Source of the DNA: Myxococcales bacterium 68-20
GTDB taxonomy: Bacteria > Myxococcota_A > Polyangia > Polyangiales > Polyangiaceae
Reading direction: 5' to 3'
Length of the DNA stretch: 64,000 bases
Assembly: GCA_001899635.1 (NCBI GenBank)
Contig: MKVQ01000048.1
Span: 62,001 to 126,000, forward strand
How positions within the stretch are numbered: the stretch's first letter is position 1; each line of letters opens with the position of its first letter. Below the pieces are notes generated by a model. That model saw only the letters and a list, made by a program, of their open reading frames with translations. It was not told the DNA's origin and searched no databases. This document shows, piece by piece, positions 1-64,000 of this stretch. The position numbers and the translations under genes are program-made.

Positions 1-2454
<2,454 letters not shown>

Positions 2455-2779
2455 ATCGGCGGGACTATAGGACGGGCGCGAACCTCGCGGCAATGGGCGG
2501 TGCCAGGCGAAATTGGGGCTGCCCCCTCCCCTGGAATCGTGCGCCGACGCCCACCGGCGTTGCCCCCAAGCCCCCGCGGTGGGCGCCCCCGACGCCCCGC
2601 AACGCTGGGCCTTCGGCCCGCATCCAAATCGGGCCCGATCACGCACTCGCGCCGGCCCTACAGAGCTCGGCCGCCGCCCGCAACGGCACGGCGTCGCTTC
2701 TGTTCGCGTGGTCGCGACCCGGTGCCGCCGTGTCGGAGTTTCCAGACGGACGCGGCGCCGTATGCGCCTGAGTCACCCG
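2455..2779. other. Non-coding interval between hexosaminidase and acnA
   Basis: About 325 bases with no credible gene. Open frames crossing it on both strands are Pro/Arg/Ala-rich and read as shadows of GC-rich sequence. The acnA-proximal end holds the promoter-like element described separately. The middle (about 2515-2630) is a C-rich stretch. I see no clear terminator for the hexosaminidase gene. Confidence 0.5.
2464..2493 (-). promoter_or_regulatory. Candidate sigma-70-type promoter of acnA
   Basis: On the minus strand TTGCCG (2488-2493) is followed after 18 bases by TATAGT (2464-2469). The -10 matches the consensus at five of six positions and the -35 at four of six. The -10 ends only 9 bases before the acnA ATG, so transcription would begin within a few bases of the start codon and the mRNA would be nearly leaderless, which agrees with the missing ribosome-binding site. 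Prediction by eye only. Confidence 0.35.
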
Positions 2780-5290
2780 TCAGGGCCGCGCCGTGCCGTC
2801 GACGAACACGTCGAGCTCACCGAGTCGACCACCCGGGCCTTCGACCTTCACGTCGAGCTCCTTGCCTTCGCTGCCCTGGAAGTACGAGACGCGGATCCGG
2901 TGGTGCCCCTTCCGAAGGGCGATCGCGCCCTCCGCATCGCGCGGCTCGTGCTCGCCGTCGTCCTCGAGGATCGTCTCCCCGTCGATCTCGACCCGCACTC
3001 CGTCGTCGGCACGCGCGACGAAGCGGTACACGCCGTCGTCCTTCGCCTCGACGAAGCCGTCGAACCACAGGGCGAAGCGCTCCTTTCGCATCCGCCGGCC
3101 GAGCGCACGCTCCACGCTCGCGAGCCCGATGCTCGCGACGCGACCGCGCGTGATTGGCGTCGTCGCCCCGAGCTCGGGGAGGCGGTGAAAATCGCCCTCG
3201 ACGTACGCATAGCTCACGCCGGTGCTCGGCGACGCGAGCGTGGTCGGAGAACGGAGCGCCTCGCGCACGATCGTCGACCGGAGCGGCGGGCTCACACGTC
3301 CGCCGGGCAGGAACAGCGCCGCGGTGATCTGCGTCGTGTCGCGCACCTCGAGCGGCGCGACGAACGCGGGTGACGCCCGCGTCGGCTCCGATCCGTCGGT
3401 AGTGAAGCGCACGACGCCGCTCGGAAAGAGTCGCGGCGCAACGAGCGTGACGGTGGCAGCTCCGCCGTCGACGAAGACCTCGCGAGCGCGCAGGCCCTCG
3501 GGCGGCTCGACGAAGTAGCGGACGCCGGAGGCGTCGAGCGCAGGCAGCTGAGCACCGAACCGTGCTGCAAAGTCGACCTCGCGGGCGCGACCGGCCGAGC
3601 TCTTGGCGGCACCGGGCGCGCTCTTGACGGCGCCGGCGGCCTCGCCCGCGCCCGTCCACAACGACTCCGCCAGCGCGGCCACGCGCGGCATCGCCATCAG
3701 GTCGATCTCCTCCGGCGTCTCGACGTACTCCGTCCAGATCGTCCCCTCTCCGCCGAGGATCTTCGATGCGCGCGCCGGCTCGAGCCCCTCGGGAGCGGGA
3801 TCGAAGTCGTACACCTTCGACCACGGCAGGAGGCCCTCGTGCCCCGGCTCGCCCTTCGCGCGCGACTGCCGGATGTTGAGGTAGACCTGATCGTGCGGAG
3901 CCATGACGACGTCGAAACCGCGCGCGGCAGCCTCGCGTCCGCGCTCTTTCGATTGCCACGCGAGCACGACGGCATCGGCGGGAAGCGCATCGGAGAGCGC
4001 CTCGTCCCAGACCACCGCCCTCCGGCCGTGGCGCGCGAGCATCGACGCCGCGCGCTTCATGAAGAGCCCCTGGAGCGCGCTCGCGTCGAACCTCCCCGAC
4101 CGCTCCCGAGCGAACGCGGCGCGGCACTTGGCGCAAGCCGACCAGCGCACGGGCGGCACCTCGTCTCCACCGATGTGAACGAGGCGCGACGGAAAGATCC
4201 CCGCGACCTCCCCGAGGACGTCCTCGAGGAGCGCGAAGGTCTTCTCGTTCCCGGCGCAGAGGACGTCGTCGAAGATCCCCCAGGTCCGCGGCACGCTCTG
4301 CCGCTTGCCGGTGCACGAAAGCTCGGGATGCGCGGCGAGGATCGCGCGCGCGTGTCCGGGCATCTCGATCTCCGGCATCACGGTGATGAAGCGCTCTCGT
4401 GCGTGGCGGACGACCGCGCGCGCCGTCTCCTGGGTGTAGAACCCGTCGGTGCCCCCCACCGCCGTGAGCTCGGGATGGCTCTTCACCTCGATGCGGAAGC
4501 CCTGGTCGTCGGTGAGGTGCCAATGAAAGACGTTGAACCGGTAGAACGAGAGCAGGTCGATCCACCGCTCGACGACGTCCGCCGTGAAGAAGCGGCGCGC
4601 CACGTCGAGGTGCATCGCCCGGAACGGAAAGCGCGGGGCGTCGTCGATCGTGACGCACGGGACCGACCATCCCGACGAGCTGGCGTCGAGCGGCGGCGTC
4701 GTCTGCCCGATGCGTCGCGCGCCCGCCAGCTGCGCGAGCGCCTGCGCTCCGTAGAACAAGCCGGCCGGCCGTCGCGCCTGCACGATCGCGCGCTCGGGCG
4801 AGACGTCGAGCGTGTACGACTCGTCGTCGACATCTCGCGGCGGCTCGAGCGCGGCGTCACGCGTCTCGCGTTCCGCGCGCGGCTCGCCGTCGGCGCGCTC
4901 GAGGCGGAGGACGATCCCACGGGTCGGCTCGCCGAGCGCCCCGCTCGAACCCGTGAGCGCCGCCTCCGGCAAGCCGAGCCAGCGGGCAAGCTGCTCGCCG
5001 ATCGCGCGCGCGTGCGCGGCATCGGGCGAACGTACGTCCGCGATCGCGAGCGGCGTCGCGCGATCGATCCGGAGCGCGCCCTCGCACCGCGTGAGCGATC
5101 GCGGGCGCGGCACCAGCGGCAGCGCCTCCGGCCCACGGCTCGACGCCCGGTCGCGGGACGCGTCGTGGGAGCTCGCCTCGGCGGGGCCCGTCGCGGAAGC
5201 GGCGATGGCAGACCGTCGTGCATCGCCGCCACACGAGGTCACGACCGAGATCGCGAGCAGCCCCAGCGCATAGAACGGACGTCGCGTCAC
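2780..5290 (-). CDS. Beta-N-acetylhexosaminidase (GH20) lipoprotein with C-terminal PA14-like domain
   Basis: Glycoside hydrolase family 20 enzyme removing terminal N-acetylhexosamine from chitin or peptidoglycan fragments, predicted outside the inner membrane. The GTG at 5290 gives 836 residues beginning with a lipoprotein signal (MTRRPFYALGLLAISVVTSC), which is why I chose it; an in-frame ATG at 5320 and longer starts exist. Order: signal, linker, GH20b-like domain, catalytic barrel with HIGGDEVP (the Asp376-Glu377 pair used in substrate-assisted catalysis), a chitobiase/FN3-like segment (VRFTTDGSEPT), and a C-terminal PA14-like domain (FALWFDGFVEAKDDGVYRF) likely to bind carbohydrate. The gene stands alone and is divergent from the gene at 5535. 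Enzyme class is secure; the exact substrate is inference. Confidence 0.93.
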   Translation of the reverse strand: MTRRPFYALGLLAISVVTSCGGDARRSAIAASATGPAEASSHDASRDRASSRGPEALPLVPRPRSLTRCEGALRIDRATPLAIADVRSPDAAHARAIGEQLARWLGLPEAALTGSSGALGEPTRGIVLRLERADGEPRAERETRDAALEPPRDVDDESYTLDVSPERAIVQARRPAGLFYGAQALAQLAGARRIGQTTPPLDASSSGWSVPCVTIDDAPRFPFRAMHLDVARRFFTADVVERWIDLLSFYRFNVFHWHLTDDQGFRIEVKSHPELTAVGGTDGFYTQETARAVVRHARERFITVMPEIEMPGHARAILAAHPELSCTGKRQSVPRTWGIFDDVLCAGNEKTFALLEDVLGEVAGIFPSRLVHIGGDEVPPVRWSACAKCRAAFARERSGRFDASALQGLFMKRAASMLARHGRRAVVWDEALSDALPADAVVLAWQSKERGREAAARGFDVVMAPHDQVYLNIRQSRAKGEPGHEGLLPWSKVYDFDPAPEGLEPARASKILGGEGTIWTEYVETPEEIDLMAMPRVAALAESLWTGAGEAAGAVKSAPGAAKSSAGRAREVDFAARFGAQLPALDASGVRYFVEPPEGLRAREVFVDGGAATVTLVAPRLFPSGVVRFTTDGSEPTRASPAFVAPLEVRDTTQITAALFLPGGRVSPPLRSTIVREALRSPTTLASPSTGVSYAYVEGDFHRLPELGATTPITRGRVASIGLASVERALGRRMRKERFALWFDGFVEAKDDGVYRFVARADDGVRVEIDGETILEDDGEHEPRDAEGAIALRKGHHRIRVSYFQGSEGKELDVKVEGPGGRLGELDVFVDGTARP

Positions 5291-5534
5291 GGCTTCACCA
5301 TAGCGCGCCGCTCCGAGCATCCTGCGCGAATCGCCACGGCGCTCCCGAATCACCGACTCGCGCGCCATGACGTCGGAGCGATCTCGAAGAACGCTCACTC
5401 GGATTCGCGGCGTCTCACCGTCGGAGGTCGCGGCGAGCAGCGTCTCGCCGAGCTCGACCGATCGTCTCGCGGCGCCGAGGAGGCGCTCCCTGGAGATTGC
5501 CCGATTAGGCACGGTATGTTGGCGTAGGACTGAC

Positions 5535-6650
5535 TTGCTTCGGGCTGTGCGTGTCGCCTTCGTATCGATCGTGATCTTGTGCGCTCTCTGGGCGACGGCA
5601 AGGGCAGAGGGCACGCACGTCCGCGCGACCGTCCTCGTCTCGTCTGCCGATGATCGCACCTTGATGGATCGCGTGCGCGGCCAGACGAGCGACCTCGATG
5701 CGGACATCACGGTCCACGACGCTCGATCGGTCGCACCGACTTACGAGGCGCGGATGCGCGAGGCGGATGCCGCCGCGAAACGAAGCCAGGCGAACGCGGT
5801 GATCTGGTTCCGGGTCGTCGGCGCTTCGATCACCGTCTACGTCGCGGTTCCCGCGCAAGATCGCGTCCTCGTGCGGTCGCTCGGCGGAGGCAGCGGCAAG
5901 CCCTCCTCCGCGACGCTCGAGGCAGCGGCCCTCGTCGTTCGCGACGTGATACGCGCGCTCGGGCAGGGCGCCACGGTCGGTGAGCTTCGTGGCGAGCGTG
6001 ATGCCACCGACGTGCAGCCTCCGCCGCCGCTCTACTTCTGCGCCGAGCCGGCGTGCTGGGACCGCGCTTCGCCGCTCGCGCTCACGTCACCTGCTCGGCC
6101 ATCGCAAGCGCCGACGTTCGTGTCCGCCGCCGGCTGGGGTCTGGTTCGCACACGCGACGCTTCGAAGGTCATGCATGCGCTCGAGCTTCGTCTCGGCGCA
6201 CGGTACGAGAGGCTCTTCGCTACAGCGGCGCTCACGCTCGGCGCGATCGACGTCGAGCGCGTGACCGAGCGAGCGGATCTCCTCGTGCGGAGACACTCGC
6301 TCGCGCTGAGTGCGGGCGCGACGAGAGTCCTGAGCCGGGACGTCACCATCGACGTCGGTCTCACTGCAGGCGCCGTCACCTTCGTCCGCGCGACGCGCTC
6401 GCTCGCACCGGCGTTCGTCCCCACGGAGACGCGTGCCCACACGCGCTTGCTCGCCGGCCCGGAGGCCCGCCTGTCGTGCGCCATGGCGCGAACGGTCGCG
6501 GTCGTCGCCACGCTCGGGGTCGATGCCATCCTCGATCCGCCACGGTTCGAAGTCGTGGAGGTGCCTGGACGGTCCGGCGTCTACGGCCTCGCGAGTCTAC
6601 AGCCGCGTTTGAGCATCGGGATCGAGTGGTCGAGCTCGAACTTTCGTTGA
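5535..6650 (+). CDS. Secreted two-part protein of unknown function, possible outer-membrane barrel
   Basis: Not recognised as a named family. The 371-residue product from the TTG at 5535 (TAGGAC 5 bases upstream; GTG at 5547 is an alternative) starts with a cleavable signal peptide ending ALWATARAEG. Residues about 25-160 form a soluble alpha/beta-looking region (VLVSSADDRTLMDRVRG; AVIWFRVVGASITVYV). A Pro-rich linker follows, then about 200 residues of alternating hydrophobic segments (FATAALTLGAIDVE; ALSAGATRVLSRDVTIDVG) that could be an outer-membrane beta-barrel. It ends 30 bases before the sigma-factor gene and runs in the same direction, so it may be the first gene of that operon. The barrel assignment is inference from residue patterning. 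Confidence 0.7.
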   Translation: MLRAVRVAFVSIVILCALWATARAEGTHVRATVLVSSADDRTLMDRVRGQTSDLDADITVHDARSVAPTYEARMREADAAAKRSQANAVIWFRVVGASITVYVAVPAQDRVLVRSLGGGSGKPSSATLEAAALVVRDVIRALGQGATVGELRGERDATDVQPPPPLYFCAEPACWDRASPLALTSPARPSQAPTFVSAAGWGLVRTRDASKVMHALELRLGARYERLFATAALTLGAIDVERVTERADLLVRRHSLALSAGATRVLSRDVTIDVGLTAGAVTFVRATRSLAPAFVPTETRAHTRLLAGPEARLSCAMARTVAVVATLGVDAILDPPRFEVVEVPGRSGVYGLASLQPRLSIGIEWSSSNFR

Positions 6651-6680
6651 CCCGATTTCCAGAGCCCGACGCTCTATCGG

Positions 6681-7244
6681 GTGAAGATGGCTGCCGTGGC
6701 GCGCTCACCCGCCGAATTTTCGTCGGCTCCCCGCACGGAGACCGCTCCGGCTGCCGACGACCAGGCCGCCGCGCATGCCCTGCTCGTCGAGCTCGCTCCG
6801 CGCATCCGTAACCTCGTTCGCTATCTGATCCGCGGCGACGTCGACGTCGACGACATCGCGCAGGAGGCGATGGTCGCGGTGCTGAAGAACCGGTCCGACT
6901 ATCGCGGTGACGGCCCCTTCTCCGCGTGGGTCGACCGCATCGTGGTCCGGACCACGTTCACGGCACTGCGCCGCCGCAAGCGTCGACGAGAAGAGCCTCT
7001 CCATCCCGAGCACGCGGAGCCCGTGCACGACGCGTTCGGTGAGTTTCATTCGCGGCGCCAGCTCGTCGCCATGCTCGATCGACTGCCGCCGCCGCAGAGG
7101 CACGCCGTCGTCCTTCACTACGCCCTCGGCATGACCGTCTTCGAGATCGCCGAGGAGCTCGAGACGTCGGCCGAGACCATCCGAAGTCGGCTCCGCCTCG
7201 CGAAGACCGTGCTCCGCAGGAACCTGGAAAGTGCGCAACGATGA
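6681..7244 (+). CDS. ECF-family RNA polymerase sigma factor
   Basis: A 187-residue alternative sigma factor with only regions 2 and 4. Region 2 is centred on DVDDIAQEAMVAVLKN (about residues 52-67). Region 4 is LPPPQRHAVVLHYALGMTVF followed by an EIAEELETSAETIRSRL helix-turn-helix near the C-terminus. The start may be GTG 6681 or ATG 6687. Its stop overlaps the next start by ATGA (7241-7244), coupling it to the membrane TPR protein, which takes the place usually held by an anti-sigma factor. It probably directs transcription of its own downstream lipoprotein genes, but that is inferred from position only. Confidence 0.93.
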   Translation: MKMAAVARSPAEFSSAPRTETAPAADDQAAAHALLVELAPRIRNLVRYLIRGDVDVDDIAQEAMVAVLKNRSDYRGDGPFSAWVDRIVVRTTFTALRRRKRRREEPLHPEHAEPVHDAFGEFHSRRQLVAMLDRLPPPQRHAVVLHYALGMTVFEIAEELETSAETIRSRLRLAKTVLRRNLESAQR

Positions 7245-8065
7245 AGAACGACGACCCCTGGCAATTGCACGGCGAAGGCCCCGCGCTCCCGCTCGCGGAA
7301 GAGGAGCTGCATCGACTCGTTCAGGGCGCCGTCGGACGCGCCTACGGAACGGAGCAAGGGCCTTCTTCGAGCGTGGAACGTACCGGCGCCACCGCCGCGC
7401 GATGGCTCGTCGGCGGTCTGGGACTCGCTGCCTGCGCCGTCGCCACCTGGGCGATCTACGGCGCCGCGACCGAACGATCTACGGCGCCCGGAGCGGGGGC
7501 AGGACCAGCGACGCCGGCCGCGGCGATCGCCATGGAGACCCCGGCGTCGCCGGCCGGGGCGCTCGCGACGAACACGGACTCGCCCGAGGTCCCCATCGTC
7601 GACGTACAGGCTCTCCCGACGGTGCGACTCGCCGCCGATAGAGCTCCGCGAGGCAATGTCGTTGCGCCGGAGGCCTCGCGGGACCTGCTCCGTGAAGCCA
7701 ACCAGCTGCGCGCGGAGCGTCGCTGGGGTGAAGCGGCGACGCTCTACCGGCGCGTTGCCGATGCACGCGGCGGCGAATCGACGACGGCGATGCTCGCGCT
7801 GGCATCGCTCCGGCTCGAGCACCAGAACGACGCCCTGGAAGCTCGTCGCCTCTACCGAGCCGTCGTCGACGCGGCTCCCGACGGTCCGCTCGCCGAAGAG
7901 GCAAGGTTGGGCGTGGCGATGGCCTGTCGTGCGCTCCGTGACGAGCGTGGTGAGAGCGCGGCGCTCCGGGCGTTTCTCGGACACCATCCCTCGAGCCTCT
8001 CCGCGACGAAGGCGCAGCAGAGGCTCACCGAGCTCGAGCGCGCGCAGAAAGAGGTGACGCCGTGA
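7241..8065 (+). CDS. Membrane-anchored TPR-like protein, candidate anti-sigma partner
   Basis: 274 residues with one transmembrane helix (WLVGGLGLAACAVATWAIYG, about residues 50-69), an N-terminal cytoplasmic stretch of about 48 residues, and an Ala/Pro-rich linker. A helical TPR-like region occupies about residues 145-270 (LLREANQLRAERRWGEAATL; AMLALASLRLEHQNDALEAR). Topology and position directly after an ECF sigma gene (ATGA overlap) match the layout of FecR-like or anti-sigma proteins, with the N-terminal segment facing the sigma factor and the TPR part outside. There is no ZAS-type HxxxCxxC zinc motif, so if it is an anti-sigma factor it is a non-classical one. It overlaps the next gene by GTGA (8062-8065). 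Confidence 0.8.
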   Translation: MKNDDPWQLHGEGPALPLAEEELHRLVQGAVGRAYGTEQGPSSSVERTGATAARWLVGGLGLAACAVATWAIYGAATERSTAPGAGAGPATPAAAIAMETPASPAGALATNTDSPEVPIVDVQALPTVRLAADRAPRGNVVAPEASRDLLREANQLRAERRWGEAATLYRRVADARGGESTTAMLALASLRLEHQNDALEARRLYRAVVDAAPDGPLAEEARLGVAMACRALRDERGESAALRAFLGHHPSSLSATKAQQRLTELERAQKEVTP

Positions 8066-9246
8066 CGCGACACTGGCTCGTTCTCTTCTTCCCCCTCGCC
8101 GCGATCGGCGCGTGCACCGAGCCCGACGTGATCGGCTTCGACACGACGCCCGACTCGCCCGGCTTCGCCCTCATCGACGGAGGTCAAGGCGATGCCGCGG
8201 CGTCGGAGGGAGAGCTCGTCTCGTACTGCCCCACGAACAAGTGTCCCGCCGGCTGGACGACCTGCCCGAACTCGCGCTTCCCGTGCGACGTGAACCTGTG
8301 GACCGACGTGAACAACTGCGGTGCCTGCGGGCGGCGCTGCCCCTCGGCAGGAGCGGGCGCAACGTTCGCCTGCGTCGAAGGCGTCTGCGCGATGCAATGC
8401 AGCGCATTCCCTACGAGGCTCGATTGTGACGGCCTCGCCGACAACGGTTGCGAGGGGGAGCCGCTGAACGACAACCACTGCGGATCGTGCGACAAGAAGT
8501 GCACCGACCCGGCGAAGCGCTGCGCCGACCAGACGGGGCGCGGCCAGGGCGACGTCGATTGCGGCTGCCCTGCCGGAAAGCTCGATTGCTTCCGTTCGTG
8601 CGTCGACAGCAACACCGACGACTACAACTGTGGTGGCTGCTTCAACTGGTGCGATCCGACGGGTGGAGGACTCCCCGCCTATTCGAATAGCTACTACGGA
8701 TGCGTCAACGGCTCGTGCGATGGGCTGAAGTGCAACGCGCGGTTTGCCGACTGCGACAAGGTTCGAGAGAACGGCTGCGAGACGTCCCTCGTCACGAACG
8801 ACAACTGCGGCGCCTGCGGAACGGCCTGCCCCGACGGCCAGGCGTGCCGCCTGGATCCGGACGGAAAGCCGACGTGCATGTGCCCGCCCGGCCTGACGTA
8901 CTGCGAGAGCGGGTGTGACGGCGACGTTTGCACCGGGAGCTGTGTCGACCTCAAGTCGAACGTCGGCAATTGCGGAGCATGCGGAGCCGTGTGCGGTGGC
9001 GCTTCGGCCCCGAATGCCCGGCGCACGTGCGTCTACGGCGCGTGCGTCCCGCACTGCAACGTCGGTCGAGCCGACTGCAACAACAGCATGACGGACGGGT
9101 GCGAGGTCAACACGGACAGCGATCCACGGAACTGCGGGGCCTGCGGCCACGTCTGCGACGCGGTCGCTGGCCAGGCGTGCGTCGCAGGCAAGTGCGCGGT
9201 CGAACCTTGCGACACCGACGCCGGGACGGGAGAGGTCGCGCGATGA
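8062..9246 (+). CDS. Cys-rich repeat lipoprotein
   Basis: 394-residue lipoprotein starting at GTG 8062 (MTRHWLVLFFPLAAIGAC, lipobox AIGAC). After an Asp/Gly linker there are six Cys-rich modules built around NCGACG-x-x-C and variants (NNCGACGRRC, NHCGSCDKKC, YNCGGCFNWC, DNCGACGTAC, GNCGACGAVC, RNCGACGHVC). Each is followed by a GxC turn and, in several, an ADCxxxxxxGCE element. Even cysteine spacing suggests a disulfide-knotted surface stalk. No enzymatic motif is seen. Third gene of the sigma-factor operon, overlapping both neighbours by 4 bases. The module type is common in Polyangia proteomes (general knowledge) but its function is unknown. Confidence 0.85.
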   Translation: MTRHWLVLFFPLAAIGACTEPDVIGFDTTPDSPGFALIDGGQGDAAASEGELVSYCPTNKCPAGWTTCPNSRFPCDVNLWTDVNNCGACGRRCPSAGAGATFACVEGVCAMQCSAFPTRLDCDGLADNGCEGEPLNDNHCGSCDKKCTDPAKRCADQTGRGQGDVDCGCPAGKLDCFRSCVDSNTDDYNCGGCFNWCDPTGGGLPAYSNSYYGCVNGSCDGLKCNARFADCDKVRENGCETSLVTNDNCGACGTACPDGQACRLDPDGKPTCMCPPGLTYCESGCDGDVCTGSCVDLKSNVGNCGACGAVCGGASAPNARRTCVYGACVPHCNVGRADCNNSMTDGCEVNTDSDPRNCGACGHVCDAVAGQACVAGKCAVEPCDTDAGTGEVAR

Positions 9247-10430
9247 CGATCAGGCGTTGGCCGCTCATCGGGGCGGGCCTTCTCACATGTGCATCGGCCA
9301 GTGGGCTGCTCGGCGCGTGCGCATCGGACGACAGTGATCCGCTCGGCGAGCCCGAGCCCGGGCAGGTCACGGCGCCGGTGCAAGACGCCGCTGCGGGAGA
9401 CGCGGAGCCGGAGCCGTGCACCAGCGGCGAATGTCTGTTCTTCCCGGAGGAATGCTCGTCCGACACTCTGTGCCCCACCGGACCGTTCGATCTCGTGAAT
9501 CCCGCGGCCGGCATGGACTGGCGGACGCGAATCCAGATCGTCCGCGGTCGCTCCGCGAATGACGTCTGGCTGGCAGGCACGGTCGGAACGATTGCCCGCT
9601 TCGACGGAGCGTCGTGGACGAAGTCCGAGACCGGAAGCGAGGAGGCGCTGAGCTTCCTCTGGCTCACGGCGACGAGTGAGATCGCGTTCGGGTCCCCGAA
9701 CCGGATCTACGCACGCGGTCTCGACTTCGACGCGGGCGGCGCGGGCGCCTCTGCCGGTGGATGGTCGCTCCTCCCGAGGGCGATGAGGCCTTCGGGGTTC
9801 GGCAGCCAGGTGACCGCCGCATGGGCGCCGTCTGGTTCGGAGCAGCTCTGGCTCGCCATGGAGAACACGCTCTGGCGCGCGCGGGTCGGCGCGGCGTCGA
9901 ATGTCGAATTCGCTGCCGGCATTCCGACCTCCGTCTGCACCACGCTCGGATGCCGCCGGATGCGGAGCATCCACGGAGCCTCGGCGAAGACCGTGTGGGC
10001 CGTCGGCGAGAGCGGCGTGGCGGTGCGCATCGACGACGCCGACGGAGCGACGCCGCGCGCGACGGCGTTCAACACCGCGACGTGGACCGGGTTCTCCGGC
10101 GTCTGGGCCGCGTCCGACACGAACGTCTGGGCCGTCGGCGGATTGGGCACGATTCGCCACTACACCGGGGATCCCGTCCGGTGGGACGCCGTCCTCGACG
10201 TGCCGACGAGCGAGAACCTCAACGCGGTATGGGGAACGTCGCCGTCGGACATCTGGGCCGTCGGCAACGCCGGCGTCGTCCTTCACTACGACGGGACGAG
10301 CTGGTCACGCATCAAGATCGCCGGTCTCGGCACGCGCCGGCCGGATCTCTACACGGTCTGGTCGCCCGCAGCCGGGCAGGTCTGGATCGGCGGCCTCGGC
10401 GTCGTCCTCGCCCTCGGAGGCAACCCATGA
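9243..10430 (+). CDS. Lipoprotein with repeated beta-propeller blades (first copy)
   Basis: 395 residues from the ATG at 9243, which sits in the ATGA overlap with the previous stop. The signal peptide ends in LLGAC. After a short Cys-containing linker (CTSGECLFFPEEC) come repeated blades with the pattern VWAVGxxGxIxxYxG: NDVWLAGTVGTIARFDG, KTVWAVGESGVAVRI, TNVWAVGGLGTIRHYTG, SDIWAVGNAGVVLHYDG, GQVWIGGLGVVLAL. This resembles photosystem-stability/BNR-like or Kelch-like propellers. Likely exposed on the outer surface as a binding module. It is followed by a related but more divergent lipoprotein through another ATGA overlap. Confidence 0.82.
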   Translation: MTIRRWPLIGAGLLTCASASGLLGACASDDSDPLGEPEPGQVTAPVQDAAAGDAEPEPCTSGECLFFPEECSSDTLCPTGPFDLVNPAAGMDWRTRIQIVRGRSANDVWLAGTVGTIARFDGASWTKSETGSEEALSFLWLTATSEIAFGSPNRIYARGLDFDAGGAGASAGGWSLLPRAMRPSGFGSQVTAAWAPSGSEQLWLAMENTLWRARVGAASNVEFAAGIPTSVCTTLGCRRMRSIHGASAKTVWAVGESGVAVRIDDADGATPRATAFNTATWTGFSGVWAASDTNVWAVGGLGTIRHYTGDPVRWDAVLDVPTSENLNAVWGTSPSDIWAVGNAGVVLHYDGTSWSRIKIAGLGTRRPDLYTVWSPAAGQVWIGGLGVVLALGGNP

Positions 10431-11869
10431 GAAGCGGTTTCGCTCTTGCGTGTATGTCACTGGTGCTCGCCGCCGCCGCGGCGTGTGCGACCTCGAGCGA
10501 CGACGAGTCGTTCCTGACCCCGGACGCCTCGGCGCCGATCCCTCCGCCGCCTCCCAGCGTCGACGCGGACTCGGGCCCCGTCCGTGACGGTGCGGCGCCG
10601 ACCTTCTCTCCGTGCAGCGCTGCCGGTTGGTGCATCACGCCACTCCCCGATCCCGACCTGACACTGAAAGACATCCGCCCGTTCGAACATCGCGCCTTCG
10701 CGATCGCGGAGAGCCCTGCGTTCGGCGTCAAGGTCCTCGAATGGGACGACGTCGGAGACAAGTGGGCGTACATCGACGACAACAGCCAGAACACGTACGA
10801 GCTCAGCGCCTACGCCGGCAAGATCTGGGCACCGAACGAAAACGAGCTCTACTACGCAGTCGCGCCCGGGGTCGTCTATCACGGCAAACGTGTTGCGCCC
10901 GGGTCGCCCTGGGCGTGGACGCGGAGCCGCCTCGACGACAGCCGCGTCGTCTCCAACGACAAGCATGATCCTGGCGTCGCCGAGTACTCGAACCGCTACG
11001 AGGCCCCGCCGGTCAAGACGACGGCGCTCGGCGTATGGGGCACTTCGGAGAGCGATGTCTATGCCTGGTACGCCAATACGATCTTCCACCTCGAAAAGGA
11101 CGGGAGCGGAAAAGACGTTTGGGTGATCGACCACGTCCTGGAAGATCCGGACAACCCCGAAGACACGTTCTTCGTCTTCAACGCCACCGGCTCCGGCCCC
11201 GACGACGTCTGGTTCTCGGTCGGACGAGGTCGCTACGACGCCACGGGCCTCTTCGCGTGTCCCGCAGCCGTTCGCAAGTCGGACGAGGGATATCGGCGCG
11301 TCCTCGATCACACGATCAATCCCCAGGACACGTGGTCCCATTACGGCGATAGCTGCCAGCCGAAACCGGATGCCCTGAGCTTCACGACGGGCATCTACAT
11401 CGAGGCGCTGCCGGAGCTCGGCTTCTTCCCCGTTCCCTGGCCGCACGGGGGATGGCTCAGCCACATCGAGTCCGCCGGCCCCGGCTCCGTCGTCGGGATC
11501 TCGGGCGGGAAGTACTTCGCCTACCTGACCACGGCCGACGGCGGCTCGGCGCAACTCAATCACACCTACGTCGAGGTTCCGGCGTCCGACGTGCCGACCC
11601 TGAGCTCCGTCTGGATCCACGATTCGGAGGTCTGGCTCAGCGGATGGGGGCTCATCCTTCGGACGGGCAACGAGCCTGCGAAATGGAACACCGGTCTCGG
11701 CCTGTATCCGCCGGATCACCACAACCCGTTCGACGGAGCGACGTTCAGCGTCTCGACGACCGTGCTGAACGGCTCCCCGCTCGACAGACCCCTTCAGGTG
11801 CGAGGCACCTCCAACACGAACCTCTGGGCGATCGGACCCCGCTATGCACTTCACAAGACGACGCCTTGA
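10427..11869 (+). CDS. Lipoprotein, divergent propeller-like paralogue
   Basis: 480 residues from the ATG at 10427, overlapping the previous gene by ATGA. Signal MRSGFALACMSLVLAAAAAC with lipobox AAAC, then an Asp/Pro linker. Scattered blades (SDVYAWYANTIFHLE, DDVWFSVGRGRYD, SEVWLSGWGLILRTG, TNLWAIGPRYALHKT) share the SDVW/TNLWA pattern of the preceding gene, so the two look like diverged tandem duplicates. No catalytic motif is seen. The end overlaps the next gene by 26 bases. A beta-propeller fold is inferred from the repeat pattern only. Confidence 0.8.
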   Translation: MRSGFALACMSLVLAAAAACATSSDDESFLTPDASAPIPPPPPSVDADSGPVRDGAAPTFSPCSAAGWCITPLPDPDLTLKDIRPFEHRAFAIAESPAFGVKVLEWDDVGDKWAYIDDNSQNTYELSAYAGKIWAPNENELYYAVAPGVVYHGKRVAPGSPWAWTRSRLDDSRVVSNDKHDPGVAEYSNRYEAPPVKTTALGVWGTSESDVYAWYANTIFHLEKDGSGKDVWVIDHVLEDPDNPEDTFFVFNATGSGPDDVWFSVGRGRYDATGLFACPAAVRKSDEGYRRVLDHTINPQDTWSHYGDSCQPKPDALSFTTGIYIEALPELGFFPVPWPHGGWLSHIESAGPGSVVGISGGKYFAYLTTADGGSAQLNHTYVEVPASDVPTLSSVWIHDSEVWLSGWGLILRTGNEPAKWNTGLGLYPPDHHNPFDGATFSVSTTVLNGSPLDRPLQVRGTSNTNLWAIGPRYALHKTTP

Positions 11870-13190
11870 TCGGAGCGGCTCACGCATGCTCCTCGCCGCT
11901 GCCCTCGCGGCGAGCGGCGCTGCGATGGCGAGCTGCTCGAGCAGCGACGACGGCGGCTCCGCATCGAACCCGGCGGATGCCGGCGCCGAGGCGACGACCG
12001 ACGAAGCCGGATTCGATGCCGCGAGCCCGACGGATGCCGGCTTCGTCGACGCGAAGCCGCGCCCGGTCGTCTGTGCTTCGCAGCCCTGTGCGACGTCGCT
12101 CGTGACGACGCTCGGCGCGAACGCCGACGATCACGCTGAGGGTTTCTGCGCGCTCCTCGACGACGGCACCGTCGCCTGCTGGGGAGCCAACGGCGCCGGC
12201 CAGCTCGGGCGGGGTGACGAGGCCGGCAAGATCGACAGTGCGAACGCTGCGCGCGTGGTCGGCCTCTCGGACGTGGCGATGCTGGATCACACGTGCGCGG
12301 TCGACGAGCGAGGCGCGGTGTGGTGCTGGGGCACGGGCCCCTTCCTTCGCGACGGTGCAGGCATCACGACCACGCGTATCCCCGTGAAGCTCGATTTGCC
12401 GCCCGCGACGGCGGTCGGCCTCGGCCACTCCACGGCGTGCGCAGTGGTCGCCGAGGGCGTCGTCTGCTGGGGCAGCAACGCGGACGGACAGCTCTACCCG
12501 CTCACCGCGACGCCGGACGATGCAGGGCTCCTGCGATCGATCGCGGTCCCAACGGGCGCGCCCGTTCGTGGTGTGGCCGTCGGTCGAGCGACGTTCGTCC
12601 TCCGCGAGGACGGTGCGCTCGTGACGTGGGGAGCCAATCCTCCGATCGGACGCCTCTCGCCGATGTTCCCCGATTCCCAACCCCAGGCCGTCGACACGCT
12701 GCACGGGGTCGGCTCGTTCGACCTCGTGCACGACAACGCCTGTGTCACGGCGGGCGGCAGGGGATATTGCTGGGGCGCCGCGGTCGTGGCGCCGAGCTGG
12801 TACGGGGGTTCCGCGACCGAGCGCGCGCTTCCCCAGCCCGTGATCGCTCCCGAGCCGCTCGTCCAGATCGCGACGACGCGCACGCACGTCGTCGACGGCG
12901 TCGTCCAGCGCTACCGATGGTGCGCGGTCGGCGTCTCGGGGTCCGTCTACTGCTGGGGCCTCAACGAGAACGGACAGGCGGGAGACGGAACACGAGAGTT
13001 CGCGTTCGACGCGATCAAGGTCAGAGATCTACCGGAGCCTGCAGCGCAAGTGAGAACGACGCCCAACGCGACGTGTGCGCTCCTCACCAATGGGAAGGTC
13101 CGTTGCTGGGGCGCCAACTACTACGGTCAGCTCGGAAACGGAGAGAACAGGGGCAGGAGCTTCGTTCCGCAAGAGGTGGTGCTGCCATGA
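11844..13190 (+). CDS. RCC1-repeat beta-propeller lipoprotein
   Basis: 448 residues from the ATG at 11844; the ATG at 11886 is possible but would lose the charged n-region MHFTRRRLDR. The lipobox is MASC, followed by an Asp/Ala/Ser linker. The body carries RCC1-type repeats of the form CWGxNxxGQLG: CWGANGAGQLGRGD, CWGTG, CWGSNADGQL, TWGANPP, CWGAA, CWGLNENGQAGDGT, CWGANYYGQLGNGE. This is about one seven-bladed propeller. Such secreted RCC1 proteins are abundant in myxobacteria and are thought to mediate binding rather than catalysis (general knowledge). It lies within the sigma-factor operon, with the last gene overlapping by ATGA. Confidence 0.88.
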   Translation: MHFTRRRLDRSGSRMLLAAALAASGAAMASCSSSDDGGSASNPADAGAEATTDEAGFDAASPTDAGFVDAKPRPVVCASQPCATSLVTTLGANADDHAEGFCALLDDGTVACWGANGAGQLGRGDEAGKIDSANAARVVGLSDVAMLDHTCAVDERGAVWCWGTGPFLRDGAGITTTRIPVKLDLPPATAVGLGHSTACAVVAEGVVCWGSNADGQLYPLTATPDDAGLLRSIAVPTGAPVRGVAVGRATFVLREDGALVTWGANPPIGRLSPMFPDSQPQAVDTLHGVGSFDLVHDNACVTAGGRGYCWGAAVVAPSWYGGSATERALPQPVIAPEPLVQIATTRTHVVDGVVQRYRWCAVGVSGSVYCWGLNENGQAGDGTREFAFDAIKVRDLPEPAAQVRTTPNATCALLTNGKVRCWGANYYGQLGNGENRGRSFVPQEVVLP

Positions 13191-14986
13191 GAGTGAGCGT
13201 GAGCGCGCGCACGTCCCGCGCAGCCGCGGTCTCCGTCATCGGTCTCGCGATCCTCGCCGCCGCCGCGTGCGGGGACGACCGTGACGGCTTCGCAAAAGGT
13301 CCGGCCGGCTTCGTCACACCCGACGAGGCGGACGCGGGCGAATGCCAGTATCAGTGCTCGCTCGACGGCCGCTCGGTCATTCGCTCGTGCACGGGCGAGG
13401 TCGTCGAGACGTGCGCGCCGGAGCTCGCATGCGGCGCCGCGCGTTGCCAGAATCCGTGCGACGCCGCGGCCGACGACAAGAGCTCGAACGGCTGCGAGTT
13501 CTTCTTCCAGTCGCCGGCTCCCCGCGGCGAAGCAGGCGCAGGCGACAGCTGTTACGCCGCCTTCGTCGTCAACACGTCGGCGCAGCCGGTGAACCTCACC
13601 CTCGACCGTGAAGGCAAGGAGCTCGACCTCTCGAAGTCGATGTTCCGCACGAATCCGGGAGACGCGACGACGTTCATCCACCATACGGGCCCGGTCGCTC
13701 CCGGAGAGAGCATCATCCTGTTCCTCTCGGATCGCGATCCGAGCACGCCGTTGGCGGAAGGCTCCCACTCCATCGCATGCCCGGCCGGAGTGACGCCTAC
13801 GGTTCTGGCAGGACTCTCTCTCCCCGGTACCGGCCTCGGCCCATCGTTTCATCTGAAGGCCGACGTGCCGGTGTCGCTCGTCTCGATGTTCCCGTTCGGC
13901 GGTGCCAAGAGCTACATCCCCTCGGCCACGCTGCATCTGCCGGTCACGACCTGGACGAAGGAGCATCTCGTCGTGACCGCGTGGGAGGCGACACATACGG
14001 GGAATCCGACGACGCAGATCGTTGCCTCCGAAGACGACACCGAGATCACCGTCGTTCCGGCGCGAGCGCTCCAGGATGCAGTCGGGATCCGCGGCGGCCC
14101 CGCCGGAATGCCCGTGAAGTACCGTCTCGCAAGAGGCCAGTATCTTCAGTTCGCCCAGTTCGAGGAGCTCGGCGGGAGCATCGTCACTTCCAACAAGCCG
14201 ACCTCGCTCTTCAGCGGTCATCAATGCGCGTACGTCCCGACGTCCCAAGGAGCGTGCGACACGCTCGGTCAACAGATCCCCGCCTTCGAGCAATGGGGCT
14301 CCGAGTACGTCGCCGTCGGCTACCGCCCGCGTCTCGGCGAAGAGCACGAGCCGATGCCCTACCGCATCGTCGCGGCCCGTGACGGCACGCGCCTCGACTA
14401 CGATCCCGCGATCCCTGCCGGAGCTCCGACCGAGCTCTCCGCGGGCCAGTCGGTGACGTTCCCTGCCGGCGTCGGGGACGCGTTCGTCGTCCGCACGCAG
14501 GACGCCGATCATCCGATCTACGTCGCGGCGTACATGACCGGCTGGACGGGCGGCTACTTCGGCGCGCCGTCGAGCGGCGGCTGGGGCGACCCGGAGTTCG
14601 TCAATGTCGTGCCGTCGGGTCAATACCTGAGCTCGTACTCCTTCTACGCGGATCCGACCTACGACGAGACCTCCCTCGTCGTCGTGCGCGCCAAGAAGCA
14701 CGGTGAGTTCAAGGACGTCTGGCTCGAGTGCGCCGGCAACCTGACCGACTTCCGTCCGCTCGGCACCCGCGGGGACTACGAGTTCACGCGCGTCGACCTC
14801 TCGAAAGGTCGCGGCCCCGGACAGCAGTTCGGAGACAAGATCTGTCAGTCCGGGCTCCAGCGCATGAAGAGCGACGGACCGTTCACCGCGACGGTGTGGG
14901 GCTGGGGCTTCGCCGCCAGCTACGCGTATCCGGGAGGAATGGCGCATCGAAAGCTCGTCACGACCCCCCTCACGACGGTCAACTGA
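13187..14986 (+). CDS. IgGFc-binding-domain-like surface lipoprotein
   Basis: 599 residues from the ATG at 13187. Signal and lipobox end LAAAAC, followed by an N-terminal Cys-rich patch (CQYQCSLDGRSVIRSC; CGAARCQNPC). The remainder resembles the IgGFc-binding protein N-terminal domain family: AFVVNTSAQPVNLTL, a repeated T-T-F/E-I-T-V strand pattern (DTEITVVPA), a QYLQFAQFEELGGSIVTSNK segment, and a C-terminal ASYAYPGG. That domain is known from animal FCGBP and many myxobacterial and planctomycete secreted proteins, with unknown bacterial role. It is the last gene of the operon. A weak hairpin (GAGCAC/GTGCTC, 15028-15061) is the only terminator-like element after it. The domain call is from memory of the family. 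Confidence 0.75.
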   Translation: MRVSVSARTSRAAAVSVIGLAILAAAACGDDRDGFAKGPAGFVTPDEADAGECQYQCSLDGRSVIRSCTGEVVETCAPELACGAARCQNPCDAAADDKSSNGCEFFFQSPAPRGEAGAGDSCYAAFVVNTSAQPVNLTLDREGKELDLSKSMFRTNPGDATTFIHHTGPVAPGESIILFLSDRDPSTPLAEGSHSIACPAGVTPTVLAGLSLPGTGLGPSFHLKADVPVSLVSMFPFGGAKSYIPSATLHLPVTTWTKEHLVVTAWEATHTGNPTTQIVASEDDTEITVVPARALQDAVGIRGGPAGMPVKYRLARGQYLQFAQFEELGGSIVTSNKPTSLFSGHQCAYVPTSQGACDTLGQQIPAFEQWGSEYVAVGYRPRLGEEHEPMPYRIVAARDGTRLDYDPAIPAGAPTELSAGQSVTFPAGVGDAFVVRTQDADHPIYVAAYMTGWTGGYFGAPSSGGWGDPEFVNVVPSGQYLSSYSFYADPTYDETSLVVVRAKKHGEFKDVWLECAGNLTDFRPLGTRGDYEFTRVDLSKGRGPGQQFGDKICQSGLQRMKSDGPFTATVWGWGFAASYAYPGGMAHRKLVTTPLTTVN

Positions 14987-15331
14987 GGCGGACGACGACG
15001 AAGCTGCTGAGGTCCACCTTCCTCGGGAGCACGCAAGGCTCTCCGCGCCCTCGCGGTGCTCGGCGTGAGCCCCGTGGTCGTCACGGGCACGAGGGCGTCG
15101 CCAGCAGCGCGCGCCCTCCCGACGAGCGATCTCGACGACCGCTCCGACCCACGCACGTCGCGCACCTCGAACGGGCACGCATCGGTCGTAAGCGCGAGCG
15201 ACTTCGCGCGTCTGGCTGTGCTTGCTCCGCGGGAGAGATCGTTCGTCCCGCACCTTGGCGCCCGGTGCCCTGAGCAGTCCATTCGTAACCCCTCTTGCTC
15301 GGCCAGCCGTTGACGGAGTATCTGGGCATCA
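14987..15331. other. Non-coding interval after the lipoprotein operon
   Basis: 345 bases without a convincing gene. Open frames on either strand here are short and Arg/Ser-rich. A weak hairpin (GAGCAC 15028-15033 with GTGCTC 15056-15061) could end the operon transcript but lacks a T-run. Promoter elements for the gene at 15332 were not recognised. Confidence 0.4.
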
Positions 15332-15781
15332 ATGGCGAAGCTCACGGAGACGATCGATCGTCTGGTCACCGCTCTGGCGGACGACATCATCGCGGCGGTC
15401 CGCGACATCCCGCTCGACGAGCTCGCTGCGCTCACAGGCAAGGGCATCAAGGTCGACGCCATGCGGCCGGCGACCAAGGCCGTGCGCCGGAAGAACGCGA
15501 CGAAGGAGCGAGCGCCGGCGCCCCCGAAGGCTCCGCCTGTGGTCCGCGACCATTCGGCGGCGATGAGCGTCGCACAGCGCTTCTTCGAGGAGCGCGGACA
15601 ACGAGGCGCAACAGCACCTCAGTTGCACGAAGTATTGGAGGCAGGTGGGCTCGCGCAAACCAGCGATGCCGCCGACGTGATCAGCCTCCTCGTCGCTCGC
15701 GGTGTCGTCGGAGACGCAGGCTTCCGGCGAACGACCGGCAGCGGCACTGCCGCCGTCTACGTCCGCACGCCGGCGCAGTAG
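15332..15781 (+). CDS. Small protein of unknown function, possible winged-helix C-terminus
   Basis: 149 residues, not recognised. Three parts are visible: an N-terminal helical segment (TETIDRLVTALADDIIAAVR), a Lys/Arg/Pro/Ala linker (RRKNATKERAPAPPKAPP) and a C-terminal helical region of about 70 residues (AQRFFEERGQRGATAPQLHE; DVISLLVARGVVGDAGFRR) whose helix pattern and short beta-hairpin-like end resemble a winged helix. A basic tail-like linker joining two helical domains would suit a nucleic-acid-binding protein, but this is inference. It is convergent with fumC and apparently monocistronic. Confidence 0.65.
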   Translation: MAKLTETIDRLVTALADDIIAAVRDIPLDELAALTGKGIKVDAMRPATKAVRRKNATKERAPAPPKAPPVVRDHSAAMSVAQRFFEERGQRGATAPQLHEVLEAGGLAQTSDAADVISLLVARGVVGDAGFRRTTGSGTAAVYVRTPAQ

Positions 15782-15876
15782 TCGTCTCGCTCCGAGGGAG
15801 CACGCGACAGCGGGTCGTCGTGCCGGCCGATGCGTCGACCTCGAGATGACGGTCGAGCTTGGCCCCTTCGGGCACG

Positions 15877-17262
15877 CTACGGGTGCGTCATCGATTCGGG
15901 CTTCACGATCTCGTCGAACTTTGCCTCGGTGACGAGCCCGAGAGAGACCGCGGCCTCCTTCAGCGTGATGTTCCGCTCGTAGGCGGTCTTCGCGATCTTC
16001 GCGGCGTTCGCGTAGCCGACGACCGGCGAGAGCGCCGTCACGAGCATGAGCGAGCTGGCGACGTGACGCGCGATCGTCTCACGGTTCGGCTCGATCCCGA
16101 CGACGCAGTGCTCGCCGAAGCTCTCGCAGGCATCGGCGAGCAGCTCGACGCTCTCGAGCACGTTGTGGACGATCATCGGCTTGAAGACGTTGAGCTCGAG
16201 CTGACCGCTCCCTCCCGCGATCCCGACGGCAACGTCGTTGCCCATCACGTGCGCGCATACCATCGTGAGCGCCTCGACCTGGGTCGGGTTGACCTTGCCC
16301 GGCATGATCGAGCTCCCCGGCTCGTTCGCCGGGATCAGGAGCTCGCCCAGGCCGGCGCGCGGACCGCTCGCGAGGAGGCGCACGTCATTGGCGATCTTCA
16401 TGCACGCGGTCGCGAGGAGCCGGAGCGACCCGCTCAGCGCCACGAGAGCGTCGTGACCGGCGAGCGCCGCGAACTTGTTCGGCGCCGAGCGGAACGGCGC
16501 ACGCGCTAGACGAGCGATCTCGGACGCGACGCGCGACGCCCACTCCGGATGCGAGGTCATCCCGGTGCCCACGGCGGTACCGCCGAGCGCGAGGTCGTAC
16601 AGACCGTCGAGCGCCTCGACGATCTTCCTCTCGGAGAACGCGAGCTGCGCGGCCCAGCCGCTCATCTCCTGCCCGACCGTGAGCGGCGTTGCATCCATCA
16701 TGTGCGTGCGGCCGATCTTCACGATGTCGGCGAACGCCTCGGCCTTCTCCTCGATCGCGCTGCGGAGCGCGTCCACGGCGGGGAGGAGACGCTCGCGGAC
16801 ACGCGACGCCACCGCGAGGTGCATCACGGTGGGGAACACGTCGTTGGACGATTGCGACATGTTCACGTGATCGTTCGGATGGACCGGGCCGGCGGTCCCG
16901 AGCTTCGCCCCGAGGAGCTCGTTCGCCCGGTTCGCGATCACCTCGTTGGCGTTCATGTTCGTCTGCGTACCGCTGCCGGTCTGCCAGACGACGAGCGGAA
17001 ACTCCGCATCGAGCTTGCCGGAGATCACCTCGTCGGCCGCGCGCGCGATCGCGTCGGCGCGCTGCTCGTCGAGCTTTCCGAGCTCGCGGTTCACGTGCGC
17101 GGCGGCCTTCTTCACGACGCCGAGGGCGTGGATCACCGCCGGGGCGAACTTCTGGCCGCCGATGCGGAAGTTCTGGAGGCTGCGCTGGGTCTGCGCCCCC
17201 CAGTAGCGGTCCGCCGGCACCTCGATCTCCCCCATCGTGTCCCGCTCGATCCGCATCGCCAT
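15877..17262 (-). CDS. fumC: Class II fumarate hydratase
   Basis: Iron-independent fumarase converting fumarate to malate in the TCA cycle. 461 residues, normal for FumC, from ATG 17262 (ATG 17256 equally possible). Seen: the N-terminal [20 protein letters not shown], the substrate-loop [13 protein letters not shown], the [14 protein letters not shown] motif, and the superfamily signature [13 protein letters not shown]. The small secreted-protein gene ends 62 bases upstream on the same strand, so co-transcription is possible. It is convergent with the unknown gene at 15332. Very secure. Confidence 0.97.
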
Positions 17263-17324
17263 GCGGGCGTTGATAGCACGAGCGGGGCCACGACAGCCCT
17301 GCGGCGCCGGTGCGCCGCGAAGCG

Positions 17325-17786
17325 TTACTTTCCGCCGAGCGCGTGCGGGATGCGACGAACGGCACTGCGCACCGCCGCGTGCGCCACCTGCTTGCGGAGC
17401 TCCGCAGACGCCGGGCCCTCGGCCTGCGCTCCGGCCTCGATGATCGCGATCATGACGCCCGTATGAGCGTCGCGAACCATCGCGTTCACCGTGCACGAGA
17501 TCGTCTTCTCCGCGACGGCGCGAGTGAGCGCGAGCGATACGACGACCTTGCGACGACCGGGGAGGCGCGACGGATCGATCTGCTTGATCTCGGCGGCGGC
17601 CGCATCCCGAAGGACGGAGGCGTCGATCCCCGAGCTCGCCGGAGGCGGCGTGATCTCACCGACCGCGATCGACGCGTCTGCGGCCTCGACGTGCGCGGAC
17701 GCGAACATCGCCAGCGCGAGCGCGAGGGCCGCTGAGAACGCACGCCACTTCCGCCTCGTTCGACTCGGTCGCTCGTCCAGCGTCAT
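17325..17786 (-). CDS. Small secreted protein of unknown function
   Basis: 153 residues from ATG 17786, preceded closely by GAGGGC. It has a basic n-region (RRKWRAF) and a hydrophobic signal segment ending [11 protein letters not shown], so it is exported. The mature part has a beta-rich look with [20 protein letters not shown], an [20 protein letters not shown] stretch and an Ala/Arg-rich C-terminal helix. The pattern resembles the many small Polyangia envelope proteins that carry a 'gene product summarised over input names' layout, but I cannot name a family. It lies 62 bases upstream of fumC. Confidence 0.65.
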
Positions 17787-18210
17787 GCCCTCGACAACAG
17801 CAACCGACGGGCCGCGGGGCCAAGTTCGGAACGCAAACAAGTGGGAGTATGTAAGCGGCACCATTGGATTTCTCGGCGCCCGGGGATGGGATGTGAGGAC
17901 ATGGGTGTCCCTTCGCCCGTCCGCGTTGCGGCAGAAACGGAGCGCGCACAGCGACGCTGAAGCCGGCAACGCGAGGAAGTTCGCCTCGCACCGCGCAGAG
18001 CCGTTCCAACAAGCCCCGCCGTTGCGAGGTCGCCGCGCTCCGCGCTCGATGACGCGCGACCGGTCGGGCTCGAACAGCACGACACCCGAGGCGCGCGCCC
18101 GCCGCGCCGCCGTGGTAAGGCACGCTCACGCCCCAACCCCCGCAGAGGTCGGGCCTCGGTCGCGTCACGTTGCACGCCGAGAGGCTTCCCTCGCCAGGAA
18201 AGAAATCGTC
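17787..18210. other. Divergent intergenic region upstream of transaldolase
   Basis: 424 bases between the start of the small secreted-protein gene (minus) and the transaldolase gene (plus), so it must hold two outward promoters. The stretch about 17820-17880 is less GC-rich than its surroundings. The only clear signal is the ribosome-binding site AGGAAAG just before the ATG at 18211. No gene is seen. Confidence 0.45.
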
Positions 18211-19212
18211 ATGAGTCAGAAGAACTTCCTCGAGCAGCTCAAGAGCATGACCGTCGTCGTTGCGGACACCGGCGACATCAACTCGATCGAGAAGTTCAGG
18301 CCGCGCGACACGACGACGAACCCGTCTCTCATCACGACCGCGGCGTCGATGCCGGCGTACGCGAAGCTCGTCGACGACGCTCTCGCCTGGGCGCGCAAGG
18401 AGTCGAAGAGCGGCGGTACGGACGAGATCGTGAAGCACGCGATTGACCGGCTCGCGGTCGAGTTCGGCCTGAAGATCCTCCAGATCGTGCCGGGGCGCGT
18501 CTCGACCGAGGTCGACGCACGACTCTCCTACGACACGCAGGCGACGGTCGACAAGGCGCGCCACCTCATCGCGATGTACGAGGCCGCCGGCACGAAGCGT
18601 GACCGCATCCTGATCAAGATCGCGTCGACCTGGGAGGGCATCCGCGCCGCCGAGATCCTGGAGAAGGAGGGCATCCACTGCAACCTCACGCTCCTCTTCG
18701 GCATGCACCAGGCGGTGGCGTGCGCGGAGGCGAAGGTCACGCTCATCTCGCCTTTCGTCGGGCGAATCCTCGACTGGTACAAGAAGTCGACCGGCAAGGA
18801 CTACGCGCCCCACGAGGATCCGGGCGTCCTCAGCGTCACGCGCATCTATGAATACTACAAGCACTTCGGCCACGCGACCGAGGTGATGGGCGCGAGCTTC
18901 CGCAACATGGGCGAGATCGTCGAGCTCGCGGGCTCCGATCTGCTCACGATCGCGCCGAGCCTCCTCGCCGAGCTCGAAGGACACACGGGCGAGCTCCAGC
19001 GGAAGCTCGATCCGGCGAAGGCCAAGGCGAAGTCGATCGAGAAGATCGAGATGAACGAGGCGATCTTCCGCAAGATGCACGACGAAGACGCGATGGCGAA
19101 GGAGAAGCTCGAGGAAGGCATCCAGGGCTTCTCCAAGGCGCTCGTCGCCCTCGAGAAGCAGCTCGCCGAACGCCTCGCCGCGCTCACCGGCGCGTCCGCC
19201 GTCCCGAGCTGA
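18211..19212 (+). CDS. tal: Transaldolase
   Basis: Transaldolase of the non-oxidative pentose phosphate pathway, transferring a dihydroxyacetone unit between sugar phosphates. 333 residues, the usual length of the TalB type. The ATG at 18211 is preceded by AGGAAAG at good spacing. Signature elements: DTTTNPSLI near the N-terminus, the Schiff-base lysine Lys136 in [12 protein letters not shown], and the [17 protein letters not shown] and [14 protein letters not shown] motifs. Monocistronic, ending in a strong intrinsic terminator. Confidence 0.97.
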
Positions 19213-19236
19213 CGTCCCCCGTTCGAGCTCGAACCG

Positions 19237-19275
19237 AAAGGCCGTCTGCCCCGCGGGGGGACAGACGGCCTTTTT
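19237..19275 (+). terminator. Rho-independent terminator of tal
   Basis: A perfect 12-base inverted repeat AAAGGCCGTCTG / CAGACGGCCTTT with a short C/G-rich loop, running into TTTTT, 25 bases after the transaldolase stop. Confidence 0.95.
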
Positions 19276-19488
19276 GCACGATGCGCTCGTGGCTTGGGTC
19301 CTCGCGGCTCCCGTTCTGCAGTTCGACCGCGCTCGGCAGCACCAGCTCGCCGCAGGCTCGCCCCCACGCCGCGCACGCCCGCGCCGGCCGCGACACCACC
19401 TAGCGGGAGTCCGCTATCTCTCGTCGCATCCTCGCCACGAGCTCCAATGGCGTTTCGATGAATTTCACTCCGGCAACCCGCAAGTAGT

Positions 19489-19517
19489 TTGAGACCAGAT
19501 GCCGCGATTGATAGGAT
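19489..19517 (+). promoter_or_regulatory. Candidate promoter of the FGE-like lipoprotein gene
   Basis: TTGAGA (19489-19494), 17 bases, then TAGGAT (19512-19517). The -35 matches at five of six positions and the -10 at four of six. The start codon at 19525 falls where transcription should begin, so the mRNA could be leaderless; alternatively AGGA here acts as a ribosome-binding site. Confidence 0.35.
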
Positions 19518-19524
19518 TCGTGAA

Positions 19525-20850
19525 ATGCGGGGCACGTGGCGTTCGCTCTTTGTTGCGATTGCATCTACCACCGGAATCTCGGCGATCGGCATCTCGGCCT
19601 GTACCGGAGGTGAACGACCGCCGCCGCTGGTCGACGAGCCGCTCGCTCGAGACGGCAGCATCCCCATCTCCGAGGCAGGCCCCCCGAAGGACGCGGGCGA
19701 TGCAGAAGCCGGCGATGTTCCGAGCGGTTGCTCCAACACAGTCAAGGACGGTGCCGAGACCGACGTCGATTGCGGAGGCAACGTCTGCGGCAAGTGCCTC
19801 GACGGTAAAGCATGCATCGCGAAGACCGACTGCGCCGGTGATGCGTGCCTCAACGGAACGTGCACGACGCCGAACTGCACGAATGGATCGTCCGACGGAG
19901 ACGAGACGGACACGGACTGCGGCGGCTCGATCTGCGCGAAGTGCACGATCGGCAAGCGCTGCAAGCAGGGATCCGACTGCGTCAGCGGAGCATGCACGAA
20001 CCAAGTCTGCCGCTGCCCGGGCGGGATGACCGAGGTCTCGCGTGCGGGCGGCAATGGCGCCTACTGCATCGACGAGATCGAGGTCACGAAGTACCAGTAC
20101 AACAAGTTCATCACGGCGAACGTCCCGATCAACGATCAGATCGCCGTCTGCAAGCCTCCCACGAACACGGAGTTCGTTCCCCGAGGAGCCTGGCCCCCCG
20201 CCTCGGCGCCGCCCAATATCAATTCGCCCAACGTCGGCAAGGCGTACAACTTGTCGCTCCCGGTTCACTACGTCGACTGGTGTGACGCCTACGCGTACTG
20301 CAAGTGGGCCAACAAGCAGCTCTGCGGCGCCGTCACGGGCGGAAGCGTCGCGTTCGACCGAGCGGACCAGGCCGACGCCGGCGCCTGGTACAACGCCTGC
20401 TCCGCGCAAGGCACGAAGCCGTGGCCGTTCGGGACGATCTGGGAGCCGCGCTGCAACGGTGGGCAGGGCCTGTCGTTGCCGGAGGACGCCGGCGGCCCGA
20501 TCGCGCAGCAAGGGAACGGCTACGGGTTCGGCGGCTCCAATCAGGACCGCGGCATCTACGCGTCGAACAACGGCGACGTGAACGGCAACTACACCATCAT
20601 CCACTTCGCTCAGTGCGCAGGCGGCGTCACCGGGCTCTACCACATGACCGGGAACGTCGCGGAGTGGGAAGACTCCTGCGACGGCACGGAGGCGGACGCG
20701 AGCTGCCGCGTGCGCGGCGGCTCCTATACCTCTGGCGTCGACAACCAGGCCGGTCTCGCATGCGCGACCACGCGATCCGAGCAGCGCGTTCCTCCCGTCG
20801 CCGATCCCGATCCGCTCGCCGACATCGGCTTCCGCTGCTGCCTCTACTAG
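19525..20850 (+). CDS. Formylglycine-generating-enzyme-like (SUMF1) lipoprotein with Cys-rich stalk
   Basis: 441 residues from the ATG at 19525, chosen because it gives a clean lipoprotein signal ending GISAC. After a Pro/Asp linker come Cys-rich modules with VDCGGNVCGKC and TDCGGSICAKC repeats. From about residue 170 there is a sulfatase-modifying-factor domain: YCIDEIEVTKYQYNKFI, WANKQLCGA, GNVAEWEDSC, RVRGGSY and the terminal DIGFRCCLY. Many bacterial SUMF1 proteins are not true formylglycine-generating enzymes but binding or accessory proteins (general knowledge), and no sulfatase gene is nearby. I infer a surface-displayed C-type-lectin-like fold. Confidence 0.88.
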   Translation: MRGTWRSLFVAIASTTGISAIGISACTGGERPPPLVDEPLARDGSIPISEAGPPKDAGDAEAGDVPSGCSNTVKDGAETDVDCGGNVCGKCLDGKACIAKTDCAGDACLNGTCTTPNCTNGSSDGDETDTDCGGSICAKCTIGKRCKQGSDCVSGACTNQVCRCPGGMTEVSRAGGNGAYCIDEIEVTKYQYNKFITANVPINDQIAVCKPPTNTEFVPRGAWPPASAPPNINSPNVGKAYNLSLPVHYVDWCDAYAYCKWANKQLCGAVTGGSVAFDRADQADAGAWYNACSAQGTKPWPFGTIWEPRCNGGQGLSLPEDAGGPIAQQGNGYGFGGSNQDRGIYASNNGDVNGNYTIIHFAQCAGGVTGLYHMTGNVAEWEDSCDGTEADASCRVRGGSYTSGVDNQAGLACATTRSEQRVPPVADPDPLADIGFRCCLY

Positions 20851-20863
20851 GAGCTCGGCATTT

Positions 20864-20899
20864 CCGAGCGCGTCGGCGATCGGACGCTGACGCGCTCGG
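20864..20899. terminator. Hairpin between convergent genes
   Basis: A perfect 11-base inverted repeat CCGAGCGCGTC / GACGCGCTCGG with a 14-base loop, lying between the FGE-like gene (plus) and the hydrolase gene (minus), both ending nearby. It lacks a T-run, so it may be a bidirectional attenuating hairpin rather than a classical terminator. Confidence 0.5.
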
Positions 20900-20964
20900 G
20901 GGTCGAGAGGTCCCGAGCGCCTGACAGACCAGCGCGGGGAGCGGGGTCACCTCACCCGCAGCGC

Positions 20965-21837
20965 TCAGCGGAGCGCGGCGCGAGCGTCCTTCGCGCCGTA
21001 CTTCCCCTTCGCGTCGCGCTCGATGCGCGCTGCGGCGGTCTGCGGATCGTGGGTGAAGAACGCCCAGCCGTTCTCGCCGACGATGCGCTCGAGGAGCGCC
21101 TTCTTCTCGTCGATCAGGAGCTCCGCGTAGCGGTCGTAGCCCATCGTGATCGGCAGGTGCACCCACGGCACGCCGGGGACGAGATCGCCGAGGAATGTCA
21201 CCGGGCCCTCGCTCCATCCCTCCACGCGCGTGAGCATCAGCCCGGGCGTGTGGCCCTCGGAGATCGTGAACGAGTAGGCGTCCCCGAGCGTCTTGCTCTT
21301 CTCGCCGGCCTTCACGACCTCGAGGCGCCCCGTGGCTTCGAGGAGGCCCTGGAGCTCCGGGATGAACGACGCGCGATCGCGCGCGTGGGGGGTGTTCGCC
21401 CGCTGCCACGAGCCCTCGCTCACGACGTATGCGGCCTTCGGGAACGCGAGCTTCGGCGCCTCGCCCTCCTTCCATGCGGTCAGGAGGCCGCCGGCATGAT
21501 CGAAGTGGAGATGCGAGAGAACGATGACGTCGATGTCCTCGGGCGCGAGCCCCACCTTCGCCAGCGACTCGATCAGGACGTGGCGATCTTCCTGCACGCC
21601 GAAGCGCTCGCGCATCTTCGGGTCGAAGAATGCGCCGATGCCGGCCTCGAGCAGCACGTTGCGCGCGGGCTTCCCTGCCGACGCGTCCTCCCGCACGAGT
21701 AGCGCGCGGCACGCGAGGGTGATGCGGTTGCGCTCGTCCGGCGGCGCCCATTTCTCCCAGACCGGGCGCGGGCAATTTCCGAACATCGCGCCGCCGTCGA
21801 GGCGCTGCGTGTTGCCTTCGATGGAGAGGAGCTGCAT
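20965..21837 (-). CDS. Metallo-beta-lactamase-fold hydrolase
   Basis: 290-residue MBL-fold protein. The metal-binding motif HLHFDHAGG is intact, and later ligands are present in EGHTPG and in FLGDLVPG. The N-terminal layout, with [17 protein letters not shown] before the core and [10 protein letters not shown], matches the lactonase-like branch (YtnP/AHL-lactonase relatives), so an N-acyl-homoserine-lactone or other lactone substrate is possible, but substrate cannot be read from sequence. It is followed upstream on the same strand by an unrelated Cys-rich lipoprotein gene. Confidence 0.88.
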
Positions 21838-21932
21838 GGCTCCCTCTTAGCACCGACGGACGACGAGCGCGGCCGGGAGAGCGAAGGCGAAGGCGAAGAC
21901 GGAGCCCGCGCTCCGTCGCTCGAAGCCGGACC

Positions 21933-22661
21933 TCAGTAGCAGCCGACCTGGCCGCCTCGGATCTGGCACTTCTCCCTCGACTTGCACTTCTCCTCGAGCT
22001 CGAACTTCTTGTTCCGACACCGGAGGATGGTGCGTTCGTCGGCGGAGCACGAGAAGTGTTCTTCCTTCTCGCATGCGTCGCCGACGGCCGCGACGGAGTC
22101 ATCGCACTCGACCTTGAAGCCCTGGTCCTTCGAGCCGGTCACGCGGCAGCCCTTCGGGCCCTTGCAGAGGCTCGCCTGGACGAACTGGCCCTTCCGGCAC
22201 GCGAGCGCGGCCTTCTTGTCGGGCGAGCACGCGTAGTCTTCTTCCTCGCGGCAGGCATCGCCGACGTTGGCCACGCTGTTGTCACAGGTGACCTTCTTCT
22301 TCTCCATCACACAGGCGCGCTCACCGAGGCAGCTCTGCACGAGCGTCCACTTGTTCTTCGTGCACTGGAGCATCCCCTTCTTGTCGCCCGTGCACACGTA
22401 GTCGTCGGCGAGGTTGCAGGCGTCACCGCTCTCCGCGACGGACTGGTCGCAGATGTGCTCGCCGCCGTTCTTCACGCAGCCGTCAGGACCACGACAAGCG
22501 ATCTCCTCCCACTTGCCGTCGTGGCAGGCGAGGGCCTTCGCATCCTCGACGCAGACCTCTTTCGTCTCGATCTTGCAGCTGCCGCCCGCCTTGGGCTTGC
22601 AGGCGCCGAGCGATCCGGAGAGCAAAGCCACGGCGGCCGCGAGGAGGAGCTCCCGTTTCAT
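21933..22661 (-). CDS. Cys-rich four-repeat lipoprotein
   Basis: 242 residues beginning [21 protein letters not shown], a lipoprotein signal with lipobox LGAC. The mature part is four similar modules of about 50 residues, each with GDAC-x(4)DYVC-x(4)K-x(4)LxC-x(5)W/F and a CxGxxxC turn: [57 protein letters not shown] and an N-terminal [17 protein letters not shown]. Eight cysteines per module pair suggest disulfide-stabilised surface repeats. These modules differ from the NCGACG type at 8062 and the DGCGG type at 38390. Confidence 0.85.
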
Positions 22662-22749
22662 CAGGCGACGATCCTAATCGGGACCGCCCCCTCGTGCCCA
22701 GCTTCTAGAGCACGACCATTGCCCTCCGCGCGGGACGTGGCCGCCACGC

Positions 22750-23961
22750 TCAGCGCCGCCGGGTCGGGAGGCGCTCGAGGTCGCCCTCGGGCGCCGCTCG
22801 CGGAGTCTTGTCCTCGAGGAGGCTGGCGAACGTGATGGGCTTGTTCCCGAAGCGCTCCTTCGCACGAAGGAGGACGTTCTCGACGTCGCGCCGCTTGTCC
22901 TGCTTCTCGTCACGGAAGAGCGTCGGCTGGACCGCCTCGGCAGGGCCGAGTTCCTGAGCGGAGACGCCGGTGAGCCGCACGCGCGCCCCGGCGAGCGGGA
23001 AACGGTCGAGCAAGGCGAGGCAGGCGTCGTGGAGGGTGCGCGTGTCGCTCGCAGGGGACGGGAGCGTCATCCGTCGCGTGAGCAGGGTGAAGTCGTGAAG
23101 CTTCAGCTTCACGACGACGGCGCCGGCGACGAGGCCAGCCATGGTGAGCCGTTCGGCGACGCGAGACGCGTGCGCGAGGAGCGTGCGCGCGACCGCCTCG
23201 CGAGTCGTGAGGTCGACGTCGTAGGTGACCTCGGCACCGATCGACTTGGCCTCGCGATCGGGGACGACCTCCCGTGGGTCGTTGCCCCGCGCGAGCTCGC
23301 GCACCTCCGGTCCCCAACTCCCGAGCGCGCGCTCGAGCGCAGCCGGGTCGGCCTTCGCCAGATCGCCAAGCGTCTGATAGCCCAGCCGCCGGAGGGTGGG
23401 CGCGGTCTTCGGACCGATGCCCCACATGCGCTCGATCGGAAGCGGCGCGAGGAACGCAGCGACGTCGCTCGGGACGACGGTGAGGCCGTTCGGCTTGTCG
23501 AAGTCGCTCGCGATCTTCGCGGCGAACTTGCACGGAGCAACGCCCGCCGACGCCGTGAGCTCGGTCGCGTCGTAGATGCCCTTCTTGATGAGCCGCGCAA
23601 TCGCTTCGCCGTCGCCGAAGAGGCTCCGGCTCGCGGTCACGTCGAGGAAGGCCTCGTCGAGGGAGAGGCCCTCCACGAGCGGCGTGTACTCGTGGAAGAC
23701 GTCGAAGACCTTGCGGCTGACCTCGATGTAGCGATCCCCGCGCGGCGGGACGACGACGAGGTGACGACAGCGCCGGAGCGCCTCCGCCATCGGCATCGCC
23801 GAGCGCACACCGAACTCGCGCGCCTCGTACGACGCAGCCGCGACGACGCCCCGGCGGGCAGCTCCACCGACGACGAGCGGCTTGCCGCGCAGGCTCGGAT
23901 CGTCGCGCTGCTCGACCGACGCGAAGAACGCGTCCATGTCGACGTGGAGGATCTGACGCAT
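22750..23961 (-). CDS. dinB: DNA polymerase IV (Y family)
   Basis: Error-prone translesion polymerase. 403 residues from ATG 23961, with the catalytic acids in HVDMDAFFASVEQ at the N-terminus and SLDEAFLDVT further on. It also has the helix-hairpin-helix WGIGPKTAPTLRRLG and a little-finger domain. The C-terminal QPTLF could be a beta-clamp-binding peptide (the consensus QLxLF fits loosely). I see no LexA-like palindrome in the 130 bases upstream, which are shared with the divergent hydrolase gene. Confidence 0.96.
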   Translation of the reverse strand: MRQILHVDMDAFFASVEQRDDPSLRGKPLVVGGAARRGVVAAASYEAREFGVRSAMPMAEALRRCRHLVVVPPRGDRYIEVSRKVFDVFHEYTPLVEGLSLDEAFLDVTASRSLFGDGEAIARLIKKGIYDATELTASAGVAPCKFAAKIASDFDKPNGLTVVPSDVAAFLAPLPIERMWGIGPKTAPTLRRLGYQTLGDLAKADPAALERALGSWGPEVRELARGNDPREVVPDREAKSIGAEVTYDVDLTTREAVARTLLAHASRVAERLTMAGLVAGAVVVKLKLHDFTLLTRRMTLPSPASDTRTLHDACLALLDRFPLAGARVRLTGVSAQELGPAEAVQPTLFRDEKQDKRRDVENVLLRAKERFGNKPITFASLLEDKTPRAAPEGDLERLPTRRR

Positions 23962-24091
23962 GCGCGTCTACCTGCCTTCCAGCGAGCGCGACAGTACGGC
24001 CATCGACGTGACAAAGAATTACAACGATTCACCGGCCGGAGACCGAGATTTCCAGTGGCCGAGCGTCGATCGGAGCGGAGGGACCGCTACG

Positions 24092-25282
24092 ATGACGACG
24101 TCCATGACGGGCCATCGAAACGACACGCTGACAGGCACCTCGCAAGACGTGCGGGCCCGTCGTCCGTGGGTGAGGGCGAGGGGCGTGCGCATCGCCCTCT
24201 TCGTCCTCGCCGCCGTTGCCGTCATCCTCGCGCGCCCCGCATCGCATCACGCGCGTGCCGCCTCGCTCCTCGTGGCGTTCTCCGATCCGACGAGCACACC
24301 GGCGACGCTGACCGAAGAGCGCCTGACGTTCACGCGCGAGGGTGAAGAAGTCCCCGCCCGTCTCTACGTCCCGACCGGCATCACGAAGCCCCCCGGCATC
24401 GTCCTCGTGCATGGAGTGCATCACGCCGGGATCGAGGAGCCGCGCCTCGAGCGCTTCGCACGGGCAGTCGCCGCCGCGGGTGTCGTCGTGATGACGCCCG
24501 CCGTGAAGGAGCTGAGCGACTACAAGGTCGCGCCTCGATCGATCGACACGGTGGGCGCAGCCATCGAGAAGCTGCGCGACCGGCTGGGCGTGGAGAAGGT
24601 CGGGCTCATGGGGATGAGCTTCGGCGGCGGGATCTCGCTCCTCACCGCGGCCGACGCGCGCTTCGCCGAGCACGTCTCGTTCGTCGTCGCGGTCGGCGCG
24701 CACGGCGATCTCGGACGGGTATCGCGCTTCTTCATCGAAGACGAGATCCCCGAGCCGGGCGGCGCGACGAAGAAGCTCCGCGCTCACGGCTACGGCGTCA
24801 TGGTCCTCGTCTACTCGCACGTCGAGGACTTCTTCCCCGCCGAGGACGTGCCGGCCGCGCGGGATGCGCTGCGCTTCTGGCTGTGGGAAAAGCGCGACGA
24901 CGCGCGTACGGCCGCGGCGAAGGTCTCACCGCCATCGAAGGCAAAGCTCGACGGCCTCTTCGACGTCGGCGCACCGCCGATGAAGGAAGAGCTCCTCGCG
25001 GAGATCGATCGGCACGCCGAGGAGATGGCGAAGGTCTCGCCGCACGGGCACCTCGGAGCGATCCGCGCGAACGTCTACCTCCTGCACGGCGAGGGCGACA
25101 CCGTCATCCCCGCGACCGAGACGCTCTGGCTCGCTCGAGACGTGCCGCCGGCACGTCTCAAGACCGCGCTCGTCAGCCCCGCGATCGAGCACGTCGAGCT
25201 GAAGTCGCCGAGCGTCGCGGACAAGTGGGCGCTCGTGCGGTTCATGGGCGACGTGATCGGCGAAGCGGAAGCCTCGCGCTGA
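24092..25282 (+). CDS. Alpha/beta-hydrolase, membrane-anchored
   Basis: 396 residues from the ATG at 24092, chosen because GGAGGGA sits 8 bases upstream; longer in-frame starts reach back to the dinB start. Residues about 27-43 form a signal anchor (GVRIALFVLAAVAVILA). The catalytic part has the oxyanion HGVH motif in IVLVHGVHHAGI, the nucleophile elbow GMSFGGG, an acid in HGEGDTVIP and a late His in AIEHVELK. The dienelactone-hydrolase-like group is the closest type I can suggest; substrate unknown. Confidence 0.85.
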   Translation: MTTSMTGHRNDTLTGTSQDVRARRPWVRARGVRIALFVLAAVAVILARPASHHARAASLLVAFSDPTSTPATLTEERLTFTREGEEVPARLYVPTGITKPPGIVLVHGVHHAGIEEPRLERFARAVAAAGVVVMTPAVKELSDYKVAPRSIDTVGAAIEKLRDRLGVEKVGLMGMSFGGGISLLTAADARFAEHVSFVVAVGAHGDLGRVSRFFIEDEIPEPGGATKKLRAHGYGVMVLVYSHVEDFFPAEDVPAARDALRFWLWEKRDDARTAAAKVSPPSKAKLDGLFDVGAPPMKEELLAEIDRHAEEMAKVSPHGHLGAIRANVYLLHGEGDTVIPATETLWLARDVPPARLKTALVSPAIEHVELKSPSVADKWALVRFMGDVIGEAEASR

Positions 25283-25293
25283 CCGCGCGCGCT

Positions 25294-25453
25294 CGACCTC
25301 GCTACTCGATCTTCACCGGCTGGCCGTACGACTCGAGCTCCACGCGAGCCTGGCTTCCGCGGGCGGCGGTCACCGACCTCGCTACTCGATCTTCACCGGC
25401 TGGCCGTACGACTTGAGCTCCGCGCGGGCCTCGTGTCCGCCGGCAGCGACGAC
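25294..25453. repeat. 80-base direct repeat of a lipoprotein gene 3' end
   Basis: Two adjacent copies at a spacing of exactly 80 bases (about 25294-25373 and 25374-25453). CGACCTCGCTACTCGATCTT opens both. The right copy is the 3' end of the lipoprotein gene ending at 25382. The left copy reads on the same strand as a related peptide ending ELESYGQPVKIE, against ELKSYGQPVKIE in the gene, with a stop at the same place; 17 of 23 aligned residues agree. Confidence 0.85.
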
Positions 25454-25957
25454 GAGGAGCACCATCCCCACGCCGGGACAGTAGGTCGTCTCGTACCGGG
25501 CGCCCGGTGAGCGGCCGCCCTCTTCGACCGTCCGGACACACGCCGCGTAGCTCCCGGCGGGCACGGACACGGCAACGTCCGTCGCGGCGATCCTCGTCGT
25601 GCCGCCGTGCTCCCCGAGCCATGACGTGCCGACCTCGACGGGCGCCTTCAGGATGTACGCCCCGCCGTCGTACGCGACGCCGTCCGGCAGGTAGACGAAT
25701 CGCTTCGTCCCGTTCGAGAGACGGAGCTCGCCGTGGGTCGCGTCCTTCCGGGACGCCTTCGCGACGAGCATGCCGCTGTCGTCCCCCTCCTTCGTGACGT
25801 AGTGGTAGAGCTTGCCGTCGTCGAGCGGGAAATAGGGCTCGAGGCTCGCGCCGCTCGACAGCGGCGGCTTCGGCGACGAGGGAGGTGCGGTCGATTCGCC
25901 TCCACAGGCCGACGTCAGGAGGAGGGACGCGAGGAGGAGCAGGCGAGCTCGGGACAC
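25382..25957 (-). CDS. Small lipoprotein of unknown function
   Basis: 191 residues from GTG 25957 (AGGA upstream), chosen because it gives the lipoprotein signal VSRARLLLLASLLLTSAC. The mature part starts with a Ser/Pro linker, then EPYFPLDDGKLYHYVTKEGD, a beta-strand-rich domain of a kind seen in small myxobacterial lipoproteins and loosely like DUF3108-type outer-membrane beta proteins. It has two Cys (AACVRT, TTYCPG) that may pair. Its 3' end is duplicated just downstream. No neighbour hints at a role. Confidence 0.72.
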   Translation of the reverse strand: MSRARLLLLASLLLTSACGGESTAPPSSPKPPLSSGASLEPYFPLDDGKLYHYVTKEGDDSGMLVAKASRKDATHGELRLSNGTKRFVYLPDGVAYDGGAYILKAPVEVGTSWLGEHGGTTRIAATDVAVSVPAGSYAACVRTVEEGGRSPGARYETTYCPGVGMVLLVVAAGGHEARAELKSYGQPVKIE

Positions 25958-26397
25958 GGCGCGCGATCCTACTGCACTCTCGCGTACCTCGCCGCGCTCC
26001 GACTGGCCCACCGCAGCGAGTGGCGGACACTACACTGCCGGTCGGAGCACCGCTGCAAGCAGCTGGTGCCCTGGGTGCAGCCCCAAGTTTCGAGCACTTG
26101 GCGGCGGCGGCGAAAAAGTTCGCCTGTCGTGTCGATCCTGTGGACGCCCGTTTGTCATCGGACCGGAGACCGCCACGGGCGCATGAAGATCGACACCGGC
26201 AGACTGCCGCAGGCTTCGGCACGACTTTTTCCTGCCCCGCACCTTCCCCAGGCGACCGACGTCGGTCAGGAAAGTGTCGATCGGGGTGCGGCGCGGGGTT
26301 GCCAGCGGGCGCTCGACGACGCACCCTCCGCCGCCCTCGATCTTCCGGCCGGCCACCTCGACGCCAGCTCGAGGACCGGGGGCCTGGGGAAGTCACC
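25958..26397. other. Divergent intergenic region upstream of the ABC export operon
   Basis: 440 bases between the lipoprotein gene (minus) and the membrane-fusion gene (plus). Frames through it are Arg/Ser/Pro-rich with no start-site context, so I read it as non-coding. It must carry the operon promoter; none was recognised with confidence. It ends in GGGGAAG, the ribosome-binding site of the next gene. Confidence 0.45.
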
Positions 26398-27690
26398 GTG
26401 TTGACGCGCGCACCAGACGGCGACGCGAGCACCTTCACGATTGGATCCGTCGTGCCTGATCAACTGAGCTCGGACCTCGCGTCGCTCCGCATCGATCGCG
26501 ATGCACCGCGTCCTCCCTCGGCGCTCCGACGCCTCGTCGTCCCTGTCGTGGTCGTCGGTCTGCTCGGCGCCGCGGGCTTCGCGGGCTACCAGCGCGTGGA
26601 GGGGGCGCTCTTCAAGCAGGAGGTGAAGGCGACCGAGATCGCGATGATCTCGCCGTCGCAGGCCGACGTCACCGTGACGGCGACGGGGTACGTGATCCCG
26701 CAGATCACGTCGAAGGTCGGCTCCAAGCTCCCGGGCCGCATCGCGAAGGTGAACATCAAGGAAGGCGACACGGTCAAGGAGGGCGACGTCATCGCCCAGC
26801 TCGAGGACGCGGATCAGAGGAGCCAGGTCGTCGCCGCCTCGACGCGTGTCGGCGCCGCGCAGGCGCGCATCGCGACGGCGCGCGCGAACCTCGCCGAGGT
26901 CTCGCAGCAGGTCGAGCGCGAACGCGCGCTCGTCGCGAGCGGCGCGGTCGGCAAGGCGAACCTCGACAACCTCGTCGCCCGCGAGGCCGCGCTGAAGGAG
27001 CTCGTCCGCTCGGCAGAGGCCGAAACGACGGTGGCGCAGGCCGACGTCGGCACCTTCGGCGTCGGCCTCAAGGACCGCATCATCATCGCGCCGATCAGCG
27101 GCCGCGTCGTGACGAAGCCGGCAACGATCGGCGAGTTCGTCGGCGGCATCGGCAACGTCGGGCTGGTCGCCGAGATCGTCGACTTCAACAGCCTGATGGT
27201 CGAGGCGGACGTGCCCGAGCCTCGCCTTCACCTCGTGAAGGTCGGAGGCCCGTGCGAGATCATCCTCGATGCGTACCCGAACAAGCGCTTCCGCTGCGAG
27301 GCAGCGCAGCTCGGCCAGCGAGTGAACCGGTCGAAGGCCACGATCATGGTGAAGGTGAAGTTCTTGCCGTCGAGCGCGGACGAGATGGAAGGCGTGCTCC
27401 CCGAGATGAGCGCCCGCGTCAGCTTCCTCTCGAAGGCGATCTCCGACGCGACGAAGGACGAGAAGCCGAAGAAGGTCGTCGCGACCGACGCCGTCGTCGA
27501 ACGGAACGGCGGCACGGTCGTCTTCGCGATCACCGAAGGAAAGCTCCACGCCATCCCGGTGAAGGTCGGCGACCCAGTGGGGACGAACGCAGTGGAGCTC
27601 CTCGACGGTCCGCCGCAAGGCACGAGGGTGGTCTCCAAGCCAACGAGTGAAATGGCAGACGGTCAGCGCATCAAGGAGACGGACAAGTGA
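26398..27690 (+). CDS. Membrane-fusion (periplasmic adaptor) protein, HlyD/MacA family
   Basis: 430 residues from GTG 26398 with GGGGAAG 6 bases upstream. One N-terminal transmembrane helix (LRRLVVPVVVVGLLGAAGFA, about residues 43-62), a beta-barrel/lipoyl half (TATGYVIPQITSKVGSKLPG; GDTVKEGDVIAQLED), a coiled-coil hairpin (about 155-225) and the return lipoyl half (IIIAPISGRVVTKP). It would connect the inner-membrane ABC transporter to an outer-membrane partner. It is the first gene of a four-gene operon, overlapping the ATPase gene by GTGA. No outer-membrane TolC homologue is in the window. Confidence 0.92.
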   Translation: MLTRAPDGDASTFTIGSVVPDQLSSDLASLRIDRDAPRPPSALRRLVVPVVVVGLLGAAGFAGYQRVEGALFKQEVKATEIAMISPSQADVTVTATGYVIPQITSKVGSKLPGRIAKVNIKEGDTVKEGDVIAQLEDADQRSQVVAASTRVGAAQARIATARANLAEVSQQVERERALVASGAVGKANLDNLVAREAALKELVRSAEAETTVAQADVGTFGVGLKDRIIIAPISGRVVTKPATIGEFVGGIGNVGLVAEIVDFNSLMVEADVPEPRLHLVKVGGPCEIILDAYPNKRFRCEAAQLGQRVNRSKATIMVKVKFLPSSADEMEGVLPEMSARVSFLSKAISDATKDEKPKKVVATDAVVERNGGTVVFAITEGKLHAIPVKVGDPVGTNAVELLDGPPQGTRVVSKPTSEMADGQRIKETDK

Positions 27691-28466
27691 GCACCGAATC
27701 GACGAACGAGCGCACCTCGAAGCCGAATGCCGAGGCCAAGGCGATGCAGAGCGACGTGCCCGAGCAGTACCGCAAGAACGCGACCCCCGAGCGAGGGAAG
27801 GCCATCATCGAGCTGTCCGGCGTCACCAAGACGTTCTTCCGCGGGAAGGAGCCGCTCACCGTCCTCGACGGCCTCTCCCTCTCGATCGAGGAAGGCGGGT
27901 TCGAGGCGCTGATGGGCCCGTCGGGCTCGGGCAAGTCGACGCTCCTCAACTTGATCGCGGGTCTCGATCGGCCCACGAGCGGCAAGGCCATCATCGCCGG
28001 CAACGACATCGGCGCGATGAGCGACGGCGAGCTCGCGAAGTTCCGCGCGCGCCACATCGGCTTCATCTTCCAGTCCTACAACCTCATGCCGGTCCTCACG
28101 GCTCGCGAGAACGTGGAGCTCCCGCTCCTCCTCACGAAGCTCTCGAGCACCGAGCGGCGGAAGCGCGCGGAGACGGCGCTGCGCGTCACCGGCCTCGAGA
28201 ACCGCATGGACCACTACCCGCGCCAGCTCTCCGGCGGCCAGGAGCAGCGCGTCGCGATCGCGCGCGCGATCGTCCACGACCCGACCATCCTCGTGTGCGA
28301 CGAGCCGACGGGCGATCTCGATCGCAAGAGCGCGGACGACATCCTCGAGCTCCTCACGAAGCTCAACGTCGACTTCAAGAAGACGATCCTGATGGTCACG
28401 CACGATCCCGCGGCGGCCGATCGGGCGACCATCACCCGCCACCTCAACAAGGGGAGGCTCGAGTGA
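27687..28466 (+). CDS. ABC transporter ATPase, LolD/MacB type
   Basis: 259 residues from GTG 27687. Walker A GPSGSGKST (about 77-85), Q-loop in FIFQSYNLMPVLTA, signature LSGGQEQRVAIARA, Walker B ILVCDEPTGDLD, H-loop MVTHDP. An N-terminal extension of about 35 residues (AEAKAMQSDVPEQYRK) precedes the usual start of the domain. It energises export with the two permeases that follow; the permease gene overlaps its stop by GTGA (28463-28466). Confidence 0.95.
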   Translation: MSTESTNERTSKPNAEAKAMQSDVPEQYRKNATPERGKAIIELSGVTKTFFRGKEPLTVLDGLSLSIEEGGFEALMGPSGSGKSTLLNLIAGLDRPTSGKAIIAGNDIGAMSDGELAKFRARHIGFIFQSYNLMPVLTARENVELPLLLTKLSSTERRKRAETALRVTGLENRMDHYPRQLSGGQEQRVAIARAIVHDPTILVCDEPTGDLDRKSADDILELLTKLNVDFKKTILMVTHDPAAADRATITRHLNKGRLE

Positions 28467-29632
28467 TTCAGCTCTTTCTCATTGCCGCGCGCAACCTGAA
28501 GCGGAGCTGGTTCCGGACGACGTTCACCGTCGCCGGCTGCGCCGTCGCGCTGCTCGCGTTCGTCATGCTTCGCACGGTGCTGTCGGCGTGGAACGTCGGC
28601 GCGGAACACGCCGCGCAGGATCGCCTCGGCACGCGCCACAAGGTCACCTTCATCATGCCGCTCCCGAAGCGGTACATCGACGACGTGCGCCAGGTGCCCG
28701 GCGTGAAGCAGGCGACGTTCGCGAACTGGTTCGGCGCGAAGATCCCCACGCAGCCCGACGAGTTCTTCGCGAACTTCGCGGTCGAGAGCAAGACCTACTT
28801 CGACGTCTACGACGAGATGATCGTCTCTCCGGAGGACAAGGCGCGCTGGCTCGCCGACAAGAAGGGCGCGATCGTCGGGCACGTCCTCGCGAAGAAGATG
28901 GGCTGGAAGATCGGCGACAAGGTCGTGCTCGAGGGGACGATCTATCCCGGCGACTGGGAGTTCAACATCGACGGGATCTACAAAGCATCGAAGAAGTCGA
29001 TGGATGACTCCCAGCTCGTCTTCCACTGGGACTACCTGAACGACGCGCTGACCGGCGAGCAGAAGGACATGATCGGCTGGGTCTCCTCGCGCGTCACCGA
29101 CACGAGCCGCAGCGGAGAGATCTCGAGGGAGATCGATCGCATCTTCGACGAGCGCGACACCCAGACGGTGACGATGAGCGAGCGCGCGATGAACGTCTCG
29201 TTCATGGCCGGCTTCTCGGCACTGCTCACCGCGCTCGAGGTCGTGTCGGTGATCATCCTCGGGATCATGCTCCTCGTCCTCGGCAACACGATCGCGATGG
29301 GCGTTCGTGAGCGCACCAAGGAGTACGCCGTGCTCCGGGCGATCGGCTTCGAGCCGTGGCACGTCCGCTTCTTCGTCATCGCCGAGGCGGCGACGCTCGG
29401 AATCGTGTCCGGCGTCGTCGGCGTCGGCATCGCCTACCCATTCGTGAACAACATGGTCGGGCGAGCAATCGAAGAGAACATGGGCGGGATGTTCCCCTAC
29501 TTCCGCGTCGAGCCGAACACCGCGCTCCTCGCCGTCGCGATCGCGATCGCCCTCGCAGCGTTCGCGTCCCTCATTCCCAGCATCCAGGCCGGCCGGGTGT
29601 CGGTCACCGACGCGCTCCGGCGTGTCGGCTGA
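28463..29632 (+). CDS. ABC transporter permease, FtsX/MacB type (first)
   Basis: 389 residues from GTG 28463, preceded by GGGGAGG. One N-terminal helix (TFTVAGCAVALLAFVMLRTV), a large periplasmic domain (about 45-255) and three C-terminal helices (VSVIILGIMLLVLGNTIAMG; TLGIVSGVVGVGIAYPF; LLAVAIAIALAAFASLIPS). ERTKEYAVLRAIGF is the conserved cytoplasmic coupling segment. Works as one half of a heterodimeric MacB-like transporter with the next gene. Confidence 0.92.
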   Translation: MIQLFLIAARNLKRSWFRTTFTVAGCAVALLAFVMLRTVLSAWNVGAEHAAQDRLGTRHKVTFIMPLPKRYIDDVRQVPGVKQATFANWFGAKIPTQPDEFFANFAVESKTYFDVYDEMIVSPEDKARWLADKKGAIVGHVLAKKMGWKIGDKVVLEGTIYPGDWEFNIDGIYKASKKSMDDSQLVFHWDYLNDALTGEQKDMIGWVSSRVTDTSRSGEISREIDRIFDERDTQTVTMSERAMNVSFMAGFSALLTALEVVSVIILGIMLLVLGNTIAMGVRERTKEYAVLRAIGFEPWHVRFFVIAEAATLGIVSGVVGVGIAYPFVNNMVGRAIEENMGGMFPYFRVEPNTALLAVAIAIALAAFASLIPSIQAGRVSVTDALRRVG

Positions 29633-29651
29633 GCGGAGCGAACGAGAACCG

Positions 29652-30815
29652 ATGGTCCCCATCAAGTACAACGTCCGGAACCTGGTCGTCCGCAAGAGCA
29701 CCACCGCCGCCGCCGCCTTCGGCCTCGCGCTCGTGGTCTTCGTCTTCGCCTGCGCGCTCATGCTCGCGAACGGCATCGAGCGGACGCTCGGCCGCGCCGC
29801 GAGCCCCGACGTCGTGGTCGTCATGCGCAAGGGCTCGGACACCGAGATGACGAGCACGGTCGAAGACAAGCAGGTGAGCCTCGTCCTGGCGCAGGCCGCG
29901 CAGATCGGCGCGGCGAAGAAGCCGGTCGGCGTCGGCGAAGTGCTCGCCGTCGTGCTCCTCGACAAGGTCGGCGTCGACGGAGTGTCGAACGTCACGGTGC
30001 GCGGCGTGACGGAAGACGTCTTCGCGTTCCGTCCCTCCGCGAAGATCATCGAAGGCCGAGCGGCAAACCCGGGCAGCGACGAGGTCGTCATCGGCAGCGG
30101 CCTCAAGGGTCGTTTCAAGGGCATGAACATCGGCGAGAGCTTCGAGCTCAAGAAGAACCGGCCGATGAAGGTCGTCGGCATCTTCGACGACGACGGCTCC
30201 GCGTTCGAGTCGGAGGTCTGGGCCGACGTCCACGTCGTACGGCAGGCGTTCGGGCGCTCCGGCTCGGTGTCGAGCGTCCGCGTGCGCCTCGACAGCCCGA
30301 GCAAATTCGACGCCTTCAAGACGCTCGTCGAAGGAGACCGCCAGCTCGGTCTCATCGCGATGCGCGAGGCCGACTACGTCGAGAAGCAGTCGCAGGCGAC
30401 GGGCATCATGCTCAAGATCCTCGGTGGCATGGTCGCCTTCTTCTTCGGCGTCGGGGCGATGATCGGCGCGACGATCACGATGAACGCGCAGGTCGCCGGG
30501 CGCAGCCGCGAGATCGGGACGCTTCGCGCGCTCGGCTTCTCGAAGGGCAGCATCCTCTTCTCCTTCCTGATCGAGTCGCTCGTGCTGTCGCTCACCGGCG
30601 GAGTCGTCGGCGCCGTCGCCGCGATCGGGATGAAGGCGGTGAAGCTCACCATGCTCAACATGGGAACCTTCACGGAGATCGTGTTCGGCTTCGAGCCCAC
30701 GCCGACGATCATCATCTCGGCGGTCGGCCTCTCGGCGTTCATGGGCCTCCTCGGCGGCTTCCTCCCCGCCGTCCGCGCCGCCCGAGTGAGCCCCGTCGAA
30801 GCGATGCGCGGCTGA
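29652..30815 (+). CDS. ABC transporter permease, FtsX/MacB type (second)
   Basis: 387 residues from ATG 29652; an upstream GTG at 29622 would overlap the previous stop and is less likely. N-terminal helix (AAAAFGLALVVFVFACALML), a periplasmic domain with MacB_PCD-like features (VTEDVFAFRPSAKIIEGRAA; VVIGSGLKGRFKGMNIGESF), then three helices near the C-terminus. The coupling segment is SREIGTLRALGFSKGSIL and the protein ends ARVSPVEAMRG. It resembles the first permease but is clearly diverged, so the transporter is heterodimeric. Last gene of the export operon. Confidence 0.92.
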   Translation: MVPIKYNVRNLVVRKSTTAAAAFGLALVVFVFACALMLANGIERTLGRAASPDVVVVMRKGSDTEMTSTVEDKQVSLVLAQAAQIGAAKKPVGVGEVLAVVLLDKVGVDGVSNVTVRGVTEDVFAFRPSAKIIEGRAANPGSDEVVIGSGLKGRFKGMNIGESFELKKNRPMKVVGIFDDDGSAFESEVWADVHVVRQAFGRSGSVSSVRVRLDSPSKFDAFKTLVEGDRQLGLIAMREADYVEKQSQATGIMLKILGGMVAFFFGVGAMIGATITMNAQVAGRSREIGTLRALGFSKGSILFSFLIESLVLSLTGGVVGAVAAIGMKAVKLTMLNMGTFTEIVFGFEPTPTIIISAVGLSAFMGLLGGFLPAVRAARVSPVEAMRG

Positions 30816-31008
30816 AACGCCTTCCCGGCGCGAACGGCCATCGGCGACGGCTCACCAAGAGTCTTCGTTCTGCTCGCTCAGCAAGCTCTTCCCGGATAGC
30901 TCGCGCTCGTGAGTCGACGCGGTGCGTCGGTCATGTCGGTGCCTTCATGCGTCGGACGACGGGCGATTTTCCGACTGTGCGGAGATACGCTAATCCGGAA
31001 GTCGCTCC

Positions 31009-32427
31009 TTGCGCGCCAACATCGCCACCACCGTCTCGATCGCCGCCGCGGTGACGTCCTTCGCCGTAGCGCGTCTCGCGTCGCGGCTCTCGGCGGCGCC
31101 GAGCGGACGGCACTTCCGCTTCGGCGTTCTGGCGATGTGTGCCGGCGGTGTCTACGCCCTGGGCGAAGCCATCGTGGCGGGGTCGATTAGCCCCGGCACG
31201 ACGATTTGGGCGGTGAGGGTCCAGCTCTTCACGCTGTGCATCCACTCGGTCGCGTGGATGACGTTCTTCGCTGCGTGGAGCGCACGGTCCTTCACCAGGC
31301 CGGAGCGCTTCGTCGCCTGGTCATGCGCAGTGATGGCCCCGCTCGCGTTCGTCCCGCGCTTCACGATCGGCGACACGGTCACCGAGCATACGGTCGCGTG
31401 GCTCGGTGTGACCTACCGCGACGCGGAGAGCGGCGTCGGTGGCCCGCTCCTCGTCTTCATCACGACAGTCGGGATCGCGTTGTCTGCGCATTCCGCGTAC
31501 CGGTTGGGCCGGCAAAACGCTCATGCCCGTCACATGGCGCTCGGGTTCGTGCTCTTCGTCCTCATCGCGATCCTCGACACGCTCACGGGCTTGCATGTCG
31601 TCGAGCTGCCGTACTTCGCGCCGCTCGCCGTCGGGGTCGTGCCGCTCTTCGTCGGCTCGTCGATCTCCTCGGAGTTCGCCGAGAACGCCGAGAAGGTCGC
31701 TCAGCAGGCCAACGAGCTCGCGACGACGCGAGCCGCACTGGTGGAGCGAGAGCGACTGGCGGCTGTCGGGCAGCTCTCCGCCGTGGTCGCCCATGAGGTG
31801 CGCAACCCCGTCGCGATCATCTTCAACGCAACGGCGACGCTGTCCCGGCGAGCCACACGCAGTGAAGACAAGGAGCTCGTCGACATCGTTCGGCACGAGG
31901 CCGAACGCCTCAAACGCCTCGTCGATCAGCTCCTCGACTCGGTCCGTCCTTTCGAGCTTCAAATACTGAATGGCTCGGTCGACGCCGTCGTGACGGATGC
32001 CGTCGCGGTCGCGACCAAAGGCGCGTCCGTCGCCCCCGTCGAAGTCATCATCGAGGAGACGCAGGAGGTCCCCTTCGAGGCCGACACGGTGCTCCTCGTT
32101 CAGGCGATCGCCAACCTCGTCACGAACGCGATCCTTGCACCGGGTCGACAGTCGCCGGTCCGCGTACGCGGGACCTCGACGGGTGAAGGGATGGTGCGCG
32201 TCGAAGTGCTCGATGACGGCCACGGCGTCGCCGAAGAGAACACCTCGCGCCTCTTCACGCCCTTCTTCACGACGCGTGCAACCGGCACGGGCCTCGGTCT
32301 GGCCCTCGTGAAGCGCATCGCCGAGGCGCATGGAGGGTCGGTCGCGTACGAGAATCGAACCCCGGGCACCGCCTTCGTCCTCTCCATCCCGCAGCGACGC
32401 TCGCCGACCTCGCGCCCTGCTCGCTGA
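31009..32427 (+). CDS. Orphan membrane histidine kinase
   Basis: 472 residues from TTG 31009, with GGAAG 7 bases upstream. Residues about 1-225 hold roughly seven hydrophobic helices (7TM-like sensor), followed by a short coiled coil (ENAEKVAQQANELATTRAAL). HisKA follows with the phospho-acceptor His262 in AVVAHEVRNPVAII. An ATPase domain has the N-box AIANLVTNAILA, G1 DDGHGVAEE and G2 GTGLGLALVK. No response regulator gene is adjacent, so its partner is elsewhere. The signal it senses is unknown. Confidence 0.92.
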   Translation: MRANIATTVSIAAAVTSFAVARLASRLSAAPSGRHFRFGVLAMCAGGVYALGEAIVAGSISPGTTIWAVRVQLFTLCIHSVAWMTFFAAWSARSFTRPERFVAWSCAVMAPLAFVPRFTIGDTVTEHTVAWLGVTYRDAESGVGGPLLVFITTVGIALSAHSAYRLGRQNAHARHMALGFVLFVLIAILDTLTGLHVVELPYFAPLAVGVVPLFVGSSISSEFAENAEKVAQQANELATTRAALVERERLAAVGQLSAVVAHEVRNPVAIIFNATATLSRRATRSEDKELVDIVRHEAERLKRLVDQLLDSVRPFELQILNGSVDAVVTDAVAVATKGASVAPVEVIIEETQEVPFEADTVLLVQAIANLVTNAILAPGRQSPVRVRGTSTGEGMVRVEVLDDGHGVAEENTSRLFTPFFTTRATGTGLGLALVKRIAEAHGGSVAYENRTPGTAFVLSIPQRRSPTSRPAR

Positions 32428-32655
32428 CACCGTCCGACGGCGAAGACGGGACGCGTCTCGAGCCGCTGACACAGCTGCGGCGATCTCGGCGACCGTGCGC
32501 CGGATCCGATCATCGAAGCAGGAACGTACGGGCACGTCCTGCGCGATCGCGGCGTTTTGCGGCGTTCGGCCTCGCCGGCCCTCGCCGTCGGGGCTTTTCA
32601 TTCCGCGCGGGGGTGTCTAACGTGCGTTTCCCCCATCCTGAAGGAGAGAGAATCC

Positions 32656-33246
32656 ATGGCCTTTGAGCTTCCGGCCCTGCCCTACGCGAAAGACGCCCTC
32701 GCGCCCCACATCTCGGCGGAGACGCTCGAGTACCACCACGGCAAGCACCACGCGGCCTACGTGACGAACCTGAACAAGCTCCTCGAGGGGAAGCCCGAGG
32801 CGAGCAAGAGCCTCGAGGAGGTCATCATGAGCTCCGACGGCGGCGTGTTCAACAACGCGGCCCAGGTGTGGAACCACACGTTCTACTGGAGCTCGATGAA
32901 GCCGAACGGCGGCGGCCAGCCCACGGGCGATCTCCTCGCGGCGATCAACCGTGACTTCGGCTCGTTCGACAAGTTCAAGGAGGAGTTCGCCAACGCCGGT
33001 GCGACGCAGTTCGGCTCCGGCTGGGCGTGGCTCGTCCTCCAGAACGGCAAGCTCGCCGTCACGAAGACGCCGAACGCCGACCTCCCGATGAAGCACGGCC
33101 AGACGGCGCTCCTCACGATGGACGTGTGGGAGCATGCATATTACATCGACTACCGGAACGCCCGTCCCAAGTACATCGAGACGTTCCTCAACAGCCTCGC
33201 CAACTGGGACTTCGCGCTCGCGAACCTGAAGAAGGCCGGCGGCTGA
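32656..33246 (+). CDS. sodB: Superoxide dismutase, iron type
   Basis: 196 residues, normal length, from ATG 32656 with AAGGAGAGAG at 32641-32650. It converts superoxide to hydrogen peroxide and oxygen. Metal ligands are visible in EYHHGKHH, NHTFYW and DVWEHAYYIDY. The Gln in FNNAAQVWNHTFYW and FGSGWAWL point to the Fe form. Followed by a hairpin terminator at 33290. Confidence 0.96.
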   Translation: MAFELPALPYAKDALAPHISAETLEYHHGKHHAAYVTNLNKLLEGKPEASKSLEEVIMSSDGGVFNNAAQVWNHTFYWSSMKPNGGGQPTGDLLAAINRDFGSFDKFKEEFANAGATQFGSGWAWLVLQNGKLAVTKTPNADLPMKHGQTALLTMDVWEHAYYIDYRNARPKYIETFLNSLANWDFALANLKKAGG

Positions 33247-33289
33247 TCGAGACGATCGCCCCACCGGGCTGATCGACGCGACGAAGCGA

Positions 33290-33322
33290 ACGGGCGGCGC
33301 GACGGCAACGTCGCCCGCCCGT
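33290..33322 (+). terminator. Terminator hairpin after sodB
   Basis: Near-perfect inverted repeat ACGGGCGGCGCGACG / CGTCGCCCGCCCGT with a GCAA loop and one bulged base. GTCCGCGTTT follows, so the T-run is short. It lies between convergent sodB and the Nudix regulator and could serve both. Confidence 0.7.
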
Positions 33323-33492
33323 CCGCGTTTCAGGTGCCCTTCCCGGCCCTCGCGGAGCGCGAGGCATCCGGCTCGACGCGGTCGCCGCCCTCCTCCGGCG
33401 GGCGCGCGAAGCTCGCAGGCATCCCGCTCGACGGGGCGCGCCCGGTTCCGCTCGCGCGCGCCTCGCTGACGCGGGCGCGAGCGCGAACGGCA

Positions 33493-34242
33493 TCAGCGCT
33501 GGCGGTTCCAGCGATAGAGCTGCTCGGCCGGCTTCCTCGCAGGAGAGGCTGCCGCCGGCACCACGAGGCGGTGCTCGAGCAGCCGATTCCTGAAGCTGCG
33601 CGGCGGGAGCGCGCGGCCGAGCACGACCTCGTAGAAGCGCTGCAGCTCGGCGAGCGTGAAGCGTGAAGGGAGCAAGTTGAACGTCCGATCGCGCAGCGGA
33701 TCGTCGAGGAGCTCGCAGAGCCGCCGGTAGGCGCGCGCGACGATCTTCGCGTGATCGAACGCGAGGTGGATCATGCCGGACGAAGGCCGCTTGACCGGCC
33801 GTCGCACCCCGCCGGCTCGACGTACGGCTGGAGCTGGCGCCAACCGTATCGTCGCGACCGCCTCGTCGAGGGCGAGCCGCCGGAACGAATGCCACTCCAC
33901 CGCTGCGGCGTCGTCCCCTGCGGTGATCTTCGGCTCCGCCACGAGGAACGTCATGTACGCGACGGTGATGGTGTGTCCCCGCGGATCGCGCCCCGGGTCG
34001 CCGAAGGCGCCGAGCTGCTCGAGCCGCGCGCTCGTGATGCCCGTCTCCTCCGCGAGCTCGCGCGCAACGGCGCGCTCGAGCGACTCGTTCTCGTTCACGT
34101 AGCCGCCAGGGAGCGCCCACCGTCCCTTGAAAGGCTCATCCTTGCGCTTGATGAGCAGGACCGCGAGGTCATCCGCGCGCATCGTGAAGACGACGGCATC
34201 GCAAGTGACCGCAGGGCGCGGGTACCGGTACGAGAAGGGCAC
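33493..34242 (-). CDS. NrtR-like Nudix regulator
   Basis: 249 residues. The N-terminal Nudix domain has an intact box (GGYVNENESLERAVARELAE, then ETGI). The C-terminal winged-helix part reads FTLAELQRFYEVVLGRALPP and RKPAEQLYRWNRQR, the layout of NrtR-type repressors of NAD metabolism that sense ADP-ribose-like ligands (general knowledge). It is divergent from a WYL regulator across 165 bases carrying a cluster of TGTC/TGAC repeats. No NAD-synthesis genes are nearby, so its target is uncertain; a plain Nudix hydrolase is the alternative. Confidence 0.85.
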   Translation of the reverse strand: MPFSYRYPRPAVTCDAVVFTMRADDLAVLLIKRKDEPFKGRWALPGGYVNENESLERAVARELAEETGITSARLEQLGAFGDPGRDPRGHTITVAYMTFLVAEPKITAGDDAAAVEWHSFRRLALDEAVATIRLAPAPAVRRAGGVRRPVKRPSSGMIHLAFDHAKIVARAYRRLCELLDDPLRDRTFNLLPSRFTLAELQRFYEVVLGRALPPRSFRNRLLEHRLVVPAAASPARKPAEQLYRWNRQR

Positions 34243-34334
34243 GGCGCGAAGAGACCTCTCCTATCCGTCGCCGTCAACCACCATGGTGGCCCCACCTGAA
34301 CGACCGCGGGAGATCACGCTCAACACGCGGCAAA

Positions 34335-34384
34335 TGTCAGGGTAATGTCACTTTGTCCTCCGGTGACGGATGACGTGACGTGAC
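34335..34384. promoter_or_regulatory. Clustered TGTC/TGAC elements, possible operator
   Basis: Between the divergent Nudix and WYL regulators lie TGTCA at 34335 and 34346, TGTC at 34354, then TGAC at 34364, 34371, 34376 and 34381. The first group and second group are in opposite orientation, giving a loose palindrome centred near 34360. Such clustering suggests an operator for one of the two flanking regulators. Confidence 0.4.
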
Positions 34385-34407
34385 CTGATGGTGAGGGCTC
34401 GAGGCCG

Positions 34408-35046
34408 ATGAAGCGCACCGAACGTCTCTTCGCACTGGCAGAGCACCTTCGTGCGCGCCGCACCGGCGTCACCGCCGAGGCCCTCGCCGAGCGCTTCGGC
34501 GTCACCGTACGGACGATCTACCGCGACCTCGACACCCTCCGAGCCGCATCGCTGCCGCTCGCCGCCGAGCGCGGTCGCGGAGGCGGCTACGCGCTCGACA
34601 AGAGCTACAGCCTCCCGCCTGTGAATTTCACCGCACGCGAGGCGGCCCTCCTCGTAGCGCTCGGGCGCTTCGCGACCGAGATGCGCCTCCTGCCCTTCAC
34701 CGAGACGCTCGACCGTGCGCTCGACAAGGTACGGGGCGCCCTCTCCGCGTCCGCACAGCGCGAGCTCGCAGGTCGGCTCAAGGAGCTCCAGTTCGTCGGG
34801 ATCCCGCAGCTCCCCGTCTCACGCGCGGTCCGCGCCGCCGTCGAGCGCGCATGGTTCGAGCAGCAGCCCCTCCGGATCACCTACCGCAGCGGGAACTACG
34901 AGCGGACGACCCGTGACATCCGGATCACCTCCGTGTTCATGGAGCGCACCGAGACGCGGCTCAACGCGATCGATCTGGCGAAGAACGAGGAGCGCCAGTT
35001 CCGCCTCGACCGCGTCGAGAAGGCAGAGGTGATCGGAAGCGCCTAG
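34408..35046 (+). CDS. WYL-domain transcriptional regulator with DeoR-type HTH
   Basis: 212 residues. N-terminal helix-turn-helix (GVTAEALAERFGVTVRTIYR) and a following RDLDTLRAASLPLAAERGRG wing, then a WYL-like ligand domain (about 100-212) with PLRITYRSGNYERTTRDIR and the C-terminal ERQFRLDRVEKAEVIG. Such YafY-like regulators often bind nucleotides or DNA ends and control nearby or stress genes (general knowledge). The WYL part is short, lacking the usual C-terminal extension. Confidence 0.9.
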   Translation: MKRTERLFALAEHLRARRTGVTAEALAERFGVTVRTIYRDLDTLRAASLPLAAERGRGGGYALDKSYSLPPVNFTAREAALLVALGRFATEMRLLPFTETLDRALDKVRGALSASAQRELAGRLKELQFVGIPQLPVSRAVRAAVERAWFEQQPLRITYRSGNYERTTRDIRITSVFMERTETRLNAIDLAKNEERQFRLDRVEKAEVIGSA

Positions 35047-35067
35047 CGCGCCTAGCGCGCCTAGGCC
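35041..35067 (+). repeat. Three tandem 9-base units at a gene end
   Basis: GCCTAGCGC at 35041, 35050 and 35059 (the third ends GGCC instead). The first unit contains the stop codon of the WYL gene (TAG 35044-35046), so expansion or contraction would not change the protein. Confidence 0.7.
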
Positions 35068-35137
35068 GTGCTCCACTCCCCGCTCGAGTCGCGGCTCGGC
35101 GCCTTCGTTTCCGCCCGAGCCCGAAGGACCGCGGACT

Positions 35138-36823
35138 CTAGGACGTGCGCATCGCGAGGCGCGTGGCGATGGCGAAGGCGACCGCGAACGTGATCGGTGT
35201 CATGTAGCCGTTCAGGCCTTGATCGCCCCAGACCTGCACGACGCAGATGGCGATCGCTCCGAGCGCGCTCAGCGCGGCGCTCCGCTCGAGCGGCGTGTAA
35301 GCCCCGCGATAGGAGCGCAACGCGAGCGTTCCGGCGACGGGAAAGATCATCCAGAGGAGCGTGAACCCGATGACGCCGCCCCACGACCACATCCAGAGCA
35401 CGCCGTTGTGCGCGATGAGCCGGTAGTTGACGAACACGTCGCTCAGATCGACCGGAGGGTTGTTCGGCGAGTTCTGGTAGTTGAAGCCGAAGCCCGTCGG
35501 GAGCAGCGGGCTCTGCCGCATCGTGTAGATGAGGTTCTCGTTCTCGATGTCGCGCGAGAGGCTGGAGCTGTCCTTCTGGTCGAGGACCGACATCACCAGC
35601 TTCGCCGGCTTGAGCAGCGGAGAGGGTGAGCTGATCTCGGAGCCGATCAGGACGTACCCGATGACGAGGGGGATCGAGACGAGCAGCGCGGTCGTAACGC
35701 GTCGCTTCCGCTTGCTCGGCTTGAGCGCGAGGTAGATCACCGCCGGGGCGATCGAGAGGCTGACGAACGCGAGGCGGCGGTTGTTCAGCACGATCGCGAA
35801 GAGGATCACCGCCGAGACGGCGGCCGCGCGCATGATCGTCCGCTTGGTGCGCTGCTCGAACGCGTGGGTGACGACGATCAGGATCGCCACCACGAAGAGG
35901 ACCGAGTCCGAGTGGTTGGTGCACCACTCGGGTAGCCCAGGGCGATCGGTGATCCCCTGCGGCATGCACACGATGAAGTAGACGTAGAAGACGAGCAGGC
36001 TCCGACAGAGCGCCGTGACGACGAAGATCGTCCCCACCGCCGCCAGGTCCTCGGGCACGCGGAGCGCGTACAGGAAGAGCAGCGTGATCAGCGGGAGCTG
36101 CATCAGGTGGACGATCTGACGGAACGTCCCGTCAACCGCGCCGCCGTGAACGATGCCCCACGCGCTCAGCGCGAAGATCGTCACGAGGAAGGCGAGCATC
36201 AAGTTCTTCGCGAACTTCGGCGGCGCCCACTGGTCCGCCCGCTTCTTCCCCCAGACGGCGCGGTAGAGGAGGCCGAGGGTGACGAAGAAGAAGACCGGGA
36301 GCGACGCCCCCGGCATGCCGCTCCACTCCTTGATGGTGCCGTAATACGCAACCGCCGCCGGCCACAGGACGGTGTCCCAGTAGCCGTCGCCCTGCTGCCG
36401 GAGCATCGCCTCGCTGAACGGCTCGATGAAGAGCGACAACACGAGGTAGATGCGCAGGGCTCGCGCGAGCTTGAGGCGCGACATCGCCCACACGAGCAGC
36501 GGGCCCCAGACCACGACGAACGCGGTGTCGAACCGGAACGAGTTCGACCAGACTCCCGGCGCGTCGAACGACGGGCTCGCAGCGAAGAACGCAAAGAGCG
36601 AGGCGCAGAAGACGCCGACGATGATCCGCAGCGTCGGCTTGGCGAAGTCGTCCGCGAGGAGGGCGCGCTCGTTGATCCCGTCGTGGTGCTCTTCGGGCGG
36701 AGGAGGAGCCACCGACCCGAACGAGCCGAACTGCTGCTTCACACGTTCGTGAAGGGCGACGCGATCGTTCGGCGTCGCGAGGTGCGGAGGACGGAACGAT
36801 CCTCCAGGCCGCTGCGGATTCAT
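35138..36823 (-). CDS. O-antigen-ligase-like polytopic membrane protein
   Basis: 561 residues with a cytoplasmic N-terminal tail of about 65 residues and about 11-12 hydrophobic segments. These include IIVGVFCASLFAFFAAS, LMLAFLVTIFALSAWGIV, TIFVVTALCRSLLVFYVYFI, VIGYVLIGSEI and AALSALGAIAICVVQVW. A periplasmic loop carries FGFNYQNSPNNPP and RLIAHNGVLWMWSW, as seen in Wzy_C/O-antigen ligase (WaaL-like) proteins. It may polymerise or ligate a surface glycan. No other polysaccharide gene is adjacent, so its glycan cannot be named. Confidence 0.78.
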   Translation of the reverse strand: MNPQRPGGSFRPPHLATPNDRVALHERVKQQFGSFGSVAPPPPEEHHDGINERALLADDFAKPTLRIIVGVFCASLFAFFAASPSFDAPGVWSNSFRFDTAFVVVWGPLLVWAMSRLKLARALRIYLVLSLFIEPFSEAMLRQQGDGYWDTVLWPAAVAYYGTIKEWSGMPGASLPVFFFVTLGLLYRAVWGKKRADQWAPPKFAKNLMLAFLVTIFALSAWGIVHGGAVDGTFRQIVHLMQLPLITLLFLYALRVPEDLAAVGTIFVVTALCRSLLVFYVYFIVCMPQGITDRPGLPEWCTNHSDSVLFVVAILIVVTHAFEQRTKRTIMRAAAVSAVILFAIVLNNRRLAFVSLSIAPAVIYLALKPSKRKRRVTTALLVSIPLVIGYVLIGSEISSPSPLLKPAKLVMSVLDQKDSSSLSRDIENENLIYTMRQSPLLPTGFGFNYQNSPNNPPVDLSDVFVNYRLIAHNGVLWMWSWGGVIGFTLLWMIFPVAGTLALRSYRGAYTPLERSAALSALGAIAICVVQVWGDQGLNGYMTPITFAVAFAIATRLAMRTS

Positions 36824-36901
36824 TGGCAGATGAAGGCTATCATGCGTCGCGCCGGGCGCGGCAAAGCGGAGCTCGAGCTCGAGCGGCGCCGGCGGTCGGT
36901 C

Positions 36902-37849
36902 TCAGCCAACGCGCTTCGCCAGCTCCCTGATCGCGCTCGGCTGCGCCGCGTCCTCGAAGAGCTGTGGAAGGAACGAGGGCGGCACGGGCAGCTCTCGCGA
37001 GAGCCGCGCCAGCGCGGAGGCCTGCACGTCCTCGCGAAGCGCGCGCCGCCGCCCCGCCATCACGGCGGCGTCGGCGGGCGACTCCACCGGAGCACGCCCA
37101 ACGCGCTCGAGCGTGGCCCGTTCCTCCTTCGAGAAGAGCGGTGGGAGCACGCAGTTCACGACGATCTTGCCGATGGGGAGCTTCAGCTCGCCCTGCAGAG
37201 CGTGGGCGAGCTCGATGGTCTCCGTCGTCGGCATCTCCTCGGGCAGCGTCACGAGGACGACGGCACACATCTTCGGATCCTGGAAGAGCTCCCAGGCGCG
37301 CTCCGCGTCGCGGCGCAGGAGGCCCGGCGGCACGACATCGAGGATCACCTTCGGCACGCGCAGCATGTCGAGGCCATGGCCGGTCGCCGGCGCGTCGAGG
37401 ATCACGACGTCATAGAGCGGGCTGCCGTCCTCGCGCGTCTCGGTCGTGTGCCACCACGCCTTGCCGAGGAGCGTCCACTCCTGCATGCCGGGCACGGCGC
37501 GGAAGAAGGTGCGCACGTAGCGGTTGTCGAACAGGAGTTTGTAGAGTGCACGCGACTTGAGCATCATCGCGCCGTACTCTTCGAGCGCGCGCGTGGGGTC
37601 CATGTTCACCGCCCACACGTTCGGCGCCACGGGGGCGACCTCCGGCCCGATGAGCTCGGAGCCGAACATCGTCGAGAGCCGCTCCTTCGCGTGACACATG
37701 CACACGAGGACGCGCTTTCCCTTGGCGGCGAGCGCGAGCGCCTCGGCGGCGCAGACGGTGGTCTTCCCGACACCGCCCTTACCCGTGACGATGAGGAAGC
37801 GTCTGTTCTCGAGACCTGCCCTTTGCGGAGGCGTTGACGGAACGGCCAT
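36902..37849 (-). CDS. ArsA-like P-loop ATPase
   Basis: 315 residues from ATG 37849. P-loop FLIVTGKGGVGKTT near the N-terminus, a switch region DVVILDAPATGH with GLDMLRVPKVI, and an EEMPTTETIELAHAL segment. This matches the single-domain ArsA/Get3-like ATPases, which in myxobacteria often occur in gene pairs (general knowledge). There are no arsenic genes nearby and the paired Cys metal motif of ArsA is not apparent, so a role in protein targeting or other ATP-driven regulation is equally possible. Confidence 0.85.
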   Translation of the reverse strand: MAVPSTPPQRAGLENRRFLIVTGKGGVGKTTVCAAEALALAAKGKRVLVCMCHAKERLSTMFGSELIGPEVAPVAPNVWAVNMDPTRALEEYGAMMLKSRALYKLLFDNRYVRTFFRAVPGMQEWTLLGKAWWHTTETREDGSPLYDVVILDAPATGHGLDMLRVPKVILDVVPPGLLRRDAERAWELFQDPKMCAVVLVTLPEEMPTTETIELAHALQGELKLPIGKIVVNCVLPPLFSKEERATLERVGRAPVESPADAAVMAGRRRALREDVQASALARLSRELPVPPSFLPQLFEDAAQPSAIRELAKRVG

Positions 37850-38047
37850 TCTCGCCGCGCACCATAGCACGCACGGATCGGCAGCAGACCGCCGGCGGTG
37901 CCCCCCGTCAGGCCTGCGCTTCGTGAGCACGCGGAGAAACCGGCGAAAACGTCGCCAGGGCCTCATGAACCGATGAGCCCGGCCGTTACTCCTCGAAGAG
38001 GCGCACGTAAAGGAGCAGCGCCCGTCGACGAGGAGGATTTTTCCACC

Positions 38048-38083
38048 GCACCCGAGACCGCACCCGAGGCCGCCCCCGAAAAC
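38048..38083 (+). repeat. Three 12-base tandem units, with looser copies to about 38150
   Basis: GCACCCGAGACC, GCACCCGAGGCC and GCCCCCGAAAAC in a row. Related ACCCGA-containing segments recur downstream at irregular spacing. They would read Ala-Pro-Glu repeats in one frame. Confidence 0.7.
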
Positions 38084-38249
38084 ATGACCCGAACACGCAC
38101 CCGAGCACGGAAAGGAGAGTCAGCCGCCGGACACACCCGAGAACGCCCCCAAAAACATGAATGAACGCCCCTAGAAAGCGCCCCAAACAAACGCCAAAGA
38201 GCACCTGAAGAGAGACACGGATCGCAAGGCTCGCAGGGCTCGAAAAGAG

Positions 38250-38309
38250 GTCGCTACGAGCGCGCACACGTCAGCCGAAAACGAAGGCGATGTGCGCGTT
38301 CGTAGCGAC
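38250..38309. repeat. 19-base inverted repeat upstream of the giant Cys-rich gene
   Basis: Left arm GTCGCTACGAGCGCGCACA (38250-38268), right arm TGTGCGCGTTCGTAGCGAC (38291-38309), differing at a single position that still allows a G-T pair, with a 22-base loop. It lies 80 bases before the start of the gene at 38390. No T-run follows on either side. Confidence 0.9.
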
Positions 38310-38389
38310 GAAAAGTCGTTGTTGGAAAATATTCCTGACGTGCCCGCGGATTGTTGACGAGAAACGGCTGAGTCAGCTCTGCTGTAATT

Positions 38390-41300
38390 ATGGGTCAACT
38401 CGTCTCGCGTGCTCTTCGGGCAATGATCGCGTCGACGTTCACCGCAGGTTTGATTGCAGCCTGTGGGTCGGAGGCCGAGTCGACGTTCAACAACGGAGGC
38501 GATGGAACCGAGGATGCGGGGCCACCCCCGCCACCTCTGCCTCCTCCCGTGACGCCCGACGGCGGCGTCGACCCCAACACGGGGTGCAAGCCACGCACGT
38601 GCGCCGAACAAGGGATCGAGTGCGGACCCGCCGGAGACGGCTGCGGAGGCGTCATCCCCGACTGCGGAAAGTGTGGCGACGGCCTTCGCTGCGGAGGTCC
38701 GAACGCGCATTCGAAGTGCGTCTCGCCGAACATCGGCACCGCGTGCGTGGCGAAGACGTGCGCGGAGCTCGATGTCCAGTGCGGGCTCGCCGGCGACGGC
38801 TGCGGTGGCATCCTCACGTGCGGAACGTGTGCGGGCGGACAGCAGTGCGGAGGGCCCGGCAACCCGTCGAAGTGCGTGGCCGCGGTGCCGACGTCGCCGG
38901 ACGGCGGCGCCTGCGTGCCGAAGACCTGCGCCGACTACGTCGCGCAGAACATGGACTGCGGAGAGCAGAGCGACGGCTGCGGTGGAGTCATCGACTGCGG
39001 GAAGTGCACGGCGCCCGAGTTCTGCGGTGGCGGCGGTCCGAGCAAGTGCGCCGTGACCGGCGGTGGCACGTGCACGCCGAAGACGTGCGTCGACTTCCCC
39101 GGCAAGTGTGGACCGCAGCCGAACGGGTGCGGCGGCGTCACCGCGAGCTGCGGGACCTGCACGGCTCCTCAGGTCTGCGGCGGCGGCGGCGTCCCGAGCG
39201 TCTGCGGCGGGGGTACCACGCAAGGGCCCGACGGCGGGGCGTGCGTCCCGCTCGCTGCGTGCGGCCCCGGCCAGTGCGGTCAGATCGCCGACGGCTGCGG
39301 CGGCGTCCTGAACTGCGGGACGGGAGCGTGCGTGAACGGGACGATCTGCGGCGGCGGCGGAACGCCGAACGTCTGCGGCGCGCCCACGTGCACGCCGCTC
39401 GCGGCGTGCCCCGCGGGAATGAACTGCGGCTCGATCGCCGACGGCTGCGGTGGCATCGTGCAGTGCGGAACCGGCGCCGGCTGCACGTTCCCGCAGATCT
39501 GCGGCGGCGGCGGCCAGGCGAACGTCTGCGGCGGCGGCGGCATCGCCGGCGACGGCGGCGCGCCCTGTCAGCCGTTGACGTGCGCGCAGACCGGTAAGCA
39601 GTGCGGTCCGGTCGCGGACGGCTGCGGCGGCATCGTCGACTGCCCGAGCTGTACGTCCCCCGCGGTCTGCGGCGGCGGCGGCGTCCCGAGCATGTGCGGC
39701 GGCGCGAATCAGTGCACGCCGAAGACGACGGCGGACTGCCCGGCCAACGGCTGCGGCTACATCGCCGACGGCTGCGGCGGCCTCGTGCAGTGCGGTACGA
39801 ACTGCGCCGGCGGCACCATCTGCGGCGCGGTCACCCCGAACGTCTGCGGCACCAGCTCCGGGCCCTGCACCGGCTTCTGCATCAACCAGGCGACCAACTG
39901 CGGTGCGAGCCCGACGCGGATCACCGGCAAGGTCTACGCGCCGAACGGGACGCTCCCGCTCCCGGGCGCGCTCGTCTACGTTCCGAACGGCGCCACGACC
40001 TCGCCGTACGGCGTCACCGCGATCGCGTCGGGTGTCACCGGCGGCACCTGCGAGCAGTGCAACCAGCAGGCGAGCGGCTCCCCGCTCGTCAGCACCACCA
40101 GCGGCGCCGACGGCTCGTTCACGCTCAACAACATCCCCGCCGGCGTCGCCTTCCCGATCGTCATCCAGCTCGGCAAGTGGCGTCGCATGGTGACGATCCC
40201 GGCGACCGCGGCGTGCACCTCGCGCACGCTGACGGCGGCGCAGTCTCGCCTCCCGACGCGCCAGAACGAGGGCAACAACAACGTCGACAACATCCCGTTC
40301 GTCGCGATCTCGACCGGTCAGGTCGACGGCCTCGAGTGCGTCTTCCGCAAGCTCGGCCTCGCGGACGATCAGTTCGGCAATCCGCCCGGGACCACGAAAG
40401 GCTCCGGAAACAGCTACGCAAACGCCGCCCTGGACTACGGACGCGTCCGCCTCTACCAGGACAACGACCGCGGCAACGCGGCCGGAGGCGCGCGCATGAA
40501 CACGCGCACGCCGCGGACCGATGCTGCGCTGACCAACACGCAGGCAAATCTCGATCAGTACGACGCGGTGATCTTCGGCTGCGCAGGCGCCGCCAACCAG
40601 CGGAACAGTGACATCCTCAATCGCGTCCGCGCCTACGCGGACAAGGGCGGCCGCGTCTTCGCCACCCACTTCGAGTACGTCTACCTCCACACGAACGCCC
40701 CGTGGAACACGACGGCCGGCTGGGACCCGAACCAGAGCGGCTCGGGCAGCGGCTCGTGGGCCGGGCTCATCAACACCGGCTCTGCAAAGCGACTCCAGTT
40801 CTCGCAGTGGCTCGACGCCGACGGCGTCAAGGCGCTCTCGGCGACGAACCCTCCGCGCGTCAACATCACGGAGGCGCGCAACGACGTCGATCAGCCCGTC
40901 GTCGCCGGCGCGGAGGAGTGGATCACCCGCTACAACGATCCGGCGGCAAACGACGCCGTCCTCCACTACACGTTCAACACCCCGTGGAACGAAGCGCCGG
41001 CGAATCAGTGCGGCCGCGTCCTCTTCAGCGACTTCCACGTCACCCTCGGAAACACCGCCGGTGACGACTTCCCGAGCCACTGCGGGAACGGCGGGCTGAC
41101 GAGCCAGGAGAAGATCCTGGCGTACTTCCTCTTCGACCTCACGTCGTGCATCCAGGTGCCGCCCCCGCCGACGTGCACCCCGAGGACGTGCGCGAACTAC
41201 CCGGCCGGCACCTGCGGCGTCCAGAGCGACGGCTGCGGAGGCACCACCGCCAATTGCGGGACCTGCCCCAACGGTCAGACCTGCGGCGGCGGCGGCGTCC

Positions 41301-42319
41301 AGAACCAGTGCGGCGGCCCGACCTGCACGCCCAAGACGTGCGAGCAGCTCAATGCCCAGTGCGGCACCGTCCCTGACGGCTGCGGCGGCACCGTCAACTG
41401 CCCCGACTGCCCCGCTGGCCAGATCTGCGGCGGCGGCGGCGTCGCGTACCAGTGCGGCGCCTCGTCTTGCACGCCGAAGACCTGCGCGCAGCAGGGCATC
41501 CAGTGCGGTCAGACGGGTGACGGCTGCGGCAACGTGATCACCTGCGCGCCGTGCCCTGCCGGCACGACCTGCGGTGGCGGCGGCGTCCCGAACCAGTGCG
41601 GCGCGCCCTCCTGTGTGCCGCTCACGAAGTGCCCTGCTGGCAAGAACTGCGGCATGCACCCCGACGGCTGCGGTGGCGCCATCAACTGCGGCACCTGCCC
41701 GAACGGCCAGACCTGCGGTGGCGGCGGCGCGCCCAACGTCTGCGGCGCGGCGAGCTGTGCTCCGAAGAACTGCGCGCAGCAGAATGCGCAGTGCGGAACG
41801 ATCAGCGACCAATGCGGAGGCGTCACGCAGTGTCCCGCGTGCGCCGCCGGGGACTACTGCAACGGCCAGAACATGTGCGTGAGCCCGAACTGCGCGCCGA
41901 AGACGTGCATGCAGCTCGGGGTCGAGTGCGGACCGACCGCGGACACCTGCGGCGGCCTCCTGCAGTGCGGTGACTGCCCGCCCGGAATGGGGTGTGGCGC
42001 AGGCGGCGTCCCCGGCAAGTGCGGGAAGATCCCGTGCACGCCGCGGACGTGCAACGATCTGGGCGCCCAGTGCGGCCAGGTCGCGGACGGCTGCGGCGGC
42101 CTCACGCCGGACTGCGGCGACTGCGCGGGCGCGCTCTCGTGCAAGAACGGCATCTGCGTGAACGCCTGCACCCCCCGGACGTGCGCGCAGGTCGGCGCAA
42201 ACTGCGGTCACATCTCCGACGGCTGCGGAGGCCTCCTCGACTGCGGACAGTGCCGGCCCGGCGAGACGTGCGGGTTCAAGGGCAACGCGAACATCTGCGG
42301 TTCGGACGGACCGAAGTAA
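38390..42319 (+). CDS. Giant Cys-rich repeat lipoprotein with a central ThuA-like domain
   Basis: 1309 residues, lipoprotein signal ending LIAAC, then a Pro/Asp linker (GPPPPPLPPPV). About residues 65-492 hold eight, and about 926-1309 another eight, modules of 45-50 residues with the pattern C-x-P-K-T-C, then CG-x(3)-DGCGG-x(2)-CG-x-C and a C-G-G-G-G-x-P turn (for example DGCGGVIDCGKC). Between them lies a non-repeat part. It opens with a carboxypeptidase-regulatory-like domain (ITGKVYAPNGTLPLPGALVY), followed by a region from about residue 640 with YDAVIFGCAGAANQR and DKGGRVFATHFEYVYLH, the look of a ThuA/glutamine-amidotransferase-type Rossmann domain. No Shine-Dalgarno is evident. Likely a long surface fibre; the central domain is inferred. 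Confidence 0.85.
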   Translation: MGQLVSRALRAMIASTFTAGLIAACGSEAESTFNNGGDGTEDAGPPPPPLPPPVTPDGGVDPNTGCKPRTCAEQGIECGPAGDGCGGVIPDCGKCGDGLRCGGPNAHSKCVSPNIGTACVAKTCAELDVQCGLAGDGCGGILTCGTCAGGQQCGGPGNPSKCVAAVPTSPDGGACVPKTCADYVAQNMDCGEQSDGCGGVIDCGKCTAPEFCGGGGPSKCAVTGGGTCTPKTCVDFPGKCGPQPNGCGGVTASCGTCTAPQVCGGGGVPSVCGGGTTQGPDGGACVPLAACGPGQCGQIADGCGGVLNCGTGACVNGTICGGGGTPNVCGAPTCTPLAACPAGMNCGSIADGCGGIVQCGTGAGCTFPQICGGGGQANVCGGGGIAGDGGAPCQPLTCAQTGKQCGPVADGCGGIVDCPSCTSPAVCGGGGVPSMCGGANQCTPKTTADCPANGCGYIADGCGGLVQCGTNCAGGTICGAVTPNVCGTSSGPCTGFCINQATNCGASPTRITGKVYAPNGTLPLPGALVYVPNGATTSPYGVTAIASGVTGGTCEQCNQQASGSPLVSTTSGADGSFTLNNIPAGVAFPIVIQLGKWRRMVTIPATAACTSRTLTAAQSRLPTRQNEGNNNVDNIPFVAISTGQVDGLECVFRKLGLADDQFGNPPGTTKGSGNSYANAALDYGRVRLYQDNDRGNAAGGARMNTRTPRTDAALTNTQANLDQYDAVIFGCAGAANQRNSDILNRVRAYADKGGRVFATHFEYVYLHTNAPWNTTAGWDPNQSGSGSGSWAGLINTGSAKRLQFSQWLDADGVKALSATNPPRVNITEARNDVDQPVVAGAEEWITRYNDPAANDAVLHYTFNTPWNEAPANQCGRVLFSDFHVTLGNTAGDDFPSHCGNGGLTSQEKILAYFLFDLTSCIQVPPPPTCTPRTCANYPAGTCGVQSDGCGGTTANCGTCPNGQTCGGGGVQNQCGGPTCTPKTCEQLNAQCGTVPDGCGGTVNCPDCPAGQICGGGGVAYQCGASSCTPKTCAQQGIQCGQTGDGCGNVITCAPCPAGTTCGGGGVPNQCGAPSCVPLTKCPAGKNCGMHPDGCGGAINCGTCPNGQTCGGGGAPNVCGAASCAPKNCAQQNAQCGTISDQCGGVTQCPACAAGDYCNGQNMCVSPNCAPKTCMQLGVECGPTADTCGGLLQCGDCPPGMGCGAGGVPGKCGKIPCTPRTCNDLGAQCGQVADGCGGLTPDCGDCAGALSCKNGICVNACTPRTCAQVGANCGHISDGCGGLLDCGQCRPGETCGFKGNANICGSDGPK

Positions 42320-42343
42320 CCCGGCACCGTAGCTGGTCACCCC

Positions 42344-42384
42344 AGAGCCCCTCGATGCTTCGGCCTCGGGGGGCTCTCGGTTTT
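42344..42384 (+). terminator. Rho-independent terminator after the giant gene
   Basis: AGAGCCCC (42344-42351) pairs with GGGGCTCT (42370-42377), then CGGTTTT. It lies 24 bases after the stop at 42319 and before the RNase J gene. Confidence 0.8.
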
Positions 42385-42500
42385 GTCGAGCTCGCAGCGT
42401 CCTGGGAACCTGTCGTGCTCGCACGACCGCGCACGAGCGGCAGGCCTCGCCGGCAGCGACAGCCCGGTCGTCCCTCTGGCCCTGTGCTAGATCGGCGACC

Positions 42501-44174
42501 GTGATCCGTGTCCTTCCCCTCGGAGGCCTCGGCGAGGTCGGCATGAACTGCATGGCGATCGAGCAGCGAGGCGAGGCTCTGCTCGTCGACTGTGGCGTCA
42601 CCTTCGACGACCGCGGCCTCGGAGTCGACGTCATCCATGCCGACTTCTCGCCGCTCGACCGCCTCGACGCGCGCATCGCCGGCGTCGTGATCACGCACGG
42701 GCACGAGGACCACATCGGGGCGCTGCCCTATCTGCTCAAGCGTCATGACGTGCCCGTCTACGGCCCGCCTTATGCGCTCGGGCTCGTCCGAGAGCGACTC
42801 GACGAGCACGAGGTGCTCGAGCACGCGCGGCTCATCGAGACCGCGCCGGGTCGCGCGTTCGATCTCGGCTCGTTCCGCGTGGAGCCCATCCGTGTCACAC
42901 ACTCCATCGCCGACGCGACCGCGCTCGCGATCCGGACGAGCGTCGGCACCATCGTCCACACCGGGGACTTCAAGTTCGACGAGTCCCCGCCCGACGGCGA
43001 GGACATCGACGTCGATCGGTTCCGCGCGCTCGGCGACGCCGGCGTCACGCTCCTCATGTCGGACTCGACGAATGTCGACGTCGAGTCGGCGACCGGCAGC
43101 GAGTCCGACGTAGGGGACGTCCTCGAGCGGCTCGTGCTCGAATCGCCCGGCGCGGTCGTGGTCGCGATGTTCGCGTCGAACATCCATCGCCTCCGGCTGC
43201 TCGGCGAGATCGCCCGCGCCGCGAAGAGGAAGATCGTGCTCCTCGGTCGCGGGATGGGCACGCACACGCGCGTTGCCCGCAGCACGGGCTACCTTCCGTG
43301 GCCGGACGAGCTCGTGCTCCCGGACGACATGGCGCGCGAGCGACCGCGAAGCGAGATCCTCGCCATCGCGACCGGCTCCCAGGGCGAAGCCAATGCTGCC
43401 CTCGCACGCCTCGCCCGCGGCGAGCACCCCACGTTCGAGGTCTTGCCCGGCGATCGCGTGATCATGTCCGCGCGAACGATCCCCGGGAACGAGCCCGAGG
43501 TGCACGCCATCATGGGGCAGCTCCTCCGCCGCGGAGTCGAGGTCATCTCGCGCGCGACCGAACGCGGCATCCACGTGAGCGGACACGCGCACCGCCCGGA
43601 TCAACGGCGCATGATCGAGCTCGTCCGCCCGAGGTGCTTCGTACCGGTCCACGGGACGATCCACCACCTCACGCGCCACGCAGCGCTCGCGCGCGAGATG
43701 GGCGTACCGAGCATCGCGGTCGTCGAGAACGGCCGCGCCGTCGAGGTCACCGAGGACCGCGTCATGCTCGGCGAGACGTTCGGCGCGGGCCGCGTCCACG
43801 TCTGGGCGGGCCGCGAGGTCCCGACGACGGTGCTCCGCGAGCGGGCCGCCCTCGCCCAGGAAGGCGCGGCCTTCTGCTTCGTCACCATCGACCCCGCTGG
43901 AACCATCCTGAACGTCTTCATCGAGACGCGCGGCGTGATGAACGACGACCGGACGAAGCTCGATCTCACGACGGTCGAGGCGGCCGTGAAGAAGGCGCTC
44001 GGGGAAGCTCCGCAGCATGCGACGGACGACCTCCTCGCGGAGTACGCGCGGCTGGCGGTGCGACGAACCATGAAGCAGCTCCGTGGCATCAAGCCAGTCA
44101 CGGTCGCGCGGATCTACCGGCTCGGAGCGTCGTCCCCGACGTCATCGCCGAGCTCACAGGAGACGAGCACGTGA
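42501..44174 (+). CDS. rnj: Ribonuclease J
   Basis: 557-residue beta-CASP metallo-beta-lactamase ribonuclease with exo- and endonuclease activity in mRNA decay and rRNA maturation. From GTG 42501. N-terminal VLPLGGLGEVGMNC, metal site HGHEDHIGALPYLL, HTGDFKFDESP, DSTNV, beta-CASP ATGSQGEANAAL, and SGHAHRPDQRRM plus VPVHGT near the C-terminal half. The gene overlaps the CHAD gene by GTGA (44171-44174). Very secure. Confidence 0.96.
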   Translation: MIRVLPLGGLGEVGMNCMAIEQRGEALLVDCGVTFDDRGLGVDVIHADFSPLDRLDARIAGVVITHGHEDHIGALPYLLKRHDVPVYGPPYALGLVRERLDEHEVLEHARLIETAPGRAFDLGSFRVEPIRVTHSIADATALAIRTSVGTIVHTGDFKFDESPPDGEDIDVDRFRALGDAGVTLLMSDSTNVDVESATGSESDVGDVLERLVLESPGAVVVAMFASNIHRLRLLGEIARAAKRKIVLLGRGMGTHTRVARSTGYLPWPDELVLPDDMARERPRSEILAIATGSQGEANAALARLARGEHPTFEVLPGDRVIMSARTIPGNEPEVHAIMGQLLRRGVEVISRATERGIHVSGHAHRPDQRRMIELVRPRCFVPVHGTIHHLTRHAALAREMGVPSIAVVENGRAVEVTEDRVMLGETFGAGRVHVWAGREVPTTVLRERAALAQEGAAFCFVTIDPAGTILNVFIETRGVMNDDRTKLDLTTVEAAVKKALGEAPQHATDDLLAEYARLAVRRTMKQLRGIKPVTVARIYRLGASSPTSSPSSQETST

Positions 44175-45220
44175 GCCACGCGCAAAAGCCCGCGGAGAAC
44201 GGCAAGACGCCGCCGCAGGCAGGAGCCTACGTGCTCGCGAAGCTGCGCGATCTCGATGTGGCGGTTACCGAGACGGCGCCGCGAGTGCTCGCGAAGGAGA
44301 GCGACGACGAAGCGATCCACGATCTGCGCGTCGCCATCCGGCGCCTGCGCACGCTGCTGAAGATGTCGCGCGAGATCTTCGGCCGATGGCACACCGACGT
44401 CGTCCGCGGCGCGTTCGCCGAGGTCATGCGCGCGACCGGGGACCTCCGGGACGAAGAGGTCCTCGAGGAGACCCTCGAAGGAGCGGCCGAGGGACCGGAG
44501 CTCGAGGCATGGCTGAAGGAGCGCAGGACGCGCGAGCAGAAGCTCCGCCGCGCCGTGGTCGTCCGAATCCAGCGTGGCGATCTCGACCGGGCGCGGCTGA
44601 TGTTGAAGGCGCTCCTCGTTTTCCCGGTCGAGCCCGACCGTAACGTCGAGCTCGCCCGCTTCGCGCGGCGCACGGTCGAGCGCGCCCGACGCAAGGTCGA
44701 GAAAAGACGCGACGTCGAGGTCACGGACGTCGCCGGAATGCACGAGCTCCGGATCGCCTACAAGGAGCTTCGCTACTCGATCGAGCTCCTCGCCGATGCC
44801 CTTCCCATCGATGCCCGCGCGCAGCTCGAGCCCGCGACCGTGTTCCAGAAGCGGCTCGGCGACCTCCACGACGTCGACGTCGCGACCGAGGTCATCACGA
44901 ACGCAAAGGGTCTCCCGGCCGCGGCCCGACAGGAGGTGCTCGCCTCGCTCGCGACCCTCCGCAACAAGCGCGTCCACAAGTACCTCCGCGAGCTGGACCC
45001 GCTCGGCGCCGAGGAGCGCAAGGCCGAGGAACGCGAGGAGGAGCGCAAGACCGAGGCCGCCCGGCCGAAGTCGACGTCACACCCGCATCGGGCCGGCCCC
45101 CCGCGCGGCCGCCGCCACGAGCCGAAGGCCGAGCGCCCTCGACCGTCCGAGACGGGCGCATCCCCGTCCCCCACGATCCACGACGCCCCCCTGGATCCAG
45201 GGCCCGACCGTCGCAAATGA
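44171..45220 (+). CDS. CHAD-domain protein
   Basis: 349 residues from GTG 44171 in the overlap with rnj. The CHAD alpha-helical domain is recognised by the paired motifs IHDLRVAIRRLRTLLK and MHELRIAYKELRYSIE, whose conserved His and Arg/Lys bind polyphosphate (family knowledge). The C-terminus (about 285-349) is a highly charged, disordered Lys/Glu/Arg/Pro tail (EERKAEEREEERKTEAARP). Overlap with RNase J suggests coupled expression and perhaps a link between polyphosphate and RNA decay. Confidence 0.9.
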   Translation: MSHAQKPAENGKTPPQAGAYVLAKLRDLDVAVTETAPRVLAKESDDEAIHDLRVAIRRLRTLLKMSREIFGRWHTDVVRGAFAEVMRATGDLRDEEVLEETLEGAAEGPELEAWLKERRTREQKLRRAVVVRIQRGDLDRARLMLKALLVFPVEPDRNVELARFARRTVERARRKVEKRRDVEVTDVAGMHELRIAYKELRYSIELLADALPIDARAQLEPATVFQKRLGDLHDVDVATEVITNAKGLPAAARQEVLASLATLRNKRVHKYLRELDPLGAEERKAEEREEERKTEAARPKSTSHPHRAGPPRGRRHEPKAERPRPSETGASPSPTIHDAPLDPGPDRRK

Positions 45221-45298
45221 GGAGCTTCCCGGCCGGTGGGCCGCTTTCGCCGGTTTTGGAGCCCCCTACCCCTTCGACATCGCTATTTTTTACTGCGC

Positions 45299-45328
45299 TT
45301 GACCCACGTTGACCGGGTGCAAGATACT
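45299..45328 (+). promoter_or_regulatory. Candidate sigma-70-type promoter of the FHA gene
   Basis: TTGACC (45299-45304), an 18-base spacer, then GATACT (45323-45328). The -35 matches at five of six positions and the -10 at four of six. It lies about 57 bases upstream of the TTG start, with AGGAGAGG in between. Confidence 0.45.
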
Positions 45329-45384
45329 CCCCCGGTGAACGTGAGTGTGGCTACGGGGCAAAGCTGCCCACAGGAGAGGGCTTC

Positions 45385-46473
45385 TTGATCACCTGTCCCA
45401 AGTGCACGAAGGACAATCAAGACCACTACAAGTTCTGCCTCGGATGCGGGGCGGAGCTCCCTCGTGATGCGGCGCCGAAGCCCTTCACGCCCAACACTCC
45501 TCCGCAGGGAGTGAAGGCTGTGGGCGTGGCTCCGGCGGCCAGCCCCACGCCGAGCGCGCCGAGCGGGGGCGGGCAGTACCTCCAGCAGCCACCGCTCCAA
45601 CCGACGAACCCGCCGATGCCGGCCGCGCACCAGCCGTCGCCATCGCCGATCGCATCGCAGGCCCCGTCGCCTTCGCAGGCTCCGGCCGGCGCGACGGTGA
45701 CGTGCCCGCAGTGCAGTCACGTCAACGCCCCGTCGAACTTGTTCTGCGGCTCGTGTGGTTTCCGTCTGGGAGCCGCCGCGCCTCCGCCGAAGGCGGCGCC
45801 GGCGCCGACGCCCTCCGCAGCGCCCGGCAACGTCATCCTCACCGCGCTCCGCGCCGACGGCAGCGAAGCCGGGACGTATGCGCTGCCCCCCGGCACGGTC
45901 AGCGTCGGCCGCGAGACGGGCGGCATCTTCGCCGGCGACAGCTATCTCTCACCGCGCCACGCGACGTTCAAGCAGACGCCCGGACGCATCACGGTGAAGG
46001 ACGAGGCCTCCCTGAACGGCGTCTACAAGAAGCTCGTTCGCGATGTCCCCGTCGAGCTCCACCCGAACGACATGTTCCGCATCGGGCAGGAGATCATCAA
46101 GTTCGAGCCGCTCGCGCTGCAGGCCCCGGGGCCGGACGGCGTCGAGCACCTCGGCTCGCCCGCAAAGGGCTACGTCGGTCGCATCGCGCTCGTCATCGGG
46201 CGTGACGTGACGGGCAACGCGTTCCCGATCCCGGAGACGGGCGTCCACCTCGGTCGCGAGCGCGGCGATGTCCTCTTCCCGGAGGATGGCTACGTCTCCG
46301 GTCTCCACTGCCGGCTCTCGTGGGAGCCGTCGGCGACGGGACAGGGCGGCCGGCTCATGCTGACGGACCTCGGCAGCTCGAACGGCTCGTTCCTCCGCCT
46401 CCGTGAAGAGACCGACATCAAGAGCGGCGACGTCCTCCTCATGGGACAGCAGCTCTTCCGCGTGGCCGTCTGA
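45385..46473 (+). CDS. Zinc-ribbon protein with two FHA domains
   Basis: 362 residues from TTG 45385, preceded by AGGAGAGG. Two zinc ribbons, CPKC-x(10)-CLGC (Cys 4, 7, 18, 21) and CPQC-x(10)-CGSC (Cys 107, 110, 121, 124), separated by a Pro/Ala-rich linker. Two FHA domains follow: about 150-235 (VSVGRETGGIFAGDSYLSPR; SLNGVYKK) and about 250-362 (HLGRERGDVLFPEDGYVSGL; SSNGSFLRLREE). FHA modules bind phosphothreonine, so it likely reads Ser/Thr kinase signals, which are plentiful in myxobacteria (general knowledge). It overlaps the Nudix gene by one base (TGATG). Confidence 0.94.
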   Translation: MITCPKCTKDNQDHYKFCLGCGAELPRDAAPKPFTPNTPPQGVKAVGVAPAASPTPSAPSGGGQYLQQPPLQPTNPPMPAAHQPSPSPIASQAPSPSQAPAGATVTCPQCSHVNAPSNLFCGSCGFRLGAAAPPPKAAPAPTPSAAPGNVILTALRADGSEAGTYALPPGTVSVGRETGGIFAGDSYLSPRHATFKQTPGRITVKDEASLNGVYKKLVRDVPVELHPNDMFRIGQEIIKFEPLALQAPGPDGVEHLGSPAKGYVGRIALVIGRDVTGNAFPIPETGVHLGRERGDVLFPEDGYVSGLHCRLSWEPSATGQGGRLMLTDLGSSNGSFLRLREETDIKSGDVLLMGQQLFRVAV

Positions 46474-46874
46474 TGTCGGCGCAAAGGACGATCCGCGTCG
46501 TCGCGGCCGTCCTCGAGCGTGACGGGAATTATCTGATCACGCAGCGTCGAGCCACGGCGGTGCTCCCGCTGATGTGGGAGTTCCCTGGTGGTCGCGTCGA
46601 GGCGGGGGAGACCGATCAACAGGCGCTCAAGCGAGAGCTCCTTCATCGACTCGGCGTCGAGATCGACGTCGGCAAGCTGATCTCGTTCGTGAGTCACCCG
46701 TACGAGAACTACGTCGTCGATCTCTTCCTCTACGAGTGCACGCTCATGACGGACGCACCGCTCGAGCCACGCGCGGTCAACGCCTTCAAGTGGGTCGCGA
46801 GCGGCGACTTCGATCAGTACCCGTTCACGCCGGCCGACGAGGCCAGCATGAACAAGCTGCTCGGCGTCGGCTGA
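46473..46874 (+). CDS. Degenerate MutT-like Nudix protein
   Basis: 133 residues with a MutT-type fold signature (LPLMWEFPGGRVEAGET). The Nudix box keeps Glu46, Arg54, Glu55 and Gly61, but the two central glutamates normally at positions 58 and 59 are His and Arg (KRELLHRLGVEI). These residues coordinate the catalytic metal in MutT-type enzymes (general knowledge), so catalysis is doubtful. The start overlaps the FHA gene stop by one base; the pair is probably co-translated. Confidence 0.85.
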   Translation: MSAQRTIRVVAAVLERDGNYLITQRRATAVLPLMWEFPGGRVEAGETDQQALKRELLHRLGVEIDVGKLISFVSHPYENYVVDLFLYECTLMTDAPLEPRAVNAFKWVASGDFDQYPFTPADEASMNKLLGVG

Positions 46875-46895
46875 CCACGAAGCCGCGCGCTCGCA

Positions 46896-47705
46896 TCATT
46901 CGATGCGCGGCGTTGTCGCTCCCACGCTCGGGGCTTTGGCGCGACCACCGCGCGCCTTCACCAACGCCACGACCTCGGGAAACTTGGCGCCGTGGTCCAT
47001 GACCGTATGCCCCGAGTCCGTGGCCGCGTTGGGATTCGCGCCGCTATCGAGTAACACCTGCACGACGGCGAGCTTGCCGTGCTTCGCCGCGGTGATGAGC
47101 GGCGTGAACCCATGGTTGTCGTGAATCTCGAGCTCGGCACCAGCGGCGATGAGCAGGCGAGCGACCTCGACACCCGACGGAGCCTCCCACGCCAGCTGAT
47201 GCATCGGGGTCTGGTCCCAGCCGTTGCGGGCATTCACTTTCGCCCCGTTCGCCAGAAGGAGCTTCACGACATCTACGGAGTCCGCACCGGCAGCAATGTG
47301 GAGCGGCGTGAGGCCGACTCGTCGACACGGCGCCTCCTTATTCGCGCCCGACGAGAGGAGTACGCGCGCGACCTCGGAGCAGTCGTGCTTCGCGGCCTCG
47401 CATAGCGGCGTGCGCTGCTCTCCATCGGAGCGTTCGAGCGACGCACCCCGCGCGAGGAGGGCGCTCGCCGATTCGTGCTTCTCCTCGATCGCAGCGATGT
47501 GCAACCCAGTGTGGCCTAGCGCGTCCGTACAGTCGACGGGCACGCCCCTCTCGACGAGCTCCTCGATGCGGGAGGGCTCACCTCGACGCACGGCTTCCTG
47601 CAATGCTCGGCAATCCGCCTTCGCCTTGCAGCCGGTACCCGCAGCAGCCGCAGCCACCACGACGATCGCCACGAGAAGCCCCCGCACGCTTCGAACATAC
47701 TCCAC
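46896..47705 (-). CDS. Ankyrin-repeat lipoprotein
   Basis: 269 residues from GTG 47705, signal VRGLLVAIVVVAAAAAGTGC with lipobox GTGC (other upstream or downstream GTG starts are possible). About six ankyrin repeats cover most of the mature protein (GHTGLHIAAIEEKHESASAL; GLTPLHIAAGADSVDVVKLL; GFTPLITAAKHGKLAVVQVL). It probably mediates protein-protein contacts in the periplasm or at the outer membrane. It is divergent from the pseudokinase gene with only 25 bases between the starts, so the two promoters must overlap. Confidence 0.88.
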   Translation of the reverse strand: MEYVRSVRGLLVAIVVVAAAAAGTGCKAKADCRALQEAVRRGEPSRIEELVERGVPVDCTDALGHTGLHIAAIEEKHESASALLARGASLERSDGEQRTPLCEAAKHDCSEVARVLLSSGANKEAPCRRVGLTPLHIAAGADSVDVVKLLLANGAKVNARNGWDQTPMHQLAWEAPSGVEVARLLIAAGAELEIHDNHGFTPLITAAKHGKLAVVQVLLDSGANPNAATDSGHTVMDHGAKFPEVVALVKARGGRAKAPSVGATTPRIE

Positions 47706-47730
47706 GGCGGGTCGCCGTTACAATCGGACC

Positions 47731-49629
47731 ATGGCCAATGCGGGGGACAGGTTCGGCGAGTTCACCATCACGGCGTCGAACGGCATGAGCCGCGGATGCG
47801 AGGTGGCGGACGCCGTCCAGGAGAGCACACAGAAGAGGGTGCGGCTCGTCATCTTCGAGCGAGCCGATATCGAGCTGCAGGAGGCGGCGCGTATCCGATC
47901 GCGCGTCGCAGACACGCGGGTCCTCGACGTCCTCGGGGCAGGCGCCGCGCCGCTTCCGTGGATCGCCTACGAGCATCCCGCCGGACAAACGCTCGCCGAG
48001 ATCGTCGCCACGACCGGTCCGCTCTCGGTACTGTCGGCACACGAGCTCTTCACCCAAGTCTGCGAGGCACTCGCGGCGATGCATCGGTCCGGACTCGTGC
48101 ACGGCGCGCTGTCGCCGAACACGATCTGGATCGAACGCAGTGCAGGAGAGCCGAGCAAGGTGAAGCTCGGCGACGCTGGCCTCGGGTCCGTGCTCGGCCC
48201 TGCGCGTCCGACCGCCCCGTGGACGGCGCCGGAGAACGCCAGAGACGCTCGAAGCGACGTCTTCGTGCTCGGAAACCTCGTCTTCTTCGCTCTCGTCGGA
48301 CGGATCGGAGCACACGTCCCCTTCCCCGCGTCTGCTTCGGCACGAGCAGCGCAAGCGCCCATCGCCTTGCCTCCAGCGTTCGACTCGTGGTTCGCCCGAT
48401 GCACCGAGGAGAGTCCTGCATTCCGCTTCTCGGACGCTGCGGAGGCACGAGCATCACTTCTTCTCGTACTGGAGGACATGGGGCGCGTCGCAAGGCCAGA
48501 GCCGCCGCCCATCGTCGACCCCCATCCTTACCGCTCCTTCACCGCAGCGTTGCCGACGGAAGCGAGGTCGTCGCGCCGGCCGAGACGACTCGTGGGAGCT
48601 GCGCTGCTCATCGCGTTGCTCGTCACCGTCGCCGGCTTCTTGACCTTCATCCTCCTCGCGCGACGGAGACACGAAGACGAGAGGAGCGCCGAGCGCGGAG
48701 CGCGGGTGACCCGACCTGGCGAGGCATCGCCTGCCGGACGAACGGGGATGCGACCGGCGCTGACGATCCCCGCTCACATGAGCGCCGTCTTCGGCGTCGC
48801 GCTCCTGCCAGACCGCAACATGGCAGTGAGCACGAGCTTCGACGACTCGGTGAAGGGCTGGAACCTCGACACCGGCGCGCAGACGTTCGTCCTCTCCCCC
48901 AGCTTCGGCAAGGGAGGCGCGCTGGCCGTGAGCGCCGACGGGCTGATCGCCGCGGGCGGCGCCTCCGGAAAGGTGAAGCTCTGGTCGACGACCGACGCCC
49001 CCAAGCTCGTCGGCGAGATCGCGGCCCATGCCGGACAGGTCTCCGGGCTCGCAATCGCTGCCGATGCGCCCGTCTTGTTCTCCTGCTCGCTCGGAGGCGA
49101 CGTTCGCGCGTGGCGGCTTCCTGCAGGCGATCCGATCCGCGCGATGGTCGGACACACGGGGCGGGTGATGTCGGTCGCAGCGTCCGCCGACGGAGAGCGA
49201 GCCGTCTCGTCGGGCGAAGACGGGACGGTGCGGGTTTGGTCACTCGCAACGGGTGAGGCGCTCAGGATCATTCGAGCACACGAACGGCCGATCTCCAGCG
49301 TCCGACTCGCCAACGACGGACAGACGATCGCGACCGCCTCGGACGATGGGACGGCGAAGCTGTTCCACGCCGATAGTGGCGCCCTTCTCCGTACGTTTTC
49401 GATCGGAAGCACCGAGGCGTGGTCGGTGGCCTTCACTCCGTCCGGACGAACCGTCGCGGTCGGAGCGAAGGACGGCACCGTGACGCTCTACTCCGTCTTC
49501 GGTGGGGAGCGCCTCCGGCGGATCGAGGCACACCCCTCAGGCGTCATCGCGCTCGCATTCGACGCGAGCGGCTCGGTCCTCGTTTCAGGCGGCGGCGATC
49601 GGGTCGTGCGCGTGTGGAAGAATCTGTAG
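47731..49629 (+). CDS. Pseudokinase-WD40 membrane protein
   Basis: 632 residues from ATG 47731. Residues about 7-250 are a Ser/Thr-kinase-like domain that has lost key residues. The usual HRD loop reads LVHGALSPN (His124, Gly125, Ala126), the glycine-rich loop is not recognisable, and the VAIK lysine position is Val40 by my alignment. DAG (148-150) and TAPEN (165-169) remain. A transmembrane helix follows (about 287-310), then seven WD40 repeats (about 345-632), such as HTGRVMSVAASADGERAVSS and HERPISSVRLANDGQTIATA, forming a complete propeller outside. It probably relays or scaffolds rather than phosphorylates. Confidence 0.9.
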   Translation: MANAGDRFGEFTITASNGMSRGCEVADAVQESTQKRVRLVIFERADIELQEAARIRSRVADTRVLDVLGAGAAPLPWIAYEHPAGQTLAEIVATTGPLSVLSAHELFTQVCEALAAMHRSGLVHGALSPNTIWIERSAGEPSKVKLGDAGLGSVLGPARPTAPWTAPENARDARSDVFVLGNLVFFALVGRIGAHVPFPASASARAAQAPIALPPAFDSWFARCTEESPAFRFSDAAEARASLLLVLEDMGRVARPEPPPIVDPHPYRSFTAALPTEARSSRRPRRLVGAALLIALLVTVAGFLTFILLARRRHEDERSAERGARVTRPGEASPAGRTGMRPALTIPAHMSAVFGVALLPDRNMAVSTSFDDSVKGWNLDTGAQTFVLSPSFGKGGALAVSADGLIAAGGASGKVKLWSTTDAPKLVGEIAAHAGQVSGLAIAADAPVLFSCSLGGDVRAWRLPAGDPIRAMVGHTGRVMSVAASADGERAVSSGEDGTVRVWSLATGEALRIIRAHERPISSVRLANDGQTIATASDDGTAKLFHADSGALLRTFSIGSTEAWSVAFTPSGRTVAVGAKDGTVTLYSVFGGERLRRIEAHPSGVIALAFDASGSVLVSGGGDRVVRVWKNL

Positions 49630-49734
49630 CCCGTGACCGCGAGGCATGGACCGCTCCGACCATCACGTGACGATCAGGGAGATCGCGCCGGCATGTCGAA
49701 GCGTCGCGACGCGGTCGGTCCGAAACGAGCCCCC

Positions 49735-51465
49735 TCAGGTCTCGCTGATCGGCGAGAGCGCGAGCACGCGTTCTCCTCCGAGCGCCAGCTCGACGGCGAG
49801 CCTCTCGTGCGCAGGCAAGAGCGCGCAGAGGAGCGCGGTCGCGGCCTGGCGGCTCGCTTCGTCCTTCGACGGCGGGTCGGGCACCGGTAGCGGGTGGCGA
49901 GGCGTCTTCGCGAGGTGGACCTCGACCCGCGCGCGCACGTGTGGAGCGAGCCGCCGCTTCACCTCCTCGAGCGCGATGTCGAAGCCGCCGAGCATGTCGA
50001 CGAGCTTCGCGTCGAGCGCGTCCTGTCCGGTGTAGACCCGCCCGCGGGCGAGACGCTCGACGTCGTCCTCCGGCATCTTCCGTCCGGCCGCGACCACGCC
50101 GACGAACGCACGGTACATCGCGTCGAGCTCGCGCTGGATCGTCGCGCGAGCGTCGTCGTCGAGGCGTCCCGTGGGCGAGAGGAGCGAGGCGTGCTTTCCC
50201 TTCTCCACCACCTCGGTCGTGATCCCGAGCCGTGACAAGAGCGGGTCGACCGAGAGGCGCGCCGCGACCACGCCGATCGAGCCGGTCACCGTCATCGGCT
50301 GAGCCACGATGCACGCAGCAGGCGCCGCCACGTAGTAGCCGCCGCTCGCGGCGACGTTCGCCATGCACGCGATCACCGGCTTCTCACGCCCGAGCTGCTC
50401 GATCTCGTGATGCATCAGATCGGACGCGAGCGCGCTGCCTCCGGGGGAATCGATGTGGAGGATGACGCCCTTCACCCGTCGATCGCGGCGGACCGCACGC
50501 AGCATCCGCACCACGCGTTCGTCGGTAGAGAGCCCGCCCAGAGGTCCGGCGGCATGCGCGATGGCACCGTGCACCGGGACCACCGCGACGACAGGCGGAC
50601 GAAACAGGCTCCGCACGAGCGGCCGCTTCACGCGCGCGAGGTACTCACCCGCATCGACGGACCAGCGGCTCGGGCGATCGGCGGCGCGGCCCTTGCCCTT
50701 TCGCTCGACGCCGATCTTCTCCGGCACTTCGTCCTCGTAGGCGAGGTCGTCGGCGAGCCCCTGCACCACCGCCTCGCGACCGAAGTACGGCGCCTCGTCG
50801 ACGAGCTGAAGCGCACGCTCCCGACTCACGTCGCGGCCCCTCGCGACCCCGTCGACCAACACCTCGTGGAACGACTCCAGCAACCGCTCGAGCTGGACTC
50901 GCTGCTCCGGGCTCATCGAGTCACGCACGAGCGTCTCCCCTGCCGACTTGAACTCGCCGCAGGTGAAGACCTGCGGCTCGATCCCGGCGCGATCGAGCGC
51001 GCTCTTCATGTAGCGAGCCGAGCTGTGAAAGCCGAGCGGCGCCAGCTGGGCGGTGGGACCGAGGAGGATCCTGTTCGCGGCGGTCGCGACGAAGATCTCC
51101 TTCGTGTCGCCCCCCATCGGAAGATGAACGACGACCTCCTTGCCCCCTGCCCGTGCTCGCTCGAGGATCTGCCGCAGCGACGAAGCAGAGGCCATCCCGG
51201 CACTCATCGATCGCAGCGTCACGAGGAGCCCCTTCACCCGAGGGTCCGGCATCATCGCCGTCACCACCTCGTCGAGGACATGGAGCGACAGCGCCTTCTG
51301 CGCGCGCACCTGCCAGAAGCGTGGCTTTCCGACGACGTCGACCACCGGTCCATCGATGGTTACGGTCAGCCACGTCCCCTTCGGGACGGTCTTCCCGCGC
51401 CGCAAGAGGCGCAGCGGCAACAGGAGCAGGTCGAAGAGAAGACCGATCAGCCGCACGACGATCAT
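49735..51465 (-). CDS. sppA: Signal peptide peptidase A (SppA-like protease)
   Basis: 576 residues from ATG 51465, a fused two-domain SppA as in the 67-kDa type. N-terminal membrane anchor (VVRLIGLLFDLLLLPLRLLR), a catalytic lysine in FTCGEFKSAGETL, and the catalytic serine in MANVAASGGYY of the C-terminal domain, followed by MTVTGSIGVVA. It degrades signal peptides and small membrane proteins in the inner membrane. The start was chosen for the membrane anchor; an ORF extension upstream is less likely. Divergent from a small lipoprotein gene. Confidence 0.93.
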   Translation of the reverse strand: MIVVRLIGLLFDLLLLPLRLLRRGKTVPKGTWLTVTIDGPVVDVVGKPRFWQVRAQKALSLHVLDEVVTAMMPDPRVKGLLVTLRSMSAGMASASSLRQILERARAGGKEVVVHLPMGGDTKEIFVATAANRILLGPTAQLAPLGFHSSARYMKSALDRAGIEPQVFTCGEFKSAGETLVRDSMSPEQRVQLERLLESFHEVLVDGVARGRDVSRERALQLVDEAPYFGREAVVQGLADDLAYEDEVPEKIGVERKGKGRAADRPSRWSVDAGEYLARVKRPLVRSLFRPPVVAVVPVHGAIAHAAGPLGGLSTDERVVRMLRAVRRDRRVKGVILHIDSPGGSALASDLMHHEIEQLGREKPVIACMANVAASGGYYVAAPAACIVAQPMTVTGSIGVVAARLSVDPLLSRLGITTEVVEKGKHASLLSPTGRLDDDARATIQRELDAMYRAFVGVVAAGRKMPEDDVERLARGRVYTGQDALDAKLVDMLGGFDIALEEVKRRLAPHVRARVEVHLAKTPRHPLPVPDPPSKDEASRQAATALLCALLPAHERLAVELALGGERVLALSPISET

Positions 51466-51584
51466 CGCGCCAACATACTCCGTCGTACGAATCCTTCGAG
51501 GTGCTCTCGTGATCGCACTCCGGGCACCCAGCGCGAAGCTGCGCAAACCGACGCAAGCGGAGTCGAGGCGCCCCGTCACCACGG

Positions 51585-52370
51585 ATGAACGCGATGTCGA
51601 TCATGGCTCATCGAACGGTGCTCGCGCTCGCGCTCGCCGCCTGTGCACCGGCGGCGCGTCCTCCGGCAGCAAGCGCACCGCCGACGCTCTACGTCCCGCC
51701 GCTGAGGACCACCGCGTCGCCTCCCGACTCCCTGGAAGTGCGCTTCGGTGACGATGCGGCGCCTCCGGTAGGCTGCTTCGCGGTATCGCGGCGCACCGGA
51801 GCCGTTGCGTGCATCGTCGGCCAGTACGGACTGGCGAGCGAGTCGGGCGAGCGCCGCCTCACCGTCCTCCTGAACACGGACGACGGCGTCCCCGACGTCC
51901 TCATGCGTGTCCGCGCGACCGCCCGCGGGGTCGAGCTCGAGCCTCAGTCACGGCACACCCTCGACTCGATCATGCGCGACGGCGACTTCGTCAGACTCGC
52001 GGCTCCGACCTTCGTCCCGCCCGACGCGGCGCGATCGTTCGGCGGGCTCACGGTGGAGCTCCGGCGTGAGGCGCTGCCTTCGCCGGACGGCACGCCTGCG
52101 AGCCCCGATGCGAGCTCGGACCTGAAGGTCATCGTTCGATCCGACGCGCTCACGAGCAAGGATGCGGCGGAACAGCGACCCGACACGACGGACGTGCTCT
52201 TCGAGAACACGCTCACGTCCGTCGCGTGTGCCGCTCCGAGCCTCTCCGTGCGACCGCTCGGCCCCACCGTCGTGTTGATCGAACGCGAGTGTCGCCTCGA
52301 GGGAACGGGTGAGCCCGAGGTCGTCTCGGGCGCCTGGCTCTGCGACAGCGAACGGGCGCGCTGCGATTGA
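51585..52370 (+). CDS. Lipoprotein of unknown function
   Basis: 261 residues from ATG 51585 (in-frame ATGs at 51594 and 51603 also fit). The signal segment MAHRTVLALALAACAP with lipobox LAAC suggests a lipoprotein. The mature part has a Pro/Ala linker, a beta-rich body (LEVRFGDDAAPPVGCFAVSR; ERRLTVLLNTDDGVPDVLMR) and a C-terminal strand region (RPLGPTVVLIERECRLEGTG). Four Cys could form two disulfides. No family recognised; it is divergent from sppA and not obviously linked to the hybrid kinase that follows 45 bases later. Confidence 0.65.
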   Translation: MNAMSIMAHRTVLALALAACAPAARPPAASAPPTLYVPPLRTTASPPDSLEVRFGDDAAPPVGCFAVSRRTGAVACIVGQYGLASESGERRLTVLLNTDDGVPDVLMRVRATARGVELEPQSRHTLDSIMRDGDFVRLAAPTFVPPDAARSFGGLTVELRREALPSPDGTPASPDASSDLKVIVRSDALTSKDAAEQRPDTTDVLFENTLTSVACAAPSLSVRPLGPTVVLIERECRLEGTGEPEVVSGAWLCDSERARCD

Positions 52371-52415
52371 TCGGCACCTGACCACCTCGATCCGGCGATC
52401 TAAGTTCGGCGAGTG

Positions 52416-54947
52416 ATGAACGGAGCGGACGGCAAGTGTCCCTGGTTCCTCTCCGAGGGCGGCGCTTGCGGCACACTCGCGCGTTCGACGGATTGGTCGA
52501 AAACGCCGCTCGGCCCGATCTCGTCATGGTCGCCGGCGCTGCGGGGAATGGCGCGCTTGGTGCTGGGCTCGCTCCATCCCATGCTCCTCTGCTGGGGGCC
52601 GGAGCTGATTCAGCTCTACAACGACGCGTTCCTTCCGAACCTGAAGCTCGGGAAGCACCCGAAGGCGATGGGCCAGCGCGTCGCCGAATGCTGGTCCGAG
52701 GCCTGGGCGACCGTAGGCCCGCTGCTCGCAGACGTCATGCTCGACGGCCGGGGGAGCCGGCACGACGATCAGCTCGTTCCGGTCCTGCGCGAAAGACGGC
52801 TCGAAGAGGCCTACTGGACGTACTCGTACAGTCCGGTCTTCGAAGCGGACGGAAGCGTGGGAGGCACGCTCGTCGTGTGCAGCGAGACGACCGAGCGCGT
52901 CCTCGCGGCGCGCCGCGCGCGCACGATACGCAAGCTCTTCGCTCTAGGTGAACACGCAACGAACGCGTCCGAGCTCCTGCCGCTGGCCGTCGAGGTCCTG
53001 CAAGGCGCCGTCTCGGACGTGCCCTTCGCCGCCGCATACGAGGTCCGCAGCGACGGCTCGGCCTGCCTCCGTCGAACGAACCTCATCGGCCACGACGAGA
53101 CGCTCGTAGGCATCGGCAGGGCCGTCGCCGCTCACGTGCGCGCGAGCGGCGAGCACGACGGCGCAACAGCGACCACGACGCTCGCCCTCGCGCCGATCGA
53201 GCAGCCGGCGGGCCCGTGGCCGGAGCCCGTGACCCGCGCGTTGATCGCGACCGTCACGACGCGGCCCGCCGCACGAACGACCGAGGTCATGGTGCTCGGC
53301 ACGAGCCCGCGACTTCCGTTGGACGACGCGTACCGCAACCACCTGGGGCGGATCGTGGAGGTGATCGGCCAGATCCACGCACGCGTCGCAACGACGCAGG
53401 CTCGGACCAGAGCCGAGGCCGAGCGCAGCGACCTGCTTCGGCAGGCTCCGGTCGCGACGCTCTTCTCCGTCGGTCGAGAGCAACGCATCGAGCTCGCGAA
53501 CCAGGCGTTCATCGAGATCCTCGGCCGCGATCCGGCCGGCGAGACCCTCGCAGAGGCCTTCCCCGGCATCGTCGGCACCAACCTTCAGCGCAGGCTCGAC
53601 GACGCCTACACGACCGGAGAGGCGTTCGGGATCGGCGAGCAGGAGGTCACTTTCGTCCGGAAAGAGTCGACGGAGGTGCGCTGGTTCAAGTTCAACGTCC
53701 AGCCGATTCGTCACCTCGATGGAGACGTGTACGGGATGATGGCCGTCGCCATCGACATCACGGACACGATCTCGACCCGGAACGAGCTCGAGGCGTACGC
53801 CGCCGAGCGGGAGAACCTGCTCCACGCGGTCGAGGCGGCGAGCCGTGCGAAGGACGAGTTCCTTGCGATGCTCGGGCACGAGCTGCGCAACCCGCTCGCC
53901 CCGATCACGACGGCGCTCCACTTGATGAAGCTGAAGGAGCCCACGACGCTCGCACGAGAGCGCGAGATCATCGCGCGCCAGACCACGCACCTGACCAAGC
54001 TCGTCGACGACATCCTCGACGTCGCGAGGGTGTCGCGCGGCAAGGTGAGGCTCAACCGAGCGCGGATCGCGCTTGCGGACGTGATCGCGCGCGCTGCCGA
54101 GACCGCGAGCCCCCTGTTCGAGCAGAAACGACACACGCTCACCGTCAACGTCCCGAACAAGGGGCTCGACGTGGAGGGCGACGCGCTCCGGCTCGGCCAG
54201 GTCTTCGCCAACCTCCTGACCAACGCCGCGAAGTTCACTGCAGCAGGAGGCTCGATCTCCGCGACCGCCGAGCGCGCCGGTGACGTCGCCATCATTCGCG
54301 TGGAGGACAACGGCATCGGCATCCCTCCCGACCAGCTCTCGCGCGTGTTCGATGCGTTCTTCCAGGAAGCGCGCTCGTCCGAGGTCGCGCAGGGCGGGCT
54401 CGGGCTCGGGCTCGCGCTCGTGAAGAGCTTCGTCGCTCTCCACGGTGGGACGGTCACGGCGATGAACCGGCCCGGCGGCGGCAGCGTCTTCGAGGTGCGG
54501 TTGCCAGCGCTCCCGCCGATGGCAGAGCCGAAGGCCGAAGCGCAGATCGAGCCGACGGTGGGCACCACGGAGGCGAGCGAAGGGAAGCGAGTCCTCCTGG
54601 TCGACGACAGCGACGACATGCTCGAGATCGTCGCCTCGTTCCTTCGCTTCGCAGGCTACGAGGTCATGGCGACCCACGACGCGCCGAGCGCGCTTCGCAT
54701 GGCGTCGTCGTTTCGGCCCAACGTCGCCGTCCTCGACATCGGCCTGCCGGCGATGGACGGGTACGACCTCGCAGCGCACCTCCGCGAGGAGCTCGGCGAT
54801 CGAGCACCGAGGATGATCGCGATGACCGGCTACGGACGAGAGGCCGACCGTGAGCGCGCCTTGCAGGCCGGCTTTGCAGCACACCTGGTGAAGCCGGTCG
54901 ACCCGCAGGAGCTCCTCGCCAGCGTGCGCGCGATCTCGAGCATCTGA
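52416..54947 (+). CDS. Hybrid histidine kinase with PAS and receiver domains
   Basis: 843 residues from ATG 52416 (GTG 52413 also possible). Order: PAS-like domain (LGSLHPMLLCWGPELIQLYN), GAF-like region (about 165-330), second PAS (APVATLFSVGREQRIELANQ), HisKA with acceptor His488 in AMLGHELRNPLAPI, ATPase domain (N-box VFANLLTNAAKF, G1 EDNGIGIPPD, G2 GGLGLGLALVK) and a C-terminal receiver with Asp774 in VAVLDIGLPAMDGYD. No transmembrane segment is seen, so it likely senses an internal or redox signal. It is an orphan, probably acting through its own receiver. Stop codons meet those of the amylase gene without a gap (TGATCA, 54945-54950). Confidence 0.94.
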   Translation: MNGADGKCPWFLSEGGACGTLARSTDWSKTPLGPISSWSPALRGMARLVLGSLHPMLLCWGPELIQLYNDAFLPNLKLGKHPKAMGQRVAECWSEAWATVGPLLADVMLDGRGSRHDDQLVPVLRERRLEEAYWTYSYSPVFEADGSVGGTLVVCSETTERVLAARRARTIRKLFALGEHATNASELLPLAVEVLQGAVSDVPFAAAYEVRSDGSACLRRTNLIGHDETLVGIGRAVAAHVRASGEHDGATATTTLALAPIEQPAGPWPEPVTRALIATVTTRPAARTTEVMVLGTSPRLPLDDAYRNHLGRIVEVIGQIHARVATTQARTRAEAERSDLLRQAPVATLFSVGREQRIELANQAFIEILGRDPAGETLAEAFPGIVGTNLQRRLDDAYTTGEAFGIGEQEVTFVRKESTEVRWFKFNVQPIRHLDGDVYGMMAVAIDITDTISTRNELEAYAAERENLLHAVEAASRAKDEFLAMLGHELRNPLAPITTALHLMKLKEPTTLAREREIIARQTTHLTKLVDDILDVARVSRGKVRLNRARIALADVIARAAETASPLFEQKRHTLTVNVPNKGLDVEGDALRLGQVFANLLTNAAKFTAAGGSISATAERAGDVAIIRVEDNGIGIPPDQLSRVFDAFFQEARSSEVAQGGLGLGLALVKSFVALHGGTVTAMNRPGGGSVFEVRLPALPPMAEPKAEAQIEPTVGTTEASEGKRVLLVDDSDDMLEIVASFLRFAGYEVMATHDAPSALRMASSFRPNVAVLDIGLPAMDGYDLAAHLREELGDRAPRMIAMTGYGREADRERALQAGFAAHLVKPVDPQELLASVRAISSI

Positions 54948-56792
54948 TCAGTCCTTCACGTCGGCCTCGGGCACCAGGATCATCGCGCGCTGCTTCGGCA
55001 CGGTCAGGCGGAGCTCTCCGCTCGCCGGGACGGAATAGGACCTCCGCTCCGGATCGAGCACGTCGACGAGCGTAGTGCCCTTGCCGCCCGCGCCGAGCTT
55101 CATGACCTCGTCACCATCGGCGGTGGCGCTGTCCTTGCGACCATTCGTGTTGATCACCACGAGCGCGTAGGCATCGAAGGCGTCGCCCCCGGTGCGCTCG
55201 TACGCGATGATTCCCGCGTCCTCCTCGCCACCGACATGCGAGGTCGACCACACGACGTTGGTGTCGCCGCGCCGGAGCGCCTCGTAGGCAGCACGCGTCC
55301 GCGCCAGCTTCGCAAAGTGCCGGAACGTGTCGCCGCTCGTGGAGTAGCCCGTGTTCCAGAGGACCTCGCGGTTCGCCGGATCGTTACCGCCTTCGAGTTC
55401 CTGCTCGGTGCCGTAGTAGAGGCACGGGATGCCCTCCTCCGTCATGAGCAGCACGAGCGCGTTGCGGAGCGCATCCTTGTCGCCCTGCGCCTCGAAGAGG
55501 AAGCGGGCGACGTCGTGGTTGTCCATGAAGTTCACGAGCGCACGGCTCGGAGCGATGCCGATGCCGTTCGGCTGCGGCTCGTTCCGGTAGTTCACCCGAC
55601 GCTGCGCCCACAGGTTCGCGATCTGATCGGTGCCCTTCTGCTGCTTCTCGTCGAACGCGCGCATGAAGATGTCGCGGAACACCTGGTAGTGCTGCGAGAA
55701 GTAGAAGACGCTGTCGAGCATCCCCTCCTGGGTGTAGCTGCCGAGGAGCTGGTCGTTGCCGTCGAACGCCTCGCCGAACATGAGAAAGCGTTCTTTTCTC
55801 TGCCGGAGGAGACGCTCGCGAACGCGAGTGCCGAACTCCTTCCAGAAGTCGGACTCGACGTGCTTCACCGTGTCGATGCGGAAGCCGTCGAGGTCCACGA
55901 GCTCGACCCACTTCGTGTAGAGGTCGATCAGCTCGTCCCGCACCTCGGGGAGCTCCGTCGCGACGTCCTTCAGCCCGCCCGGGAAGTCTCCGAGCATGCG
56001 CTGCTTCTCGTCGTCGTAGTTCAGGATGCGGCCGAAGCCGTGGTACGCGCGGGCGGTCCCGAGGATGCCCGGCGGCGGCACGCGGTTGATCGACGGATCC
56101 TGAAAGAAGATGAGCGGCGCGCGACCGGCGGGGCCGAGCGACGTGAACGCCTGAACGCCCTTCGGATCCCAGTCGGGATCGTACTCGGTGATGCGTGAGA
56201 GATCGGACCGGCTCGACACGACCGGGAGCGCGCCGCTTCCTCCGATGTAGATGTCCGGGTGCCCGTTCAGGTTGGTGTCGTAATAGAACACCTGGCCCAT
56301 GTGGTTCGTGACGATGTCGAGCACGACCTTGAGCCCCATGTCGTGCGCGCGCGACGTGAGCCGGCGGAGATCGGAGATGTCGCCGAAGTGCGGGTTCACC
56401 TTCGTGAGGTCCTGCGCCCAGTAGCCGTGGTACGAGTCGACGTCGGCGTCGGTCTCGACGTTCTTCACGACCGGCGAGATCCACAGCGTCGTGACGCCGA
56501 GCTCCTTGACGTAGTCGAGCCGATCGGCGAGCCCGCGCCAGTCGCCGCCCTGGAAGCGCGCGAGGTGGCCGGGGCGAACCCCGTAGTCGTTGTTGGGGTC
56601 ACCGTTCGCGAAGCGATCGACGAGCACCTGGTAGATGACCTCGTCACGCCAGTCGCTGACGTGCGTGCCGAGCTTCGGCGGTGCGCCCTCGTCCGGGATG
56701 CTCACGCAGCCCGTCGTCCCGGGTGTGAAGCACGCGCCGAGGACGACGAGCGAGAGGAAACCGGCGCGGATGGGCGAGAGGATCGACTTCAT
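54948..56792 (-). CDS. Exported alpha-amylase lipoprotein (GH13)
   Basis: 614 residues with a lipoprotein-type signal (MKSILSPIRAGFLSLVVLGAC). GH13 catalytic residues are visible: Asp in GFRIDTVKHVE, Glu in FGEAFDGND, and Asp in FMDNHD. The N-terminal VIYQVLVDRFANGDPNNDYG and GGDWRGLADRLDYVKELGVT are typical of the family. It degrades starch or maltodextrins outside the cell or in the periplasm. The maltoporin-like gene lies immediately upstream (10 bases), so the pair likely forms one operon for alpha-glucan uptake. Confidence 0.95.
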   Translation of the reverse strand: MKSILSPIRAGFLSLVVLGACFTPGTTGCVSIPDEGAPPKLGTHVSDWRDEVIYQVLVDRFANGDPNNDYGVRPGHLARFQGGDWRGLADRLDYVKELGVTTLWISPVVKNVETDADVDSYHGYWAQDLTKVNPHFGDISDLRRLTSRAHDMGLKVVLDIVTNHMGQVFYYDTNLNGHPDIYIGGSGALPVVSSRSDLSRITEYDPDWDPKGVQAFTSLGPAGRAPLIFFQDPSINRVPPPGILGTARAYHGFGRILNYDDEKQRMLGDFPGGLKDVATELPEVRDELIDLYTKWVELVDLDGFRIDTVKHVESDFWKEFGTRVRERLLRQRKERFLMFGEAFDGNDQLLGSYTQEGMLDSVFYFSQHYQVFRDIFMRAFDEKQQKGTDQIANLWAQRRVNYRNEPQPNGIGIAPSRALVNFMDNHDVARFLFEAQGDKDALRNALVLLMTEEGIPCLYYGTEQELEGGNDPANREVLWNTGYSTSGDTFRHFAKLARTRAAYEALRRGDTNVVWSTSHVGGEEDAGIIAYERTGGDAFDAYALVVINTNGRKDSATADGDEVMKLGAGGKGTTLVDVLDPERRSYSVPASGELRLTVPKQRAMILVPEADVKD

Positions 56793-56801
56793 GATCTTCC
56801 C

Positions 56802-58400
56802 TCACGGATACGACGACGAGTTGAACCACCACTCCGCGCCGACGCCGGCGAAGTGCTCGACGCTCCGCTGCGCGAAGACGTCCTCGATCGGATAGAGGCC
56901 GCGGGTGCCCGAGTCGCGGAAGCTCGCAACGTAGAGCAGGCGGATCTGCGGGCGCTTGAAGCTGCCGCGCCCGGACGGTGAGAAATACGGGATGACGCCC
57001 GCCTTGAAGACGCTCGCGGTGAGGGGCCCGTCGCCGTTCGGGTTCTGGATCGCGATCCGCCGCTGCTGGTAGCTGCCTTCGACCGACACGCCGAAGTGCT
57101 CGCCGATGAAGACGCTCGGCCGCGCCACGATCGTGCCCTCGTCGTACCTCTGCGTCGACGTCTCGCCCGGCGAGCCGTCGCGGAAGAAGCGCACGTAGCC
57201 CGCCGCCATGACGCCGAAGACGTCGGTTTCGAAGTTGCCGGAGGCGGCCACCTGCGTCTCGCTCGCGCTGCCCACCGTGCGATCGAGCGCGAACGTGATC
57301 GGGACTGCGAGCGGATCGTAGGAGGCGATGCCGCGCGCGTGACGCATGACGAGTGACGCGTAGGTGTCGCGCTTGCCGGTGAAGTACGTGAGCTGCGAGC
57401 CGAGCATCCAGCCCGAGTCGTTCGGCAAGCCGCGGTCGACGTTCGTGAGCGGGTCGCGGAACACGCCGGCCGCGAGCTGGTGGAGCTCGCCGTAGAGGAC
57501 GGCCTTGAACCCGCCGGGGCCGCCGCCTGGCCGGACGAAGTGCGTGAGCTTGAACGTCTCGATCGTGCGTGGGCGATCGAGCTTGGTCACGTCGACCGTG
57601 CCGAACCCGATGGGCGCGACGACCGGGATCTGCTGGAACTGGTACGGATTGTCGAGGCGCTGCTGGCCGACGTGCCCCTGGAGGATCGTCTCCTGCGAGC
57701 CGTCGTCGCTCCGGTAGATCGGCGCGCCGATGCCGCCGCCGACCGTGTTCTGGTTGTCGAGCGGCCACCAGTTGAGGAGATAGATGTCGTCCCCGCGGTA
57801 CATGCGGGAGCCCGCCCAGATCGTGACCTTCTCGTAGGTTCCCTGCGCGTAGAGGTTACGGACCCCGATCGCCTGCGTGGGCTTGCCGCTGAAGTGGAAG
57901 AACGGCGGGAACAGGGCGAGCGTCGCGACGATGCGGCTCTTCACCTTGTCGCTGAACTTGTCCTCGCGCCGCAGCTCGAGCTCCGCGTAGCTCCCCTCGT
58001 CCACGATGCGCGGACCGAAGGCGACGACGTTGGTGCCGCGACCGAGACCGCCACGAAAATCGCTCGCGGCGTACACGCGGCCATAGGAGCCGAACTCGAA
58101 GTGCCGCGCGCTCGAAGGAGAAGCGGTCTGCGGCGCCTCCTTCACGGTGCGCATCGCGTCGTTGCCACGGGTCACCTCCGTGGGGCCGACCTTCCCGGGC
58201 TCCTGCGCCGTCGCTGCAGCCCCAGGAACCGTAGGCGCGCTCGTGTCCGAAGAGAGCGGCGCGTCAGTCCTCGTCCGCGACGCGGGCTCCGCCTCCGCCG
58301 GCGCTGCGGGCGGCGGCTGCGCGCTCGCAGGGAGCGTGGTCGAGAGCGCCGTCACTGCGGCGAGCATCGAGAGGGTCCGGAGCCGCACGGGGTCTCGCAC
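56802..58400 (-). CDS. Maltoporin-like carbohydrate porin (LamB family)
   Basis: 532 residues with a cleavable signal peptide (LSMLAAVTALSTTLPASAQ) and a long, low-complexity Pro/Ala/Thr linker of about 70 residues. The barrel begins near residue 98 (RHFEFGSYGRVYAASDFRGG). LamB-like elements include SYAELELRREDKFSDKVKSR and the conserved RMYRGDDIYLLNWWPLDNQN. The protein ends in an aromatic strand (FAGVGAEWWFNSSSYP), as expected for an outer-membrane barrel. It would admit maltodextrins made by the adjacent amylase. Confidence 0.88.
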   Translation of the reverse strand: MRDPVRLRTLSMLAAVTALSTTLPASAQPPPAAPAEAEPASRTRTDAPLSSDTSAPTVPGAAATAQEPGKVGPTEVTRGNDAMRTVKEAPQTASPSSARHFEFGSYGRVYAASDFRGGLGRGTNVVAFGPRIVDEGSYAELELRREDKFSDKVKSRIVATLALFPPFFHFSGKPTQAIGVRNLYAQGTYEKVTIWAGSRMYRGDDIYLLNWWPLDNQNTVGGGIGAPIYRSDDGSQETILQGHVGQQRLDNPYQFQQIPVVAPIGFGTVDVTKLDRPRTIETFKLTHFVRPGGGPGGFKAVLYGELHQLAAGVFRDPLTNVDRGLPNDSGWMLGSQLTYFTGKRDTYASLVMRHARGIASYDPLAVPITFALDRTVGSASETQVAASGNFETDVFGVMAAGYVRFFRDGSPGETSTQRYDEGTIVARPSVFIGEHFGVSVEGSYQQRRIAIQNPNGDGPLTASVFKAGVIPYFSPSGRGSFKRPQIRLLYVASFRDSGTRGLYPIEDVFAQRSVEHFAGVGAEWWFNSSSYP

Positions 58401-58611
58401 GTAGCACGCCGCCCAGGGCCCGTCCCGCGAAAAGGTAACTCAGAGCTGCGTTACGGATTTCGGGACGTGGTCGAGACGCCGCTCGGGAGCGAGAGTCGAG
58501 TCGAGGAGGCAGCAGCATCTCTCCGAGCTGCCGTCCTCCTCGGCGGATCGCGTCGTCGGTCGGATGGATCATGGCCGGCGAACCCGCTGGCGCATGTGAG
58601 CGCCGCCGGCA

Positions 58612-59751
58612 TCAGGCGGCCTCGTCGTCAGCGGCGAGCTCGACCTCCGTCTTCGGAAGGAGGCGAGCGATCTTCTCGGCGGCGGTCTCCGTGAGCCGCG
58701 TCCCGGCGCGGACGAGCAGGACGCCTGCCGGAGTCGTGACATCGGAGGCGATCACCATCCCCTCCCTGAGCCGCGAGCCACAGACCTTGGTCCGGCCCTG
58801 ATGGCGTACCGCGACCACCACGTGGACGGCAGCGGCGCCGCGACGGAACGTGAGGGTCCGCTTCGCTTCCGCGCGGTCGAGCAACTTGTCGATCCTGCCC
58901 GTCAGCACCTTCGGCGTCGACGCAGCGAAGCGGAACTCTTCGCTGAGGAAGGCGGCGCGCACCGCGCCCATCCCCGAGTTCGCGAGCTCGAGGATCACGT
59001 CCTTGGTCACGTCATCGTCGACGAGGCTCGGGTCGCCGGTGAACATCTCGGCGATCGACCGTGCCGCGTCGGGGGGCACGAGGAATGCGAGCTCGAGGCT
59101 CAGCTCGTTCTCGACGTCCGTGAGCGAGATCGTCGCTCCCATGCAGTCACGAGGCAGGACGGCAGAGCCGACGACCTGCTCGTAGTCGCTCTGCAGGTAC
59201 TCGGAGCACATGCTCCGCAGGATGTCGTCCACCTGCGTCCACGCCTGCGTGAGAAGCAAGCGAAGACCTCCGCGGTTCGGCGCCGAGACGACCGGAGCGA
59301 CTCCTTGTGCCCGGACGTTTGCGGCGAGGGCAAGCCGGCGAAGCGCCGACTCGAGCTCGACGACCCGCTCGCGGAGCCTTCGTTCGAGGCGGACGATCCG
59401 CTCGGCAGAGCGGATGTGGTCCGCCATCTCGCGCGGGCTCGCGCTGCTCAAGGCAACATCATCGGCCCCGGCATCGTACGCCGCCGAGCGCGCCTCCGAC
59501 GTGTCGGAGCTCACGACCGCGAGCAGCAAGCGATAGGCGAGGTCATCGAACCCGCGAAGCGCCTCTGCGATCGGCGCGAGCGAGCTCGCCGGATCCGTGC
59601 ACGCGACGACGGTGATGTCGGGCTTCTCGGCGGTGACGACTCCGCCTACGGCGCTGACGTGAACGATACGGACTCCGTGCCCGCTCCGCAGGAGCGTCTC
59701 TGCGAGAGCCGAGAGCTCTCCCTTGTTCTCTTCGACGACGAGGATGTTCAC
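58612..59751 (-). CDS. Pseudo-receiver plus CheX-like chemosensory protein
   Basis: 379 residues from GTG 59751 (GGGAG 8 bases upstream). The N-terminal receiver-like domain has lost its signature: the acidic pair is ILVVEEN and the phospho-acceptor position reads VVACTDP (Ala50). A coiled-coil linker (RIVRLERRLRERVVELESAL) leads to a CheC/CheX-type domain with the ELAN motif (Glu255, Asn258 in DVILELANSGMGAV). The C-terminal end (LREGMVIASDVTTPAGVLLV) resembles the short domain seen in HD-type response regulators. It probably acts as a phosphatase or adaptor in the adjacent chemosensory system; it follows cheB after 76 bases. Confidence 0.75.
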   Translation of the reverse strand: MNILVVEENKGELSALAETLLRSGHGVRIVHVSAVGGVVTAEKPDITVVACTDPASSLAPIAEALRGFDDLAYRLLLAVVSSDTSEARSAAYDAGADDVALSSASPREMADHIRSAERIVRLERRLRERVVELESALRRLALAANVRAQGVAPVVSAPNRGGLRLLLTQAWTQVDDILRSMCSEYLQSDYEQVVGSAVLPRDCMGATISLTDVENELSLELAFLVPPDAARSIAEMFTGDPSLVDDDVTKDVILELANSGMGAVRAAFLSEEFRFAASTPKVLTGRIDKLLDRAEAKRTLTFRRGAAAVHVVVAVRHQGRTKVCGSRLREGMVIASDVTTPAGVLLVRAGTRLTETAAEKIARLLPKTEVELAADDEAA

Positions 59752-59827
59752 GTGACGTCTCCCTTTGCTCTTCCGTTGTTGAAGCTCTGATTCCCTCCCC
59801 CTTTCGCGACGTCGAGCGGCGCGGGCG

Positions 59828-60949
59828 TCACCCGAGCCGGCCGGGCGCGAATGCCTGCCCGGCCTCGTCCCGCTCGTCCGCGCGTCGCCCGCTCGTCGCT
59901 TCTTGAGCCGCCCTGAGGAGCGTGCCCGCCATTCGATCGAGTGGGACGACATGCTCGGCGGCTCCGCAGGCGATCGCCTCCCTCGGCATTCCGAAGACGA
60001 CGCACGTGCTCTCGTCCTCCGCCAGGGTCTTCGCCCCCGCACGGCGCATCGCCAGTAGTCCGCGGGCCCCGTCCGCGCCCATTCCCGTCAGGATCGCTCC
60101 CACCGCGTTGGGGCCGACGGCGCGCGCGCACGAGTGGAACATCACGTCGACCGACGGACGGTGATGCCCGACGGGCGGAGCCTTCACGAGCCGGACACTG
60201 TAGTTCGCACCGCTGCGTACGACCTCGAGGTGAGCTTCACCACCGGGCGCGATGAGCACGTGCCCGTCCAGTAGTACGTCACCGTCGCTAGCCTCCTTCA
60301 CACGGACGCGGCAGAGGCCATCGAGCCGCCGAGCGAAGTGACTCGTGAAGACGGGAGGCATGTGCTGGACGATCACGATCGGCGGCGCGTTCGGAGGGAG
60401 CGCCGTCAGCACCGCGCGGATCGCCTCCGTGCCGCCGGTCGAAGCGCCGATCGCGATCACCTTCTGAGTCGTGCGGAGGGTCATCGCCGAGGGTGGCGAC
60501 GGCGCTCGTTCGAATGCAGCCGGAGGACGAACCGCACGCCGGCGCACCCTCGAGCGCGCCGCGGCCTTCACCTTCTCGATGAGCTCTGCGCCGAGCTGCA
60601 GCGTGCCCCGCTCCATGTCCAGCTTCGGCTTCGTGACGAAGTCGACCGCGCCGAGCTCGAGAGCCCGCAGCGTCGTCTCGCATCCCCGCTGGGTGAGCGA
60701 GGACACCATGACGACCGGCATCGGCTGCGTCTGCATGAGGTGGCCGAGAAACGAGATGCCGTCCTCCTTCGGCATCTCGACGTCGAGCGTGAGGACGTCG
60801 GGCGCGAGGGCCTGGATCTTCGCGCGAGCGGCGGACGGGTCCGTCGCAGTGCCGACGACCTCGATCTCCGGATCGGAGCGGAGCAGCTGCGACAGGAGCT
60901 GCCGCATCAACGCCGAGTCGTCGACCACGAGCACACGCACCTTCCTCAT
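59828..60949 (-). CDS. cheB: Chemotaxis methylesterase CheB
   Basis: 373 residues. Receiver domain with Asp56 in DVLTLDVEMP and VRVLVVDDSALMRQLLSQLL, then the methylesterase/deamidase domain with the triad Ser170 (IGASTGGTEA), His196 (VQHMPP) and Asp293 (GMGADGA). It removes methyl groups from chemoreceptors under control of the CheA kinase. The start ATGA overlaps the stop of the cheR-cheD fusion gene (60946-60949). Very secure. Confidence 0.97.
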   Translation of the reverse strand: MRKVRVLVVDDSALMRQLLSQLLRSDPEIEVVGTATDPSAARAKIQALAPDVLTLDVEMPKEDGISFLGHLMQTQPMPVVMVSSLTQRGCETTLRALELGAVDFVTKPKLDMERGTLQLGAELIEKVKAAARSRVRRRAVRPPAAFERAPSPPSAMTLRTTQKVIAIGASTGGTEAIRAVLTALPPNAPPIVIVQHMPPVFTSHFARRLDGLCRVRVKEASDGDVLLDGHVLIAPGGEAHLEVVRSGANYSVRLVKAPPVGHHRPSVDVMFHSCARAVGPNAVGAILTGMGADGARGLLAMRRAGAKTLAEDESTCVVFGMPREAIACGAAEHVVPLDRMAGTLLRAAQEATSGRRADERDEAGQAFAPGRLG

Positions 60950-62439
60950 GCTGCCCCGAAGAACGTGATGTCGTCGGCGAACGAGCGACTCGCCGACGAG
61001 AGCGCAGCGAGGTGCCTTCTCTCCGCCTCCACGACACCGGGCGCACGGTTGAACGTTCTCACGAACGCGCGGCCCTCGGCAGTGTCGAAGACGACCGAGA
61101 GCGCGGAGCGGGCACCGAGCTTCTGGGCCACGACCGGGATCCCCTCGTCCGCGAGGAAGCGCAGCACGAAGTCGGCGTTCTTCTTCGCCACGTGGTGCTG
61201 CGAGCCCGGACCGAACTGCTGCGAGGCTCCGAAGACCTTCGCGACGAATCGATGGCGTTCGCCGCCGAGCTTCATCATCGCGTTGATGAGCATCTCCATC
61301 GCGTGGACGCCGAAGCTCGACGGCCCGCGGTTGCCCGTCCGATCGTGCGGAAGGAGGAAGTGGTTCATCCCGCCCACCTGCGCCTCCGGGTCGTGGAGGC
61401 AGACGGCGATGCAAGAACCGAGCGTCGTGCGGAGGCGGGCTCCCGTCGCGCTCGCCTGGACGCCGCCGACCTGGATCGCGATCTCCGGTGTCGAGGGCGA
61501 GGGCGAGGGCGAGCTCGAGGGCGAGGGCGAGGGAGGGATGTTGCGGGGCTGCACTGCCGGGGCGGGCCGCGGCCCACGCAGCGCCCCACTCGGCTGCGCC
61601 ATGGGGACGTGCACGGTGTTGCCGAGGGGCCGGAGCACGTGGGAGAGCCCGTGAAGGTTCTCCGAGTGTCCGCTCAGGAGGTAACCGGTCGGCTCGAGCA
61701 GCGACGCGAGGCCGTCGAATAGCGCCTCTTGCGTCGGGCGATCGAAGTAGATGGCGACGTTCCGGCAGAAGATTACGTCGAAGTGCGTGCGGATCTTCCA
61801 GCTCGAGAAGTCCACGAGGTTGATCCGGCGAAAGGTGACGAGGGCGCGCAGGGCCCCATTCACACGATGACCACCGGCGACGGGCTCGAACCAGCGGTCG
61901 CGCAACGGCGCGGGCACGGACGCGAGCTCCTCGTCGTCGTAGACCGCGTGCTCGGCGCTCTCGAGGACGTTCGTGTCGAGGTCGGAGGCGAGGATCCGCA
62001 CGTCCCAACCGGCGAGCGACCCGAGCGCGTCGGCGACCGTCATCGCGATCGTCCACGGCTCCTGCCCGGTGGAGCACCCCGCGCTCCAGATCCGGATGCG
62101 CTTCGGCATGCCTGCGCGCACCCGCTCGAGGATCTCGGGAATGACCTTCCCGCGCAGGAAGTCGAAGTGATGCGGCTCACGGAAGAAGCTGGTCTTGTTC
62201 GTCGTGATGCAGTTGATGAGCTCCTTCCTCTCGTCGCCGTTGGCGCTGTCCTCGACGAGACGCAGGTAGTCGGAGAAGCTCTCGAGCCCGAGCTCTCTCA
62301 GCCGGCGCTGCAGACGGCCCGCGACGAGGGGCTTCTTCGTTTCGCGCAGGTGAATCCCGGCGACCTGCCGGATCACACGCCTCAGCCCCTCGAACTCGTG
62401 GGGCAAGAGCTGCGTCGGTCCGGAAGCCCCTGCGTTCAC
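60946..62439 (-). CDS. CheR-CheD fusion protein
   Basis: 497 residues. Residues 1 to about 285 are CheR: N-terminal helix bundle (VIRQVAGIHLRETKKPLVAG), then the SAM-binding WSAGCSTGQEPWTIA and FDVIFCRNVAIYFD. A low-complexity Ser-Pro linker (301-317) follows. Residues about 320-470 are CheD: TTLGSCIAVCLHDP with catalytic Cys343, GGMNHFLLP with His360, and the NADFVLRFLADEGIP region. CheR methylates receptors and CheD deamidates them; here both activities sit on one chain. Overlaps cheB by ATGA and cheW by 4 bases (62436-62439). No receptor gene is in the window. Confidence 0.9.
   Translation of the reverse strand: MNAGASGPTQLLPHEFEGLRRVIRQVAGIHLRETKKPLVAGRLQRRLRELGLESFSDYLRLVEDSANGDERKELINCITTNKTSFFREPHHFDFLRGKVIPEILERVRAGMPKRIRIWSAGCSTGQEPWTIAMTVADALGSLAGWDVRILASDLDTNVLESAEHAVYDDEELASVPAPLRDRWFEPVAGGHRVNGALRALVTFRRINLVDFSSWKIRTHFDVIFCRNVAIYFDRPTQEALFDGLASLLEPTGYLLSGHSENLHGLSHVLRPLGNTVHVPMAQPSGALRGPRPAPAVQPRNIPPSPSPSSSPSPSPSTPEIAIQVGGVQASATGARLRTTLGSCIAVCLHDPEAQVGGMNHFLLPHDRTGNRGPSSFGVHAMEMLINAMMKLGGERHRFVAKVFGASQQFGPGSQHHVAKKNADFVLRFLADEGIPVVAQKLGARSALSVVFDTAEGRAFVRTFNRAPGVVEAERRHLAALSSASRSFADDITFFGAA
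61491..61532. repeat. Hexanucleotide repeat encoding the Ser-Pro linker
   Basis: Seven consecutive 6-base units, mostly GCGAGG with TCGAGG and GCGAGC variants, read on the minus strand as alternating Ser and Pro within the CheR-CheD fusion. The six-base unit keeps the reading frame whatever the copy number. Confidence 0.85.
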
Positions 62440-62921
62440 GACGTGCCCTCGGCCACGACGTCGATGCCTGCGACTCGATCGACGTCGAGCAGGATGACGA
62501 AGCGCTCTTGCGCTCGGCCGATACCGCTGACGAGGGAAGCGTCGACGCGTCCGCCCAGCTCGGGCGCACGCTCGATCGCGGATTCGTCCAGGGAGAGCAC
62601 GTCGGACACGCTGTCGACGACGAAGCCCACGGTACGGCCGCGCACGGATAGAACTATGATGACCGTGAACTGACCGTAGCCTTCGTTCGGGAGCCCGAGC
62701 GCCGCGCGCATGTCGACGACGGGCACGACGGCGCCGCGGAGGTTCATGACGCCGCGAACGCTGGGCGCCGAGTGCGGGAGCTCCGTGATCCGGCAGATCC
62801 CCCGGATCTCCTGCACGCGAAGGATGTCCACGGCGTACTCCTCGCCGGCGAGCGAGAAGCTGAGGTACTGCGCGCTGTTGGCGGCGGGGGCGTGAGACGA
62901 GACTGCATTCGCGATGGTCAT
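62436..62921 (-). CDS. cheW: Chemotaxis adaptor CheW
   Basis: 161-residue CheW: QYLSFSLAGEEYAVDILRVQ, the conserved RGVMNLRGAVVPVVDMRAAL, and VGFVVDSVSDVLSLDE. It links the CheA kinase to chemoreceptors. It is preceded by a strong GGAGG and overlaps cheA by ATGA (62918-62921) and the cheR-cheD gene by 4 bases, so the operon is tightly coupled. Confidence 0.96.
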   Translation of the reverse strand: MTIANAVSSHAPAANSAQYLSFSLAGEEYAVDILRVQEIRGICRITELPHSAPSVRGVMNLRGAVVPVVDMRAALGLPNEGYGQFTVIIVLSVRGRTVGFVVDSVSDVLSLDESAIERAPELGGRVDASLVSGIGRAQERFVILLDVDRVAGIDVVAEGTS

Positions 62922-64000
62922 TGGACCTCCAGGGCCTGAGCGGTCGGGCGCGCAGTCCGTTCGAACTGCGCGGAGCTGGATGTACGGGAGAGCACCTGCA
63001 CGTCGACGATCAGCGCGACGCGACCGTCACCCAAGATCGTCGCGCCCATGAGCGCATCGACCTTGCGGAAGTTGACCTCCAGGCTCTTCACCACCACCTG
63101 GAGCTGGCCGAGCACCTCGTCGACGAGGAGCGCGAGACGCCCGCCGTTCGTCTCGACGATGCAGACGAGGGCCTTGCTCGGATCGCTCTCGCCGTCCGGG
63201 ACATCGAGGACGTCGCGGAGTCGAACGATGGGAAGCGAGGTCCCGCGCACGTCGATGACCTCCGGGAGCCCGAAGATCCCGCGCACCTGGGACTGGAGTG
63301 GACGGAACGACTCGACCACCGAGAGTAGAGGCACGATGAAGGTCTGCGATCCGACCCGCACGGCGAGCCCGTCGAGGATGGCGAGCGTCAGCGGCAGACG
63401 AAGACGCAGGCGGGTACCTCGGCCTCGCTCCGTGGAGAGAGTGAGCGAGCCGTTGAGGAGCTCGACGTTCCGCTTCACGACATCCATTCCGACGCCTCGG
63501 CCGCTGAGGTCGCTCACGGCGGCGGCCGTCGAGAAGCCGGGGTGGAAGATGAAGTCGTGGAGCTGTTCGTCGGTGAGGACCGCGTCCGGCGCGACGAGGC
63601 CGAGGCGCTCGGCTTTGGCGCGGATCTTCGTTCCGTCGAGGCCGCGCCCGTCGTCTGCCACCTCGATGACGACGTTGCCACCCTGGTGGAGCGCGGAGAG
63701 CGTGACCGCCCCTTCGTCCCCCTTGCCCGCCGCACGGCGCTCGTCGGGCCCCTCGAGCCCGTGATCGATCGCGTTCCGGACGAGGTGCGTCAGCGGGTCG
63801 ACGAGCTTCTCGACCATGCTCTTGTCGATCTCGGTCCCCTCGCCCTGGATCTCGAGCCGGACCTTCTTGCCGACGGTCTCCGCAGTGTCGCGCACGAGGC
63901 GCGGGAAGCGACGGAACACCGTCGAGAGCGGCACCATCCGGATCGCCATGACGCGCTCCTGGAGCTCGCGCGTGTGACGATCCATCGTGGCGAGCGCATC
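62918..64000 (-). CDS. cheA: Chemotaxis histidine kinase CheA, N-terminal part outside the window
   Basis: The C-terminal 360 residues of CheA are visible; the frame is open to the right edge, so the Hpt (P1) and much of the dimerisation domain are missing. Seen: the start of the ATPase domain with N-box HLVRNAIDHGLEGPDE, G1 DDGRGLD, G2 FSTAAAVSDLSGRGVGMDVV, then the CheW-like P5 domain (FIVPLLSVVESFRPL; SLPIVRLRDVLDV). The kinase feeds CheB in this operon and whatever CheY or other regulator exists outside. Secure as CheA; whether it also carries a receiver upstream cannot be seen. Confidence 0.95.
   Translation of the reverse strand, partial: DALATMDRHTRELQERVMAIRMVPLSTVFRRFPRLVRDTAETVGKKVRLEIQGEGTEIDKSMVEKLVDPLTHLVRNAIDHGLEGPDERRAAGKGDEGAVTLSALHQGGNVVIEVADDGRGLDGTKIRAKAERLGLVAPDAVLTDEQLHDFIFHPGFSTAAAVSDLSGRGVGMDVVKRNVELLNGSLTLSTERGRGTRLRLRLPLTLAILDGLAVRVGSQTFIVPLLSVVESFRPLQSQVRGIFGLPEVIDVRGTSLPIVRLRDVLDVPDGESDPSKALVCIVETNGGRLALLVDEVLGQLQVVVKSLEVNFRKVDALMGATILGDGRVALIVDVQVLSRTSSSAQFERTARPTAQALEVQ

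Follow-up and report, generated by a model that had tools for sequence, protein, structure and literature searches.

A dispersed family of ECF sigma factor cassettes in a Labilithrix genome, a possible repertoire of cell coats that can be switched separately

Antigenic variation by families of cassette genes is exemplified by vls, pil and VSG, and polysaccharide utilization loci are known to carry surface lipoproteins. The mechanism of surface signalling through FecA, FecR and FecI is that of a known system, as outlined in PMC9249621. In PMC12596196, B. thetaiotaomicron is credited with 50 ECF sigma factors, nearly half of them in polysaccharide utilization loci, and an ECF sigma factor working with an anti-sigma factor that spans both membranes is given as a known arrangement. 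We report here on a locus from the genome of Myxococcales bacterium 68-20 (genus Labilithrix), contained in a 64,000-nucleotide stretch of contig MKVQ01000048.1 (hereafter the window). In the open-licence literature we found no description of such cassettes.

The original prediction for positions 6681-14986 was an operon running from an ECF sigma factor through a membrane protein to five lipoproteins, and both gene set and gene order proved correct, with 122 runs in the genome repeating the order almost invariantly. All genes of the locus are on the + strand. The sigma factor (6681..7244) was recognised by TIGR02937 (86.2 bits against a cut-off of 42.9, which places it among ECF sigma factors) and by Pfam sigma-70 regions 2 and 4. 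It is followed by gene 2 (7241..8065), a membrane protein with a transmembrane segment, a TPR-like C-terminus and a presumed role as sigma regulator. The body begins with a Cys-rich lipoprotein (8062..9246), in whose translation the six predicted Cys modules can be counted. With 71.8 bits against a curated cut-off of 100, this protein is related to the MXAN_6577-like Cys-rich family (NF041328) but was not assigned to it; each of the 30 sequences in the Cys-rich alignment matched NF041328 at E <= 0.001. Next come lipoprotein 1 (9243..10430), a putative propeller defined by an HMM family, and lipoprotein 2 (10427..11869), which had no Pfam match and was predicted by AlphaFold to be a beta-propeller (mean pLDDT 81.6; PDB propeller matches at Z about 26, the best with Z 26.9, rmsd 2.9, 296 aligned). 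Of the two propellers that had been proposed, the second was upheld by this structural model. An RCC1-repeat lipoprotein (11844..13190; PF13540, RCC1_2, 97.8 bits, cut-off 22; PF00415, 53.0 bits, cut-off 21.7) and a lipoprotein with an IgGFc-binding domain (13187..14986; PF17517, IgGFc_binding, 346.2 bits, above the gathering score of 25.6) complete the locus. The sigma, gene 2, Cys-rich and RCC1 genes are ORFs exactly as called mechanically; the starts of both propeller genes and of the IgGFc gene lie within longer mechanical ORFs, and their positions were read from the DNA. Five junctions are 4-base overlaps (7241, 8062, 9243, 10427 and 13187) and one, between propeller 2 and RCC1, is a 26-base overlap (11844-11869), in agreement with the original prediction.

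The window locus belongs to a dispersed family that counts no fewer than 122 cassettes with seven or eight genes each, which rules out a stand-alone single operon. We found 122 sigma-to-IgGFc runs in the genome (11.9 Mb, assembled in 52 contigs), spread over 36 contigs and totalling 1.00 Mb, or 8.4% of the genome; in 113 of them all seven slots are filled with an ORF. Junctions were called as 4-base overlaps in 463 of 723 cases, a figure that is biased upwards because the start caller favoured the codon nearest to a 4-base overlap, and as 26-base overlaps in 53. The Cys-rich gene has 137 matches at E <= 1e-40 in this genome and the IgGFc gene 141, fragments among them; seven bodies have no sigma gene on the same strand in front of them. 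Lone IgGFc ORFs also occur. Among the 22 closest pairs the median dN/dS was 0.31-0.47 depending on the gene, calculated over whole genes, which indicates purifying selection; gene-wide diversifying selection is ruled out by medians below 1.

The original prediction missed both this family of copies and a gene upstream of the sigma gene that travels with it. This gene 0 (5550..6650), called as an ORF, stops 30 bp upstream of the sigma gene and encodes a predicted outer-membrane protein with an N-terminal periplasmic domain and a beta-barrel. A gene 0 family profile matched upstream of the sigma gene in 101 of 122 copies, so that the eighth cassette gene is usually a predicted outer-membrane barrel protein directly upstream of sigma. 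The gene 0 of the window is divergent: it falls outside the 100-member main class, has no Pfam match, and a profile grown from it heads only three runs. A model of the main class built from 53 aligned sequences (mean pLDDT 84.6, pTM 0.57) was predicted to contain an OmpA-like 8-stranded barrel (Z 17.1, rmsd 2.8, 160 aligned) and gave a tentative match of the second domain to the N-terminal domain of TolB (Z 8.5, rmsd 2.7, 97 aligned); the search used the whole model, its hits are dominated by the barrel, and unrelated models can come close to a Z of 8.5. No Pfam match to a TonB-dependent receptor was found in the 53 main-class members. A typical cassette, as judged from these comparisons, thus has a head of predicted barrel protein, ECF sigma factor and membrane TPR-like protein, and a body of five lipoproteins, in fixed order.

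For gene 2, the membrane part of the proposed "membrane TPR protein" stood up, a hydrophobic segment being present in 108 of 121 copies, and the TPR part did less well, with weak hits below the cut-off in the window protein. No FecR or anti-sigma Pfam domain was found in the gene 2 product of the window or in 30 relatives, and the putative regulator role is therefore suggested by where the gene lies, by its topology and by its co-evolution. Gene 2 was assigned as the longest ORF in the gap and not by profile in 43 of 121 copies, and in some, including that of the window, its start was set too far upstream. This may explain why the two sigma factors nearest to that of the window, in C12_99300 and C27_171868, belong to cassettes that rank only 26 and 13 by gene 2.

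A putative promoter stretch (6580..6680) lies 5' of the sigma gene, marked by a dip in G+C and by enriched words over the 122 copies. The dip (0.49) is at -40 to -31 relative to the called sigma start; ACGATTT occurs in 21 copies against 1.7 expected and GTGATCA in 12 against 1.0. Gapped-pair motifs before sigma showed no excess (top count 17, shuffle maxima 14-20), and no promoter site was pinned down in the window itself. Over all pairs, similarity of this stretch is weakly correlated with that of the head (rho 0.07-0.10; shuffle maxima 0.03-0.05) and not with that of the body; the 100 most similar stretches have a mean ECF identity of 0.51 versus 0.33.

A lipobox was detected in 81 of 122 Cys-rich, 131 of 161 propeller 1, 68 of 78 propeller 2, 90 of 119 RCC1 and 96 of 122 IgGFc proteins, against 3 of 122 sigma factors. 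Asp at the +2 residue was rare (4 of 578, relaxed lipobox pattern). The five body proteins would be placed on the outer membrane and may be exposed at the surface. That the five form one set, as had been proposed, is borne out by their pairwise distance correlations (0.68-0.82; 114-122 copies). In the 60 closest body pairs, homology at the DNA level begins 106-243 bp inside the Cys-rich gene in 42 and ends between -26 and +28 bp around the IgGFc stop in 56; 18 are homologous upstream of the body too. Close bodies share their homology in one block, which in most cases begins within the Cys-rich gene and runs up to the final stop codon.

Head and body are nearly uncorrelated across the copies. 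With distances taken as simple identity, correlations within the head were 0.40 (rho) for ECF and gene 2, 0.37 for barrel and ECF, and 0.33 for barrel and gene 2, and those between head and body ranged from -0.05 to 0.10. The decoupling is not total, since the ECF-Cys-rich value of 0.10 exceeds the largest of 50 shuffles (0.06). Trees were compared by supported splits in the 91 copies with all eight genes, seven-gene tests using 113 of the 122 copies; copies with a missing slot were dropped. Within the head 25 of 37 supported splits were common and 5 conflicting, and between two halves of the body 40 of 54 were common and 5 conflicting; between head and body a single supported split was common and 53 of 54 supported head splits conflicted. 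All 22 pairs with a mean body identity >=0.70 have a head identity <=0.36 (all-pair median 0.29). Taken together, these comparisons indicate that head genes co-evolve, that body genes co-evolve and that the two halves have been re-paired between copies; the new pairings most likely arise by recombination. The idea of one sigma factor with its own fixed set was not supported, as the halves are repeatedly re-paired and more than 120 copies of the locus exist. The tree conflicts and pair identities speak against duplication of whole cassettes as the main route, although one pair, C48_543332 and C40_487473, is alike throughout, as after such a duplication.

In the genus, the Cys-rich gene was found at E <= 1e-40 in 7 of 11 other genomes, with 0 to 39 copies versus 137 in the genome of the window. 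Outside the genus it gave weaker matches only, in 1 of 26 relatives and in 3 of 234 genomes of the phylum, for which 8 candidates were scored per genome. Relatives of gene 2 were present in 31 of 37 other genomes, as was PF17517 itself. These surveys indicate that gene 2 relatives occur order-wide and that strong Cys-rich matches are confined to the genus, the spread of heads being read from gene 2 alone and the genus limit of bodies from the Cys-rich gene alone. In stretches of two other genus genomes, 29 of 42 IgGFc runs hold an ECF gene in the same order, so that the genes are not scattered or unlinked in relatives; several of the remaining runs are interrupted by contig ends. A contig scan with the IgGFc protein gave three loci, one of them chance-like. 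In a second genome (G003, 23 cassettes) the decoupling of head and body is weaker and replicates in part only: within-body correlations were 0.70-0.87, ECF-body correlations 0.12-0.19 (reached by 9, 3 and 2 of 200 shuffles), and barrel-RCC1 (0.32) and barrel-IgGFc (0.30), reached by 0 of 200 shuffles, come close to the 0.34 of barrel-ECF. Between species the same head-body pair is kept in 11 of 16 close cassettes; the swapped ones include L194 and L203. In the approximately 2 kb upstream of the 11 pair-keeping cassettes, a match of >1 kb was found at the expected place in one (L224) and at the neighbouring cassette in another (L201), a match of 47-252 bp in four and none in five.

We consider it fairly probable, judging by sequence and by analogy, that the head is a FecA/FecR/FecI-like switch for one alternative set of five lipoproteins, and that pairings of switch and set are remade by recombination. 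The barrel protein would sense something at the outer membrane and its periplasmic domain would signal to the gene 2 protein, which would release or activate the private sigma factor; this in turn would activate the promoter in front of its own gene, and with it the body downstream, and a particular set of five lipoproteins would be displayed on the outer membrane. A body copied behind another head would put an old coat under a new switch. Such sets would probably serve for binding to different prey, polymers or partners, depending on the signal received. We infer the signalling, the exposure at the surface and the function, be it binding of prey or polymers, recognition or switching of coats. 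More tentatively, and with somewhat less than even confidence, the family may be a combinatorial repertoire of more than 120 five-protein coats, each with its own outer-membrane sensor and sigma factor, re-paired by recombination near a fixed border.

The cassettes could instead be alternative coats, shown one or a few at a time and changed to evade phages or predators or to mark kin, and not serving to bind different food. The size and divergence of the repertoire, in which all 122 runs include a sigma gene, the sharp variation in Cys-rich copy number (0 to 137 over 12 genomes of one genus) and the re-pairing of switch and coat would all agree with this, but a layout of silent donors and one expression site is missing, because each run has its own sigma gene, and the whole-gene median dN/dS of 0.31-0.47 is not above 1; we regard this explanation as rather unlikely. 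Spread of the cassette as a genomic parasite of no benefit to the cell is very improbable: copies are indeed dispersed over 36 contigs, and for the unique flank of C12_301764 neither of two related genomes (G003 and G006) has a real counterpart, although one of them has an ortholog of the cassette, but no recombinase is found among the cassette genes, all seven slots are occupied by an ORF in 113 of 122 runs and the genes are under purifying selection.

Two further explanations would do away with exchange between copies, and we give hardly any credence to either. The first is that whole cassettes were duplicated and heads then evolved much faster. In its favour, the closest body pairs differ more in their heads than in their bodies, and similar heads sit on somewhat more similar bodies than average (median body identity 0.45 in 178 pairs with head identity >=0.45, versus 0.34 over all pairs). 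However, head and body trees are each internally consistent and yet 53 of 54 supported head splits conflict, some similar heads are found on bodies at background identity (C48_595858 and C48_342263), and in the 11 pair-keeping cassettes of other species heads are about as similar as bodies. Misjoined repeats, which would make the swaps only apparent, might be suspected in a genome of 52 contigs, some of which end inside cassettes; this was rejected because even the closest body pair, at 88% DNA identity, differs too much to be misjoined routinely, and because for 11 of 16 close cassettes an independent genome shows the same pairing.

With exchange between copies as the preferred reading, more than 120 mostly intact, diverged copies with re-paired control and output halves would show with unusual clarity how a signalling pathway can evolve by modules. 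They also provide about 120 natural sigma/regulator pairs for studying the insulation of parallel ECF pathways, and the surface proteins form a defined set with which to ask how prey, substrates or other myxobacteria are recognised by myxobacteria. If the combinatorial reading is true, the sensed signal and the displayed coat would evolve independently; should expression also be exclusive, a cell would carry only one coat or a few, and the family would be the bacterial equivalent of the large receptor families of eukaryotes.

Like the FecA/FecR/FecI system, the cassette encodes an ECF sigma factor, a putative regulator predicted to span the membrane once, and a predicted outer-membrane barrel with a periplasmic N-terminal domain, and the three are encoded together and co-evolve. 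The analogy is loose, because the main gene 0 class, with an 8-stranded barrel of OmpA type and a domain tentatively likened to TolB-N, is not a TonB-dependent receptor with a signalling domain; moreover, gene 2 is without a FecR family match, and the output is five lipoproteins and not a transporter. The cassette also pairs an ECF sigma factor with a membrane protein, as does the system whose anti-sigma factor spans both membranes, but its membrane protein and its outer-membrane barrel are separate genes. With vls, pil and VSG it shares a large family of diverged surface-protein genes and, most likely, recombinational exchange; unlike them, the 122 runs carry a separate sigma gene apiece, a promoter-like stretch precedes sigma family-wide, and no single expression site was seen. 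Polysaccharide utilization loci resemble the cassettes in that they, too, exist in parallel in large numbers and combine surface lipoproteins with an ECF sigma factor at each locus. No SusC/SusD-type match was found among the cassette proteins of the window, and, unlike those loci, the cassettes keep a fixed gene set in 122 runs; within the cassettes, which are the side of the comparison covered here, switch and output are re-paired.

All seven open reading frames of the ECF sigma/lipoprotein operon that the original prediction had placed at 6681-14986 were borne out, together with their junctions (4-base overlaps at five of them, a 26-base overlap at the sixth). The ECF sigma factor (6681-7244), the RCC1 lipoprotein (11844-13190) and the IgGFc-domain lipoprotein (13187-14986) are supported by Pfam and NCBIfam, and the Cys-rich lipoprotein (8062-9246) is a relative of NF041328 with a score under the cut-off. 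No Pfam or NCBIfam match above cut-off was obtained for the propeller-like lipoprotein (propeller 1, 9243-10430) or for propeller 2 (10427-11869), the latter being a predicted beta-propeller. The membrane TPR-like protein, gene 2 (7241-8065), is a putative anti-sigma factor; no known anti-sigma domain was matched in the window copy or in 30 relatives. The operon is flanked on the minus strand by genes which, by the look of their translations, we take to encode a GH20-type hexosaminidase (2780-5710) and a class II fumarase (15877-17496).

The surroundings of IgGFc matches in the window's genome (G000, genus Labilithrix) were retrieved, merged and annotated using profiles built on the genes of the window. 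An ECF sigma gene is present in the run ended by the IgGFc ORF for 122 of 142 such ORFs, and these runs hardly deviate from the order sigma, gene 2, Cys-rich, propeller, propeller, RCC1, IgGFc. All seven slots are filled in 113 of the 122 runs (cassettes), a recognised propeller or RCC1 gene being absent from a few; for gene 2, the profile identified 78 copies, and in 43 others the slot was assigned to the longest ORF of the gap. The runs total 1,001,127 bp (8.4% of 11,892,454; median 8.3 kb). PF17517 gave 141 matches in this genome versus none in 14 control genomes, the Cys-rich gene 137 at E <= 1e-40 (some truncated by contig ends), and the window sigma protein 115, 81 of them in cassettes and 34 outside. 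With median pairwise identities per gene of 0.26-0.43, the copies are, on the evidence of their sequences, old. Overlaps of 4 bases were called at 463 of 723 junctions by a gene-start caller that favours them, and overlaps of 26 bases at 53, sited at propeller 2/RCC1 in the pairs inspected; that of the window (11844-11869) seems conserved across the family. We found no account of this family in the literature on myxobacterial IgGFc, Labilithrix or ECF expansions, mostly non-subscription papers.

An eighth gene usually belongs to the cassette. An ORF 150 or more codons long, ending between 260 bp upstream of the sigma start and 60 bp inside it (median distance 63 bp), precedes the sigma gene in 117 of 122 copies; 100 of these ORFs form one family, whose profile was matched in 101 copies. 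The main family of this gene 0 is predicted as an 8-stranded OmpA-like barrel joined by a Pro-rich linker to a periplasmic domain (mean pLDDT 84.6, pTM 0.57; best PDB Z 17.1), and this domain tentatively resembles the TolB N-terminal domain (Z 8.5, 97 residues). Gene 0 of the window copy (5550-6650) has diverged and falls outside this 100-member class.

Gene 0, the sigma gene and gene 2 (the head) carry a different history from the five lipoproteins (the body). Pairwise distances among copies correlated at 0.68-0.82 within the body and at 0.40 (ECF-gene 2), 0.37 (barrel-ECF) and 0.33 (barrel-gene 2) within the head; between head and body the values were -0.05 to 0.10, and solely ECF-Cys-rich (0.10) clearly exceeded its largest shuffle (0.06). 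A scan of the operon in windows of 40 columns placed the switch in the interval from the gene 2 end to approximately column 41 of the Cys-rich protein. Trees from the 91 copies with all eight genes had one supported split in common between head and body, the body conflicting with 53 of 54 head splits; sigma and barrel plus gene 2 shared 25 of 37 splits (5 conflicts), and the two body halves 40 of 54 (5 conflicts). Mean body identity reached at least 0.70 in 22 of 6,328 pairs, in which head identity was at most 0.36 with a median of 0.29, that of all pairs; in the strongest case, C40_513679/C17_64489, body identities of 0.71-0.90 accompany sigma factors at 0.29. The converse is softer, as median body identity was 0.45 in the 178 pairs whose heads are at least 0.45 identical, versus 0.34 overall, and head and body are both similar in C48_543332/C40_487473. 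The closest sigma factors to that of the window copy are those of C12_99300 and C27_171868 (identity 0.48 and 0.46), cassettes that rank 18th to 111th for its five body genes; these genes are nearest to C4_237025, C23_157567, C16_69615 and C8_134072, and its gene 2 lacks a close relative (best identity 0.33).

Related cassettes were sampled in two other genomes of the genus (33 stretches of G003 and 7 of G006), where 29 of 42 IgGFc runs contain both ECF and IgGFc genes. Sixteen of these cassettes match a G000 IgGFc at 70% or more; for 11 of them the sigma match lay in the same G000 cassette, so head-body pairs are often inherited between species; by contrast, close body duplicates inside G000 have different heads. 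Among the remaining five, L213 points to two G000 cassettes with bodies 0.82 alike (IgGFc), and L187 and L218 to two with bodies 0.68 alike. Judged by sequence identity, the last two, L194 and L203, are clear head-body swaps: the L194 head is nearest to C6_138922 (barrel 60%, sigma 73%) and its body to C16_412686 (86-90%), and the L203 head matches C40_523400 (75-82%) and its body the C40_513679/C17 group (66-82%). Within G003 (23 cassettes), body genes correlated at 0.70-0.87 and ECF-body at 0.12-0.19 (reached by 9, 3 and 2 of 200 shuffles), but barrel-body values of 0.19-0.32 came close to barrel-ECF (0.34), so head and body are less decoupled there than in G000.

The Cys-rich gene was found at E <= 1e-40 in 8 of 12 genus genomes including G000 (1 to 137 copies), with a weaker match (160 bits) in 1 of 26 non-genus relatives and matches of at most 168 bits in 3 of 234 other genomes of a phylum sample (8 candidates scored per genome), versus 371-409 bits for the eight G000 matches listed. 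Of 37 other genomes, 31 contain relatives of gene 2, including 21 of 26 non-genus genomes (up to 16 apiece), so that, with gene 2 as its marker, the head is older and more widespread than the body. PF17517 domains as such are widespread (31 of 37 other genomes).

Unpaired parts were also seen in G000. At least 149 gene 2 matches (150 candidates scored) compare with 121 gene 2 slots in cassettes; together with the 34 of 115 non-cassette sigma matches, they suggest that some heads may have no body of their own and act on other outputs. Seven bodies lack a sigma gene on their own strand ahead of them (on C4, C23 (two), C31, C40, C42 and C44): the first of these begins at a contig end (C40:24), another has an oppositely directed head (C44:198704-201326) and a third has a barrel-type gene alone upstream (C23:238841); for the remainder, no head was found up to 7 kb from the start of the body in the sequence retrieved. 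Thirteen IgGFc ORFs, e.g. C14:88889, C9:49185 and C4:487685, lie outside any run; several are fragments and most score low with the cassette profile.

Among the 60 closest body pairs, DNA homology stops between -26 and +28 bp relative to the last stop codon in 56; its start lies 106-243 bp into the Cys-rich gene in 42 and further upstream in 18, although the fast-evolving Cys-rich linker means that this start does not pin the exact crossover point. Conserved sequence at both body ends would permit ordinary homologous recombination from copy to copy; the cassette genes include no recombinase. Neighbouring cassettes less than 5 kb apart (19 pairs) have a median IgGFc identity of 0.56 versus 0.41, and hardly more similar heads (ECF 0.33 versus 0.32, gene 2 0.31 versus 0.27, barrel 0.20 versus 0.21), as expected if bodies were copied into nearby cassettes, which we infer may occur. 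A repeat of approximately 150 bp lies between two cassettes (L069 593-741, C33:74692-74840), with further copies at C33:51853 and C33:85900 (93-95%) and in G003 and G006 (82-88%). The flank L101 1-1900 (C12:298500-300399) of a cassette with a G003 ortholog (64-82% by gene) has chance-like short matches only in G003 and G006, and whole cassettes may thus occupy different neighbourhoods.

A promoter-like stretch with a G+C dip and enriched words lies immediately 5' of the sigma gene; for the 100 most similar such stretches, mean sigma identity is 0.51 versus 0.33 overall, and IgGFc identity 0.50 versus 0.46. Lipoboxes are present in 81/122 Cys-rich, 131/161 propeller 1, 68/78 propeller 2, 90/119 RCC1 and 96/122 IgGFc proteins versus 3/122 sigma factors, and the body proteins are under purifying selection. 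The head consists of parts of a surface-signalling chain, and those parts co-evolve. A signal at the barrel protein would be relayed by gene 2; the sigma factor that receives it would switch on its own cassette, and the cell would be coated with that body, whose proteins, to judge from their folds, may bind prey, polymers or partners.
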